Source of the DNA: Owenia fusiformis
Lineage: Eukaryota > Annelida > Polychaeta > Sabellida > Oweniidae
Assembly: GCA_903813345.2 (NCBI GenBank)
Contig: CAIIXF020000006.1
Location: 19,661,936-19,725,935 of the forward strand
Direction: 5' to 3'
Length of the DNA stretch: 64,000 nt
Below are positions 1 through 64,000 of this stretch, piece by piece. Within the stretch, counting starts at the first letter, position 1, and each line of letters starts with the position of its first letter. The notes below the pieces were generated by a model that had not been told where the DNA came from, made no database searches, and saw only the letters and a program-made list of their open reading frames with translations. The translations under genes and the position numbers were made by a program.

Positions 1-1558
1 CAGTGCAAGGAAGAAGATGTCATCCTAGAAAGTTTTCATTAACTTCCTAAACAGTTCTTCAACTTGCGTGTCTTAGCTTTCATATTGGCAGACCACACAA
101 TATTCTAAAAAAATAATAACCACTTCCAATGTGTCATATGATTCCATGAAGATAGAATTCATAATTAGTCCAATGAGTTTCATTTCAGTTTCTGCTCTGT
201 GGGTTGTTGCTCTGTTTTGTCTGACTTATCATGTCACATTTCAATTTTCTGAAGTAATTGAGTTTATTTATTTTATGATTTTAGTTTATCTTGCCATAAT
301 TTAAGAAATGTAAACCATTTTTTCTTACTCTTATGATGATATGCAGATGTCAAAAATATTATAGATTCATTACAAGTATGTCTCAAATATTGTCATCATT
401 CTCATCATTCTCATCCATAATCTCATCATTTATATTCTATGATCAATATTCATGTAGTCTATTAGATGCCAGGATCTTACCTTTCACAATAATGTCTGAA
501 TTTTGAAGAGAAAAAATTGTATGGGATAGAGAAAGAAAAAAGGTAAAAATCTCATGGTGATGCCTTTAAAAAACTACTTCCCAAAGTGTAATATATGATT
601 TATGTGTAAATAATCCAGTATTTTAGTCAATCCAGGACATATGCTATTATAGTACTTGTTGTCTTGGAGTTTTGCTATTCTGAGTCTGAACCAAGAGGCC
701 ATGATAAGTACCATTCTACTCTCTGAATACCCTAGATGAATTAACTGCTACCCAAATGCTATTGTACACAGAGTCTAGTTATAAACTAGAAGCTCTCTTT
801 TAAGAGGTGAAGGTGAACAAATGCAAAGGGCACTATCCAAACATCAACAGTTGAAGATTACTGAAGTTGATTTTTTCCTAAAGGGGAAGGGTGGAGAGTT
901 AAATCACGATTCCATAAGTGAGGGATATTGATTTTTAAAAAGATTCAAGTGAAATTCAAATTTTGTTATACAGGAGAGGGGCTTGCAATTTATTTTAGTC
1001 CATTCACAACTGTAAACATTTAGGTACCATCCTAAAATCTCTAGACATCAGACTTTTGTAAAAGGTAGACTACTAATAAGTGCCAATCTTCCATCACTTC
1101 CTTGCTGCCAAGAGAGTTTTTACATTCATATAATAGTTCCTGTTTATTAAATCTCAAGTGGATTTTGACTTTTAGACCAAACATTGCTGTAGCCAGAGAC
1201 ATCAAAGCTTATGTCTCCCCTATGAATATTTTTGCGTAAAATTGTGCATTGAGTTTCAAGACATACCCCATCAGCTTTTCGAGAAGTATGGTTCTGTGTC
1301 AAATACAAATGAACCCTTACATTTCAGTTTCCTCCGCCAAAAAGGTCCCAAATGCAGACCTTGGGCTGATTGGAATAATAATTTTGCGTTCTCGAGGATG
1401 ATGTTAAGGGGTGTTTGCTTTCAAAGGTGTTTCAGGCAGGGGTGAAAGAGATCAATCAATAAACATTACAATATTGCCAAAAATTCTTATTTGAAATATA
1501 ACGTAAAATTAGTTATATTCTTTGTAATAAAGTAAAACATTTGAATCTGTCTTTGTAG
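1..1558 (+). other. Intron of P3H (right part)
   Basis: AT-rich sequence before the first visible P3H exon. I looked for the missing N-terminal exon and found no reading frame resembling the family. The stretch ends in a pyrimidine-rich tract and acceptor TTTGTAG at 1558. Confidence 0.7.
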
Positions 1559-4500
1559 ATTGACAACCTAGAGCAAGCCATAGCAACAGCCTATACCTTC
1601 CTACTTGGTAACCCAGAGCATGAGCCTATGCGACGCAACATTGAATATTACAGAAAGATGCCTGGTGTCAAGCTGGATTGGTTCAAAGATATAGAGCTTA
1701 AAACATACCAGGTTTGTAGCAGAGAGATTGGGGACTGGGGGTAGGAAATAGGGTATAAACCTGGGGTTTTACTTGGAGTATATGCATATATCTGTAGGTG
1801 TCAATTGGAATGTTGTGAGAAGGTGCCTGACTGAGGCCTAAGGGCTTAGGGGTACTATCACCTTCATGAATATTGTAAATATATTTTGGGATTCCCAAAT
1901 AGTCATTTTTTTGAAAATCAGCACCTTCCACAATTTTCCATGGATTTCCTTAAAAATAAATTTTATTTAGATTTCAGAGAATTTATGCCTACCCCCACAC
2001 TGTAATATATTTAGGGTAAGAATTATAAATTAAATAAATCTGAATAAATCCCAGCATTTCAGTGTTTTGATTGAACTATCTTGAGAAAGATAACCTACAC
2101 TTGATAGTTTAGTATACTCGAAGTACTTCTCATGTTTATTTCAACTTCTCAAGTATCAATCTATCAGCAATTCATTTCTCATAAAATACAACTCAAACAA
2201 TTTTACAATCATATCATATACAATTTACTAGTCACCTGATCCTCAGTGTTGTCATTGTAGGTTTTCCCACCTAAAATGACTATGAATACTTTTACTGGAA
2301 TTCCGTTAAATGATGGTTTTTAATGAAGAAAAATGAAACAAAACAGATAAGGTGCATGACAAATATTAGATCAGCCAATCATACACATGTATATGTGTAC
2401 TGTTAACTTGTTTTAAATATAAGTGGTATGATATTAAAATTCCCCTGATGATTTTCTTTAACTGTGAATCATCAAACTTTGTTCATGATTTCCTATTATA
2501 CGTATAAGGTTGTCATGACCAAATTCTCTATTTCAAACTAATAAATCTCAAAATGATAATTGGCCATTTTCTTCAAAGATCATTTTTTCATTGAGTCATC
2601 AGTGTGATTTAGTTTTGGAATTTCGTAAACTATACATTTATTATTGCATCAAAGATATACCCTGTATCCCCATTGCATAGGTACATCACCCTCTTAGGAA
2701 TACAGTGCAATATGTAGAGTGGAAAACTTTTAGAAGTGGAACACTTCTGTAAGGATACTTTTTAGAGTTCCAACACCAACTGCTTTAATGAATGAATGAA
2801 CCTCTATAAGTAGAACACCTCCCAAGTGGAACACTTTTTAGAGGTACCAAATGCCACTTTGAGACAGGTTTTACTGTATATCGTAATTGTAAATCATGTA
2901 ATCGTAAATTGAAAACCTACTTGGACTGGTTGAACTACAAAGATTTTCCTAGAGCTAAGTGACCACCCTCTGACAAGTAAAGTTGTGCTACAGTTATGAT
3001 GCAGGAAAAACATCAACCTCTCATTAACTAAATCAGCATTGACATGTAAGAATATGTATTGTACATTAGTCTTTTCTTGGTATACAATGTGATGAATTTT
3101 CCAATTAAGCTTGATTAAGAAATCATCTCTAGTTTAAAGAGTAGATGAAGTCTAGTTCTTGCCTAGGGTGAGTTCCATCAGTCCTTCAATGACAACGGAG
3201 GATTTCCTTGATTTGGTCAATAAAGGATTGTGTGGTCTCGATCTAGGAAATCATTGTTAATTTCTTACCAAGAAGTTCCAATGATTGGACTAAAATAGCC
3301 TTTGGTGTAGTGTGACAGGAAGTAATATGGTGGGTTGTTTTTTAGAGGAAATAATTTTGTCAGGAAATCTTCAAAATTTTATTTGTAAGTGGAATATTGT
3401 CTTCATTTTGGTGTCTTTCTATTTGGAACATTCAAGCAACCATTGTTTCAATTAATCTAGATACCATATTTGTACCCAGCAGATTATATTTTGTAGGAGT
3501 CACTCAGTCTTTGACTTAAGTTGTGAAATACATTCCCTGGAATACATTCTTAACTTTTGGAATGCTTTCTCTGAGACAGTTGGCATCTGAAAGTGTTTCC
3601 AAGAATCATATCTTGCTATTCCCCAACCACCAAGTCCTTATTTTCTTTGGGCCTAATCCCTATTCGTGGAACTATACGCCACAAATGCATCATACTCATA
3701 TTTGCAAGTATTATTCATATTCTGCTCCCATCTTAGTTGAGCAATCAAGAACCAATATCTGAGGAGATACCTGTTTTTGTAGATTATCAATGTTGCTACG
3801 GCAATGATGACAGTAATGAATCCTGTCACATAAATGCCAGTTTTGCTGTCCAAGTCACATGACATATTCTGTCTATTGTCATTTCCGTCACTTAATGCCT
3901 CTGCATGATGTTGGTGAAGAGATATGTTAAACAGCAAGGAAAATCTAACAATAAACACTAGTGTCTTGGAGATACCCATTATTCTATTTTTAAGATCTAT
4001 CCAAAAGTCCCTTTGGTAAATCTGATGTCAAGTTCAGATGATCAAATGTCTAAGTTCAGATGATTAGATGTCAAGTTCTGTGTATCTGGTGTAATGTTTT
4101 ATTCCAACTTTTGAAATGTGCCACCTTGCTACCTACAATTATTTAGCTGCCCTGTTGATACGGGATCCTAAGCATCGATCGAGTTGTCTCTTACTTCCTG
4201 TAATAAAATGGTTCATATAGAAGTTTCGTCATTTGAAATAACCTTATCACAACGAGATGCTAGAATAGAGAAATTAACAAGTAGATACCTTTTAAAAGTA
4301 TAAAAACATCCTAAATTGTCAGATAAACCATTTCATTACAGAATGGTGCAACATTAAATGACCTGCTTACTACAGTACAATTTTTTTGCAATGATATTTC
4401 TTGGTATATTTTCTAAATTAAGTTTGCTTATGTATACTGTAATACAAACTTACTTGTATTCTCTGCCCCTTGTTCCTTTAGATATTCATGCTATATAAGC

Positions 4501-7500
4501 CAACCACATTCAACTCGTGTGTAGAGAATCTTCTCCAAGGCTGTATCTATGCTTTGTCAGATGTTCTTTAACTGTTTGTAGTTTTATGAGATCACCATCA
4601 ACCAGGAAGTTTGGATGCCCAACATAGTATACCTGCATCATGTCATTCTAAATTGATTATTTAAAAGACTTTAAACAGTCAAATGATTTGTAATCATGTG
4701 TTGAATATTCCAATTCTCCATTCTGAATATAGAGATTATCCTATAGTCGGTTCAGGATATTGGGATTATCCCGAGGTCAATATAATATATCTGCCCGAGG
4801 GCCGTAGGTCCCGAGGGTAGATATATTATATTGGCCAAGGGATAATCCCAATATCCTGAACCGACTATAGGATGATCTGTTTATCCCATACCAATCACAT
4901 TGTTCGAAACTTTGCAACCAACCGTGGAATTATTTTGAAAGATTCATGTCCAGTTTTGTATTCTTGTCCGAAGCCGGATTTTCCTGTTCAAATCTTTGAT
5001 TATCAACAGGGCAATTACTGTTCCTTCCCTTTTTTAAAGCATCAAACAGACCGCGATTGTCTGCGTTTTTCTCCATTGTCGTTTACAGTATGCGAACGTT
5101 ACAAAAAAGAACCAATACGGGAACAGCGATTATGACGTAGCGGGCAGATATACTATATCTGCCCGCTCGGAGCGGGAGGTAAAGCTATATCTGCCCGCTG
5201 ATGAAAATATAAGTTTTTACAAACGGGCTTTATGTACCCGTAACACCACCAAGTATGGGATAAATGCTTATATGTGTGGATGGAGGGGTCAAGGGATAAA
5301 AGGTAAAAGATCTGGATCTGGATCTGGATCTTTTGGCCAGGGTTTTGTGACCTTGATTTTGTAGCCCAGGGGTTCGTGACCTGGATCTTGTAGGCGCAGG
5401 GTATTGTGACTTTGATTTTGTAGACCAGGGTAAGGTGACCTAGATTGATTGTGTAGCCCAGGGTATTATGACCTGGATCATTTAACCCAGGGTATTGTGA
5501 CCTGGATCTTGTAGCCCAGGGTATTTTGACCTTGATTTTTTGACCCACGGTAAGGTGACCTGGATCAATCATATAGTCCAGGGTATTGTGACCTAGATCT
5601 TCTAGCTCAGGATATGGTGACCTTGGTCTTGAAGCTTAGGGTACCATGACCTGGAGAATGTTACCCAGGGTATTGTGACCTGGATCATTTTGCTCAGGGT
5701 AGTGACCATCAAGGGAACATCAACCTTAATTTTAGAGTCCAGAGTAAGATGACCTGAATCAAACCTGTAGCCGGGGGGGTATTATTCCCTGGATCATTTA
5801 ACCCAAGGTATGGTGACCTGGATCGATCATGTAGCCCAGGGTATCATGATTTAGTTCTTGTAGCTCAGGGTATGGTGCATCAATCTTGAAATTCAGGGTA
5901 CTATGACCTAGAGAATGTGGCCCAGGGAATTATGACCTGGATCATTAAATTTGGATATAGTGACCTGGATCTTGTAGCCCATGGTAATGTGACCTTGATC
6001 ATTTAGCCCAGGGTAAGGTAACTTGGATCTAGTGACCAAGGGAACATTAACCAATATTTTTAGCCCAGGGTGCAAGTGACCTTGATAGTGTTACTCTGGC
6101 TACTGTGACCTGCATAGTGGAGTACAGGGTTTTCTGACCTATATCTAGTACCTAAAGGTATTGTTGCCTGTATAATGTTGTCTTGGGTATTTTGATTTAG
6201 ATTGTGTAGTGAATGTGACCTTGATCTCATTTTATATTTGAGGACGATGCTGAACATTTGTTTTACAAAGGTCATTAACAATTTGTTTTACAAAGGTCAT
6301 TAACAATGTACCTTTCTGTACCTCATAGCTTAACTGGTGCCATTTATTTCTAGGCATATTACTTACAAGCCCTTGATCACTACAAGAAAGACGAATGGCT
6401 GATGGTGCTAGAAAATATGGAAAAGGCTCTACAAAATTATTACAAGGAACATGAGCAATGTGCTGCTCTGTGTGAAGAAAAATATGACCATGAATCATTC
6501 CCAGAATTCTACAATGCTATATCAGGTAGAAGATACATTTGAGAAAAATCAGTCACATCAGTCATCATATTTCTCATTTCTTCTCTAAAAATTAAATAGA
6601 GTCCTTCTTTTTGTTTAATATGGACAATATTGAGTGTCATCTTCTTTCTTCTTTAAAGCTCAGAATCCCGCTTGTATGTTATGTTGGCTATATGATAACA
6701 GCCACTGATATTTTAGATATTAAAGAGAAGCGCATTATAATTTGCTTGATATCAGTAAAAGTACAATTAATCAGAGGCATGAATGTATGACATCAACAAA
6801 ATATTGTTTATCAGTCATTATTTTCAAGTCAAAATATTTGGAAAGTATGTTATATAATGTATTCTGTTTAATCACCTCATACCAGTAGGCTTGTAATCCG
6901 ATGGGATAAATCCTATATCTTATAATAGGCTTGGACAAGATTTATCCTTACATTTCCCAACACAATTGGCAACTTCAACACTACAAAACCTCCTGAAATA
7001 CAAAATCTCCTGAAATACAAATCGATCTGCAGTTAACAAATATTTCTCTCTCCTTTTCAGACCACTACATCAGTGTATTGAAGTGTAAGATGAACTGTCC
7101 AGTCAAGATGGGAAGGGTGTATGGTAAACCCAACAAACACTACCTAGCAGACCATTTCCACTATTTGCAGTTTGCCTATTACAAAGGTTCGTCTCAGTAC
7201 ATCTGCTTAGCTCAACATAACAACATTCATTTCACATTCAAACTTCATGAAACCTATGATTGAGATTATTAAGATCTTCTAATATCAAAACTATGAAATT
7301 AGTTAATTAGAGGGTTAAAGTTTGGCACACTTATGAGGATTCAGAGAAAATCATTTTAAAGGTACCTTTTTGACCTGCGTTTATTTATTGAAAGTGCTAC
7401 AAAACTTTGTGCCTCTGACCATTTCTGTAAATCCTTGATGACCTGCCTGTCTTTGTCATTCCTTCATCAATAACATCTTGAAAAGCAACTGACTTTTCCT

Positions 7501-10500
7501 TCAGTATTCTCAGATTTTTTCCCCCTTTTAAGCAGCACATTTCAAATTTTTTATATCCCTTTTGATTTATTTGAATGAAAAACATTCCAAGTTTCATCTT
7601 GAATTTCCAAAAATTGAAATTGATATTGAATTAAACATAGTGACATATAATTTCAATATCAGCAATGTAGCATAGTTCAGTACACAAGAGAAAGGAAAAT
7701 GTTAAGAAAAAGTTCATCTTTTTGTATCAAAGATATAATCATAGGATAAATAACTTAACTGAATTAAATCTGCCTTGGGCAAAATCCAATATTCATGCTC
7801 AATTATCATCATTTTCATGAAATAATAATGCTAGCAAAATCAATTAAGTTTTCTTTGTAAAAATAATAAAAATTGATTCATTTAAATTCCAGGTATTGTA
7901 AAATTAATTGCTTTTCATAGTGAGGTATTTTTTAATTGTTTTCACAAATATTAGATATACAATAAAAACTGGCAAAGTGACCTCCTGGTTTCCTAAATTG
8001 TTCACATTGACTGATAATAAGAGTACCTAGTAACAACAAGAAATCTACTAACAAAAAGAGTTCACTCATATTCAGATATACTCTTCCTACAGTACAAACA
8101 AATGCAAAGATATCTCTATGTCAAATGAATGAAAAGTATTGTACATCACAACACATAGTCTTTCATCTTTGAAATATTCATGAATTTATGAAAAGTATTG
8201 TACATAACAGGATATCTTCTTTCATCTTTGAAATATTCATGAACTACTTTAAAAATAAGATATCATTTTGAAATATCATTTGATATTATTTGTTCATTGG
8301 GATATGCTACTCCTAAGAGTTGCCATTTTCTTGTTAATAACTTTCTCTTTCCAGTGGGTAATATTGAGAAAGCTGCACAGGCTGTTGCATCATTCCTTCT
8401 CCTCAAGCCCGATGATGACACCCAGTTCCGCAACAAGATATACTACCTCACACAGGAGAGCATTTCAGAGACACATTTTACACCCAGACAGGTACTTAAA
8501 TTTATTTTTTCATAAAATGATCTATGTAAATCTATGCAGAAGAATCAAAGAATCATTTTTTTTACCTTCAGATAGGTATCATCTATTGTGTAATTTCTGA
8601 GGTAGTTTCCATTGTTAATTTAAGGATTTAAGCCATGGACTCACCGCTAAGTGGAATGACCATTCCTTGAAGTTTTTGCTTTCTAAATTTTGCACGAGAT
8701 CAATTTCAATCTGTAGAGTCAAGTTATCACCTTGACAACTACATAAAGGAATGACGGTGTATGTGTTGAATGGTGATATAATGCACTGCAGTTATATGAA
8801 ATACTGTGTTTGGATTGGTTGGAACTGGACACACTTTGCCTAACAGTGGGTGAATCATTGATAAATCATGAGGATTATGATAATACACTTTTTCAAGGCA
8901 TAAATATTTTTAATATTGTATTTTGATATTCCAGGATCTGATGAAGTTCCATTTAGAGCAAACACAAATGTCTCAGTTGCTAAGATACGCAGAGAAACAT
9001 TATATCAGTGCTGACTCGGAAATGGAGGAAAAGGTAAGTGATGACTCGGAGAATGATAAAATGGTTCAAAGATTATAATTAATCTTTATACACATCTCCT
9101 TACCTTTCCAGGCTTCTAATTAAGACTTAAGTGCATCACCTATAAATATATAACATCTTTAGTATTCAGATATGTGTATACTGAATAATTGTCGAAATCG
9201 TTGTTCCCTCTCCAAAAGAGGAGACGCGAAAATCTTTCCTTATAAGGTCAAAATATTTCCCATGATGCAGTTTGCGGAGGAACAAATTTATACTTCCTTG
9301 TTTTCCCTCATAGGTTTAACATGGGGATTTTCACACCTATTTTTCAAACGATATATTCGTTCATATTCCCGTACGAGAGTACAGAAAAAATTATTAGAAA
9401 CGATTGATCTCTCATTAATCTTAATATAACAGCTATTTTTTTCATTGTATTAATTCATAGCGTGGTGAAAACGATGATTGGAAAGTGAGAAAATATTCCG
9501 GAAGAGAAGGTCACGTGATCAGTAGACTAGTCGCCATATTGGAAGAAACAATTCCATTCGACTTTCAATACTTTCATGCCAATCTTACCGCACTACAAAC
9601 TGCAACATCGATGCAACCACTGAATAAAAGTATTCATCTTCAAATTACATTATAGAGTTACGTTGAAAACCCACAAACAACCGAGCAGTAGACCAAAGAA
9701 GACGCGTCGCTATTATCTAGGTCAATCTGTTCAGTGGTCCGAAAGCAAATCTAGTACTCGTTTCCGAATTTTGTTGTTCATTGTACAATCTTTTATTGAT
9801 TAAACTCGGTATACTGACTATTAAAGCAATGACAAAGAAGAATACTTCCGATGGTGTCATTGTTTTATTTAGCGTGCAGGTGTAAAACAAAATTGCGTAA
9901 TTAGTTTGATTTAGAACTTTCGGGTCACACAAATAGCTACGCGAAATGCATAGTGGGAAAATATTGACCAATCAAATTTTGTCCTTTTTGAGTGCTTTTT
10001 CAGAACATATTTGCGAACGTTCTGATTCAAAGAGCGAACCGCGAAATGGAGAATTCTGGTGAAGCTTTGGGATATATTTTAGAGAGCCTTCGCTTTTTGA
10101 TAGAGATGCAAACATGAAAAGTCCGTGAAATAAGCTTTATAACTAACTTTGTTTCACAAGTGCAAAACGTGTTGCAACTTATAGAAACAAATTGTGCAGG
10201 GGTCAGAGTAAAACATTTGATGTTCAGTTCATATGATTTCTCTTGACTTTTGTTTATATTTCGTAACATTAGTGCAGCATAACCTTCATCGTGGGCTTTT
10301 GATAAATACTTCACTTTGTCAAATCTTGAAGTAGCTATTAGAAATTAGTTTTAACAGAGTTCAAATGCTTGCTATATTTCACTAATGCAGACAGTAACTT
10401 GATCTCTCCTTTGTGAAATGACACTGTAAAAAAACAACTTTAAAACCCATTTAAAATAAATCACATTCCTGAGAATACCCCAGACCAACAGATGGTTCAT

Positions 10501-13500
10501 GAATTGGCCATGACAAACCACAAATGGAATAGGAATATCAGACTTCCAACTGGGGGTCATCTATCAAGTGGACACCACATCAAGGGGCCTGGATGTATCA
10601 TCTAGGGTCTGTTGCATTTCAAAGACCTCAGCTATTCAATTAACCTCCCCATGTATGACATGTGGCATTGCTCTGTGGGATAGAAATGGAAAGTAACTTA
10701 TATGGCATTCTTTCTGATTAATTTAAATTTGTCTATGATATTGCCATACCCCATGCTGTTGTATTGTCATTATTTTGATGTCCCTTTCATTTCAGTATTT
10801 ACTGTTGCTTATAACCCTAATGAGTTCTTGAGTAGTTCAGTCATGCTGAAGCACTGACACTGTATTAGTATTGTGACCCTGTTAAATAAGCCATACATGT
10901 ACACTTGTACTAGGGAATGTTGACATTTACTCACATCTTTGTTCATTTTTTTGTATTTACTATTTATATATTATTAGTTGAGTAATTTGACCTAATGAAA
11001 TAGGTAGAGTCAGAGATGAATGTTATATAATAAATGATTTGACAGTGGAGATTTGATATACATGTAAAACATATCTAAGATTCATATTCAATAACTGGAA
11101 AATGTTCACATAAAATCTTGTTTTAATTTTCTTTAGAATCATTTTCAATCACAGAAGTGATTTTTATCCTCTTCATACTGAGATAATAAATGTGCCACAT
11201 CATAAACCTGCTGACCTCAGTACATTGAATATTCTCCACAATCCCCCTTTACCTTAAGCCCATAAATCACAAATTTCATTATGATCTGAATAAGAACTTT
11301 ATAAAATATGATTGTAATGTCAAGATACAAACATAAAATAACAAAGGCCAGCATATAAAGAAATTATCGATGTATAGTATATCTAGGTGTTGCGTTACAA
11401 TGTCTAAATTGGAGAGAAATGTAAGAAATTATGTGCTAACTTTGAAAAGATATAGAATCCCTATATAATTATTCACGTAAAATATTCAAGATTCGTTCTA
11501 AATTTATTAACATTAACTTCCTTATTGAGGATAAATGTAGATAAAGGCAACAGAACATGGCCAAAATGGGCTCTTTCTTGAAAATGAAACCAACACTATA
11601 CACCTTGTTTAGAATTTGCACCCAGGTTAAGCTTTAGTTAGAATCCTATCTAAAAGAAGTTTGAGGAGACACTGATTGAAAAGACTCCGGACCAAAGTCC
11701 ATGTATTTTAGGTGGTCCATTCCTATCCTCATCACCATTTCTTTTAATTTATGGACTCCGATTCAATTCCCTTGCAAAGGATGCGCTGGTAGTGGTATCA
11801 CTTCATACTATGGATATTTTATGCAAGAACAGGCAGTGATCTACATATTTCTTTCAACGAGTTGCTTAATCAGAATTTCACCTGTTTTAGTCAAAATATC
11901 TCAATATTTCATTTTTTAAATGGCTGTAACTTTCCAACAGGGTGGCGTCTAATTTTCAATATTCAGCATAATACAGTACCAATTGCTCTAATCCTAGTAT
12001 ACATGTATAGGGACATCACTGACAAGTGGATCACACCAGTAACCCACTACTTTGCATTGTTAAAGAATGGGTATCATATTTGACAATTTCTATTTATCAA
12101 GGCCTATCATTATACCAAGCACATATTAAGAGTAGAAAGACCTAATTGAGTATTTATTGTTCCACTCCCTATTCCTTTTAATTTGATACCTTTTATGTAC
12201 CTCCATGTATTGTTTAGTTTAAGAATGCTTGTTTTGGGAGTAAGGTGATACAAAATGGACATATGTTCATGATGATGTCTGAGGTGAACTATTTGGAATT
12301 TGTTAGGGGAAATTATACTCATAGTAGGAATTGTTGATAATTACCCATATTTTTGTTGTTGTTTTAAAGGAGTACATGTAATAAAAGCAAAGTTTTTGAT
12401 TAAACTAATTAAGTATAGAGTTTTAAAATTTAACAATTGATTAAAACAATTAAATATTGATTCACGTTTTACCATGTGGTTCAAAATAAATAAGATAAGT
12501 AATTTTTAAATGTAATGTTCCCACGAGATATAAAAAAGTATGATCCACAGATCAAAAAGTTCAGGATCGTTAATTAAATAAATTGTTGACAGTCCTGTCT
12601 ACACATCAACATTTGTCTATTTATCTTTATTTATTTATTTACTTATTTATTTATTTAAATGTTTATAAATGCAATATAGATACAGGTAAATAAATTGATG
12701 ATAACGTCAACATATGAGTAGTATACCACTGTTGTAAAATATGTTATCTCATGAAATGATATATTGCTGCTTTTATGAAAAAATTATTCTCATAATTTAA
12801 AAAATTTTAAAAATGAATAAAAAATGATTGAAATCTGGTTAAATTCCATAATTGTCATGCCATTTTTGGAAGATAATTTATTTCTTATAAAAATTAACAG
12901 ACTTTAAAGTGCTGCCCACCCTGGTTTAATTGATTTAATATACATGTTTTCTCAAAATTCCTGTCCTCACAAGCAAATAAAACTGTTAAGGGATCACGAT
13001 TCTGTCATGGAAGTATATTAGAATGGCCGCACCTCCCAGAAAGCAATCCATAAAAGTAAAATATATGTTGAAAATAAAACACTTAAAAATCAAAATCAGT
13101 GACAGATTTCCAAATAAAAATAAATAATGATGAATTTTAGTATTACTAGTTTTTATAAGTGCAAAAAAGTTTCAGCCATTTATGTATTTTGTAAATCATT
13201 TCTAATCTATTATGCTTTAATTGATATATAATAGCCACACAAGTTGACTTTGAGTATCCATTCGTGAAAATATCATTTATCATTCAAATAATTGTTTAAA
13301 TGATTCAATGAATTATAATTCAAAGCTGATTGATCACATATATTTTTCTCCAGAAACCCCATGGTGTTTCTTATATTGTACATTTAAAATATGGTTCTTT
13401 TAGCATTTACAGCAGTTTGGAAAATCTTCAATTGTGGTTATGAAATATTCCTTTACTGAAAGTCAGTCTCAGGTCTGAATGAACCAAGGTCCTCTTAAGG

Positions 13501-16500
13501 TTTAGCTGTATGTGGGGGCTAATGTTCAACCAGTGGGGTGCTACTAAACAGCCCTTTAATATATGCACCCTCAAATTAATGTGTCTGCTTAAAAGTCCTT
13601 TTTTATTCAAGTGGGAAACCAATTAAAGTGGCTGATTATTAATGAAGCAGAGTCTGTTATTTTGGTAAACAATCTCAGGTTCGACTTTGATGTGGTTTAA
13701 TGGCCAATATAGATGATGTACCTGATTATAATGAAGTAAAACGATATCCAACATTCATCATTTTTTATCGGCTGGTTACTTTGAAAAAATGTTTCTGGAC
13801 TGAATTAAAGTGTTGTGCATTTTAGTAAATGTTTGGACATTAGTAGAAATGTGTTTGTATTTTCTTAATTGGTTTTGGCTGACTGGTCTAATTCACTTCA
13901 TTTTGAATATAAATTCAGAATGAAATTAAAAAATTGTGATTAAGTTATGATATTTATGCCTTGTAATAAGCCACTTGCTATATAGATTGAAATATAGATG
14001 GCAGTAGCAATATTTATCAGCCATATTCTTGCCCGTAGCAGGAAGGGGAGCTTTTTCACAGTTTTGGCTTAAAATCATGCGAAAAATTCTCAGAATGGTG
14101 AAAAACTGCATGATTTTGAAATAATTTCTGGCCCCCCCCCCCTCTGGCTACGGGCCTGATATTTGTTAAGAGTTCAGTGAGAAAACTGATACAAGTCATT
14201 TAATTTCTTGATTTATCAAATATTATATGTCCAGTTTTATAAATGTGAAACTCCATGAGCATACAGTCAACTAAATGATCATGGAAAAGGAACCTTTGGC
14301 CAAACAAAATGGAAGAGATTCTGCTGAGAAATTTACAAATTGTATTCATTGATTTTCACTTTAAATTATATGTAATTAAGCTGTGTTTTTTATTTTTTCA
14401 AACATACTAAAACTGCACTGACAAAGAGAACAGAGTAGGTGTACAGTTAGAATGACATTTTACAATATGTAAAAAACTGAAATATGTGTCTCATACTGTA
14501 CGTAATGTTTTCTTGATTGTTTCAGGACTACCCAGAGGAAGTACCCCCCAGGAACAGAGGCGTTAACCCAGAGGACCTTATCAAGACTTATCCAGTAGAC
14601 CCTGAGGGTATCAAGGAGTATGAAGGGCATGGTGTGAAGATCATTGGAGATGAAGTTTTACTCAATGGCACTGAAAGGTTCGTCTCTGATAGCATTCTAT
14701 ATTTAAAGAATAAAGACCGAGATTTTATGATCTATGGCGTTATATATGACCGAAAATTTTATTCTGTTCATTGTTAAAAGACAGGAATCGTGTAGCTATT
14801 GAGGTCTTTGGCAATGGCCAGAATAAAATTTGAGGTCATATATTTGACATAAATCACGATTCTAATATGATAACAGACAAAAGACACAACTATTTGCATT
14901 TCTGAATTTTACCGGTCATACATACTCCAATATAGACTAGTAAATCAATTGTTCTAGCTATTGTGACATCACATATATCATATTAGAATATATAGTATTT
15001 CATAACCATGGATTTATTTACTTATTAATTTAAACATTTATTTCATCTGTGATGTAATGTCAAAATTATAATAATGATATTGTTGCAACTATGGCCTGCA
15101 TCATTTCTAATGCTCTTAATATAAGAATAGATGAAACAAAATGCATTGAATAGTTTTCCATAATTATGATCATTTGAATGTCACTATTTGTACTGATTTA
15201 TTTTGGTATATGTATTTGACTAGAGGTATATTTTCCTTAGGCTGCTGGACAAAGACATCATACCTGGGATGAGGTGGATTAGGGTGGCACAAGTTTTCTC
15301 ATTTTTCTTTTTACTGGTTTATTTGGGTCTATGTATTTGACTAGTGGTATATTTTCCTTACAAATAGGGTGCTGGACAAAGATACCTGGGATGATGTGGA
15401 TTAGGGTGGCACAAGTTTTCTCATTCATGACAATATGTGTATGTCAGTGTTTTGATCTTCATATATTTATTTTACGCAGGTTTGCAGCTGATGGCATTTT
15501 GACTGAGGACCAATGTAACACCCTCATAGAGCTTGCACAGGTATAGATTTTCACCATCCCTTCTATTTAACATGCTACTTTCAGCATATTGTAGATGTAT
15601 AGGTTAATTGTATTTTAAGAAATATGTGTGTTATTATTAGAATATCCATGTTATTATCGAGGTCATTTTATTGAAAATATTGTGAATTATGATTATTGAA
15701 AATCAGTTATCTGTTTGTGTCTTAAATGTTAAATTGTGCAGAAATGTATTCTATGATTTTCCAGAATACTTTGCTTTGCTGGATTTAGGCTTGCTGTTCT
15801 TTTTTGTTATATGTACAATGTAGTGATTATATACAATATTCCATCTATTAGAAAGCAACAATTGGCGATGGATATAAATCATTAAACAAACCAGGGACGT
15901 CACCTCATACAAGTCATGAGATATTTGCAGGACTCGATGTTACTAAGGCTTCTGAGGTATAAATCTATCACCATGGAAACTACACTGCTGTTGTTCTAGC
16001 TTATTCTTAGTTGTTGTCACGTGGGTGCTTTCATAGTTACATCTACAGGGTTGCTTTCATGATTTTCTGATTGATTTATAATAGGGATAACAGCCCAAAT
16101 TTTGTCATAGTAAGTCAGCGAGGTCAAAGTTTTGTCAAAGCAGATGATAAAATTATTGTGACACTTATCTAGTTAATGAAAACACATATTGTCACAGTAA
16201 TCAAATAATTCAACAAGCAATCAATAGCTGTTACTATGAAACTGACTGTTGTCATGGAGATATTATAATGGTGTTGTCTGATGGTGTATGAATGTTGTCC
16301 TATCAACAACTGTTTCAGTGTTCATTCTTTTAAAGGGTACTGCCTTGATAAGGATATGAATTAACTACTGGCAAAATACTTTCAAAAGTGGTAAAATCAT
16401 ACTTTAGATCTTAGTGGAATTTTCCAATTTTATCCTTGAGTGATAAGGCACATCCCTTATAACACTACACTATATCTTCACACTACACTATATCTTTACA

Positions 16501-19500
16501 ACTTTCAGCAATCTTACTCTGTAACATATCATAAGATGACATGATATAAATAAATCTGCCAGTTAAAAACTATTTCATGGTCCTTACAAAATAAATATGT
16601 AGATGTATAGAAAATTAGAACTGACATAGCAGTATTTTCTTTCAATCAGAAAATTTTGATCTTAAATCGTATAAACCATGAAATATGTTCATATTCATAC
16701 ATATTCTTTTTTCTAGGTTAATTACTCCTTTTTTGTACAACACATTTCTTGTTTGTATTTATTCAACACAGGGGCTTCAGACACACTTAGCACTGCACAG
16801 GCTCTTCACTGTAAAATAATGTAATTATAAGCTTTCAGCTTTACCTCTAAAAGGCTTCTATAAGTAAATATCCGATCTGTTAGAGATACCGAAGACTAAA
16901 CATTCTTATTATAGGTTACTAATTATTCCAGAAGGTCATATATGATTCAATTATATCACTCTTATCTCTAAGTGATCCCAATGTTATATTTGGATGTTTT
17001 CTTTAGATTAGTGCCAATATTGATAAAAATTAAAAAAGAAAGCAGATAATTTGATTATAGAAGCTTTATGGATATTTCCAATTCTGGTGTCTGTGTACAT
17101 AGTGATGCAACCATTTTCATTTTGACTATTGAAATGAAAATGTTGTATATCTTTTTTCTAGTGTCTTACATTAAGCTCCAATGACAACCCTCGTAGATTT
17201 CCTTTATGTTTGGACTGGCTTGATGTAAGACTATTCTTTCTCAGTATTTTTCTTTGGAGTTCACTTTCATCACCGTTTTCTTGTTTCTCATTCTTCGGCT
17301 TTCATTTGTAACTATAGCAGGGGTCTCTTTTTGGTGATGGGTACAAGCAAAGCAAGGTGAAGGGGTCTCCACACACGGAGCATGAGATGTTTGAAGGTCT
17401 TACTGTCATACGTTCAGCACAGGTATACAAATTCTAAAGGAAGCATTACAAAACTAAAGGTCCTGAATAACCCATGTTTTAAGACCATTATTGATAAACT
17501 AAATGCTTTTGTTCAGTTTTTGCAAATCATTTCTATTAAGCCATTGAATCAACCAAGATGTTCAGGCATTGAGATAACTAAACATTTTAACATCTTTTGT
17601 AAAGAGATTGGACTTACCAAAAGTTTCAGTTCAGAATAAACCAAATTCCAGCAACATTTGTGTAGTCCAATTTATTTATTTTGATTTACCAACATGGGAA
17701 TTTTTATGTCACCACCGCAAGTGGTGACATATTGTTATAGTCTCCAGCTTTTTTGGATGGTGTTCATCATTCAGTGTTCGGTGGTCAGAGTCTACAACAA
17801 ATAGCAAGTGGTGACATTTTGCATGTTAATGCCTTGTTTATATTGTCTCTATCTGATAGGAGATGTATATGTACATGTAGGGATAGTGAATGTTGTCCAT
17901 ACTTCAAGTCATCTGGATTTTAAAAGCAATTATACGTTTTCTTTTTCTTATCATATTAACTCATACTGTAGTCATTAAAATTGCCCATATTTTTAAAAAA
18001 TTGAATCTCACCTAAATTTCAAGTCTCAGATAGTTGATACTTGTAAAATGAATGTGCATATGTTTTTTCACAGCTTGCTCAGAATGCAGATGTTGATCCT
18101 GAGTGGGTACAGCTGTATTTAGATGTGGCTGACAAGGCAAGGGATCTTGCAAGGAAGTATTTTGTTGGCGATAAACCACTTTACTTTGACTTCACCCATC
18201 TAGTCTGCAGAACTGCATTGGAAGGTAAAACATATTCTCAACTAATCAAATAACATCAATGCAATGCATTTTAAATTTAAGACGAAGTGTTGATTATGAA
18301 CAATGTTTATAAACTATTTAACCAATTAAATTATCTTGTATCCTCTCTTATATACATATATTATTATACCATACTCATTGTGCATTTCGTAGAGAATATT
18401 GTAAATGAAATAACCAAGGGGCCTATTGTAAGGTGAGTCATGCTCTAAATCGTCACGGTGAAACTTGCTCATCTTTAAAGATGCTTATTACTGTGTAAGC
18501 GTTCTGTTTATCAGAGTCCTCTTCATCTAATGCTGGAGAGGAAAGTACTGTGCCCCATGGCCCCCCATGGGCCCCCCCCATGGGCCCCCTGGATACGCCA
18601 ATGGATCAGTGTATTCTATGTCATGAATTACAATATATCAACATTATATTTCAGGAGGAATAAACAGAGAGGATCTAAGCCACCCTATACATGGGGATAA
18701 CTGTCTGTTACTCCCTGATGGAACTTGTAAGAAAGAGAGACCAGCATATGTACAGAGAGACTACAGGTATGGTGAAATTCTATGGCAGCATGTATATTGT
18801 ATATGTGTGTATTTTTCTCTCATCTTTATTTTAAGACAATACACTCATACCTTCATGATTCATTTTGAACCAGTGAAAATAACATGTCTAACTTAAGGTA
18901 TGCATTTTGATGGAACAGCCTCTAATTTGAGAAAGAATTATTTGATTACAATTTTTTCCCTGAATGTTTAAAAATCTTTGAAGGGGATCACTGTGCAGAA
19001 TTAATGATTCATACATGACCGCTGTTCGAAATAGGTGATGCTAGAATAGCACAGTACATCGCAATGTTCAGTACTGTTTACAGCGATGTACAGCGCTTCA
19101 AGATTATGTTGCAGATTGGGGGTGTATGGAAAGAGCCAAACACTATGAAATATTTTGATCAATGTTATTTGCAAGCTATCTCATCCTAAGACTACTTTGA
19201 GTTAACTCAAGATTGGACTTGTGTTTCAGTGCTTTGGTGTACTTGAATGGCGACTTTGAGGGAGGAAACTTCATGTTCAACTACCCCAATAAAACAATTC
19301 AGGTGAGATATACCACAAAATAGATTTGTAGTTTACAAGTGTTAATGTGTTCATAGGCGTAGCCAGGGGGTGCGATTGTTTTATTTGAAGCTTCTAGCTC
19401 AAATTTGAAAGATGTTTTTTGACTCGCTTATGTCACAATTGCACCCCCCCCCCTGACTGAAAACCCCAAATTCTTTTGGCAATCGCACCCCGCTGACTGA

Positions 19501-20601
19501 AAGCTGGCTACGCCCCTGGTGTTGTTATAAATGTTTTAAGTCCCTCCCCTAAAAAGGTATGTATACATGCTATACGATTTCTTTGATAAAAACACCTCAT
19601 GTTTACTTCACTGTAGTACAACTTTTCAATCTGTCAGCACATATGATGTTGACACACATTTGTGCATATGATGCTGATACACATTTGTGCATATGATGCT
19701 GATACACATTTGTGCATATACTGCTGACACACATTTGTGCATATGATGCTGACATACATTTGTGCATATGATGCTGACACACATTTGTGCATATGATGCT
19801 GACACACATTTGTGCACATATTGCTGACACACTTGTGCATGTGATGCTGACACACATTTGTGCATATGATGCTGACACACTTTTGTGCATATGATGCTGA
19901 CACACTTTTGTGCCAAGGTTTGGAAGATTCTGCCTATATCTTGTGTATTCATGAAAAAAATCATGCGTTTGAGGCTGCAACATTTTGTCACCGAAATGGA
20001 CCCATTTTCGTAAACGGATTAAAAAGTTCAACTGTAGTCTAATATTTATCCAAATTCAGCCTAATATTATAGGGTTGAAAGAGTTCGGACCTTAGACAAA
20101 TACTTAAAATAATAAAAATTAAATGATTTATCTCTATAGACCCCTGATGATGTCCCTGTCTAATTACATAATACAGTAAAACCTGTGTACAGTGAAGTTG
20201 AGTGAATACCTATATGGAGCTTCAAAAATGTGTTCACTATAGTTAGGTATTCACTACAGGGATGTGATTTTATACAAATTCAGCGGAGTATGAGCTGAGA
20301 AGAGGTATTCACTAGACACAGGTGTTCACTAGAGAGAGGTGTTCACAGGTTTAAATGTACATGTTGTTTCTTTGTGTTTTAGTCTGAAGTGAAGCCAAAG
20401 TGTGGAAGAATAGTCTCATTCAACGCATCAAACTTGCACGGTGTGCAGCCAGTTATTAAAGGCAAACGCTGTGCCGTTGCATTATGGTTCACTCTGGACT
20501 CCAACTACCGTGAAGCGGCACATATTATCGCCCGCAGCATGCTGAAAAGTATTTCAAAGAAACCCACTGGACCCAAGGTTATTAGCCACACTGAACTATA
20601 G
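1559..20601 (+). CDS. P3H: Prolyl 3-hydroxylase (leprecan family), 3' part; N-terminal exon(s) lie left of the window
   Basis: Exons: 1559-1711, 6354-6525, 7061-7186, 8355-8491, 8935-9033, 14526-14677, 15480-15540, 15852-15956 or 17321-17422 (alternatives), 18074-18224, 18655-18766, 19230-19302, 20383-20601. All have GT-AG junctions and phases join, giving 519 visible residues. The first half is the helical TPR-like region with the family's C-x3-C motifs (CAALC at visible residues 87-91, CKMNC at 117-121). The second half is the Fe(II)/2-oxoglutarate dioxygenase domain: iron ligands H398-x-D400 (HGD) and H466, and R476 for 2-oxoglutarate. The family hydroxylates collagen prolines at C3 in the ER. 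The C-terminus HTEL is a KDEL-type retention signal. Vertebrate members are about 700-740 aa, so roughly 200 N-terminal residues are missing; the first visible exon starts in phase 0 after an acceptor. I cannot tell which vertebrate paralogue (P3H1/2/3) is closest. Confidence 0.95.
2701..2878. repeat. Short dispersed repeat with GTGGAACAC / ACAGGTTTTACTGTA motifs
   Basis: Begins TACAGTG and ends TTTTACTGTA, with repeated (G)GAACAC(C/T)T motifs between. Similar interspersed units occur at 20172-20350 and 37258-37446. Probably a non-autonomous element. It lies in a P3H intron. Confidence 0.45.
3653..3979 (-). pseudogene. Toll-like receptor fragment: membrane segment plus start of TIR domain
   Basis: On the - strand a 108-residue frame shows a hydrophobic N-terminus resembling a signal peptide (residues about 5-22), a second hydrophobic segment (about 48-68), then RYWFLIAQLRW and KYEYDAFVAYSS. 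The last two are typical of the juxtamembrane region and TIR box 1 of invertebrate Toll-like receptors. The frame stops a few residues after box 1, and I found no TIR continuation in any of the three - strand frames below 3653. No leucine-rich repeats are visible upstream. It lies antisense in a P3H intron and is best read as a truncated, non-functional copy. A short membrane protein cannot be ruled out. Confidence 0.55.
4738..5205. mobile_element. Palindromic element with near-perfect hairpin end
   Basis: 4738-4873 is a near-perfect inverted repeat: arms start ATCCTATAGTCGGTTCAG and meet around GAGGGCCGTAGGTCCCGAG near 4806. About 270 bp further, at 5141-5200, a second palindrome reuses the same theme (GCGGGCAGATATA / TATATCTGCCCGC). 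Between them lies an open frame of 87 codons at 4872-5135 that I do not recognise. The shared ATATCTGCCCG ends suggest one inserted element, but no clear target duplication was found. Confidence 0.5.
5309..6230. repeat. Minisatellite of about 28-30 bp (CCCAGGGTATTGTGACCTGG unit)
   Basis: About thirty degenerate copies of a unit with core CCAGGGTAxxGTGACCTGGAT followed by CxTGTAG or CATTTAG. It starts after a short (GATCTG)n run at 5309 and ends about 120 bp before the exon at 6354. Open frames across it are by-products of the repeat. It lies in a P3H intron. Confidence 0.85.
8131..8247. repeat. Tandem duplication, 59-bp period
   Basis: GAAAAGTATTGTACAT at 8131 recurs at 8190, and both copies continue through CTTTCATCTTTGAAATATTC. 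Intronic, about 100 bp before the exon at 8355. Confidence 0.8.
12618..12660. repeat. (TTTA)n microsatellite
   Basis: About ten units of TTTA with two interruptions, in a P3H intron. Confidence 0.85.
14030..14157. mobile_element. MITE with GCCCGTAGC / GGCTACGGGC ends
   Basis: Starts GCCCGTAGCAGG and ends CTCTGGCTACGGGCCTGA after a run of C. The interior AATGGTGAAAAACTGCATGA is shared with the element at 33374-33549, so this is a shorter or truncated member of the same family. Confidence 0.75.
15192..15426. repeat. Tandem duplication of about 115 bp
   Basis: Two copies (about 15192-15305 and 15312-15426) share GTATTTGACTAG, GGTATATTTTCCTTA, GCTGGACAAAGA and GTGGATTAGGGTGGCACAAG. The second copy ends about 55 bp before the exon at 15480. 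Confidence 0.85.
15852..15956 (+). CDS. P3H: P3H alternative exon 8a (first copy of a duplicated exon)
   Basis: 105 nt, phase 0 at both ends, acceptor ...TCTATTAG and donor GAG|GTATAA. It encodes 35 residues containing GDGYKS, TSPHTSHEIF and AGLDV, which match the conserved GDGY...SPHTP.E.F.G stretch just upstream of the dioxygenase core. The exon at 17321-17422 encodes the same segment with different residues. Each can join the exon ending at 15540 to the exon starting at 18074 without a frame change. I infer mutually exclusive use, because including both would put two copies of one structural element in tandem. Confidence 0.88.
17321..17422 (+). CDS. P3H: P3H alternative exon 8b (second copy of a duplicated exon)
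   Basis: 102 nt, phase 0 at both ends, acceptor ...CTATAGCAG and donor CAG|GTATAC. It encodes 34 residues with GDGYKQ, GSPHTEHEMF and EGLTVI, colinear with exon 8a but one codon shorter and clearly diverged. There is no internal stop and both splice sites are intact, so it is not an obvious dead copy. 1,364 nt separate the two copies, too far for simple steric exclusion. Confidence 0.88.
17700..17850 (+). repeat. Dispersed GTCACCAC...GTGGTGACAT repeat, copy 1
   Basis: Begins TTTTTATGTCACCACCGCAA, a short palindrome (GTCACCAC/GTGGTGAC), then TATTGTTATAGTCTCC. Ends near GGTGACATTTTGCATGTTAA. The same string order recurs at 45463-45560, 55257-55385 and, inverted, at 60286-60390, with fragments near 24318, 39560 and 44370. 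Confidence 0.8.
19353..19520. mobile_element. MITE with GGCGTAGCCAG / CTGGCTACGCC ends
   Basis: Terminal inverted repeats GGCGTAGCCAGG at the left and AGCTGGCTACGCCCCTGG at the right, with C-rich internal blocks (TGCACCCCCC, ATCGCACCCCGCTGACTGAAA). Located in the last P3H intron. Confidence 0.75.
19634..19913. repeat. 25-bp minisatellite, about 11 copies
   Basis: Unit CACATTTGTGCATATGATGC plus TGACA (25 bp), with few mismatches. Because 25 is not a multiple of 3 and the unit lacks stops in all - strand frames, three overlapping frames read the same 25-residue cysteine-rich peptide cycle. These are not genes. Intronic in P3H. Confidence 0.92.
20172..20350. repeat. Short dispersed repeat (ACAGTAAAACCTGT ... 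CACAGGTTTA)
   Basis: Inverted ends ACAGTAAAACCTGTGTACAG and TGTTCACAGGTTTA enclose several (G/T)GTTCACTA(G/T)A units. Same class as 2701-2878 and 37258-37446. It ends about 30 bp before the terminal P3H exon. Confidence 0.55.
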
Positions 20602-21371
20602 TTGGTGATAATTGGGAAATGTCACCAACATACTACGCATTTATTTAAGGTGTTACCATTGCTGAGATTTATGGGTGAAGTGCACCACCATTGCTAAGAA
20701 TTGTGGGTACAATGCACAGGAATATTACTGAAACATTTTGAATGCTCAATTTTATTCATTTTTGTTCTTAAATATGCTCTGTTTTTATACTAAACTACAG
20801 CCATAACATGACGTAATTAATGTAAAAGTTGATTTAGGTAGCAAGAGTGGTGAAAGTTCTTGGATGGAAACTGTTTTGATAAGTTGGATTAGTTGTTATC
20901 TGGTTGTTATGGCATCAAAATCCCACTTATAATTTCTTTATTAGCAATGACTGAAAATAGTGAAAGTTCAATTATTTTTACCGGTATTTCTCAATAATTA
21001 TATGTGAGTGATTTTAGACTTTTATTATGGCATTTGAGCTATATGTCAGAGTAAACTGCGCATAGAGAAACATAAACATTCTAACATTTAGATATACAAT
21101 ACAACAATGACATACTAATACTAGTCACTACAAACTATGATTGAATTGAACTGAACCATCCTAAACCATTCAATCTACCTAGGGTAACTTTTCATTATGG
21201 ATACTAATAATTGAATGCTTGTATCGGTTAGAAAAGAAACATTTCCACTTTCCAGTGATAAAATAGTTTTGTTTCTGGTTGCTGGGTGGTTCAATAGTTA
21301 TCAAATATAAACTGTGGTACAGCATTTGGTGATTAGGGAAGAATATACCTTGCAATAAATTGGATGGGTTC

Positions 21372-21560
21372 CATTGGTGGATCCAGAAGCTAACAAGTGG
21401 GGGGGGCAAATTTTGAGTCAGCTAAACATTTTCCCTTAAAATCAAAAATTGGGCCCTAATGTTGAAAATTTAAGGCCCATTTTTTGATAATTTGGCCTTA
21501 GAAAGGTCTAAAAAGGCAAGCCAAATTATGCCCAAAAAGGCCCTAAAATAGACCTGGATT
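21372..21560. mobile_element. Truncated MITE of the GGCGGATCC family
   Basis: Left end CATTGGTGGATCCAGAAGC followed by the family interior (AAATTGGGCC, AAGGCCCATTTTTTG, GCCTTAGAAAGG). The right end is eroded near CCTGGATTAT. Relatives at 36426-36640, 40385-41021 and 61115-61579. Confidence 0.7.
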
Positions 21561-21764
21561 ATACACAGAGCAAATGCTATGGTATAAAAACTTTTGATCT
21601 CAAGAGATTGAATCTGATATAATATCATATTATTGTTATACTGTACTATATATCTACTAATATAATGATACATATATATTTAAAATGCATTTAATATATC
21701 AAGTATGTATGTATATTGCTTATATTGTCAAAGTAGTGCTTCATTAAATGAACAATTCGTAGTA

Positions 21765-22513
21765 CAGGGTGTTAAAAAAAAACGCAACCCAAAGAAATCG
21801 CTATATCTTGGAAAATACTTATCCAATTGTGTTCATTTTTTCAGGAAAGAAAGAAGAGACTATGCGTGTGTAGCTCCTGCTGTTAGTTAGTTGTAAAACA
21901 TGATGTTTTGGACACCTTCTCAAAAGACATTAGTATTGGAAAGATACGAAAAACGCAACCAGAGGTGACTGCCAGAGCAATAAACCCTAATAACTTTCTA
22001 ACCATGGTGTTTTGGCACTTCAGATTCACCACAAATTATCTTCATATAATGTGTAGTGAATTGGGGGAGTTTCATTAAAATCACTCCAGGGACTTTACAG
22101 TCATGGTCAGAATGCCTTCTTAAGTCTGGCTGAACCAGGGTGTTTGACTGGGTTTTGAAAGCATTTCGACCAAAACTGTAAAGTCCCTGGAGTGATTTTG
22201 ATTTCACTCTACAGATTTATCATACATTGAATGAAGATGATTTGTGCCAAATTTGAATAGCCAAAACACTATGGTTAGAAAGTTATTTGGTTTTATTGCT
22301 GTGGCAGTAGTCTCTGACTGCGTTTTTCGTATCTTTCCAATACTAATGTCTTTTGAGCATTTGTTCAAGGCATCATGTTTTACAACTAACTGACAACATG
22401 AGCTATACATACACAGTCTCTTCTTTCTTTCCTGAAAAAATGAACACAATTGGACTAGTATTTTCCAAGATATAGCGATTTCTTTGGGTTGCGTTTTTTT
22501 TTTGAACACCCTG
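21765..22513. mobile_element. Foldback element with about 345-bp inverted arms, TA target
   Basis: Starts TA|CAGGGTGTTAAAAAAAAACG and ends as its inverse ...AACACCCTG|TA. The arms match along almost the whole element (ACGCAACCCAAAGAAATCGC, AGACATTAGTATTGGAAAG, CACTCCAGGGACTTTACAG), leaving a spacer of about 60 bp at 22111-22175. TA flanks and CAGGGTG ends suggest a non-autonomous Tc1/mariner-type element. No transposase was recognised. Confidence 0.85.
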
Positions 22514-22620
22514 TACATTGTATGTAATTAATAATGTAAATTTAGTTAGTCATTCTTTATGAATAAAAATGCTTTTTGTTTACAACAATCAAAATATAGG
22601 ACCTAGCAAATCTGCAAATA

Positions 22621-22730
22621 GGTATGATATTATGGGGAAAATGTAAATATTTACGGGATTTTCAGCAATATTACATGACACATGTATGACATAATGGGGA
22701 AAATGTAAATATTTATGGGATTTTCAGCAA
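22621..22730. repeat. Tandem duplication, about 63-bp period
   Basis: GGTATGATATTATGGGG at 22621 is followed by a second copy GTATGACATAATGGGG at 22684. Both continue AAAATGTAAATATTTA(C/T)GGG and ATTTTCAGCAA. Confidence 0.8.
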
Positions 22731-23572
22731 AGTTAGATGACATTCTTTGTGCCATTGCTTGTCCATATGCCAAATAGTTCCCGATTAGCAATGCCATAAA
22801 CTCATCATTATTTAAGTCATAGATATTTATATGTCTTAGCTATTCATGGATTATAAACACATTAGAACATTAAGACAGCATATTAACAATGCATCATGTA
22901 TTATATATTGCAAACTCCATGTATCTCAGACTCTGTATTACTTGTGTGGCCAATCTGCAGATGTGCTTGAGTAACTTCTGAAGTTTATAATGTATCTATT
23001 TGTGTTAAAGTGACTGCAGATGTATTATTGCTAAGGCGTTCAAAGAAATGCTCAGATACCTGAGGATGTGTTACGTTATCTTACCATTGTCAGCATTAAT
23101 ATTACATTATGTATATTCAAACGACAGTGCCTCTATTAAAAAATCTAGCGCTCTCATATAGTCTACACGAGCTAGCCCAAGTTTATATATGTAAAATCAT
23201 ATACATATAGCATCAAAGGTCATCATGACATTGCATCTTGTACTGTCTTGATATGAAACATCTGATATTTTGTAATTAACCTAATGGTTATACCTCTTGT
23301 ATTAGGTATTAACCTAGAATCCAAGATATAGAGGGTGCCAGCGCATCCATAATGAAGTAATGCAAAAGTATGATACTGATTGGTCAATTTTTATTTAATG
23401 GGAACAAAAATGTTATAAAATATCAAAATTCTCTTCATTTTTGAAGTTTGCGAATTTTAGAAAATAAAAATGACAAAGATGATGTGAGATAAAAAGGTTT
23501 CTCTATATATCTAGGATTCTACCTTTAAAAATTAAAGTACTCGTATTTCTTACAAAAGTTGAATAATCCTAG

Positions 23573-23765
23573 GGTAAAAAATGAATATTTAATAAGAATG
23601 TATTTTAGTTGTGTCATAAAAGCGTGCAATAGAACACCCGGGGGTTCACTCTAAATAATTTGGGTAGGTATGTACATGTATGTATGCAATGTAGGTAAAA
23701 ATGAATGTTTTACAAGTATAACAAATAATGTATTTTAGTTGTGTCATAACCCTGTACAATAGAAC
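23573..23765. repeat. Diverged direct duplication, about 120-bp spacing
   Basis: AATGTATTTTAGTTGTGTCA followed by TAA and then CAATAGAAC occurs at about 23573-23634 and 23694-23765. Confidence 0.7.
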
Positions 23766-24802
23766 TTCCGAGAAAGTCATGATAGAACAATCATATTTAA
23801 TAAATTATACTCTATTATAACAATAATATCATGTGTTTTGTGAATTAATTAATTTCAATTTGTTAAATAATTTAGGGACAGTAAGCTTTGGTAAATGTTA
23901 CACTGGTCCAGATGGACTATCTTCATTCAATCATTACATGGGCTCTCAAGAGAATTCAATCATTTATGAAATAGTGTTGATTTAATCTAATTACCGGTAT
24001 GGTTTATTTAGATTCTGGTTCAAAAACTGAACAAATAAACTAATTGTGGGGAAAATGCAACCAGTTTTGCAATGCAGAGTTAAAGCTGATTGATGTGTCA
24101 TTTGAAATAATTAAGGCATTTACACAACAGAATATCACAACCATGATCCACACAATATTAGAGACAGTAAACTATCTTGTATGTGAAAGTCCCTTAATTT
24201 ATTACAATGATTACTATCACTATAACCAATAGGTATTGCATGAACTCAAAAGAAAGGAAGATTTGAATAGAAAATGTCTTAATTTATCATTTTGTGGCAT
24301 TTAAGTATTTCAGCATTTAGTGTCACCACTTCTTGTTGGTGACATAAAAGCGTCAGTATGTCACTACATTTAGGTAATAATGTAATAGCCAAAGAAGTTG
24401 CTAGTGTTTTGAAATTCATTTATTTTGCAAAGTAGGCATTACTGCATAACATAATATTAACTTTGGCAGTGTAACTGCTATAAGTGCTAATCCAAACTAT
24501 TACAAATAGGTATGATAGTCCAGTTAAATACACCTCTTACATGTCATAAAACAGTTTTGGCAGAGGATCTGAGGCTTTTAATCTGAATTTCATATACCAT
24601 ATGACATTTATACAGCAGAAAATGGTAAATATATTCATCACAGAGGTTTTATTTTCAAAAGTTCATCAAGCTAATAATGACAGAATTTTGGTTGGCCATC
24701 ATGTCTTTATAAACAGCATTTGGGATTTTCACTAGTAACAACTATATAGCTCACTTCAGTCCAATCTATGAACATATTAACATATAAATTATTTCCTAAG
24801 TC

Positions 24803-24808
24803 TTTATT
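24803..24808 (-). other. NDUFA9: Polyadenylation signal abutting the NDUFA9 stop
   Basis: The gene ends TGATGAAATAAAG: two tandem in-frame TGA stops, with AATAAA starting only three bases after the first stop. A U/GU-rich stretch follows (TATATGTTAATATGTT). If used, the 3'UTR would be only about 20-40 nt. Confidence 0.6.
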
Positions 24809-24811
24809 TCA

Positions 24812-27800
24812 TCACGCAGGGACATATTTTGGTGGAGGAGAAGCCTCTGCAAATTCGCCTAAGTTTTCATCATAGTATGCGTTTGCTTTGAAGGCTTTAA
24901 GGTCGTAAAAGGCGCGTTTTTCTATACTTGTGAGGGTTTTCACACCAAGGTCTTCTAGCGTGGGACAACCAGTTGGTCGGTCTGTGATAAACTCCTGAAA
25001 GTAAAAGATGTGCTCAGATATAAATACAGTATAGTTGTGTCAATCTGTTCTGAAAAGTTTATGTTTAGGGGAACCATCCAAGAATCTATGTTGTTTTCAG
25101 CTTTTCAGTTATTTTGACAATTATATCTATGACAATGAGAATTTTCCAACCATAGTTTTGATTTTAATTAAAATAATATCTTTCCTCCTTGTGAAATGGA
25201 TGCATATCAATCTTACTGCAAGATCTTATTATCATTAGCAACCCACCTGGACATAAGAAAGGTGTTGAAATGTGATAAAGAAAACCCGCTAGTCAAAGAT
25301 ATAACTATCTAAAATCATATATCAATAAGCATACATGGTTATTTTGGGAGGTAGGAGAGATTCAGATTTTCATCACTTGACTGGCACACATGCGAAATTC
25401 TAATTTTACCATTTACCATATGGCATCAATGGCATAGCGTCATATACGCATAAAACGCCATGCCACACTTTAAAAATGGATAAAATGGCCAATAATTTAC
25501 TTGATATTAGTCCATATTTGTTGGAACGCACCAAAATTCCACAAATGCAATATAATTTTCAAATTTTTCTTGGGGGGTCCCTCAAAGCTTGTTCGCTTCA
25601 CTCACTCCTGGCGTACACCCACAAAATACCCACGCTACACCACTGGGTATATTCACATGTCTAAAGTGATCACTGATAAGTCATAAGCATACACATGTTT
25701 CTACAACATCATAACTTACCCGTTCAATTTTATCTGGAGAGAGGGGAGGTCTATTTGGCAATTGGCTCATGGCTGCAACCTTAGCCCTGCAATCATATAT
25801 GATACATATATCACTTGTATTACGTCTATATATAATAATATATCTTATTATTCTATGGAATATATTTATTATTTATATTGTAGACACATTTGGAAAAGAA
25901 CTCAATATTATAATGGCAAAACAAAAAGTAATCACATGTTTTGGAGAGCTATGAAATAAGCAAATACATTTAGTTCTAAGAAGAATGTAACTTCTATCGG
26001 TTGTCAACTTTAAAATACCAAATTATTTAAGTAAGCATTCCATGATGAGAAAGGGCTTATAAATGTAAACTTAAAATTTTGTTTCGTTTTGACTTTCCCA
26101 ACTTAACTTAAACAGGGTGAGCCAAAAAAGGTAACCCAAACAACTTTATGTTAATAACTCAGTCATTCTGCACGGGTTTAACATCATATTTGGCACAATT
26201 GTTCAATGTTCTTTCATTCTACTACGTGTCATTGGTCTGTCCCTAATAGTCACAATTTTATGGTCATGTATAAAATGCCGAAATGTGCCGTACTGACTAG
26301 ACATAAATCCCATCAGATTTTTATCTGTGGGCCTATTGTCTACACTAACATTCCTTGAAAGATTGAAACAAGAGATAAGAAGGAAGATGAGAGCCATAAC
26401 ACAGGATGTTTATGCTCATGTTGTAAACAACTACGCCCAATACGTTCAAGTTGGCCTCCAGACAAATGATGCCCATATTTGATGGCATCTTTTCATAAAA
26501 TTGTGACCACTAGAGATAAACCACTGAAACTTGATAGAATGACAATACATTAGACAAGGCTTAATTGTGCCAAATATGACACGCAGGAAGACTTGAGTTA
26601 TTAAGATTTGTTTGGGTTACCTTTTTTGGCTCACCCTGTATATCCAAGAATCCATTGTGATAAAGCTTAGTTGAAGTGAAAAAATCTAAGCCTATATATG
26701 TGTACATACCAAAAGGTTGGGAACATATAGGTTCGCTTGAAATTCCTCCATCTCATAATTCTATAGAAATAATCCACCAGGTCACACAAGTAGTACTGAT
26801 GAGGACCAACGGCTTCATAGACCTTCCCAGGTGCATCTGGATCCAGTAGTGCATTGATGACACCCTCAGCAACATCACCCAAAAAGACTGGCTGTTTAAT
26901 GGTGCGCTCTCCTTTCTCCCACATTGGCATAGTGTTGAGGACTCTAGATCGCCTGGCCGCATTGGCATAGTAGTAAAAGAAGTGATCCTCGCGACCAAAG
27001 ACATCTGAGGGGCGGATGATTGTGGCATCTGGGAATTCTTCCCTGACCGCATTCTCACCTTCTGCCTAGAAAAATAAGAGAAAAGCCCAATATTTTAATA
27101 ATTTTGTTGAAACAATTCATTGTGGCTAAAAGCTTAACAATCCTCACAACTTCACCATTTTTTTCCATTCCATTGACTCCCCTGTTAAAAAAATTAAAAT
27201 GTGAACTTGTCTCGTTTTGAATGGTGAACAGTCATATATGAAAAGTTGAACTATCACTGCTTAGATAGATCAAAATGTTTCAAGACATTTTTAAAGATAA
27301 GTTATTCTAAAAAGATGATCAAATAGAATTGACAGAAATCTAATTATAAGACTAATTAAAAGAACAGGTTGCATATGATGTGTTAAAAGAAAACAAATTC
27401 ATGTCATTAAAACTGAAATTTAATTAGCTATGGATATTGTAATTGAATTGATTCATATATTTGGATATCAAAGAATTGTAGATTCACAAGAAACTTATAT
27501 CGGTGGATTCAGTTAACTGTTTTTTATGTCTAAAATTTTGGAAAAACATTAAAAGGTCTGAGTCATCTTTTTTCTAATGTGAGAAGTAAGTGTGAATTTA
27601 TTTGAATCCCATAATAATGTAATTTTACATTTGTTGGTATTCCATAGTTTTGTGGTCAATTAGCAATGAAACTTATGGTGAATAATATGGTCAGATTAAT
27701 CGAAATCCAGAAAAACATGGAATGTGATTTGCCTCCAAACGCTTAAAAGCCCATCCCATTTATTTCCATTTTCAGATAAGGAGTCCAAGAGATTTTAGTG

Positions 27801-30498
27801 TTTTATCATTTCTTCAATGTATTTCAATAGTATACAATCATGAAACTTGTTATAAATGAGTGCAAGTTAGCATACCCTTTATAATCATATTTTGCTGTCT
27901 AACAAAACAACTACAAGACCTCTCCAATACGACTAATTTAAAACTTAGTTCTGCAAAATGTGTTTAGTCAATGTTGGGATATAATTTTAACTGTCAACTT
28001 CTGAATAGGTCAAGAATCATATACTCTACCTTTGTACGAAGAAATTCTGATCCTTCTTTAGTGTAAATCTTTTGTGGCGAGTCAGAAGCATTGAGAGCTG
28101 AGAAGTGAATAAGTCTTTCAATTCCCTCTTCTCTGGCCACTTTGGCAATTAATCTTGCAGCTTTGTTATTGACATCATCAAACTTAAAGTTTCTACAAAA
28201 AATTCATTCTGTTATTAGGTAATGCTACAAATAATATTAATACTCCATTTCACATTCAAAACGATATCTGTTGTTGAATTTGAATTTTTTTCAATACAAA
28301 GGACAAGTCTCGGTTTGGAGAACAGTCTCCTGGGCGAATATTTTTTTCATGAATGATGCAGAAATATCAACCAAATTAAATTATGAATATTCAAAAGAAG
28401 ACATTAAATCTACAAGATGTAAAAATATTACAATTTTCTGAAGCAGGCGTAACATGCAGTAAACCAGTTCAATAAATACAAGTCTCGATTTGGAGAAAGA
28501 AGTTCATCAGTGTATTGCGCTAATAATTTCTTTATCAAAAATCTAGAAATATCATCCAAATTAAAATTATGACTATTCAAAAGAAGACATTCAAATCTAT
28601 ATAATGTAAAAAAATCAAAGTCTGAAGCAGGGGTAACGCTCAATTATCCATCAATTCCAATTTCATCAAAACCTCTTAAGAAATCTCTTGATATAACACA
28701 ATTTTTGGTCACAGTACTTTTCACATATTTGGATAATACGTTGTACTTACTTGGTTTCCCAGTCTCTACCTACGAGGTTGATGACAGTGTTAGAATACTT
28801 CAGTGCCTTCCTTATAGATGCTTCATCTGTAACTTGGTATGGCTGAAAATTTGAAACTTGACATTGAGCCACAATAAAAGTAAATTTGTGTGAGTGGAAT
28901 GTTTTTGGTACCTCAAAATAGTATTCAACTTCAAATGTGTTCCACTTACAGAAGTTCATTTTACATGTTAATAGGTAACGAAACTTACACAAGTCCCAAG
29001 GCTTAAAGTGATATTTCATAGAGAAATACAACGAAGAATTAAATAAGTGATCACTCACCTGAAACAGAATCTGTCCCAAATCCCCACATAGTTTTAACTT
29101 TTGACACCAATAGGGGTCTCCTCTGTATGGGATGATCACCTGAGATCCAATTTTACCTGAAATGTTAAATTATACATGTAAATTACATAAATTTATATAG
29201 GTTGTACGGTACATGTATATACTTTATATAGATACAGACTTACTTAAGACAGATATGTGTCTAATTTCAAGTTGTAGATATTAGTTATAATAAGTAGTCA
29301 TCCTAGAAAATACATACCTAATCTATTGACAACTGAGTTTCCAATGAACCCTGAAGCTCCAAAGACAGTTGCCACGACACCACTGAAAGATGACCGACCA
29401 CCCCGTCCCCTTTTAACTGCTGTAAGACTTGTTGAACTGGCATCTCTTTTTTGGACATATGCAGTAGCTAGAACAGGCGGTGCCTGGTGGCCTTAAAATA
29501 AATAAATATTTTCATGAACCATAAGAGCCAAAGGCTTTCTATCTATACATATGCTACTCACTGTTTTCAGGATTTGAGCATCGCGGGAGGTCTTCCAATA
29601 GAAGGTAATAAAATTAATAAAAGTTTCAGGATGCCTGAATTTTCTCTTGAAAGCCCATATTAGAACTAGATTCTAAAAATACTGTTTTTATCTACAGTCT
29701 GTCAAACTGCTTCAAATGCAAGCAGTTGAACCTGAAAAATAAGAAATCTAAAGACTATTGTGCAATAATATAAAGAAAAATATATTGATATTGCACACGA
29801 ATGACATTTGTATATCTTAGTCAAAACATCGGAAAGGATAACATAAAGTCTGTAACCTCTTATATTTTGATGCTTCTCTGCCATGTTAATTCTGAAAAAA
29901 TAACATGGCAGATAGACCTCAAATTACAAGAGGGCACAGGCTTATTGCACTAAACACTAAATAATCTGAAATATACAAATGTAATTCTTGTGCAATATGA
30001 ATATATTTTTCTATATATTGTGGCACGATAGACTTAGTCTACAGATTTCTAATTTTTCAGGTTCAACTGCTTGCCTTTGAAGACTAGTCTACTGTATGAT
30101 CTAATTTATAAATGTAAGTTTAGTCTATTTTGATGTAAATCATGACATGCGATGCGACAGATAGTAGAATTGCAAACAATTGCAAATATATCCTTACTTT
30201 ATATGTGAAACAAAATAAATAAAGATTGCTCCTTATCGGAGATGATGAAGTAAAGACCTTCAAGGTTAGATCTAGGTTGAGGTGGAAAACTTGAAAAAAA
30301 AAATCTGGAAATAATTTCAGACATCAACAAAATGGAATATATCTCATTTCGTATTCACTGATCTCTCCATTCATTTGACTCCATTAATAGCGCGGCATAT
30401 ATACTAACTGATTAACACTAATTAAGGATAAAGAAGATAGTAAATAAGCCATACTTACGGCCTATACGAAGAAAATTTTGGCCAACCACAGCCGCCAT
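24812..30498 (-). CDS. NDUFA9: NADH dehydrogenase [ubiquinone] 1 alpha subcomplex subunit 9 (complex I 39 kDa subunit)
   Basis: Exons in transcript order: 30498-30459, 29491-29318, 29156-29059, 28842-28751, 28192-28030, 27065-26710, 25786-25720, 24994-24812. All junctions are GT-AG and phases join to 1,173 nt (390 aa plus stop); the human protein is about 377 aa. Atypical short-chain dehydrogenase fold: nucleotide-binding GASGFIG at residues 58-64, then [34 protein letters not shown] and QPVFLGDV, all diagnostic of NDUFA9. The basic, Ser/Thr-rich N-terminus ([13 protein letters not shown]...) fits a mitochondrial presequence. It is an accessory, NADPH-binding matrix-arm subunit of complex I. 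The start is the only ATG before GRGGRSS. Introns carry two inverted-repeat elements and a direct duplication. Confidence 0.97.
26113..26638. mobile_element. Inverted-repeat element with CAGGGTGAGCC ends
   Basis: Left end CAGGGTGAGCCAAAAAAGG and right end CCTTTTTTGGCTCACCCTG|TA, with arms of about 150 bp (AATAACTCA, ATATTTGGCACAATT, TAGTCACAATTTTA). The right flank is TA; the left is AA, presumably a mutated TA. The middle differs between arms and no transposase is readable. It lies in an NDUFA9 intron. Confidence 0.8.
28294..28638. repeat. Direct duplication of about 165 bp
   Basis: Copies at about 28294-28454 and 28472-28638 share ACAAGTCTCG(G/A)TTTGGAG, TATTCAAAAGAAGACATT and TCTGAAGCAGG(C/G)GTAAC. 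Intronic in NDUFA9. Confidence 0.8.
29695..30094. mobile_element. 400-bp foldback element in NDUFA9 intron 1, TA flanks
   Basis: TA|CAGTCTGTC at the left mirrors AGACTAGTCTACTG|TA at the right. Inner arms match well (GCAAGCAGTTGAACCTGAAA, GAAAAATATATT, ATTGCACA, ACATTTGTATAT). The centre has a second small palindrome, GCCATGTTA...TAACATGGC. No coding capacity. Confidence 0.8.
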
Positions 30499-31742
30499 CT
30501 TTGATTTTTGAGGGATGTGTTATGCTAGCAGACATCAGTTTTAATTAATAATTCTACATCTTAAAAATGTCAATACAGAAAGTTTTCTATTCGTATGAGA
30601 AGTTTTTCATGTTGAAAGAACATATTTAATATCAAATATATCGATTGAAATAGATTTTATTTGTGAAATTGCGGTTGGTATTGATATTTTAAGTTTGTAT
30701 TTGCTACCAGATATCGAAACGGGTACAAAATTCAAGAAATTTCGACATTTATTTTTTTAACAACTACTTTTACCATTTTAGAGCAGTTTCTGTCATAATT
30801 TCGGCATTCTGAGATTATTATAGAGGTTCGTATTATATAAATAGTCATTGTAATGCGTTAAATGTCAATTTGATCATATGTTGTTCCTGAATAATCAAAT
30901 CTTGAAATACAAAATACTGGACATTCGGACATTCATTGTTGCAAATATAGAGATTAGTTTCTGGCCTGGGGGATTCACTGGATTGAAATTCGGCGGGGTT
31001 CCTAGCCCGGGTCCTAGGCTGAACATTCAAATATCAATATGTTCCCATACCAATCTGTAAAATTTCAATATGTTCCCATACCAACCAAAATAATAGAACG
31101 TCATTGTCATATGTTCAAAATAATGTTCCCATACATAAGCTTACATGTACTAAATGTCAAAATATAAGACCAATGCCATACCAAATCTTCAAATATAGGA
31201 CTAATGCCACACCATAAGGGAAAAAAGTAATATTCAAACTGAAAAAGGCCCAAGAAGGTAGACCTTTGAGAATAATGATTCAAAACAATCTCAAGTTAAA
31301 GATATGTGTAACTTTTTCTTTATTGCAATAATTTGAGAAAGTATGTACTAAACCAATGCCATACAACAAGTGTGAGGTCACATATTTTTCACCCTCATCG
31401 AATAACTTTGACCTTAACTCCATTCTTACATTTGTCATAAGGTCATGCTTATAGATGAAAGTGGACAATATAGAGTAGGTATGCATGGCTCACCCATTGT
31501 CTTAAAGATATCTAACACTTTCCATTGCCTACATTATATCACCCTTTTATGAACATCCTCAAGTACAATATGTGTAATCATCAAGCTCAGTTCATTATTC
31601 TCCTCTGCCAAAAATGTTGTATTAGGATTTTTTGGTTCTTTTTTATTTTTGCATATAATAAATTGTAGTATTTGTTTCAACATATTTTCCAGGTGCCAAA
31701 CTGGTAATCAGACTGCACACAGCTTAATCCACAGATTTCACC
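30499..31742. other. Divergent intergenic region NDUFA9 / TXNL4A
   Basis: 1.24 kb between two head-to-head genes. Shows a small duplication (CAATATGTTCCCATACCAA at about 31036 and 31069) and an acceptor-like TTTTCCAG at 31692, 50 bp before the TXNL4A ATG, which could mark a 5'UTR intron. No core promoter motif is convincing. Confidence 0.6.
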
Positions 31743-32171
31743 ATGTCGTACATGCTCCAGCATCTGAACAATGGATGGCAGGTAGACCAGGCCATTCTCT
31801 GTGAGGAGGAAAGATTGACAGTCATTCGTTTTGGTCATGATTGGGACCCAACATGTATGGCCATGGATGAAACACTTATGAATGCAGCTGAGAAGCTGAA
31901 AAATTTCTGCATCATCTACCTCGTGGACATTACAGAAGTACCAGACTTCAATAAAATGTATGAGTTGTATGATCCCTGCACAGTGATGTTCTTCTATCGC
32001 AATAAACATATAATGATAGATCTTGGTACTGGAAACAATAATAAGATTAACTGGGCTATGGAGGACACTCAGGAGTTCATTGATATTGTAGAAACTGTCT
32101 TCAGGGGCGCAAGGAAAGGGCGAGGTCTTGTTGTGTCTCCGAAGGATTACTCAACAAAATATAGATACTGA
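31743..32171 (+). CDS. TXNL4A: Thioredoxin-like protein 4A (Dim1, U5 snRNP 15 kDa protein), single coding exon
   Basis: 142 codons, exactly the family length, from MSYMLQHLNNGWQVDQAI to the invariant C-terminus VVSPKDYSTKYRY. The thioredoxin-fold signatures IRFGHDWDPTCM, YLVDITEVPDFNKMYELYD and NKHIMIDLGTGNNNKINWA are intact. The protein is a core U5 / tri-snRNP component needed for pre-mRNA splicing in the nucleus. The coding sequence has no intron, whereas the human gene has introns within the coding region. It also differs from the human protein at about twenty sites by my reckoning, more than I expect for so conserved a protein. No disabling change is seen. It could be the main gene with lost introns or an active retrocopy. 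Confidence 0.97.
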   Translation: MSYMLQHLNNGWQVDQAILCEEERLTVIRFGHDWDPTCMAMDETLMNAAEKLKNFCIIYLVDITEVPDFNKMYELYDPCTVMFFYRNKHIMIDLGTGNNNKINWAMEDTQEFIDIVETVFRGARKGRGLVVSPKDYSTKYRY

Positions 32172-32440
32172 TTTAGTGACTTTATGGGTACAAGTGAAAA
32201 GTGGATTTTTCTGTTTGGATTATTCAATATGGAGCATTCCCATAATTTCAAAAGTTATTCCCATTTCTTATAACTCTACTTCACTGTAAAATTCTATGTT
32301 GTATGTTGCATTGCCACCCTTGTGGATGTGTGTAAAGAATTTGAAAAGATCCTGAAAAGGAGTGTTCTGTTCTAGAGCTCATACATGTAGATCATTTTCA
32401 TACTGAGTATATACTGAGTAGCCAAGTAATTGTTATTCAC

Positions 32441-32456
32441 AATAAACATGAATAAA
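32441..32456 (+). other. TXNL4A: Paired polyadenylation signals downstream of TXNL4A
   Basis: AATAAA at 32441-32446 and again at 32451-32456, the second running directly into an A-rich tract. The predicted 3'UTR is about 290 nt. The A-run could be ordinary sequence or the fossil tail of a retroposed copy. Confidence 0.6.
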
Positions 32457-32860
32457 AAAAAGTATGACTGACTTTCCCTTGATCTAGATTTTATTGCCTT
32501 TTTCATAGGCTAGTAATGAATAAGTAACTTTCACCATTAAAGGGAGTAAAAAGGACATATTAGAGAGTGTGAAAATGTTGGAAGAAATCTATTTAAAAAT
32601 CATAATTTTATTTTCTGAAAAATTGATTGAGATATCTGATCATTGAAGGTAAGATTTATGATGAAGAGATATCCAGAATCATTTGATTGAATTGAAAAGG
32701 GGGCATCCCCACAGATAACTTTAAAAATCAAAGAACAATCCTGAAATTAAGTCAGAACTTTTGATGTATTTAGAGAATAATGATCATGATGAGATAATAC
32801 GTAAAACTGAGTTTTCAAAACTTACCCTCAACAACAACTTTATCACTTCTGCTCCTTTTA

Positions 32861-33008
32861 TACCTGTATCACATTTGCTGCTTGATTCATCGGTCGGCGC
32901 CCGGCCGATTGAGTATTTTGTTCAAAATTGAATACATTTCTGAACAAAATACTCAATCGGCCGGGTGCCGTAGTGAAAATCGGAGCAAATGTGACCAAGG
33001 CATTAATA
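32861..33008. mobile_element. Palindromic MITE (CGGCGCCCGGCC / GGCCGGGTGCCG), copy 1
   Basis: Near-perfect hairpin: arms TCGGTCGGCGCCCGGCCGAT, GAGTATTTTGTTCA, then the mirror image TGAACAAAATACTC and ATCGGCCGGGTGCCG. The outer right end is GTGACCAAGGCATTAA. A second copy at 62519-62664 gives the full ends TGCCTTGGTCACAT / ATGTGACCAAGGCA. Confidence 0.88.
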
Positions 33009-33373
33009 AGAGGCTACTTTGATAGTCAACCATCATGTATACATTGAAGAAACAAAACATTATTAACAATGATTTCATCTTAATTTTTAAGTCACCATGA
33101 TTTTATACTCCTTTATTTGCCCTCCCAGATATAAAATACTTTCTATTCTAGCCACAAATTTTGCAGGGGGCTTCAAACGTTGATAAATTTGACTAACGTC
33201 ATGCCAGTCTATTGAGCTCAGAATTTGACTGTGCAGTCCTAAAAATCAAACATTATGATTACCAATGGACCAATCAAAAACCATCTTTTCATATCAAGTT
33301 CATTAGTAAATCACTGAGTCTTCTGCATCTCATCTTCTGTCACTTCTGTTGACCACTATTTTCTCTAGACTCA

Positions 33374-33549
33374 TGCCCGTAGCCAGTTTTGCCAAGGGGG
33401 TTCAGTTTTCAAAAATTTCCAGGGGGGTTCACATTTGACAATTTTGGCCCAAATATGGCCTAAAATCACTTGAGAAGTGCTCAAAATGGTGAAAAACTGC
33501 ATGATTTTAAAAGAATTTTTGGCCGGGGGGGTGGGGGGGGCTACGGGCC
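33374..33549. mobile_element. MITE with GCCCGTAGCCAG / GGCTACGGGC ends, fuller copy
   Basis: Left GCCCGTAGCCAGTTTTGCC and right GGGGGGGGCTACGGGC. The interior AATGGTGAAAAACTGCATGA is identical to the copy at 14030-14157. Confidence 0.8.
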
Positions 33550-34651
33550 TGAGATTAATTTGACTGCGTATACTTTAAAGAGGAATCTCATGATAGTTCA
33601 ATGGAAAAAGCAAGCAACACTAATATGACATTTTTTATAAACAATGCATGATTGATTTATTTGGTACAAAGGCACAGACACCTTGTACTTGTAAATGACT
33701 ACATAATATATCTAATACAACTGTCCAGCATACTGGCTATGTTCCTTTCGTGGGTTGCAACCCCATAAAACACTGTTTTCTTTGTTACCTTATATTACAT
33801 ACTAGTAATCATCTAGTTTGCTAGCTTATCTCTCTCAGAACTGATTTTGATCAATTAAATGATCATAAAACCACAATGTAGCTAGAGACATTGACTGAAA
33901 AGACAAACCAGTTTTCCATAGACGTACACCAAGTTCAAAAGTCATGAGTCACTACTGGAAAATTCTACATTGCTGTCAAGTGCAAAATCACTAACTAATA
34001 ATACCACAAATTATTGGGGTCAAGACCAGCGAAACAAACATAGCCATTATAAACATAAATTACTCTTTTTATCAGATATAAACAATATTTCTTTAATTTA
34101 ATAATTTTTTATATCTAGTACAAGCTTCCAGATTCCTGAAGCTCCTGTTATCTTATAACAAAAGTGTATTCATTGCTTAGTGCATTTTGACTACAGAAAC
34201 CACAGAATTGTTGAGATCTCAGATAATACATTTGGTAAAACATAACATAAAATCCAATCAACTGAGCATATGAATACAATATAAAAGTTATAAACAATGA
34301 TTTGTGTTAGGATTACAAAATGAAAACAAGTACGTGTACCAGTTTATGTCGAAGTATTTAATTTAAATATGGTATGTGAAATCCGTACAATATGAAAAAT
34401 ATTACTTTGTATATAGATTAGAATGTGTGAGATTTGAATTGAGCACATAAGTCTATCACACTGTCTGGTAAAACCAGACTAAACACTGTTTGACCATGTC
34501 ATAGAGCTTCAGTAGTACCAGTGGTTCATCAAAGAATCACTTCTCAGTAACTGATAGGATTATGATTTAATAAAACTTTTGAAAAGCTCATGAACACGAG
34601 TACAATAGTTCTGTACAAAATAAATATTACAGCAGTTCAGTATGAATGTAA

Positions 34652-34772
34652 ATTTCACAGCTGTCCAAAATGAATATCACAGCTGTCCAAAATGAATATC
34701 ACAGCTGTCCAAAATGAATATCACAGCTGTCCAAAATGAATATCACAGCTGTCCAAAATGAATATCACAGCT
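34652..34772. repeat. 22-bp tandem array
   Basis: About 5.5 nearly identical copies of a 22-bp unit (ATCACAGCTGTCCAAAATGA plus AT). Confidence 0.92.
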
Positions 34773-35368
34773 ACCTATTCAAAATAAATATCTCCACTAC
34801 ATGTATGAGAATTACAGCAATAATCTCAGGAATACAGTAACATTTGTATAAATGAATACACATCTGTATAACATCTTATTAATATTTTTAGAACATGTAT
34901 ATACTTGTATATTTCAATAACTATTTCATGAAAAACATAGAGACAACTATATGGGTATCGAAACATCAAGCACAAATGGCACATATCACATATTAGATCT
35001 ATAGTATAAATAACAACTGATTGGTAATACTTAACATTCTCATAAATAGTTGAGCAAACACTAAGTTAAATCACCATGACAACCATGGAAAATGATTTAT
35101 TGTATCAAATTAATACTAGGATTTAAAGCCAGCATGTAAAATATGTTTGTTTAGTGTATTCTACACTTCTATAGTGTATTTTTACATAGAGATGTTGCAC
35201 ATACATATTCATATAACTGAATCACAACAAGTTTAGTAATCAATGGTGCAATTTGGTCATCATGAAATTGTTCAGACAAATGAGAAATAGTATGTTCCAA
35301 ACTTCTCAGAAGTTTACATTAATGGAATACACTTTGGATGATTGATGTTACAGGAGTCCAGATATCTT

Positions 35369-38300
35369 TTATATTTTTTCTGGCTTTCTTTTTCGTAGAT
35401 TATACCTCTGATTTACTGAGTCACGATCACTATGTCTTGCCCCGTTGACTTCTTTAGTTTTTCCATTGACAGCGGTAGTTTTGCTGTATTTATTCACATA
35501 AAAGTTTGAGAACAGACACACGTGGGAAAAGGAGTATGCAATGAGTGCGTATTGATATACGTTAGGGTAGCCACAGTCTGAATAGATGGCATATGTGGTA
35601 TGGAGAATAACTGCAAAAAACTGCGCCTGGAAATAGAATAATAATTCGTGGTCAAAAATGCATTTAATGTGAGAGGGGATAAATAATTTTAAAAAGTTGT
35701 ATACAGTTTATGAACTTGGCTGAGGTTTTTCTTTTGAGAAGATGCACATAAATATGACCATTGCCTTATAAACAGTATATATGTTGGCACATAAGACTAA
35801 GTGCCAGTCCAACACCTGTTACACTTAATCTGGGCCAACTTGGTTTTCAAAATATGTAGGAAAAGAATGTGAAAACTCGTCTGTGATTCAACACTTATTT
35901 GCTTATATGATATATGTATTAATCATATGACATGTTACACTGTTATACCAATACCATCAAATAATCTTATCATTGATTTGAAGTTACATTGGAAGTCTCC
36001 CAAAACATAGTCATTCAGCTGAGTCTCTAAGTAAACAAAGGACTCAAAGCTTTCAATGAAGGATAATACTAAAATTTAAACTTTTTGAATTGATATCTAA
36101 AATGTCCATACCAGCTGTAGAACTGTCATATACTTCTTCCACCAGAGGTATTTCTGTACTGCAGGCCCCAGAGCTGAGAGCAGATAGTAGCTGTACATAA
36201 CAACATGAACGCCACAGTTCACTGTAGCTGAGAAATATGCTGAAATATGAAAAACATATATCATGATCTTAATATATAAATATGATCTCATACACTGTAT
36301 GATACAGTGTACTTTATGAAAAAAGTGATTCAAAATGATGAGAATTTAAATTTCTTTAATCTCTTATTTCATTAAAGCAAAAATTAGACTGGTGGCAAAA
36401 TTGTGAGCAATGATTCCAACCATTGCAGGGGCGGATCTGGGAACCAACAAGGGTGCCCAAAGTTCTGGTCTGAGAAAATAACCAAAAACTGGGCCTAAAT
36501 TTTTGAAATTTTGAGGCCCATTTTCTTCAAAATTTGGCCTAAAATGAAAAAATAAGGCCTTAGAAGGCCCATTTATGACCAAAAAGGCCCACTTTTTGCG
36601 GCCAATTTTTTTTTCTGGGCCCTCCCCAGATCCGCCAGTGCATTGTGGCCGTTACCATTATAAAAATATTTGATCCCGGAAAGATAATTAAAAACTTACA
36701 TTCACCACCTGCGACAAACTTGACTCCAATCCACCAGAGTATGAACATGGTAGAATGGTGGTAGACATGTAAGAAAGTAATCTGGCTGTCTTTCTTCCTC
36801 AAGATGAAGAATATGGTATCGAGGAACTCAACAAACTTGGAGAAATAGTACCACCATATCACAGCAGCTAACTGAAATTAAAACAGGTGACCATGAAATG
36901 AGGCCAATTTAACATAAAAGGGATTTTGCTTTCACTCTGTCAAACTTTATCATTTGATCATTTTATTACTTTTGTTTGAAGTATTTACAAGTCAAAGAGT
37001 TAACAGTTGTATAAAATGTATACGAAATGTAAACTCACATTTAGTGATGGAAAATGAAAATGAATACAAACAATATAATGTGCAATATGAAGGACTGGAC
37101 TTACCCTTTTGGCCATTGTGTTGTTACTGTAGTCCACAGGCTGACATATAATACTAAACTCTTGACTTAGGACAGTGGTAAATGCAAACTGCAATAAAAT
37201 CATTGATTTACAGTACTTTAATTCACTGACAGTGTGATTGTTGACTAAAGGGGAATATAGTGAGACCTGTATGTATCCAAACACCTCTGTAATCGGAACA
37301 CCTCTCAATCTGAACACTTTTTGTCTGTACCTTTGGTATCTCCCATTGACTTACATATTTAAATAAACTTGAAATGTGAACAGAACACCTGCTAATCTAA
37401 ACATTTTTGGCTGATACCAGTGGTGTTCAGATTAGACAGGTTTAACTCTATATTTAAAGCTTTTTTCAATTACAACAGTTCTAGATTTCGTGTCTTACAC
37501 CAAGAATAAGAGACTGAAGAGTTATACTCCACTGTTCTTCATTTTGTTGAATATGAGGATATTTGGGATAAAGCAAATACATTATTTTGATCAATGTACT
37601 GTACTGTATTATTGATACACTTAATTTGACGCTACTTAATTTGGCGGATTTGCTCCATTTCAAATATTGGGGGCTATTTAATTTGGCGGAGTCAGAACTG
37701 AGCTCAAGTTTTATCATTGATCTGAAAATAAGCCTTTCAGATTCATGTATTATACTTAAAGTAAGTCTTGGTATAGCACTGACATCCAAATACAGAATAC
37801 TTATATTAGTGAAATAATTGCAAAGTACAAATTCCTTGTTGATTTTCCAAAATAGATTTGAAAATTGGCGCATTTTTAAATTGGCAGATTTTTTCAACCA
37901 TCAAATTAAAACGGTAGCCATTTAATTATCTTCATGCAGTACTTGAGATTTTTGTCAAAATTGGCATTTAAATAGAATCTCAGTCTTTATCCAATAATAT
38001 AGTAATTGAGTCAAATTGACTAAAGCATACCTCAAAAAACATCCAAATTGAGAATAAAACCAACATGAGATTGTATCCAATCAGAAGAGGTCTGAGATTC
38101 AGTGCTGGGTACGGCTTCATGAGGCCTGGTCCATACTTCACGAGGCAAAGATACAGAGCAGTCAGGATCAAAGTTGGCCATGGTGACCCCATAAATAACC
38201 ATTCTGACACCCTAGGGTCTGGAAATAAAATCAAAAAATGTAAATAAAATTATGATTTTTATACAGCTAGTAACTTTCTCTTGTAAGCCAATGATGTTAT

Positions 38301-39257
38301 GTACTTATTTAATACATTAATTTCATTTCTAGATGAAAATTTGGAAGGAAAAAAAAATCATTATACATGTACTGTCATATATACAGTATACGAGTAATAT
38401 ATTCATTTTGACTTAATTAACCAGACAAAATCATGAGTTAATAAGGATACTGTTGAACTTGAATTCTTGTAATTCTTAAGATGATTGAGAATATTATACA
38501 TGATTGGTTAAATTAGCAAAGTTTTCATCCTTATGTCCATCACTTCATATTGGTTAAAGTTCATGAACAAATATTACGTTTGGGATGTGCCAACTTTTAA
38601 CGTGTATCCTGAATTTTAAATAATATATTAAATATTGATAAATTGAATGATTACATATGATAATCAAATAATCTTAGTCTTACACATTGCTAAATAAATA
38701 GCTGTGCTGATTTTATTCATTATGTAAGCGACTATTGAAATTGTGTGAAATTGGACCTGTCTCCTGATATTGTAAAACTCTAGCTAGAAGCTCTTGTAAC
38801 CCTAACTACACCCCTTCCAATTAGGTGGTGAAGTAAATAAGGAGAGGGGGAGTCCAGAGATTTGAAGTAATACTAGTATTACATGCATCTAATCTGACTT
38901 ACCCACTGTTCTTATACTTTACTAATACTTGGTGCATTCAACTTGATCTTTTTTATACAATAAATGTTCTTGGGCTATGACCAAATGTGTTTCATATTAT
39001 GACATCCTTATTGTTTATGTCCAACCTCCAGCTTTCATAATTTCATGTGTTTAACCTGACATTCTGCATTGTTTTTGACTAATCCGACATCTCTAATTCT
39101 ATGTGTATCACCTCACATCCTATTATGCATGTGTCTAATTGTGTCTTGTTTAATAATATTTGCATGTCTCACCTGCTTTAGCTTCCACATTTAAATTGTA
39201 CCATTTCTGTAAAGTCTCCGCAACCTCTGATATGCCTGACCTTAACTCCGTAGACAT
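35369..39257 (-). CDS. ELOVL4: Very-long-chain fatty acid elongase, ELOVL4-like (copy 1)
   Basis: Exons in transcript order: 39257-39173, 38218-38031, 37188-37105, 36871-36700, 36239-36112, 35626-35369. Phases join to 915 nt, 304 aa. Elongase signatures: [16 protein letters not shown], catalytic HVYHH at residues 154-158, [21 protein letters not shown] and LQKYLWW-like QKYLWWKKY. Several hydrophobic segments fit a multi-pass ER membrane enzyme. It catalyses the malonyl-CoA condensation step of very-long-chain fatty acid synthesis. HVYHH places it with ELOVL2/4/5, and the surrounding residues favour ELOVL4. The basic C-terminal tail (RKRKPEKI) lacks a standard KKxx or KxKxx signal. The first coding exon is a separate 28-codon exon; the paralogue at 49496 has no intron at this position. 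A MITE sits in an intron at 36426-36640. Confidence 0.95.
36426..36640. mobile_element. MITE of the GGCGGATC family, with CATTG target duplication
   Basis: Ends CAGGGGCGGATCTGGG and CCCCAGATCCGCCAGTG, flanked by CATTG at 36421-36425 and 36641-36645. The interior is rich in GGCC motifs (GGGCCTAAATTTTTG, AAGGCCTTAGAAGGCCCA). Best-preserved copy of the family. Located in an intron of the - strand elongase. Confidence 0.85.
37258..37446. repeat. Short dispersed repeat (GAACACCTCT units)
   Basis: Opens GAGACCTGTATGTATCC and closes TCAGATTAGACAGGTTTAAC, with AACACCTCT repeated inside. Same class as 2701-2878 and 20172-20350. Intronic in the - strand elongase. Confidence 0.55.
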
Positions 39258-40384
39258 CTTTGCAAGTGTCTCCTGCAACCACCTGACCTGACTCTCAATT
39301 CCGATCCTTTATTGACCTGGCACTGCAAAGATACGTACATCATTCTATGATTAACTACGTATGTACATATAATGTAGAAATGGAATTATTCAATCATTTG
39401 AAGGGGTCATATTTGTTGTACTAGTCTAGCTACAAGCCCCAGGGGCATTGCCAGCTTTCAGTCTAGAAGCTTGAAATAAAAAGCATTTTAAAGCTCTTTT
39501 TTCTTCTTTCTAATGGTTTTATTTTTATTGGTTAAGGGGGGGGGGCGATCCATCGTGTTTGGGGTTCAGTGTCTGTAACAAATGGCAGGTGGTGACATTA
39601 GATGCTGATTGCAGATCAATTATTTATTTGAATAAATAATGATATGTGCAATATGGTGAAATTCAGCACAAGTTGGACAGAGTGTCATATAAGCATGAAC
39701 CAAAGGTCAGTGCATTTGTACTGACATTTTGTCCAACGAGTGTAGAATTTCACCATATTAAATGTGCTATCGTTATTGATTCTGATTAAAACATAAAAAA
39801 AAATGAAAGAAAATAAATTGTTCAGAAAATGAGGATTGAGATCAGCTTTAGATAACCAGCTTGCTGTTATTTGCATGCATTAATTCATGAATTTTTTGTT
39901 TTGTATAAATCTCCGCATTTTCATTCTGTATTTCAGTGATGTAGCCAGGATTTGGTGACCAGGGGTTCTATTTTTATGTTATTCACAAATCTCTCCCCCC
40001 ACCTCGTTAGGGTTGCACATATAAAAGCATTTTTCAATTGTATCTACAATCTACAATCTACAATTGTATCTTGTATACATAGTGCATACAATTTACACTC
40101 CCTCCCAAAGTTTGACAGCCCTAACTTCCCCATTCAATTCTCATTTGCATAAACTATAAAAAAAAACTATTTTAGGGTTGCAAATTATACATTTTGTAAA
40201 TTGGTATCATTTCCAATAAGCTTACCTCATTTTTTCTTGCAAAAATATAAGTGGACAACTAAATTTGAACTTTGAATTTAAACATCATATAACAAAATAT
40301 GATATCTTTCTTTACACTTAACAAAGTTTCAAATCTCCTAAAGGTCAAATATTTTCAAGAGACGTCACCCACTGAAATAAAAAA

Positions 40385-41021
40385 ATTTGGGCTCCTAAAA
40401 CCAAAAAGTGGGCCCAAATTTTGAGGCCCATTTTCTTAAAAATTTAGCCTAAAATTAAAAAAACAAGGCCTTAGAAGGCCTATTTATGACCAAAAAGGCC
40501 AACTTTTTGGGGCCTTAGGGCCTTTTTTGGCTCAAATTTTTTTTGAGCCTAATAAGTTGCATATGCGAGTAGGTAGTTACCAGATTCACCACCAGGTGGC
40601 TCGTTCGGGTCAGATAGCATGGTGGGTATAGTAGAAAGTTCCCTTTAACTTAAATTACATCTATTTGCGTGGTTCAATTTTCATATAGCCCTTATGTATC
40701 TAATAGTTGTGCAAATTAAAATATGTCCAGTAAAAGAAAATGTTATCTGTCCAATACAAGAAAAGATAATACATTTTTTGTGATTTTCTAACATGGGGTC
40801 TATGAGGAATCAACCCGAACAAGAAGTCACATTTTCAAAAAAAAAAAATTTTCAAAGTTGATAGACAATTTTCGAAACCATATTTCTAGATGTACATTTA
40901 CATGCAGATTTCAAATATGACATCGCTTTGACTGAATTTTGAATATTAATGACGTAAATCAAGATTATTTCTACTCGCATGTAGTCTATTCTTTTTTCTG
41001 GGCCCCCCAGATCCGCCAGTG
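40385..41021. mobile_element. GGCGGATC-family MITE split by another element
   Basis: The left interior at 40385-40565 (AAAAGTGGGCCCAAATTTTG, GGCCTTAGAAGGCC) and the right end at 40990-41021 (TTCTGGGCCCCCCAGATCCG, CCAGTG) match the intact copy at 36426-36640. They are separated by the insertion at 40566-40985. The left terminus is missing. Confidence 0.75.
40566..40985. mobile_element. MITE with ATGCGAGTAGG / CTACTCGCAT ends, inserted in another MITE
   Basis: Starts TGCATATGCGAGTAGGTAG then CACCACCAGGTGGCT, ends GATTATTTCTACTCGCATG. An inverted relative spans 62277-62822 and shares the terminal block and interior strings such as AATATGACATC and TGCAGATTTCAAATATG. Confidence 0.75.
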
Positions 41022-41480
41022 ATGTCTTATGAAAATGTATGGCTATATTGAAAGCCCATGGGCTATCTAAGAAAGATCAGAATTGATAAAGAAGACCTTA
41101 CATTATAGTTCTACTTGTAGAACTACCATGGGCGTAGCGCTATTTTTCTTAGAAGTACGCCTAAGTCGCCTAGTCTATATCCAATAGAGTCAATTTCCTG
41201 AGAATTCAATATTTTCATTCCAAATTTCAAAAAAATTTCAGACTAGAGGATATAGTCTAGAAGTATGCCACCGCCACGGGAACAAGAGTTGAATGAATCA
41301 AAAATCTAGCATTGAGGGGGGTCTGGGGGAAAATTTTGAAATTTGGTTGTATTTGGAGCGAATTTGCAACCATCTGGTACGCCTGTGCGTACCCAGCGTA
41401 CCGGGCGCTACGGCATGACTACCCCCCCCTATCTGACGACCTGGTTAGTCAAATCAAGGTTGGACTTACTCCCGTGATAT

Positions 41481-41779
41481 CAAGGAGGATTGGCTCCCAG
41501 GATCGAAACTCGATATTTTCCAACAATGTCGAAATGTCGTTATTTTCTGAAATTAAAACCGACTATAAATTCAAAATAAACAGTTCAAAAGATTTGAACC
41601 AATATCTCGATCATTTCTTGTGAGTTTTGGAATTTTTCGTTTGGAAATAAGACCAAAATTCACGATTTAAATGTTGAAGTGAACAAAATGGCGGCTGTTT
41701 GAATTCGAATTTTGTATTACGACATACCCATATATGGGACAGAATATCGGTGGTGCACTCTGGGAGCCAATCCTCCTTG
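41481..41779. mobile_element. hAT-like MITE with 8-bp target duplication
   Basis: Inverted ends CAAGGAGGATTGGCTCCCA and TGGGAGCCAATCCTCCTTG, perfect over 19 bp, flanked by CGTGATAT at 41473-41480 and 41780-41787. An 8-bp duplication is typical of hAT transposons. The 299-bp interior has no coding capacity. A deletion derivative lies at 52410-52486. Confidence 0.92.
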
Positions 41780-43193
41780 CGTGATATAGTAGTCTTCCAG
41801 AGAGTATAGCGGAATCATTACCAGGCATATTCTAGATTAAATGCAAAGTTACTGTGACTGTGTATGTAGTGTAGATTGATTAGATCTAATTTAGCCTGCC
41901 AAATTTACATGCATTTCAGCAAACATTACAAAAAACTGGATAACAAACTCAATATTACCTTTCTTTTAGATACCAATGTGTCATCAAATGTGTTGAAGAA
42001 AGAGTCCGTATATTTCAGCAGTGTAGTAAACGATTCTGTAAGGACCTCTTAGAGATTCATTGCATTAATTATTTGCACTTGCCAAACAAATTGAAAAGAT
42101 TTACAGAAATAGTTCTTAATTTGTCAACCAATGAAAATGCGTCTAACAGAATTGTTGGGATGAAAAATGTTATGACGGCACTTTTGATTGGTTAAAGTTT
42201 GACCTACTTATTTCAGCTTTACATGCTGTTGGTGGCAACCGGGATTATCCTATTGACGGATTTAATTCAATATATGCGTTCATATTGGCTCTGGATACAT
42301 GAACAAGGTACGTTAGAATTACATTTAACTTCTGGAGATCAATTTCATTAATTATTGAAGCGATTTATGAGGGCACACTACCAGAATTTTCTGTTTCAAA
42401 AATTCCAAATTAATTTTTTCAAGATGAAGATCAATCAATGAATTTGACACATTTGCAAGATTTAGGAATATGATGAGAACAAGTTGAAGATTGTTCTGAT
42501 TACTAGCTATTAGACTTCATTCACTTGTAGTTTGTGTATAGCATGGGTGTCTGCACGAAAACTCATGCACATTCACTCCGTTCTGAGAACAAGGGTTTGT
42601 TTTCATTCAGTCGACACAGAAAATGGGCAAGGGCATGGACCACACCTTTTCATTGACCCACAGGTTTATACAAGGAGAAGACTTAGTAGAGATTGGTTTA
42701 ATCCAATTTGACCCTTAAAGTAATTTTGCCCATGGATAGATTTAATATACGGTGTATTCAAAAGATCTGAACAAAAGGAATTGGGTCAAATTAATTATGA
42801 TGATCAGCTGACTTGTCAAGCATGTACTGTACGCTACATCTAAAGTCTAATTTGAGTTTTATATGTTTTTTTAGCTGGTTTGAGGTTTCTGTAGTAAAAT
42901 TCAAATAAAAATGTCAGTGAATGCCTATGATAGTACAATTGAATGTGGCACATGTTAATGTTAATGTATACATTGTAACAGGCATGAGCATGATGTACAT
43001 GTACATGTACTTTAGAGCCTTCAGTACAGGATACTCATGTCTTTTACACACACCATGTACATGTTATTAAAAGCATGTGGTTTAATGGTTTTGCAATTAC
43101 TCATTAATTTCTTTGTACTTTATTTATGGATATCAAGACTTCTCTATGTTCTTCGCTCTGTGGATTTTGATATAATCTTTCCCACGGAGCACT

Positions 43194-43679
43194 GGACAGC
43201 TGAATCATAGTGACCTTTAAAACATGAATAATGCGATCAGCGGCTTACTTTTGGTCATCTCTAACTGTGTCCTACATCAGTATCATCCATCCGTGCAAGT
43301 ATTGGAGCTCTGAAATACTTCTTTTTCGAGCAAGACGTAAATTGTTCTTCAAGTGAATCGTTTTTCAACCCATTTCCAATATGGCGGTTTGCTAGGTAGT
43401 GAGATATGAAAAGAACGAAATGAATTTTGAGAATGAGGTTGGTTTGGACAATCTCCAGAGATTTACGAAAATGTCCGAGCAAAAAACGCCATGTTGGAAT
43501 TGGGCAGAAAAAACATTCACTCGACTAACTATTACAAGTCTTGATCGAAAAGGAAGTACTTCAGCGCTCCGATACTTGCAAGGATGGATGATACTGATGT
43601 AGGACACAGTTAGAGAACATAAGTAATCCACTGAGAACATTAATTCATGTTTTAAAGGTCACAATTATTCAGCTGTCCA
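43194..43679. mobile_element. Foldback element with about 150-bp arms
   Basis: Left arm GGACAGCTGAATCATAGTG, TGACCTTTAAAACATGAAT, CTAACTGTGTCCTACATCAG and ATCATCCATCC. The right arm repeats these in reverse (...GATGTAGGACACAGTTAG, ATTCATGTTTTAAAGGTCA, CAGCTGTCC). A spacer of about 170 bp is unrelated. The overlapping open frames I saw here are arm artefacts. Confidence 0.82.
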
Positions 43680-44399
43680 TAGCTCGATCCGTTGCAGAGC
43701 CATAAGTTTCAAAATCAAGCATGGCTCTTAAAGTGAGTAATACCATGGGCTCTAGTTGAAAGCCCATGGTAATACGTATGCACACTGGAGTAGTAGAAGT
43801 TCATGCACACAAGTCCTGCTATGAATTATTTGAGTACTGACCCATGCTACAGTCACCTGATAATAAACAGTACTATGGGGAGTCAACAAAGTGCATCTAA
43901 ACTCTTATTAAATGTTTGAAGAGCTATACGTTACACTGCACTATGTTTTATCTGTATTTTATGACTTTTTTGGATGATCTGGTTGTAGTGTACTTATGTA
44001 CAACTGCATTATTAGATAATTTAGTACTTGCAAAATGGAACTTCACTCAAAATGAAACAGCACCTCAGTTTGGTACATTGTTTGTCTCTGATTGTATATA
44101 TTGGCACTCATCAGTTCAGGGAATGCTGTTTGAGAAACCAAAGATAGCGCCTTAAAATATACTTGTGATTAAAAGCTCTCAGATGGTGTTTTTTATTTGA
44201 AAATAGGGGGTATTTTTATATAGTCTGTTGAAATTTGTAAATGCCTCTGGGTCACTGGGTGTTCTATAATATTTTAGAATTACTAATTTTTAGACTATTT
44301 GTACATGAAATCACTTCATTCAATTAAAATCGGTACAGTGAAGCGTTTATATTGTGAATCTATTTTTATATAACCACCACATGTGGTGACATTATACAA

Positions 44400-44720
44400 A
44401 TATTTAATTCTAAGTGATATTCCACAAAGCCTGAAGGGCTAGTAGAACATCATCTTGTGAATCAGGTAAGGTAAATCAGCGAAAATAGAATTAAATATTT
44501 GTTTTATTATTCACTGTTATATTCCTCACTTACATTAATGAACTATTGATGTCTAAGTAATCATATAACAATGGTCTTCCAGGTATATACAGTATAATAA
44601 ATCAGAAAGGTGAATATTGAACAAATATTTCACTCTATTGAGGTGAATACCTGTATATCTTTCACAAGTGATATTCCACGAAGCCCGAAGGGCAAGTGGA
44701 ATATCACCTTGTGAAAGTGC
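44400..44720. repeat. Two related hairpins, GTGATATTCCAC...GTGGAATATCAC
   Basis: Hairpin 1 at 44411-44456 (diverged) and hairpin 2 at 44659-44717 (TTTCACAAGTGATATTCCAC pairs with GTGGAATATCACCTTGTGAA) share the loop AAGCC(C/T)GAAGGGC. They may be the two ends of one element. Confidence 0.65.
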
Positions 44721-44819
44721 TAAGTCATTAAGTCTTCAGATATTTTTACGAATCTACTCGGTTCGTCTGCCATTTTGACTTACACTGAACTAAATTATTT
44801 ACACTGAACGAAAACAAAT

Positions 44820-45440
44820 TCTTTGAAAATTCCCGGGAGCGTGGGATATCGCTAGATATCTCACGATTGTCTTATCTGATTAGCATTGCAATGAATATCG
44901 CCAGATATCCCACGACATGTGGCCCGGTTTTGACCAATCATACTGTCGCTAGCTAGATAGTGATATAATAACATTTGATATTCAACGAAAAAACCATAGG
45001 ATTGTTATCCAATGGTTAGAAGGATATAGATCGAATATCACGTGAAGATATATTTGGTATGTGGATCAAGATATCATATTTCAGCAAAAAATCCCTAAAC
45101 CATCGAATATCACTTTTGAAACCATTGAATATCACTTTGAAACCATAGAATATCACTTTTTAAAAGGTAGTATTCGATGGTTTCAAAAGCGATATTTGAT
45201 GAGGGATATTTTTCATTTTTTCAAATTTTTAACTTTTCTAGATTTCCCTAAAAACAAAAATTAAAAGAAATGTATATAATGGGTATAAATATCTTCATTC
45301 ACTTGCTGCGCTCACTCGTGAAGATATCAATATCCACTCATGGTTATAAATGATTTTTTTCAAAACCATTGGATATTCCTATATTATTATCACATGTAGG
45401 ACATGGACCAATCAGAGAGTGAGGAATATGACAGTGATAG
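44820..45440. repeat. Cluster of short inverted GATATC / AATATCAC repeats
   Basis: Repeated strings such as GGGATATCGCTAGATATC, ATATCGCCAGATATCCCAC and three spaced copies of ATCACTTT with GAAACCAT, followed by inverse copies (GGTAGTATTCGATGGTTTCA). Looks like nested remnants of the same hairpin class as 44400-44720. Boundaries unclear. Confidence 0.45.
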
Positions 45441-45462
45441 AATAATATGTTAGTCTAACTTT

Positions 45463-45560
45463 TTGTGGATCTTGTTTGGCGTTTGTAACAAATGGCCATG
45501 GCGTCTGTCACAAATGGCATCTGTAATAAATGGCAGGTGGTGACATTTTGCATGTTATTT
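45463..45560 (+). repeat. Dispersed GTCACCAC-family repeat, 3' part
   Basis: TTTTTGTGGATC, GTTTGTAACAAATGGC and GGCAGGTGGTGACATTTTGC match the right half of the copies at 17700 and 55257. The left palindrome is missing. Confidence 0.7.
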
Positions 45561-47360
45561 AATAGATAGTATGAGAGGGAAAGAGAAATAAGGTATTCTT
45601 GGTCTCAGAGCCTTGTTATCAGGGATGGATATTTTCAATATTTTGGCTTTCTCATTTATACTGTCTTCAGGTTATATAATTTTCCCAAATTATGGAAAAG
45701 TGGAAATAATATTGATTATCAACATCATTAGATTATAATTAGTCTAACTGTAAATTCTAGCATAATTGGACTTCTTAATTTTATTTGTCAACCAATATTA
45801 GTTGCCATTAGCAACTAAGTACTTACATTTCCCTATGTTATGGTCAGTGTTCACTGTCCAATGGCAGTAGGTGCAAATCCTTTTAGTATTTACATGGAGA
45901 TTTCTAATGTTCACAATAGAAATGGATTAAGTTGAAATTTGAACAAAGGGATTTCATAATCTATATAGGGGCTGTACAGCTTTTGTTAGCCGGCTAAACT
46001 AATAGCAACATAATAGTACTATATATTAACACATGGTTTGAAATCAGCTTGAGGTTTGTATTAAATTTTTAAGTAGAAAACGATAGGCATAAGTACTTAC
46101 CAAGGTATGAGAAAAAATTAAATAAAAATTGGATTATAATATGAAATAATTAACTAAGATTTGCCAGCTTGATAAATGATATGTACATATAATCAAATGT
46201 AAAATAAATATGTATAAATGCAGGAATTTGGTAGTCACAGGGTTTCAATTTAGGAGCTCGAAACACTGAAGTATACCGTATATTGTAACTTTGGACATTT
46301 ACGCTCTAGTTTATTAAATCAAATTTTTATTTATCTACAAGTAAGTATTATTTTTTACCAACTTGTAGAAATTGCAGTGAAATCTTGCTCAAATTATCAA
46401 TTTGAGAGATGTTGTTGGCACATGTTTTAAGAGTCATGAATAAGTTATAGTACTGCCCCCATAAAAGTCCAAATTGAGTCGCAAAAACATGTGAAAGTCT
46501 GCGATCAACTTTCATTGTATTTAGTTTTGAGGGGGAGGGGGGGGGGGTCCAACTCAAAACTAGATTTATTTAGTTTCCTATCAGACATTGAACTTTTGAT
46601 GCCTCCCCTAATGCTTATAGTCGGACATTTTCAGCCAATTGTCAAGGAACGTGAGAACTAAATAGAATAAGGTTATAGAGGGAATGAGGTGGGGGAAGGG
46701 GGCGAATAACCGACCACAACATATGGCCAACACCATATTAAAAGGCTTGTTACATTATATTGATACTACATGTGTTTGTAAATTGTAATCATAGAGATCA
46801 GCGTGTAGTAAAGATTATGAAATGATTCAGAACTCAAAGGTTGTGTTTGTAGATGCACTTCCCTCATAGAATCATAGGTCTCATGTTCAAATTCCCTTGC
46901 AAAAATCATGATGATGTATATACATGTATAAGGCTTACAAGAAAGTTACCGGTATATTACCAGTGGTCATTGGTCATTCAGTGTTAAAAATAAGAATATA
47001 GATGGCGGGAAGGGTCTCGAAAGGGTTATCAATTTTTCCTACAAGTTTCTTCTTAAATTATATTTATACATTTTTCCAGATTTGTATATTTCATTTATAT
47101 TGCAAGGGCACGGGTTGTCTGAGTACAGGTAAAATATGAAGATGAAATGTCATATTTGATTTGATTTGTATCTAATATTTATTTATCGGATGATAGTTGC
47201 AGATTAACTTAATGATAGCATAGCAGGGAAGTCGAAACATATATTCAAGATATGAGTTCATATATATTATATATTCAATGAAGAAGGACTCCTACACTTA
47301 AGGTTAGTTTAGAAAAATGATAAAAGTGTTCACATTTAGTATATTATGTCCATGTCTATT

Positions 47361-48252
47361 ACACCCTTGGTATACGCAGCTAACGAAAATTGACCGGTAC
47401 GGGTCAAAAGCTGGACCGGTACGGGTTAATGGTTTTATTTGAATTTAAAACAGCCATAACTTGCTCAATATTGACTTCCTCGTGTCTAATTTGAAATATA
47501 TGATGCCTCCCGATGCTTTTAAGTACCCCAATTTTTTACAGATTTTTAAACGGACCAAAACTCTCTAAATGCGCATTTATGCTCTTTTCTCTCGAGAACG
47601 ACTATCTCATTTTCACGATAACTTTTATTTAGTACTTCTAACATATAAGATCTATTTTTCCCCATCAAGGTATGATGTAAATGACATGCTATTTGCATCT
47701 TGTGAGTTTCAATGACCCGCGTTTGATTTTATAAAAAATGCCAAACTTTGTGACAAAGAATTTCATCCTGCTTGCAGCGAGAAGACGGACCGGTTCGGGG
47801 CAATCTGCTTGCAGTGAGAAGACGGACCGGTTCGGGGCAATAGCTGATGAAATTCTTTGTCACAAAGTTTGGCATTTTTTATAAAATGAAACGCGCGTCA
47901 TTGAAACTCACAAGATGTAAATAGCATGTCATTTACATCATACCTTGATGGGGAAAAATAGATCTTATATGTTAGAAGTACTAAATAAAAGTTATCGTGA
48001 AAATGAGACCGTCATACTCGAGAGAAAAGAGCATAAATGTGCATTTAGAGAGTTTTGGTCCGTTTAAAAATCTGTAAAAAATTGGGGTACTTAAAAGCAT
48101 CAGGAGGCATCATATATTTCAAATTAGACACGAGGAAGTCAATATTGAGCAAGTTATGGCTATTTTAAATTCAAATAAAACCGTTAACCCGTACCGGTCC
48201 AGCTTTTGACCTGTACCGGTCAATTTTCGTTAGCTGCGTATACCAAGGGTGT
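47361..48252. mobile_element. 892-bp near-perfect palindrome with equal 407-bp arms
   Basis: Left arm 47361-47767 begins ACACCCTTGGTATACGCAGC. The right arm 47846-48252 is its reverse complement with only scattered mismatches. The 78-bp spacer holds two copies of a 37-bp direct repeat (47768-47804, 47805-47841; each contains GAAGACGGACCGGTTCGGGG) plus AGCT. Each arm also carries ACCGGTACGGGT twice near its outer end. No coding capacity and no clear long target duplication. A non-autonomous foldback transposon is the simplest reading. Confidence 0.88.
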
Positions 48253-49495
48253 ATTAATTAGTAAGGATGTTCTGACATACTGATCTGTCAGCATTATAGA
48301 ACTGTATGAGGTTATAAAAAATATGTTTGTATGCTTAACTAAGTTGGGACTGCTCACATATATGCATATTAAAACAGTTTATCAAAAAATAATGTTCACC
48401 AATTAGCTAAATAATTCATAATATGGCTGGTGCTCTAACTTGTGTTGATATGATCAGATATTAATGTTCATTGATCAATTGTAATATTGTAAAAATAGAC
48501 ACAAAAATGCAAAAACTTGAATAACTAATCACTACGTTTAGTATTCGGTAAAAGTTTGATAAAAATGTATACATACAGAGAAATTACTGTAACAACAATT
48601 TGTTTTAGATATCACATATTTATTTGTTCAGGTACATATCTAACTAGCAATTAAGATAAGGCTAAGTGATGAACATGTGTAGAGGAGTGATCAAACTGTT
48701 AAATAACTCATATATCTCTCATGTAAACATGAGTCTTGTGGATGAACATTTGTATGATGTAAATTATTTATCAGTATTTTTTCGTTAAATGAGGTTAAAT
48801 CAAAGTCAGATATATGACCCCTGTTTGATCAGGTGATATTAGTGCAAAAATCTGTCACTTGCTATTAAACATTTTATTGACTCCAGGGGTTTTACTAAAA
48901 GTTCTCACAACAGGCTAAATAATTGAAAACAACGGGCAAAATTAATGGAAATCATAAATTTAACATGGAAAAGTTGAAAAGTCCCTCAGAACAACAGGCG
49001 ACTTTGTGAAAACAACCGGTGAAAATCGCCTGTTGCCTGCTGCTAATGAAACCCCCGGACTCTATGATGTCATTAAGTGTTCATTGTAGCTCATAACTTG
49101 CATTTAACAGGAATCATTCCAAGTGATAATTCCTTCACCAAACATTAGATGGCACTGTGTTACCTGTTACCCGTAAAGCCCTCATATTTTGATATTATAA
49201 ATAATTAATACAAATTGAATTGTTGTTTCATACAGGTACAGTGTATATATATAATATATTCATTGAATTATTGTCAATTATTATTTCCCCATCCCTACTA
49301 CTATGAAAATATGGTTCTGAAGTGAACCTATCTTTTATATAAAGTGATTGCAAAGAACAGAAGTAAACATTCAGTAGATGGGGTCTAACTTCTAATTGTT
49401 CCAATAAAATATGGTTGATACAGTTGATTCATGTCATGACAGACACACTCACATCTTATGATAGTTTTCCATTCTGTGATTTCAGAGCTGAATAG

Positions 49496-52400
49496 ATGGA
49501 GCTTCTCAGAGGAAACAAATTCTTGGTGATGGAGGTGGTTCGCGACAAGTGGAACCATTTCCAAGAATGGTACGATTGGACACATACGTTTGCAGACAAA
49601 CGTGTCGAGAACTGGTTCCTCATGCAATCATATACCCCTACCCTGGTTCTTACGGCCCTCTATCTATTTTCCATATGGGCAGGGAAACGTATCATGGCAA
49701 ATAGGGAGCCGTTCAACTTCAAATATATCCTGTTTTTATATAATATGGGCCTCGTGGGACTCAATGCTCATATAGTATACGAAGTAAGTAAAATCTTCCA
49801 TTTATCTAATATCCGTATACTAATAATATTATTTCTAAAATATAATGTAAAAATCTACAAATATAGACGAAGATACACAAATATTTCAAAATTGAGAAAT
49901 ATTTTACAATTTTTTAAAAAATTTTGTTAAACAGGGAATACCTGTGCATCATTCACATGTGACAGGTGATGTTTCATGAGCCTTGGAGAATTTATTAAAG
50001 GCCTCATATAAAGTTTAAACCACTTATGTTGAAGTCTTACCCATGTTATCAAAATTAATATGTGGAATCTTTTTAATTTAATGATTTTTTTAGAAGGTTG
50101 AATAATTGTAGCGTACAACTTTTTAAGTCATATCATAGATTATATTTAGATGGTTAAACAATTTTTTCAAACTTTGCCTTGGGCCTTTACTAAACCCTTA
50201 TTTTTCCTCAGGAGTTTAATTCTATGTTTTTCTTGTTTTATTTCCAGTTGCTCACCTGTTCAATAAGACTCAACTACAACTATTTATGTCAACCAGTAAA
50301 CTATGATCCAACAAATGAGCTTGAATTAAGGGTAAGTTCATATCTCATTCTCATCTCACAATTTCAGGAGAAGTGTCTTGGCCCTCTTCAACACATAAGT
50401 TCATATCTCGTTCTCATCTCCCAATTTCTCCCTCAGGAGAAGTTTCTTAGCCCTCTTCAACACATAAGTTCATATCTCGTTCTCATCTCCCAATTTCTCC
50501 CCCAGGAGAAGTGTCTTGGCCCTCTTCAACACATACGTTCATATCTCATTCTCATCGCCCAATTTCAGGAGAAGTTTCTTAGCCCTCTTCAACACATAAG
50601 TTCATATCTTGTTCTCATCTCCCAATTTCTCCCCCAGGAGAAGTTTCTTAGCCCTCTTCAACACATAAGTTCATATCTCATTCTCATCTCACAATTTCTC
50701 CCCCAGGAGAAGTGTCTTGGCCCTCTTCAACAGATAAGTTCATATCTCGTTCTCATCTCCCAATTTCTCCCCCAGGAGAAGTGTCTTATCCCTCTTCAAC
50801 ACAATATGTATCAAACTCAAAAAATTTATATAGTAGGGTTGCTTAAAGGAATAATGAAACTTTATCTGCATTAAATTTTTGATAAGAATCATTTGTCTTG
50901 AGAAGCTTCCATGCAAAACTTTGAACAACCCTAATAATTTATAAAATTACATTATTTATTCTTAATTTTACATATTTTCAAGTTGATGTTATTCAAAAAA
51001 TTACAAAAATGCCAAAAATGGATAATGTGACTAATTTTTACCCTATTTATTGAATTGCAAAAAGAGGAATATGTGTACACAATTAATTGCTTTAGTCTAC
51101 CATGGCCTGACTCTTAATTTCTTTGGTTTCAGATAGCAAAGGCATTGTGGTGGTACTACTTCTCAAAGTGTATAGAATTTATGGACACTATATTTTTTGT
51201 GCTTCGTAAAAAGAATAATCAAATCTCATTTCTACATGTGTATCATCATGCAACAATGTTTCCAATATGGTGGTGCGGGGTCAAGTGGGTTGCTGGAGGT
51301 CAAGGTGAGTTATGGATCAAGTGCATATCTACCATTAAACTTATCTTCATAGTTCATACCTATGGAATTTTGTAAATGCTTACTTATTTAAAGGATTTGT
51401 AGCGTATTGTATGTTTTGTATATTATTGGTAAAATGTTTTATTATTACAGAAAAACTTCTCACATTTTCAAATAGATCATCTTATAAAGTAATAGTCTCA
51501 AACTTTGTCATCCCAAAATGATAAAGTCTCAATAGTCTCAAACCAAGTTACATATTGCACTCATAACATTAACTTGTTCCCTTTTCAGCTTTCTTTGGCT
51601 CTATGATCAATTCATTCATCCACGTCCTAATGTATGGCTACTATGGGGTATCTGCACTTGGAAAAGAATACCAAAAATATCTTTGGTGGAAACGTTATCT
51701 TACCGTCCTACAACTGGTAAGTCTTATAAAAGCAAGTTTCATGTAACAGCATGCATAATTGTCTATAATCAAATTACCCATAATGCAACATTTTATTTTC
51801 CATTATCCAATACAATAATTTAATATCGCAAATGTGACACTTTATATATTATGAGAGCTTTTGGATGGCTTATATATGATGTAATAGGATATAGCTTATA
51901 ATAGAAAGCTTTTCATTAGAAAGAGCCACTATTAGCACTTCACTATTGTTTCATTTCAAGAGAGCTTTTTCCAAAGTTGTCTCTCCAAAACCTTTTCACT
52001 TCTCCAAAAGTAGTTATCCCAAAAATGTTTAACCATTCATGCATTTAGCATTCAGTGTTGAGTTTTGAGCTACATTTTCATTATGATATTATATTAAGTA
52101 CATTGTATGTATTTTAACCTTATTTGTAGATTTAATTTAAAAATATTCCCATTTTCAATTTGTTCATATATATTTTGATTGATTTGTCTATAGTATTTTG
52201 AATGCTGTCTAGGTACTCAAAAAACAACACCAAATTTATTAATAAAACCAGGCAACAGTATTGAACATTTTATTTAGTTAACTTTTAAAAGCACATTTTG
52301 CTTTATGAGGCCAACTTGCATGCAGCTCAAACGCCATGTGGAGCATTTCAAGTGTAAACCAACGTGATTTATCATTTTCTTTACCTCCCCATTATATACA

Positions 52401-55400
52401 GTACATCCCCAAGGAGGATTGGCCCTCAGGACATGCCCATATATGGCAAAAATATTGACGTTGCACTTGGGAGCCAACCCTCCTTGGTACATCCCTATCC
52501 TAATTCATCCTATCCCACAGCTCTGCCTTTTAACATACATGCATAGTGTCTGTTGCTATATGTTTTTACTGCATGTGTTAAAAATGTGTGAATTCTTGTC
52601 TTTATCTATATAAGGGGCATCTTTTACTGTCTTCGCAAGTCAGCATTTCTTCGCCAACTAATTCTGAGTGCTCAAGCAGTGTGCGTTCTTATACTAAACT
52701 ACCTTTCACTGGGTAAACCCCATTCTATCTTACATATTCAATTAATAAATTCAACATTATTTAAAGTCAATGTAGTTTAAACTCTTGTAGTGAATACTTC
52801 TGTAGGTAGATTGAAAACCTGAGTTTAATTTCTTCATTTGAATTGTAAACTTTCTAAATCTTCTAATATATGTATTCCATTTATTGTATACTGTTATTGA
52901 CAACTAGTGGTTATGGGCTTGTATAATTAGAAGAGTTTTAACATGTTGTATTTTGTCTTTATTAACACTCTTGTATAACAATTAATTAGCAAGCATTTAG
53001 GTAAATATGTATCGACTAGGAATCTAATATAGCCTTGCCTACTAATGTCTTAGAAATAGAAAGAAAGAAACTTAAATCTACTTATAACATGATTTTTCCT
53101 TGTATAATATACTAACATGTAATATGTAGTAGACATTAGTCATATTATACATAACAACTAACATAGTCACGCATCTCTTTAAAATGTTACGAACAAGAGA
53201 TTTTAAAAAATGATCCCATTAAAGTCACTCATCCACTTGGACCCGTTCAATTATGAGCTGATTTATCAAGGTGGGTGAAAAAGTCTCAGGTGGCAGATCT
53301 GGCATTCCATTGTAAAATTGAAACATACAAAAAGTTTGACCCATTTTGGGCCCATATTGAAAGATGGGTCTTCTCCCATAATTTATGACGCTTGGAATTT
53401 GATTTGTCTAATCTGATATTATGAAGATCATTATGACAGTCTTTGAAAAATTCAAAGTACATGTACTGTACTTGCTTAGAAAATGAATTCAGACTATCAT
53501 TTGGTATGCATATTTTTGTACTTACAAAGTAACATTCGATGAATCGCTTGGTTTATGCTTAAAAGCATTGTCTATTTGCAAATATGGCATCAAAATAGTG
53601 AATTAGACAGTATGGATTATTGTTATTTATACGCATGATAATTATATGCATGATAGGCATTAATTAGTATTAAAATATCAGTTAAATGTACTACTTACTT
53701 ACTCACATAAAATGTTTACACATAACACACAGTATCCTCTTTAACGGCGTGTTACCATATTGTTCTTGTTTGTAAATATAAAGTTTGCTGCATACAAGAG
53801 GAGGGAAAACCCCATGATTCAATTGATGACATACGATTTCCTCCTTCGCGCACCTCCTTTTGTCGAAAACGTACCCTCCATCTTGGTTTTCAAAGTTTCC
53901 AAATTGACCTAGTTTTAAACCAATCAACGATCGACTCGCTAAACCAATCAGCGACGATGTTATCTCAATACAGATTTACATTATAAGCGTATGTCATCTT
54001 TGAACCCTGGGGTTTCTCCCCCTCTTCTGCATACCATACTTTGTTCACAACAAACTGGAACAAAAATGGTGGGATGCCGTTGCAAGGAACAGTGTGTCAT
54101 GTAAAGCGTAATACAATAATATGTGACCATATTAAACTGCAAGATAACTAGCATGGCTTAACTAATGCACAGTTAAAATTGTTAAGTCAAATTAAAAATG
54201 AATACTATGATAGGTATTGGGTAAAGCTCATAACCATAGGGGTATCCTAGAAAATATATTGTCTATAGGTAGGACTAAATTTGTAGTTAGACAAAACACA
54301 AATATGAAGATTATTTTTATTTAGCTCATCTGTAGGGATGAATTGAATAAAAAATAATTTTTCATAGCACTTTTGAAATCAAGAAAGTACTATTTCAATT
54401 TTCTATTATTTTCTGGGATACCCCAACCTTGCATGTAAATTAACAGTATACATAAATGGAATGCATGTGGCTTTGGGTGCAAATTGCTTGCTTTCCCATT
54501 CTAGATCCAATTCTTTATTGGCATGGTTTACTCCCTGCAACACATGGTGTTTGATTGCCGGGCGGCCCCCAAGTGGTTCGGTCATGTGGGTCTGGTTTAC
54601 GGTAGCACCCTAATAGCCTTGTTCATGAATTTCTACATAAGAACCTACACAAAATACGGCAACAAAATACTCAAACAAGTCAAACAAGTAACCAAGGTAA
54701 AATTATTGTACTCTCACATTGGGTGTGTCATGAACACTGTGGTTGTCCATGATTCCAGTTGGGTGGCTCATGACACACCCAGAGAGCTGAAGCTGCATGG
54801 ATATTGGAACAACGGAGCAAGGATATCACGGGAAGTCTACAACTAACGGATGTTTGAATTTAAAGCAATGTGTGTCAAGTACTATAGGGAGTTAGGCCAG
54901 TGATATCCCGGTGTTGTTGATTCCAATATTGATGCATTTGAAGCAATTTGATTGACTTTTGTCTCTTTTATTACTCTAATAGATCCAATTTGTTGCGGGA
55001 ATGTTACATGCTACAAACTCTCTACGTGTTGGATGTAATTTCCCAGAATGGATGCACTGGGCACTAATTGTGTATGGAGGCTCGATTCTCAGCCTCTTTC
55101 TCAACTTCTATTTCCACGCTTACATCAAGAAATCCATTAAGAAAACCATTAAGGTACAATACAAGTATAAACAATCTTACCTTTGACCTGACTCGACAAC
55201 TTTCTTCTTCAGTGATGAATGAGAGTGTTTTTTATTTATAATAATTGGACTAGTTTTTATGTCACCATCACAAGTGGTGACATATTGTTATAGTCTCCAA
55301 CTTTTTTGTGGATGGTGTTTGGCATTAGGCTGTTGGTGTCTGTAACAAATGGCCAGTGGTGACATCTTGCATGTTAATGCCTTTTTTGGTAATTATTAGT

Positions 55401-57325
55401 GTTACAAAATTCATAATGAGACCAGTGCCCAAGTTACAAGTGCACAACCATACTGACTATTAGTGTTAGTCAGGTATCAGGTTCTAATACAGTATATGGG
55501 AGATCTCCATATTTCAGACATAGAAATTTAGATTTATATAACCTATCTTAACAATTGCCCATTTGAATATAAAATACTCCGACGTTAGAGTTTAAAAATT
55601 CCCAAGTCAAAAATTAAGTTTAAAAGAAACTGTTGGTGTTTGGGATTTGTTTTGAATCTATTTGTACTGGGCAAACAATAGCAACAGAACACAATAGCTC
55701 ACAATTTAGAGTTCAATATATGGGTAGATAAAAAATGTGTGTTAATAAAACCGAAATTCTATGAGTGATTGTCAATACGTCGGGTGATCAATAAGTAATG
55801 GACGCTTTTTTACACAGATGCTTTTTATAGACCAATCCCTTCGATTTTCTTACCAGTGATACATCATTCAATTATCTATCAACTCTGAAGATTTGAAGAC
55901 AAAATATACAATACATGTTGATATATCCTTATTTTCGTGAAGGAGGTACAGGTACCCCGGGACCGACATTTACGTCACATATTCTGAAGCTATTTTAGCT
56001 TTTTTAACATGTAATGCAGTTGAATGCAGGCTGAACAAAACAAACCATTATGGTCATGAATTACCCCATTTTGTTTTGCCATAGTTGTTTTTGAATATTT
56101 TATCATCACTATGTGGTATTCATGCCACATTCATTCCACAGGGCCCTCTAAATAGGTTCCATCAAGTGCTACATGTACACAATTCCTCATCCTCTTAACT
56201 CAAGATTGTGAGACACGGCTGAATCCATTCTCTGACATGGTAGCAAGATGCAGTTGCACGAGTTGTTTTATCATGTTTATTTCATCAATGTCAATAAACC
56301 TGCGTCCTTTCTCTAGAAATAAATAGTATAGAAATAAACAAGTCACATGTGAGCAGATCTGGACAATATGGTGCATTGGCCAAGGGCTAAATTTTGAGGT
56401 CCAGGGATATTGTTTTCTGAACATTTTGAGATCTGTGGGCAGGTGCATTGTCCATATGGAGTAGGGTGTTCCCTTCTCTCACCACCCCTTTCTTCCACAA
56501 TTCTTTCTCAAATTGACCTGCAAATCCCTTCCATACAACACTCTGACATCACAATACAATTCTGTTTATGTGTTACCAGTCAGCAAGAAATTTCAAACAA
56601 CACAACACTTGTTGCATATAAAAAGTTCCAATCTAACTGAAATTTACCAAACTGGCTAAAAACTAAATATGTGACGTAAATGTCAGTCCCGGGGTACCTG
56701 TACCTCCTTCACGGAAATAAGGATGTATCAATATGTATTATATATTTTGTCTTCAAATCTTCAGAATTGATAGATAATTGAATGATGTATCATTGGTAGG
56801 AAAATCAAAGGGATTGGTCTATAAAAAGTATCTGTGTAAAAAAGCGTCCATTACTTATTGATCACCCCTCGTATATTTGATTCGGGGCAAAATACATTAT
56901 TTTTATTTATATGTGTTCTTAACTACAGTAAATACTAAACATATGTTAAAAGGAGAAGCATTCATTGTAAATACATTTTCAATTGATTTGATCGATATCC
57001 GAAACATAACTTTTAGAATACTGAGTTTAAATCAGTTTTTAAAAACATACATGACTTCAATGATAGCTTTAAAGTCAACAATCACTATGCCTAGCTTAAT
57101 TTGATTTACCAGAATTCAGTAATATAATTTTTAAATGTGAAAAATGTTTTCCTTAAAGATCATGATTTAACTTGTTGTTTATTTCAACTTGAATATTAAA
57201 TAATATTTTGTGTACTTTTTTAGAATGCTGCCAAACAGGGTAAGGAGTTGAAGGCCACTCAAGATAAGTTAGCCAACAATAATGCAGTAGAAGGAGAGAC
57301 AGATGATTGCAAGAAAACACAATAA
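49496..57325 (+). CDS. ELOVL4: Very-long-chain fatty acid elongase, ELOVL4-like (copy 2), with duplicated alternative exon
   Basis: Exons: 49496-49783, 50248-50331, 51133-51304, 51589-51716, then 54505-54696 or 54983-55153, then 57224-57325. With the first cassette the product is 321 aa, with the second 314 aa. Signatures: [23 protein letters not shown], catalytic HVYHH at residues 159-163, [17 protein letters not shown] and [15 protein letters not shown], closest to ELOVL4. The tail ends CKKTQ, a KKxx ER-retrieval signal. The enzyme condenses malonyl-CoA with very long acyl-CoAs in the ER membrane. The ATG lies 10 nt after an acceptor, so at least one upstream non-coding exon is expected. 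Its first coding exon is unsplit where the - strand paralogue has an intron. Confidence 0.95.
50332..50802. repeat. 63/69-bp tandem array starting at an ELOVL4 5' splice site
   Basis: Seven copies (63, 69, 69, 63, 69, 69, 69 bp). The first base is the G of the GTAAGT donor at 50332. Each unit has AAGTTCATATCTC, TCTCATCTCCCAATTTC, a CAG|GAGAAG acceptor-like site and CCCTCTTCAACA. In units 2-7 the donor-like site is altered (ATAAGT or ATACGT). All unit lengths are multiples of three, so the frame of the upstream exon stays open through the array to 50874. I read this as intronic repeat, not coding. Confidence 0.88.
52410..52486. mobile_element. Short deletion derivative of the hAT-like MITE
   Basis: Ends CAAGGAGGATTGGC and GGGAGCCAACCCTCCTTG match the element at 41481-41779, and the interior shares ATGCCCATATATGG. 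It is flanked by GTACATCCC at 52401-52409 and 52487-52495. Only 77 bp long. Intronic in the + strand elongase. Confidence 0.9.
54505..54696 (+). CDS. ELOVL4: ELOVL4-like alternative exon 5a
   Basis: 192 nt, phase 0 at both ends, acceptor CATTCTAG and donor AAG|GTAAAA. It starts [14 protein letters not shown] and includes [13 protein letters not shown] and [14 protein letters not shown], then a Lys-rich end. It is colinear with exon 5b and with the last membrane region of elongases. The two exons share IQF, P(K/E)W, YG and (M/L)NFY but differ at most other positions. Confidence 0.9.
54721..54937. other. Two inverted repeats between the alternative elongase exons
   Basis: Stem 1: GGGTGTGTCATGA (54721-54733) pairs perfectly with TCATGACACACCC (54768-54780). 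Stem 2: 54793-54829 pairs imperfectly with 54900-54937 (TGCAT, ATATTGG, AACAAC and GGATATCAC matched by GTGATATCC, GTTGTT, CCAATAT and ATGCA). Both lie inside the 286-nt intron between exons 5a and 5b. They could be splice-regulating RNA structure or remnants of small palindromic elements. Confidence 0.6.
54983..55153 (+). CDS. ELOVL4: ELOVL4-like alternative exon 5b
   Basis: 171 nt, phase 0 at both ends, acceptor TCTAATAG and donor AAG|GTACAA. It encodes [32 protein letters not shown] and [13 protein letters not shown], then Lys-rich KSIKKTIK. Its PEWMHWALI block is closer to vertebrate ELOVL4 than that of exon 5a. Only 286 nt separate it from exon 5a. Using either cassette keeps the frame into the terminal exon at 57224. 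Confidence 0.9.
55257..55385 (+). repeat. Dispersed GTCACCAC-family repeat, full copy
   Basis: TTTTTATGTCACCATCACAA, GTGGTGACATATTGTTATAG, TCTCCAACTTTTTTGTGGAT, TGTCTGTAACAAATGGC and GTGGTGACATCTTGCATGTT in order. The best-preserved example of the family. It lies in the last elongase intron. Confidence 0.8.
55778..56871 (-). mobile_element. Mariner-type element relic with long terminal inverted repeats, TA flanks
   Basis: Outer ends GGTGATCAATAAGTAATGG (left) and CCATTACTTATTGATCACC (right), flanked by TA at 55776-55777 and 56872-56873. The terminal repeats extend about 200 bp on each side (CAATCCC, AATGATGTATCA, GGTACAGGTACCCCGGGAC / GTCCCGGGGTACCTGTACC). The middle carries a broken - strand transposase remnant (about 56300-56470). 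It lies in the last elongase intron. Confidence 0.85.
56300..56470 (-). pseudogene. Degraded mariner (DDD/D) transposase remnant
   Basis: The - strand translation shows [11 protein letters not shown], matching the second catalytic aspartate block, and about 30 residues later PYCPDL..CDLF, matching the third. An in-frame stop lies between them, further stops follow, and most of the gene is absent. Inactive. Confidence 0.75.
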
Positions 57326-59183
57326 AAAGACAATCAAACTTTGTTAAAATATTAATCCTTCGGGGATAAAGCCAGAATAGAATTTGTTGACAGAATTGGA
57401 TTGAAAATTGCGCTGCCTCATTGATCCCTGGTATTTATTAAAATTGGCCATGCAAGAGATCTCTGACTTTGTGGACCAAGTGATAAGGTCCACTTGTGCA
57501 TTTATGAAGGTGAATTTAGTGAACAAATAAGGGCTGGGATCCTTCCTGATACAGAAGGAAAATCCTTTTGTCGTTGTCCCAAATTATTACCGCCCCGAGC
57601 AATAAAATCTGGGAAATATCTTTGGCTGATGATGAAGTATTTCTAGGAATACATTGTTCGTTCTAACTCTGGTACACTGGGAAATCTAGACCCATGATAT
57701 GGTTCATCAGTCATCTGTGTAACCATGATGGAATGCTGTGTCCCACAGTGCCACGAGTCACCTCAAATCATGTCTCAAGGTGTGTCATGAACCACCTCAA
57801 ATCAATTTCCCAGTTTGTCTCAAGCCACTGTACTTTGTAGTCTCATATTGAGGCTGAATTTATTTAATGAATTATTTTAGAAATCCCTTTCTATATTATA
57901 GAAGAAATCCAATATTTTCAAAATCAAATCTCTTTTGAATTTCATATTACATGTAATTAAAAAATGAGTGGTGCCAAGCTTGTCTCTATAAAAACATTTG
58001 AATTTGTAATAGAGTTAACTGACTGAGCTTATATGATGTGTAGCTTCCTTAAATCCTTAAATTACTTGAAGTATAAATTTGGATACCTTTGGCGTAATTA
58101 CCATCCGGTCTTCCATTCAAATAAATACCTCACATTCAGAGAGATCTCTATAATTTCTCATTCAAATGGCAAAACAGCTAACAGTTAGTAATGATGTTTA
58201 CCACACAAAACCATCTTCTAACTAAAGATAAAATTTCGAAGAATTACATTTTCGAATGTCCTCAATCTGAATTCAGTATTTCATACACATAAAAGTTATT
58301 TTTGTTAAATTTGGTACTTCCAAAAAGCTATGGTCCAAATTCGGAGTAGGTGTTAGAATGTTCGAGAGGAGCTACATTGCTTCAATATTATATTTATATG
58401 TTAATATTGAGCTACGATGACATCATTCATTTGTTAAGCGGAGTATTGTTTTATTGCTGTAACCTAAAAAACAAAGGTTGCATAAAGTAAAAATTATCGA
58501 AGTTTCTATGGAAATTGATCATTAAAAATACATTTTAAAGAGGATGCATTACAAGGCATATTTGGGATTATAAATTCTTGTTAAAATTCTAGGTTGAAAT
58601 GCATTATTAAAGGACATGCTAGTATTAAGTATAATGTGATAATGATAATATTTCAATGTGTTTAGATAATCATGTTGTTTTTACTTTTCCTGTGAAAGTG
58701 TGAAGAATGGAGAAATAGCAAGAAATGACTTTTCATGAGATCATTGGCCGTTTCTCTTCTTTCACTCAGGAAAGGGATTCCCAACTTGATAAACATTAAA
58801 TGGTTTTGTTTTGTAAACATGCTGAACTGTGATACTCATTGGTTAAATCATGGCTAAACCATGCATTCAAAACAAGCTCCTTTGAAGTAAATAAATTCTG
58901 AATTGCTTTGTCTGATAAAAACTTCTATATTCATATTCTATGTTAGTCACTGTGAAACTGAATTTGTCCGCATCTTCAAAAATATGGAAATTATAAATTG
59001 TTCATGAAATGAATTTGGTTTGATTCACTACTTGTAAGTGTATATTTGCTAAAAAATGTAATCCTTAAAATATTGTTGTACATATAATAATATTGAAATT
59101 ATTTTCCACTTTTTTATGTACTGTATACATATTTGTAAATATATACATATTATAATACCACTATTGGTAGTGTGACAAATAAA
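57326..59183 (+). other. ELOVL4: Probable 3'UTR of the + strand ELOVL4-like gene
   Basis: AT-rich, with no repeat element recognised over 1.85 kb, in contrast to the flanking introns. It ends at a clear AATAAA (59178-59183) followed by U-rich sequence and TTGTTTTGTATTGTGTGATG, a plausible GU-rich downstream element. Confidence 0.6.
59178..59183 (+). other. ELOVL4: Polyadenylation signal AATAAA
   Basis: GACAAATAAAATC, with a T/GT-rich tract 25-50 nt downstream. The best candidate 3' end for the + strand elongase transcript. Confidence 0.55.
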
Positions 59184-61114
59184 ATCTTTTACACTGTAAA
59201 TTATATTTTGTTTTGTATTGTGTGATGTAGCTTTTGTGTCCTGGTTTTCACAATATTCTTATTAATAAGAATGTTATGTAGATGTAGCTGATGATTTCAA
59301 AATGGTGCTGTAGTTGATATCCAATTGGATCAAAGAATATTTTTTTCTTTTGGATATTTCTTTGTCAGAGTAAGAAAATTGAAAATGCATGTTAAAGAGA
59401 AACATGCTAGGTCATTAAACATTAGGTGTATGACAGCACAAATATTCTATAAGAGTCCTGTTTTGATATAGCTACATGTAGTTATCAGCCACATCAGTTT
59501 ATGGAAATGTAAAAATCCTTCCTTCAAAGTGACATCTTTAATTCTGATCCCTAATCACCCCAAAATAATTTGACTTTAAAGTAATTAAGAAATAAAGCAA
59601 CTTTTGTCAGTCAAACTTATTCATCAATAAAAATCCTGTTCTATTTCAATCAAAACTGCTACAACTGCGGTCTCATTGTCTATATAAAATCTTACGCACT
59701 GAATGATATCTAATTTCCCGGGGAAAATTGCCGGGTGTTAATGCATTATTTGCCCGCCACTATGACGTCACATATTGCTCAGATAATACAAAAATAATAG
59801 TAAAATAAATGCCTTCTAAACAAGCACTAATACCCCTAGAACAGGCCCGGCAAGGCGGTGATAATTCATAATATTCAATCCGCCTTTTAAAACTTCAACA
59901 TGTCATAAAACATTGTCCAGAAAAAACAGGGTTTTCAAACTTATTAAAGGTAGTGTATGCAAATATATTTAAGATACAGAATAACAAAATCAGATCAAGT
60001 AAAGCTAACAATGATTGAACACAAGCTGATGAATAATTTATGTCTCAGTTTATTTATTTTAACGTTCAGAAAAATGTTCACACTTCAATTTTCATTTATA
60101 TATCTAAATAAAAGAAGTATTGAAGTACATGTATACTAATATACAACAATATAATCCACACAATTCATCTCATATGTGTACAACAAATTAATAAAATATA
60201 ACATGGTAAGTATATAAGTTTAGATTTCCTCTAATAGTTGTTATGGTGTCATCATGTTAATGAAGACTAAGGGCAGCAAGGTATTTACATGCAAAATGTT
60301 ACTACCTGCCATTTGTTACAGACATTGAACACCAACTGCCATCCAGAAAAAAGTCTGAGACTATAACATTATGTCGCCACTTCTGGTCAAGATTTTCTAA
60401 AGTGCCACATTCAAAATCTTTGACATCACATATCAATATTTATAATGATGACATCTAAAAATAAGAATTAACATAATACTGCAATTAAGATTTGCAAATG
60501 ATACCCTCGTAATATTTTACAGTTAATTAATGTAAACAATTTCAACACATCATGTTCATCACAATCGTGAAGTATGTCATGGGGAAGGGGTAGTGAAGCA
60601 AAATTAGATGCAGGTGAATTAGTTATTGGGAAATACACTTTGGCAAATAACAATGTTAGGTTTCTCAACTTTAATATGTACAAAGTTTTCTAATTAACTA
60701 CATAAAATCACATTCTGAATAAAATATCATATTTACAATAAAATATAATAAAATAATATTTGATAGAAACTTCATGAAACAACAATATTTAAAGTATAAG
60801 ATACCTAATAAACAAAGAACGGAATACAGTAAAAAAATTAAACTTCTTCCTATAAAAACATGTACAACGACATATAATTGTACTTTGATTACATGTAATT
60901 ACCATTTATTTTGTTTAGCTATACCCATGTACATCGTATTTGTGGTAATGCAATAATTTAATCAATGTTTTAAACAATATTAAAGTTGTGGGAATTTTAT
61001 AATTGGGATGACATACATCATGTACATCTTTAAATATTACAAGTAGATGATTGGTTTGATGTCATATAAACAGGTCCAAAAGTCTTCTCACTTTATGAGC
61101 TACCAAACTAAATG
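59184..61114. other. Intergenic, no gene seen
   Basis: AT-rich. 59720-59880 has CG-containing patches (TTTCCCGGGGAAAATTGCC, TTTGCCCGCC, AGGCCCGGCAAGGCGG) that may be an eroded element. Contains the inverted GTCACCAC-family copy at 60286-60390. Confidence 0.6.
60286..60390 (-). repeat. Dispersed GTCACCAC-family repeat, inverted copy
   Basis: Reads in reverse: GAAGTGGCGACATAATGTTA, TAGTCTCAGACTTTTTTCTG, TCTGTAACAAATGGCAGG, AACATTTTGCATGTAA. This matches the copies at 17700 and 55257 in order. Confidence 0.78.
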
Positions 61115-61579
61115 CACTGGTGGATCCAGAAGCTAGCAAGGGGAGGCACATTTCAGGTCAGTATCCCGAGGCCCTAAAACCAATGATTGGGTCCAAATTT
61201 TGAAAATCAAAGGCCCATTTTTTATAACTTGACTTAAAAAAGCCAAGTTTCCCTACAAAACTTTTGGGGCCCTAAAAAATTTTCTGGGCCCACCCAGGGG
61301 CCCCCTGGATCGGGTGTCAACTTTTGGCTTGCAACCGAAGATACCTCAAGAAAAGCCGGAGATTGCCGAAGATTTTCTTTGCAAACGAAGTTGGCCGAAG
61401 GTACCACGAATGTGAAGAGGACGTCTCTTATTGGTCAAAAAGGCTCGGCATTCTCCGTCAGATTGAATCAGCGAAATTCGGTTGTATGCCTTACCTTCGG
61501 TTGTATGACTTACCTTCGGCTGCATGGCCCAACCTCGATTGAATGGAAAAGATGCTGTCCCCCGCTGGATCCGCCAGTG
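61115..61579. mobile_element. GGCGGATC-family MITE carrying an unrelated CG-rich insert
   Basis: Ends CACTGGTGGATCC and GGATCCGCCAGTG. 61115-61315 is family interior (TTGGGTCCAAATTTTG, AAAGGCCCATTTTTTA). 61321-61560 is different, with repeated CGAAG / CTTCGG motifs and two overlapping open frames of about 70 codons that I do not recognise. Confidence 0.75.
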
Positions 61580-62276
61580 AAATTTATGTTAATTTAGGTA
61601 AAACAGTATCTTACCATATATGATTAATAATACATACACAAATGTAGAATACATGCATTGCATTATACATTGAAGGTAAAATTGTACAATCAAAGAAAGC
61701 TTCTAGTTATATCTCAATGTACGTAGAAGCTGGTAAAAATCTGCGATTACTTATTTCTATATATAATACAAACTGTTATTTTATTACAAATTTTATGTAC
61801 ATTCAGTTACTCTGTATAATAATTTATATACATACATATATACCAAAATGTTAATTAAATATTTTGAGAAAGATGCAACTCTGGCCTCAATTGGAACAAC
61901 CAATCAGAGTTCTAATTTGACTGGGGACAAATCGGAGCTCGTGTAAACTAACCAATCAGAGAGCTCAGAAAGCATATATAAATAAATAAATTTCCTTTAG
62001 ACATATTTCATTAAACATTCAAATGTGTAATAACTAATAAGGAATAATTAAGCAATACATATTTCAAAATATCGTGATGTTAAAAACACAAACTAGAGAA
62101 TGTCTGATCATTGGTGAAAGGGGGCATGTGTGATCTTAAGAGTAATTTGTTCTTCATGTTAAGGTATCATTTTAAATTTAGTTAAACAGATAACGTTTTA
62201 TATACTTCCCCAACATTCTACTTCTACTACTTTGCATGATCAAATACATGGAGGTATGTTTTGGTTGTGCCTTAAT

Positions 62277-62822
62277 AGACTACAGTAGATGCGATAGAAA
62301 TAATCTTGATTTACGCCATTCAAAATTTTGTCAAAACTGATGTCATATTTGGAATCTGCATGTAAAATAACATTGAGAAATGTGGTTATGAATAGAGCTT
62401 ATCAACTTAGAAAATTTTATCTTCTTTGAAAATGTGACTTTAGACCCACAGACCCCATGTTGTAAAATCACAAAAAGTGAAATATCTTTTCTTGTGTTGG
62501 GCAGATACTAATTTCTTTTATGCCTTGGTCACATATGCTGCGATTCATCGACCGGCGCCTGGCCAATTGAGTATTTTGTTCAAAATTGAATACATTTCTG
62601 AACAAAATACTCAATTGGCCGGGCGCCGTAGTGAAAATCAGAGCAAATGTGACCAAGGCATTACTGGACATATTTTAATTTGTATAACTATCAGATACAT
62701 AAGGGTAATATGAAAAGTGAACCACTTTAGCTGACGAATATTCAAGTTTGTAATACCCTGCCATGTTATTTCCCCCGATTCAGCCACCTGGTGGCGAAAC
62801 CGGTAACCACCTACTCGCATGT
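62277..62822. mobile_element. MITE with CGAGTAGG-type ends, inverted relative of 40566-40985
   Basis: Left GATGCGATAGAAATAATC and right AACCACCTACTCGCATGTG. The interior TGATGTCATATTTGGAATC and GACCCCATGTTGTAAAATCA is the reverse complement of the copy at 40566-40985. It is itself interrupted by the palindromic MITE at 62519-62664. Confidence 0.75.
62519..62664. mobile_element. Palindromic MITE, copy 2, nested in another MITE
   Basis: Ends TATGCCTTGGTCACAT and ATGTGACCAAGGCATTA. Inner arms GACCGGCGCCTGGCCAATTG and CAATTGGCCGGGCGCCG around TTCAAAATTGAATACATTTC. Matches 32861-33008 closely, with a TA or TTA target. Confidence 0.88.
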
Positions 62823-63039
62823 GAGTAATTGAGGCTAATCATTTATAGCCATAGTAGTTCAGGCATTGGTTTCATACCAACAGTCCGATGTTCATCAATG
62901 GTGTTGAATGCTCATCATTGCAAGGTTCTATGTAATCCCCATGTTTAATGTTCAATCCATGGATATTCACTGGGTTCTTTACCAGTTTTATATAAGATCC
63001 ATCCTGTACAATGTTAATTTATGTTTTATATAGAATCCA

Positions 63040-64000
63040 TGGTATTCTATGTTAGATCCTAGCATCCAATGTCAATCCTTGTGTTCAATGTTAATCGCTA
63101 CATTAATCCTCAAGTTCTATGTTAATCCCTGTGTTCTAAATTTCACCTTCATGTTCTTTGTTAATCCTCGAGTTCTATGTTCACCTTCATGTTCAATGTT
63201 AATCCTCGTGTTCAATATTAATCCTCATGTTCTATGTTCAATATTAACCCTCAAGTTCTATGTTCACCTTCATGTTCAATGTTAATCCTTCTGTTCAATA
63301 TTAATCCTTGTGTTCAATATTAATCCTCGTGTTCAATATTAATCCTCATGTTCTATGTTCAATATTAATCCTCAAGTTCTATGTTCACCTTCATGTTCAA
63401 TATTAATCCTTGTGTTCAATATTAATCCTTGCATTCAATATTAATCCTCATGTTCTACGTTCAATATTAATCCTCAAGTTCTATGTTCACCTTCATGTTC
63501 AATGTTAATCCTTGTGTTCAATATTAATCCTTGTGTTCAATATTAATCCTCGTGTTCAATATTAATCCTCATGTTCTATGTTCAATATTAATCCTCAAGT
63601 TCTATGTTCACCTTCATGTTCAATGTTAATCCTTGTGTTCAATATTAATCCTCGTGTTCAATATTAATCCTCATGTTCTATGTTCAATATTAATCCTCAA
63701 GTTCTATGTTCACCTTCATGTTCAATGTTAATCCTTGTGTTCAATATTAATCCTTGTGTTCAATATTAATCCTCGTGTTCAATATTAATCCTCATGTTCT
63801 TTGTTCAATATTAATCCTCAAGTTCTATGTTCAACCTCATGTTCCATGTCAATTTCCATGTACTATATCAATCCTCATACCCTATGTTGATCCTCAGTTC
63901 AAGGTTAATCCTCACGTTCTATGTTAATCCTCACGTTCTATGTTAATCCTCACGTTCTATGTTAATCCTCACGTTCTATGTTAATCCTCATGTTCTATGT
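63040..64000. repeat. Higher-order tandem array (AATCCTCATGTTC monomers), runs off the window
   Basis: Monomers of about 19-20 bp, GTT(A/CAATATTA)ATCCT(C/T)(A/G)(T/A)GTTC. The marker TCAAGTTCTATGTTCACCTT recurs at 63251, 63372, 63474, 63595 and 63697, with a near match at 63818. Spacings therefore alternate 121 and 102 bp, a 223-bp higher-order period. The last 100 bp is a purer 19-bp array (TTAATCCTCACGTTCTATG). Confidence 0.9.

Follow-up and report, generated by a model that had tools for sequence, protein, structure and literature searches.

The forward-strand fatty-acid elongase gene in this 64-kb stretch of the Owenia fusiformis genome (the window, analysed over its full 64,000 nucleotides) raises the question of whether a single locus may supply two enzymes by choosing between two versions of the exon that encodes the end of the membrane domain. 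By its conserved sequence features, the encoded enzyme is an animal-type very-long-chain fatty-acid elongase that is ELOVL4-like. The gene spans positions 49496-57325 on the + strand, and its parts, together with a second elongase gene on the opposite strand, are as follows.

49496-49783, + strand: exon 1, with the start codon, 96 codons, placed by translation and splice sites
50248-50331, + strand: exon 2, 84 nt, with the loop-2 cysteine; an exon of the same length is present in the minus-strand paralogue
51133-51304, + strand: exon 3, 172 nt, with the HVYHH histidine box
51589-51716, + strand: exon 4, 128 nt, ending in LQL in the middle of TM6
54505-54696, + strand: cassette exon 5a, with 64 codons; it runs from the lumenal half of TM6 through loop 6 and TM7 to a basic stretch
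54697-54982, + strand: intron between 5a and 5b, 286 nt, with two predicted hairpin domains (54712-54785 and 54786-54944)
54983-55153, + strand: cassette exon 5b, 57 codons, for the structural segment equal to that of 5a
57224-57325, + strand: exon 6, the common C-terminal tail with a CKKTQ end and the stop codon
35369-39257, - strand: elongase paralogue of 304 aa, divergently transcribed

All six introns between adjacent exons, as well as both skipping junctions, have GT-AG boundaries, and the two cassette exons are both open, in phase 0-0, and begin with IQF. The protein would be 321 aa long with 5a (isoform A), 314 with 5b (isoform B), 378 with both and 257 with neither, all in frame; because both cassettes are multiples of 3 and their joint inclusion or skipping leaves the frame intact, the reading frame does not enforce exclusivity. 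Each of these details of the original prediction (coordinates, 64 and 57 codons, phase, IQF starts, splice sites and the lengths of 321 and 314 aa) was reproduced, and its central claim, that an ELOVL4-like gene holds two alternative coding cassettes, is borne out at the sequence level by homology and by the match to the ELO domain. The HXXHH box required of ELO/ELOVL elongases is present as HVYHH in exon 3, and the loop-2 and loop-6 cysteines (C96 and C225 in ELOVL5) can be aligned in both isoforms, the loop-2 cysteine of exon 2 being the expected partner of the cassette cysteine. The CKKTQ end of exon 6 is presumably a KKXX-like ER retrieval motif. Intron 2 contains a tandem array at 50333-50803, made of a 69-nt unit repeated 7 times with 89% matches; the array begins just inside the donor, and a 226-aa open frame encloses it.

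The evidence that both cassettes belong to the protein is their homology and not their openness, as open frames of this length are unremarkable (at the stop frequency of the 64-kb window, a run of 64 codons stays open with a probability of 0.013 and one of 57 codons with 0.021). Compared with each other, 5a and 5b give a blastp E value of 2.0e-6, with an identical residue in 21 of the 57 aligned codons. Compared with the Pfam ELO profile (PF01151, 242 positions), 5a alone matches positions 183-239 with 27.6 bits (E 2.6e-6), just above the cut-off of 27 bits, and 5b alone matches positions 183-241 with 38.9 bits (E 9.1e-10). The match of the protein without either cassette ends at position 182, exactly where both cassettes take over; hence the whole ELO domain is present in both isoforms, with scores of 220.8 bits for isoform A (1-239) and 231.9 bits for isoform B (1-241), against 184.3 bits when neither exon is included. 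Both isoforms also align with human ELOVL7 (6y7f) beyond TM7, the remaining PDB sequences among the matches listed having E values of at least 0.3. In an all-against-all comparison of frames of at least 30 aa across the window, with E up to 1e-3, there was no third copy of the cassette: apart from the match between 5a and 5b, the cassettes hit nothing but the terminal exon of the elongase on the minus strand, and tblastn returned the same three places among the matches listed. The two cassettes are adjacent homologous exons of equal phase, which is one of the features expected of a mutually exclusive pair.

It is informative to examine what these exons encode in light of the human enzymes. Transmembrane labels follow the published ELOVL topology, and the human comparison comprises five ELOVLs (1, 2, 4, 5 and 7). 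In an alignment with these five, the swapped segment starts at the lumenal half of TM6 and goes on through loop 6 and TM7 to the basic stretch, with the exon boundary in the middle of TM6, between the LQL that ends exon 4 and the IQF that starts each cassette. The prediction that the exons offer two versions of the last membrane region thus holds, but the exchanged unit is larger than the last helix alone, as it includes the second half of TM6 and loop 6. All nine cassette columns that are invariant in the five human sequences are kept in 5a and all nine in 5b, among them the QF and the loop-6 cysteine, and the hydrophobic peaks at the places of TM6 and TM7 are retained in both. The more diverged copy is 5a, which has the lower Pfam score and one additional residue in loop 6, and which has Y at a position where 5b and human ELOVL1, 2, 4 and 7 have H and ELOVL5 has Q. 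The basic stretch after TM7 differs as well, with 18 residues in one cassette and 12 in the other.

The assignment to ELOVL4 is putative and goes by the best local score among human ELOVL1, 2, 4, 5 and 7. ELOVL4 comes first for the constant part of the protein, where 129 of 223 residues are identical (score 710; next ELOVL2, 585), and for 5b (25/47 identical, score 132; next 80). For 5a the same comparison gives 19/47 identical residues and a score of 89, a small lead over ELOVL5 (80). Relative to human ELOVL4, the gene differs in that the segment comprising half of TM6, loop 6 and TM7 is present as two exons, with a phase-0 intron before the tail. The minus-strand paralogue is informative in this respect. 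Its internal exons measure 84, 172 and 128 nt and its TM6 boundary falls at LQL, all as in the forward-strand gene; unlike the latter, the paralogue has an extra intron near the N-terminus and carries the segment and the tail in one undivided terminal exon (35369-35626), of which the all-against-all comparison of frames in the window showed no second copy. The intron that lies between membrane segment and tail in the forward-strand gene gives a layout that permits a cassette swap. As far as the gene model and alignments can tell, this ELOVL4-like gene has one copy each of exons 1-4, which take the protein from its N-terminus to mid TM6 and include the histidine box, and of exon 6, which supplies the cytosolic tail. 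What lies between, the last membrane part, has an exon apart from that of the tail, and a tandem duplication has left this exon in two copies, 5a and 5b, both intact and long diverged.

What would two such versions be for? The reading that we regard as best, and as probable, is that 5a and 5b are spliced in a mutually exclusive manner and that the products differ in their acyl-length limits. One cassette would be included per mRNA, giving an enzyme of 321 or 314 aa; the two isoforms would have the catalytic core in common and differ at the lumenal end of the acyl tunnel, a difference that would set different limits on chain length (or unsaturation), and the choice of cassette would be made by tissue or condition. 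The parts of this reading are not equally secure. That 5a and 5b are used alternatively is very probable, and one-at-a-time use is the likely form of it because each cassette alone completes the ELO domain and inclusion of both would duplicate the TM6 half, loop 6 and TM7. That the isoforms differ in substrate limits is, from sequence comparison, an even call, and a change in chain length is made plausible by published work on TM6, loop 6 and TM7. Excerpts of PMC10449689 describe this region as important for substrate preference, citing yeast caliper work (Denic and Weissman 2007), state that the C96-C225 disulphide closes the tunnel at its ER end, and report a shift in preference when W231 of rat Elovl5 is replaced by the cysteine found in Elovl2 or when the opposite exchange is made (Gregory 2013); according to PMC4746653, lamprey Elovl2 gained some C22 elongation (2% conversion) at the expense of C18 activity when it carried W231C. 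By alignment, ELOVL5 position 231 falls within the cassette segment. If the proposal is true, membrane-lipid chain length would be switched directly by splicing. Gene counts are the usual measure of an elongase repertoire, and a gene with a swappable segment that sets length would provide two enzymes per locus that could escape such counts; it would also put the caliper model to a natural test, through two enzymes that are identical outside the stretch from the lumenal half of TM6 to TM7 (with loop 6) and the short basic stretch that follows.

The alternative that survives best shares this reading up to its final step: the exons would be used alternatively, but what sets the isoforms apart would be stability, regulation or the binding of partners, not chain length. 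The difference in the basic stretch after TM7 speaks for it, whereas many of the differences between 5a and 5b lie in the end of TM6, loop 6 and TM7, which the published excerpts tie to substrate choice; we consider it a serious minority possibility.

Next in standing is the idea that 5a is a relic, with the working enzyme made from 5b, and with 5a either spliced in seldom if at all or yielding an inactive product. Consistent with this, 5b is nearer to human ELOVL4 and has the higher Pfam score, and the 5a donor lacks a G at +5, though the 5b donor lacks it likewise. However, 5a is fully open, has GT-AG sites and keeps every invariant residue including the cysteine. By codon position, 5a and 5b are identical at 24/57 first, 40/57 second and 14/57 third positions; third positions are at the level of chance, or randomised, implying an old split, while second positions are conserved above chance, implying lasting coding constraint. 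The value of dN is 0.63 (NG86), and dS is not computable, so that dN/dS has no usable value. Stop codons would be expected to accumulate in an exon long out of use; of 2000 neutral simulations (run to the observed nucleotide identity, started from 5b and restricted to aligned codons), only 10 left both frames open and none reached 21 identical residues, the maximum being 17. That no neutral run attained the observed protein identity indicates that both copies have long been under coding constraint, and both are almost certainly coding. The simulation bears on history, and one copy, 5a for instance, may have fallen out of use very recently. Taken as a whole, the relic explanation is unlikely.

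The two weakest alternatives concern how the exons are joined. Constitutive inclusion of 5a and 5b would give a 378-aa protein with a duplicated unit of TM6 half, loop and TM7, and although this is in frame with all phases 0, it would put a second IQF segment after a basic cytosolic stretch, and the two exons match the same profile positions, each alone completing the domain, so we regard it as highly improbable. Equally remote is the notion that read-through of the 5b donor makes 5b the end of a short mRNA form, for which there is an in-frame stop beyond 5b (frame 54983-55186) and an AATAAA at 55744, but against which stands an acceptor downstream of 5b with an in-phase tail exon and its KKXX-like end. 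No AATAAA or ATTAAA is present in 54505-55743, which makes 5a unlikely as a terminal exon.

Returning to mutually exclusive use of 5a and 5b, it is worth considering which signals might govern the choice. The cassette donors (GTAAAA for 5a, GTACAA for 5b) have no G at +5, whereas all nine other donors of the two elongase genes do (Fisher p 0.018, a value that is indicative only because the pattern was noticed after looking). Such weak donors might allow regulated inclusion, though we give this step less weight. The 286-nt intron between the cassettes has a predicted folding energy of -91.5 kcal/mol, compared with an average of -71.4 for its shuffled versions (z -4.25; 0/200 shuffles as stable), and its two hairpin domains leave 15 nt at the donor side and 38 nt at the acceptor side. 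A branch-like TTGAC, with its A at 54955, sits in a small predicted 3-bp stem, and the predicted fold would put the 5a donor ~26 nt from this A. The splicing machinery is not known to act across so short a distance between donor and branch point. Folding of the short intron could thus bring the 5a donor near the 5b branch point and hinder splicing of 5a to 5b, again a less secure step than the others. The strong fold is, however, not special, as such folds are common in the 64-kb window: of 223 segments of the same size, 12 reach a z of -4.25 or below, and with 25 shuffles, where the intron itself gives -7.2, 5 of the 223 score lower still. Exclusion of joint inclusion enforced by the modelled hairpins is therefore doubtful, and the fuller proposal, in which a folded intron blocks joint inclusion and splicing switches the chain-length ceiling through the exon for the closed end of the tunnel, is one that we offer tentatively, at somewhat less than even likelihood. 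Rfam gave 0 matches at the gathering threshold, and the inter-cassette intron has no second copy in the window, where its only matches are of 25 nt or less. Twenty-one inverted pairs among the matches listed are candidates for pairing between distant introns.

Several foldback elements lie within the window. Between 5b and exon 6, a 1.1-kb element at 55775-56874 has 209-nt inverted ends that are 94% complementary and a weak internal DDE_3 match (E 0.077), and looks like a degenerate mariner-type transposon. Upstream of the forward-strand elongase is a foldback of ~0.85 kb (47384-48229) whose translated arm pieces are 90-100% identical, and another is found at 21763-22527, with arm pieces of 74-92%.

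Exon pairs of this design are familiar from other genes. The 3A and 3B exons of SLC25A3 are a mutually exclusive pair that arose by tandem exon duplication, and 5a and 5b resemble pairs of that type in being adjacent homologous exons of equal phase that would swap one membrane segment; the difference is the host gene, which here is a fatty-acid elongase. Among elongases, the eloB and eloC genes of Platynereis dumerilii (PMC11286186) likewise form a pair of Elovl4-type genes that share a scaffold but not an orientation; they differ in having eight exons each, eloC with a KH domain, and the main text makes no mention of splicing. Crassostrea gigas has an Elovl4-like protein with two isoform names, X1 (298 aa) and X2 (295 aa), which PMC4550275 gives as separate sequences without exon structure; they may be a lead to a similar swap in an oyster. 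In the open-access literature among the matches listed, represented by titles, abstract openings and excerpts, no elongase with alternative TM6/TM7 exons is described: the available part of PMC11750391 (sea urchin) has no mention of splicing, isoforms or exons, that of PMC4579836 has bond splice forms that encode one same protein and no alternative-segment case, and that of PMC8315507 has no elongase with such exons.

A search for relatives gave 2 candidate stretches in viral contigs, of which 0 were confirmed, and 73 in genome contigs, of which 1 was confirmed. The latter, L001:3528-3620, is an exon-4-like stretch that is 55% identical to the forward-strand gene and 73% identical to the minus-strand paralogue, with a GT donor at the equivalent place. 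Stops upstream and the GT donor, in what is recorded as an Acidimicrobiales MAG, suggest eukaryotic contamination, and within the 8620 bases of this contig there is no cassette-like stretch better than E 0.07.

The forward-strand elongase is not the only gene in the window with a duplicated exon. A second in-gene pair on the + strand, 15852-15956 (105 nt) and 17321-17422 (102 nt), is 48.6% identical over 35 aa (E 3.6e-8), and its host is a prolyl-3-hydroxylase-like gene; the best PDB match of 17321-17422 is prolyl 3-hydroxylase 1, weak when taken alone (E 1.1), and a later exon of the gene has a 2OG-FeII_Oxy_3 match just below the cut-off. This pair is probably the first duplicated-cassette locus of the original prediction, which had counted two such loci and proposed that exon-cassette diversification may be common in this genome. 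A second in-gene pair is indeed present, but genome-wide commonness does not follow from a single 64-kb window.

Elsewhere in the window, a DIM1/TXNL4A-like protein is encoded at 31743-32171 in one uninterrupted frame of 142 aa (Pfam DIM1, E 9e-66, profile 1-133 of 133). At the window's end, 63103-64000, lies a tandem array of 45 copies of a 19-nt unit (73% matches), with a higher-order period of 223 nt (96% matches).
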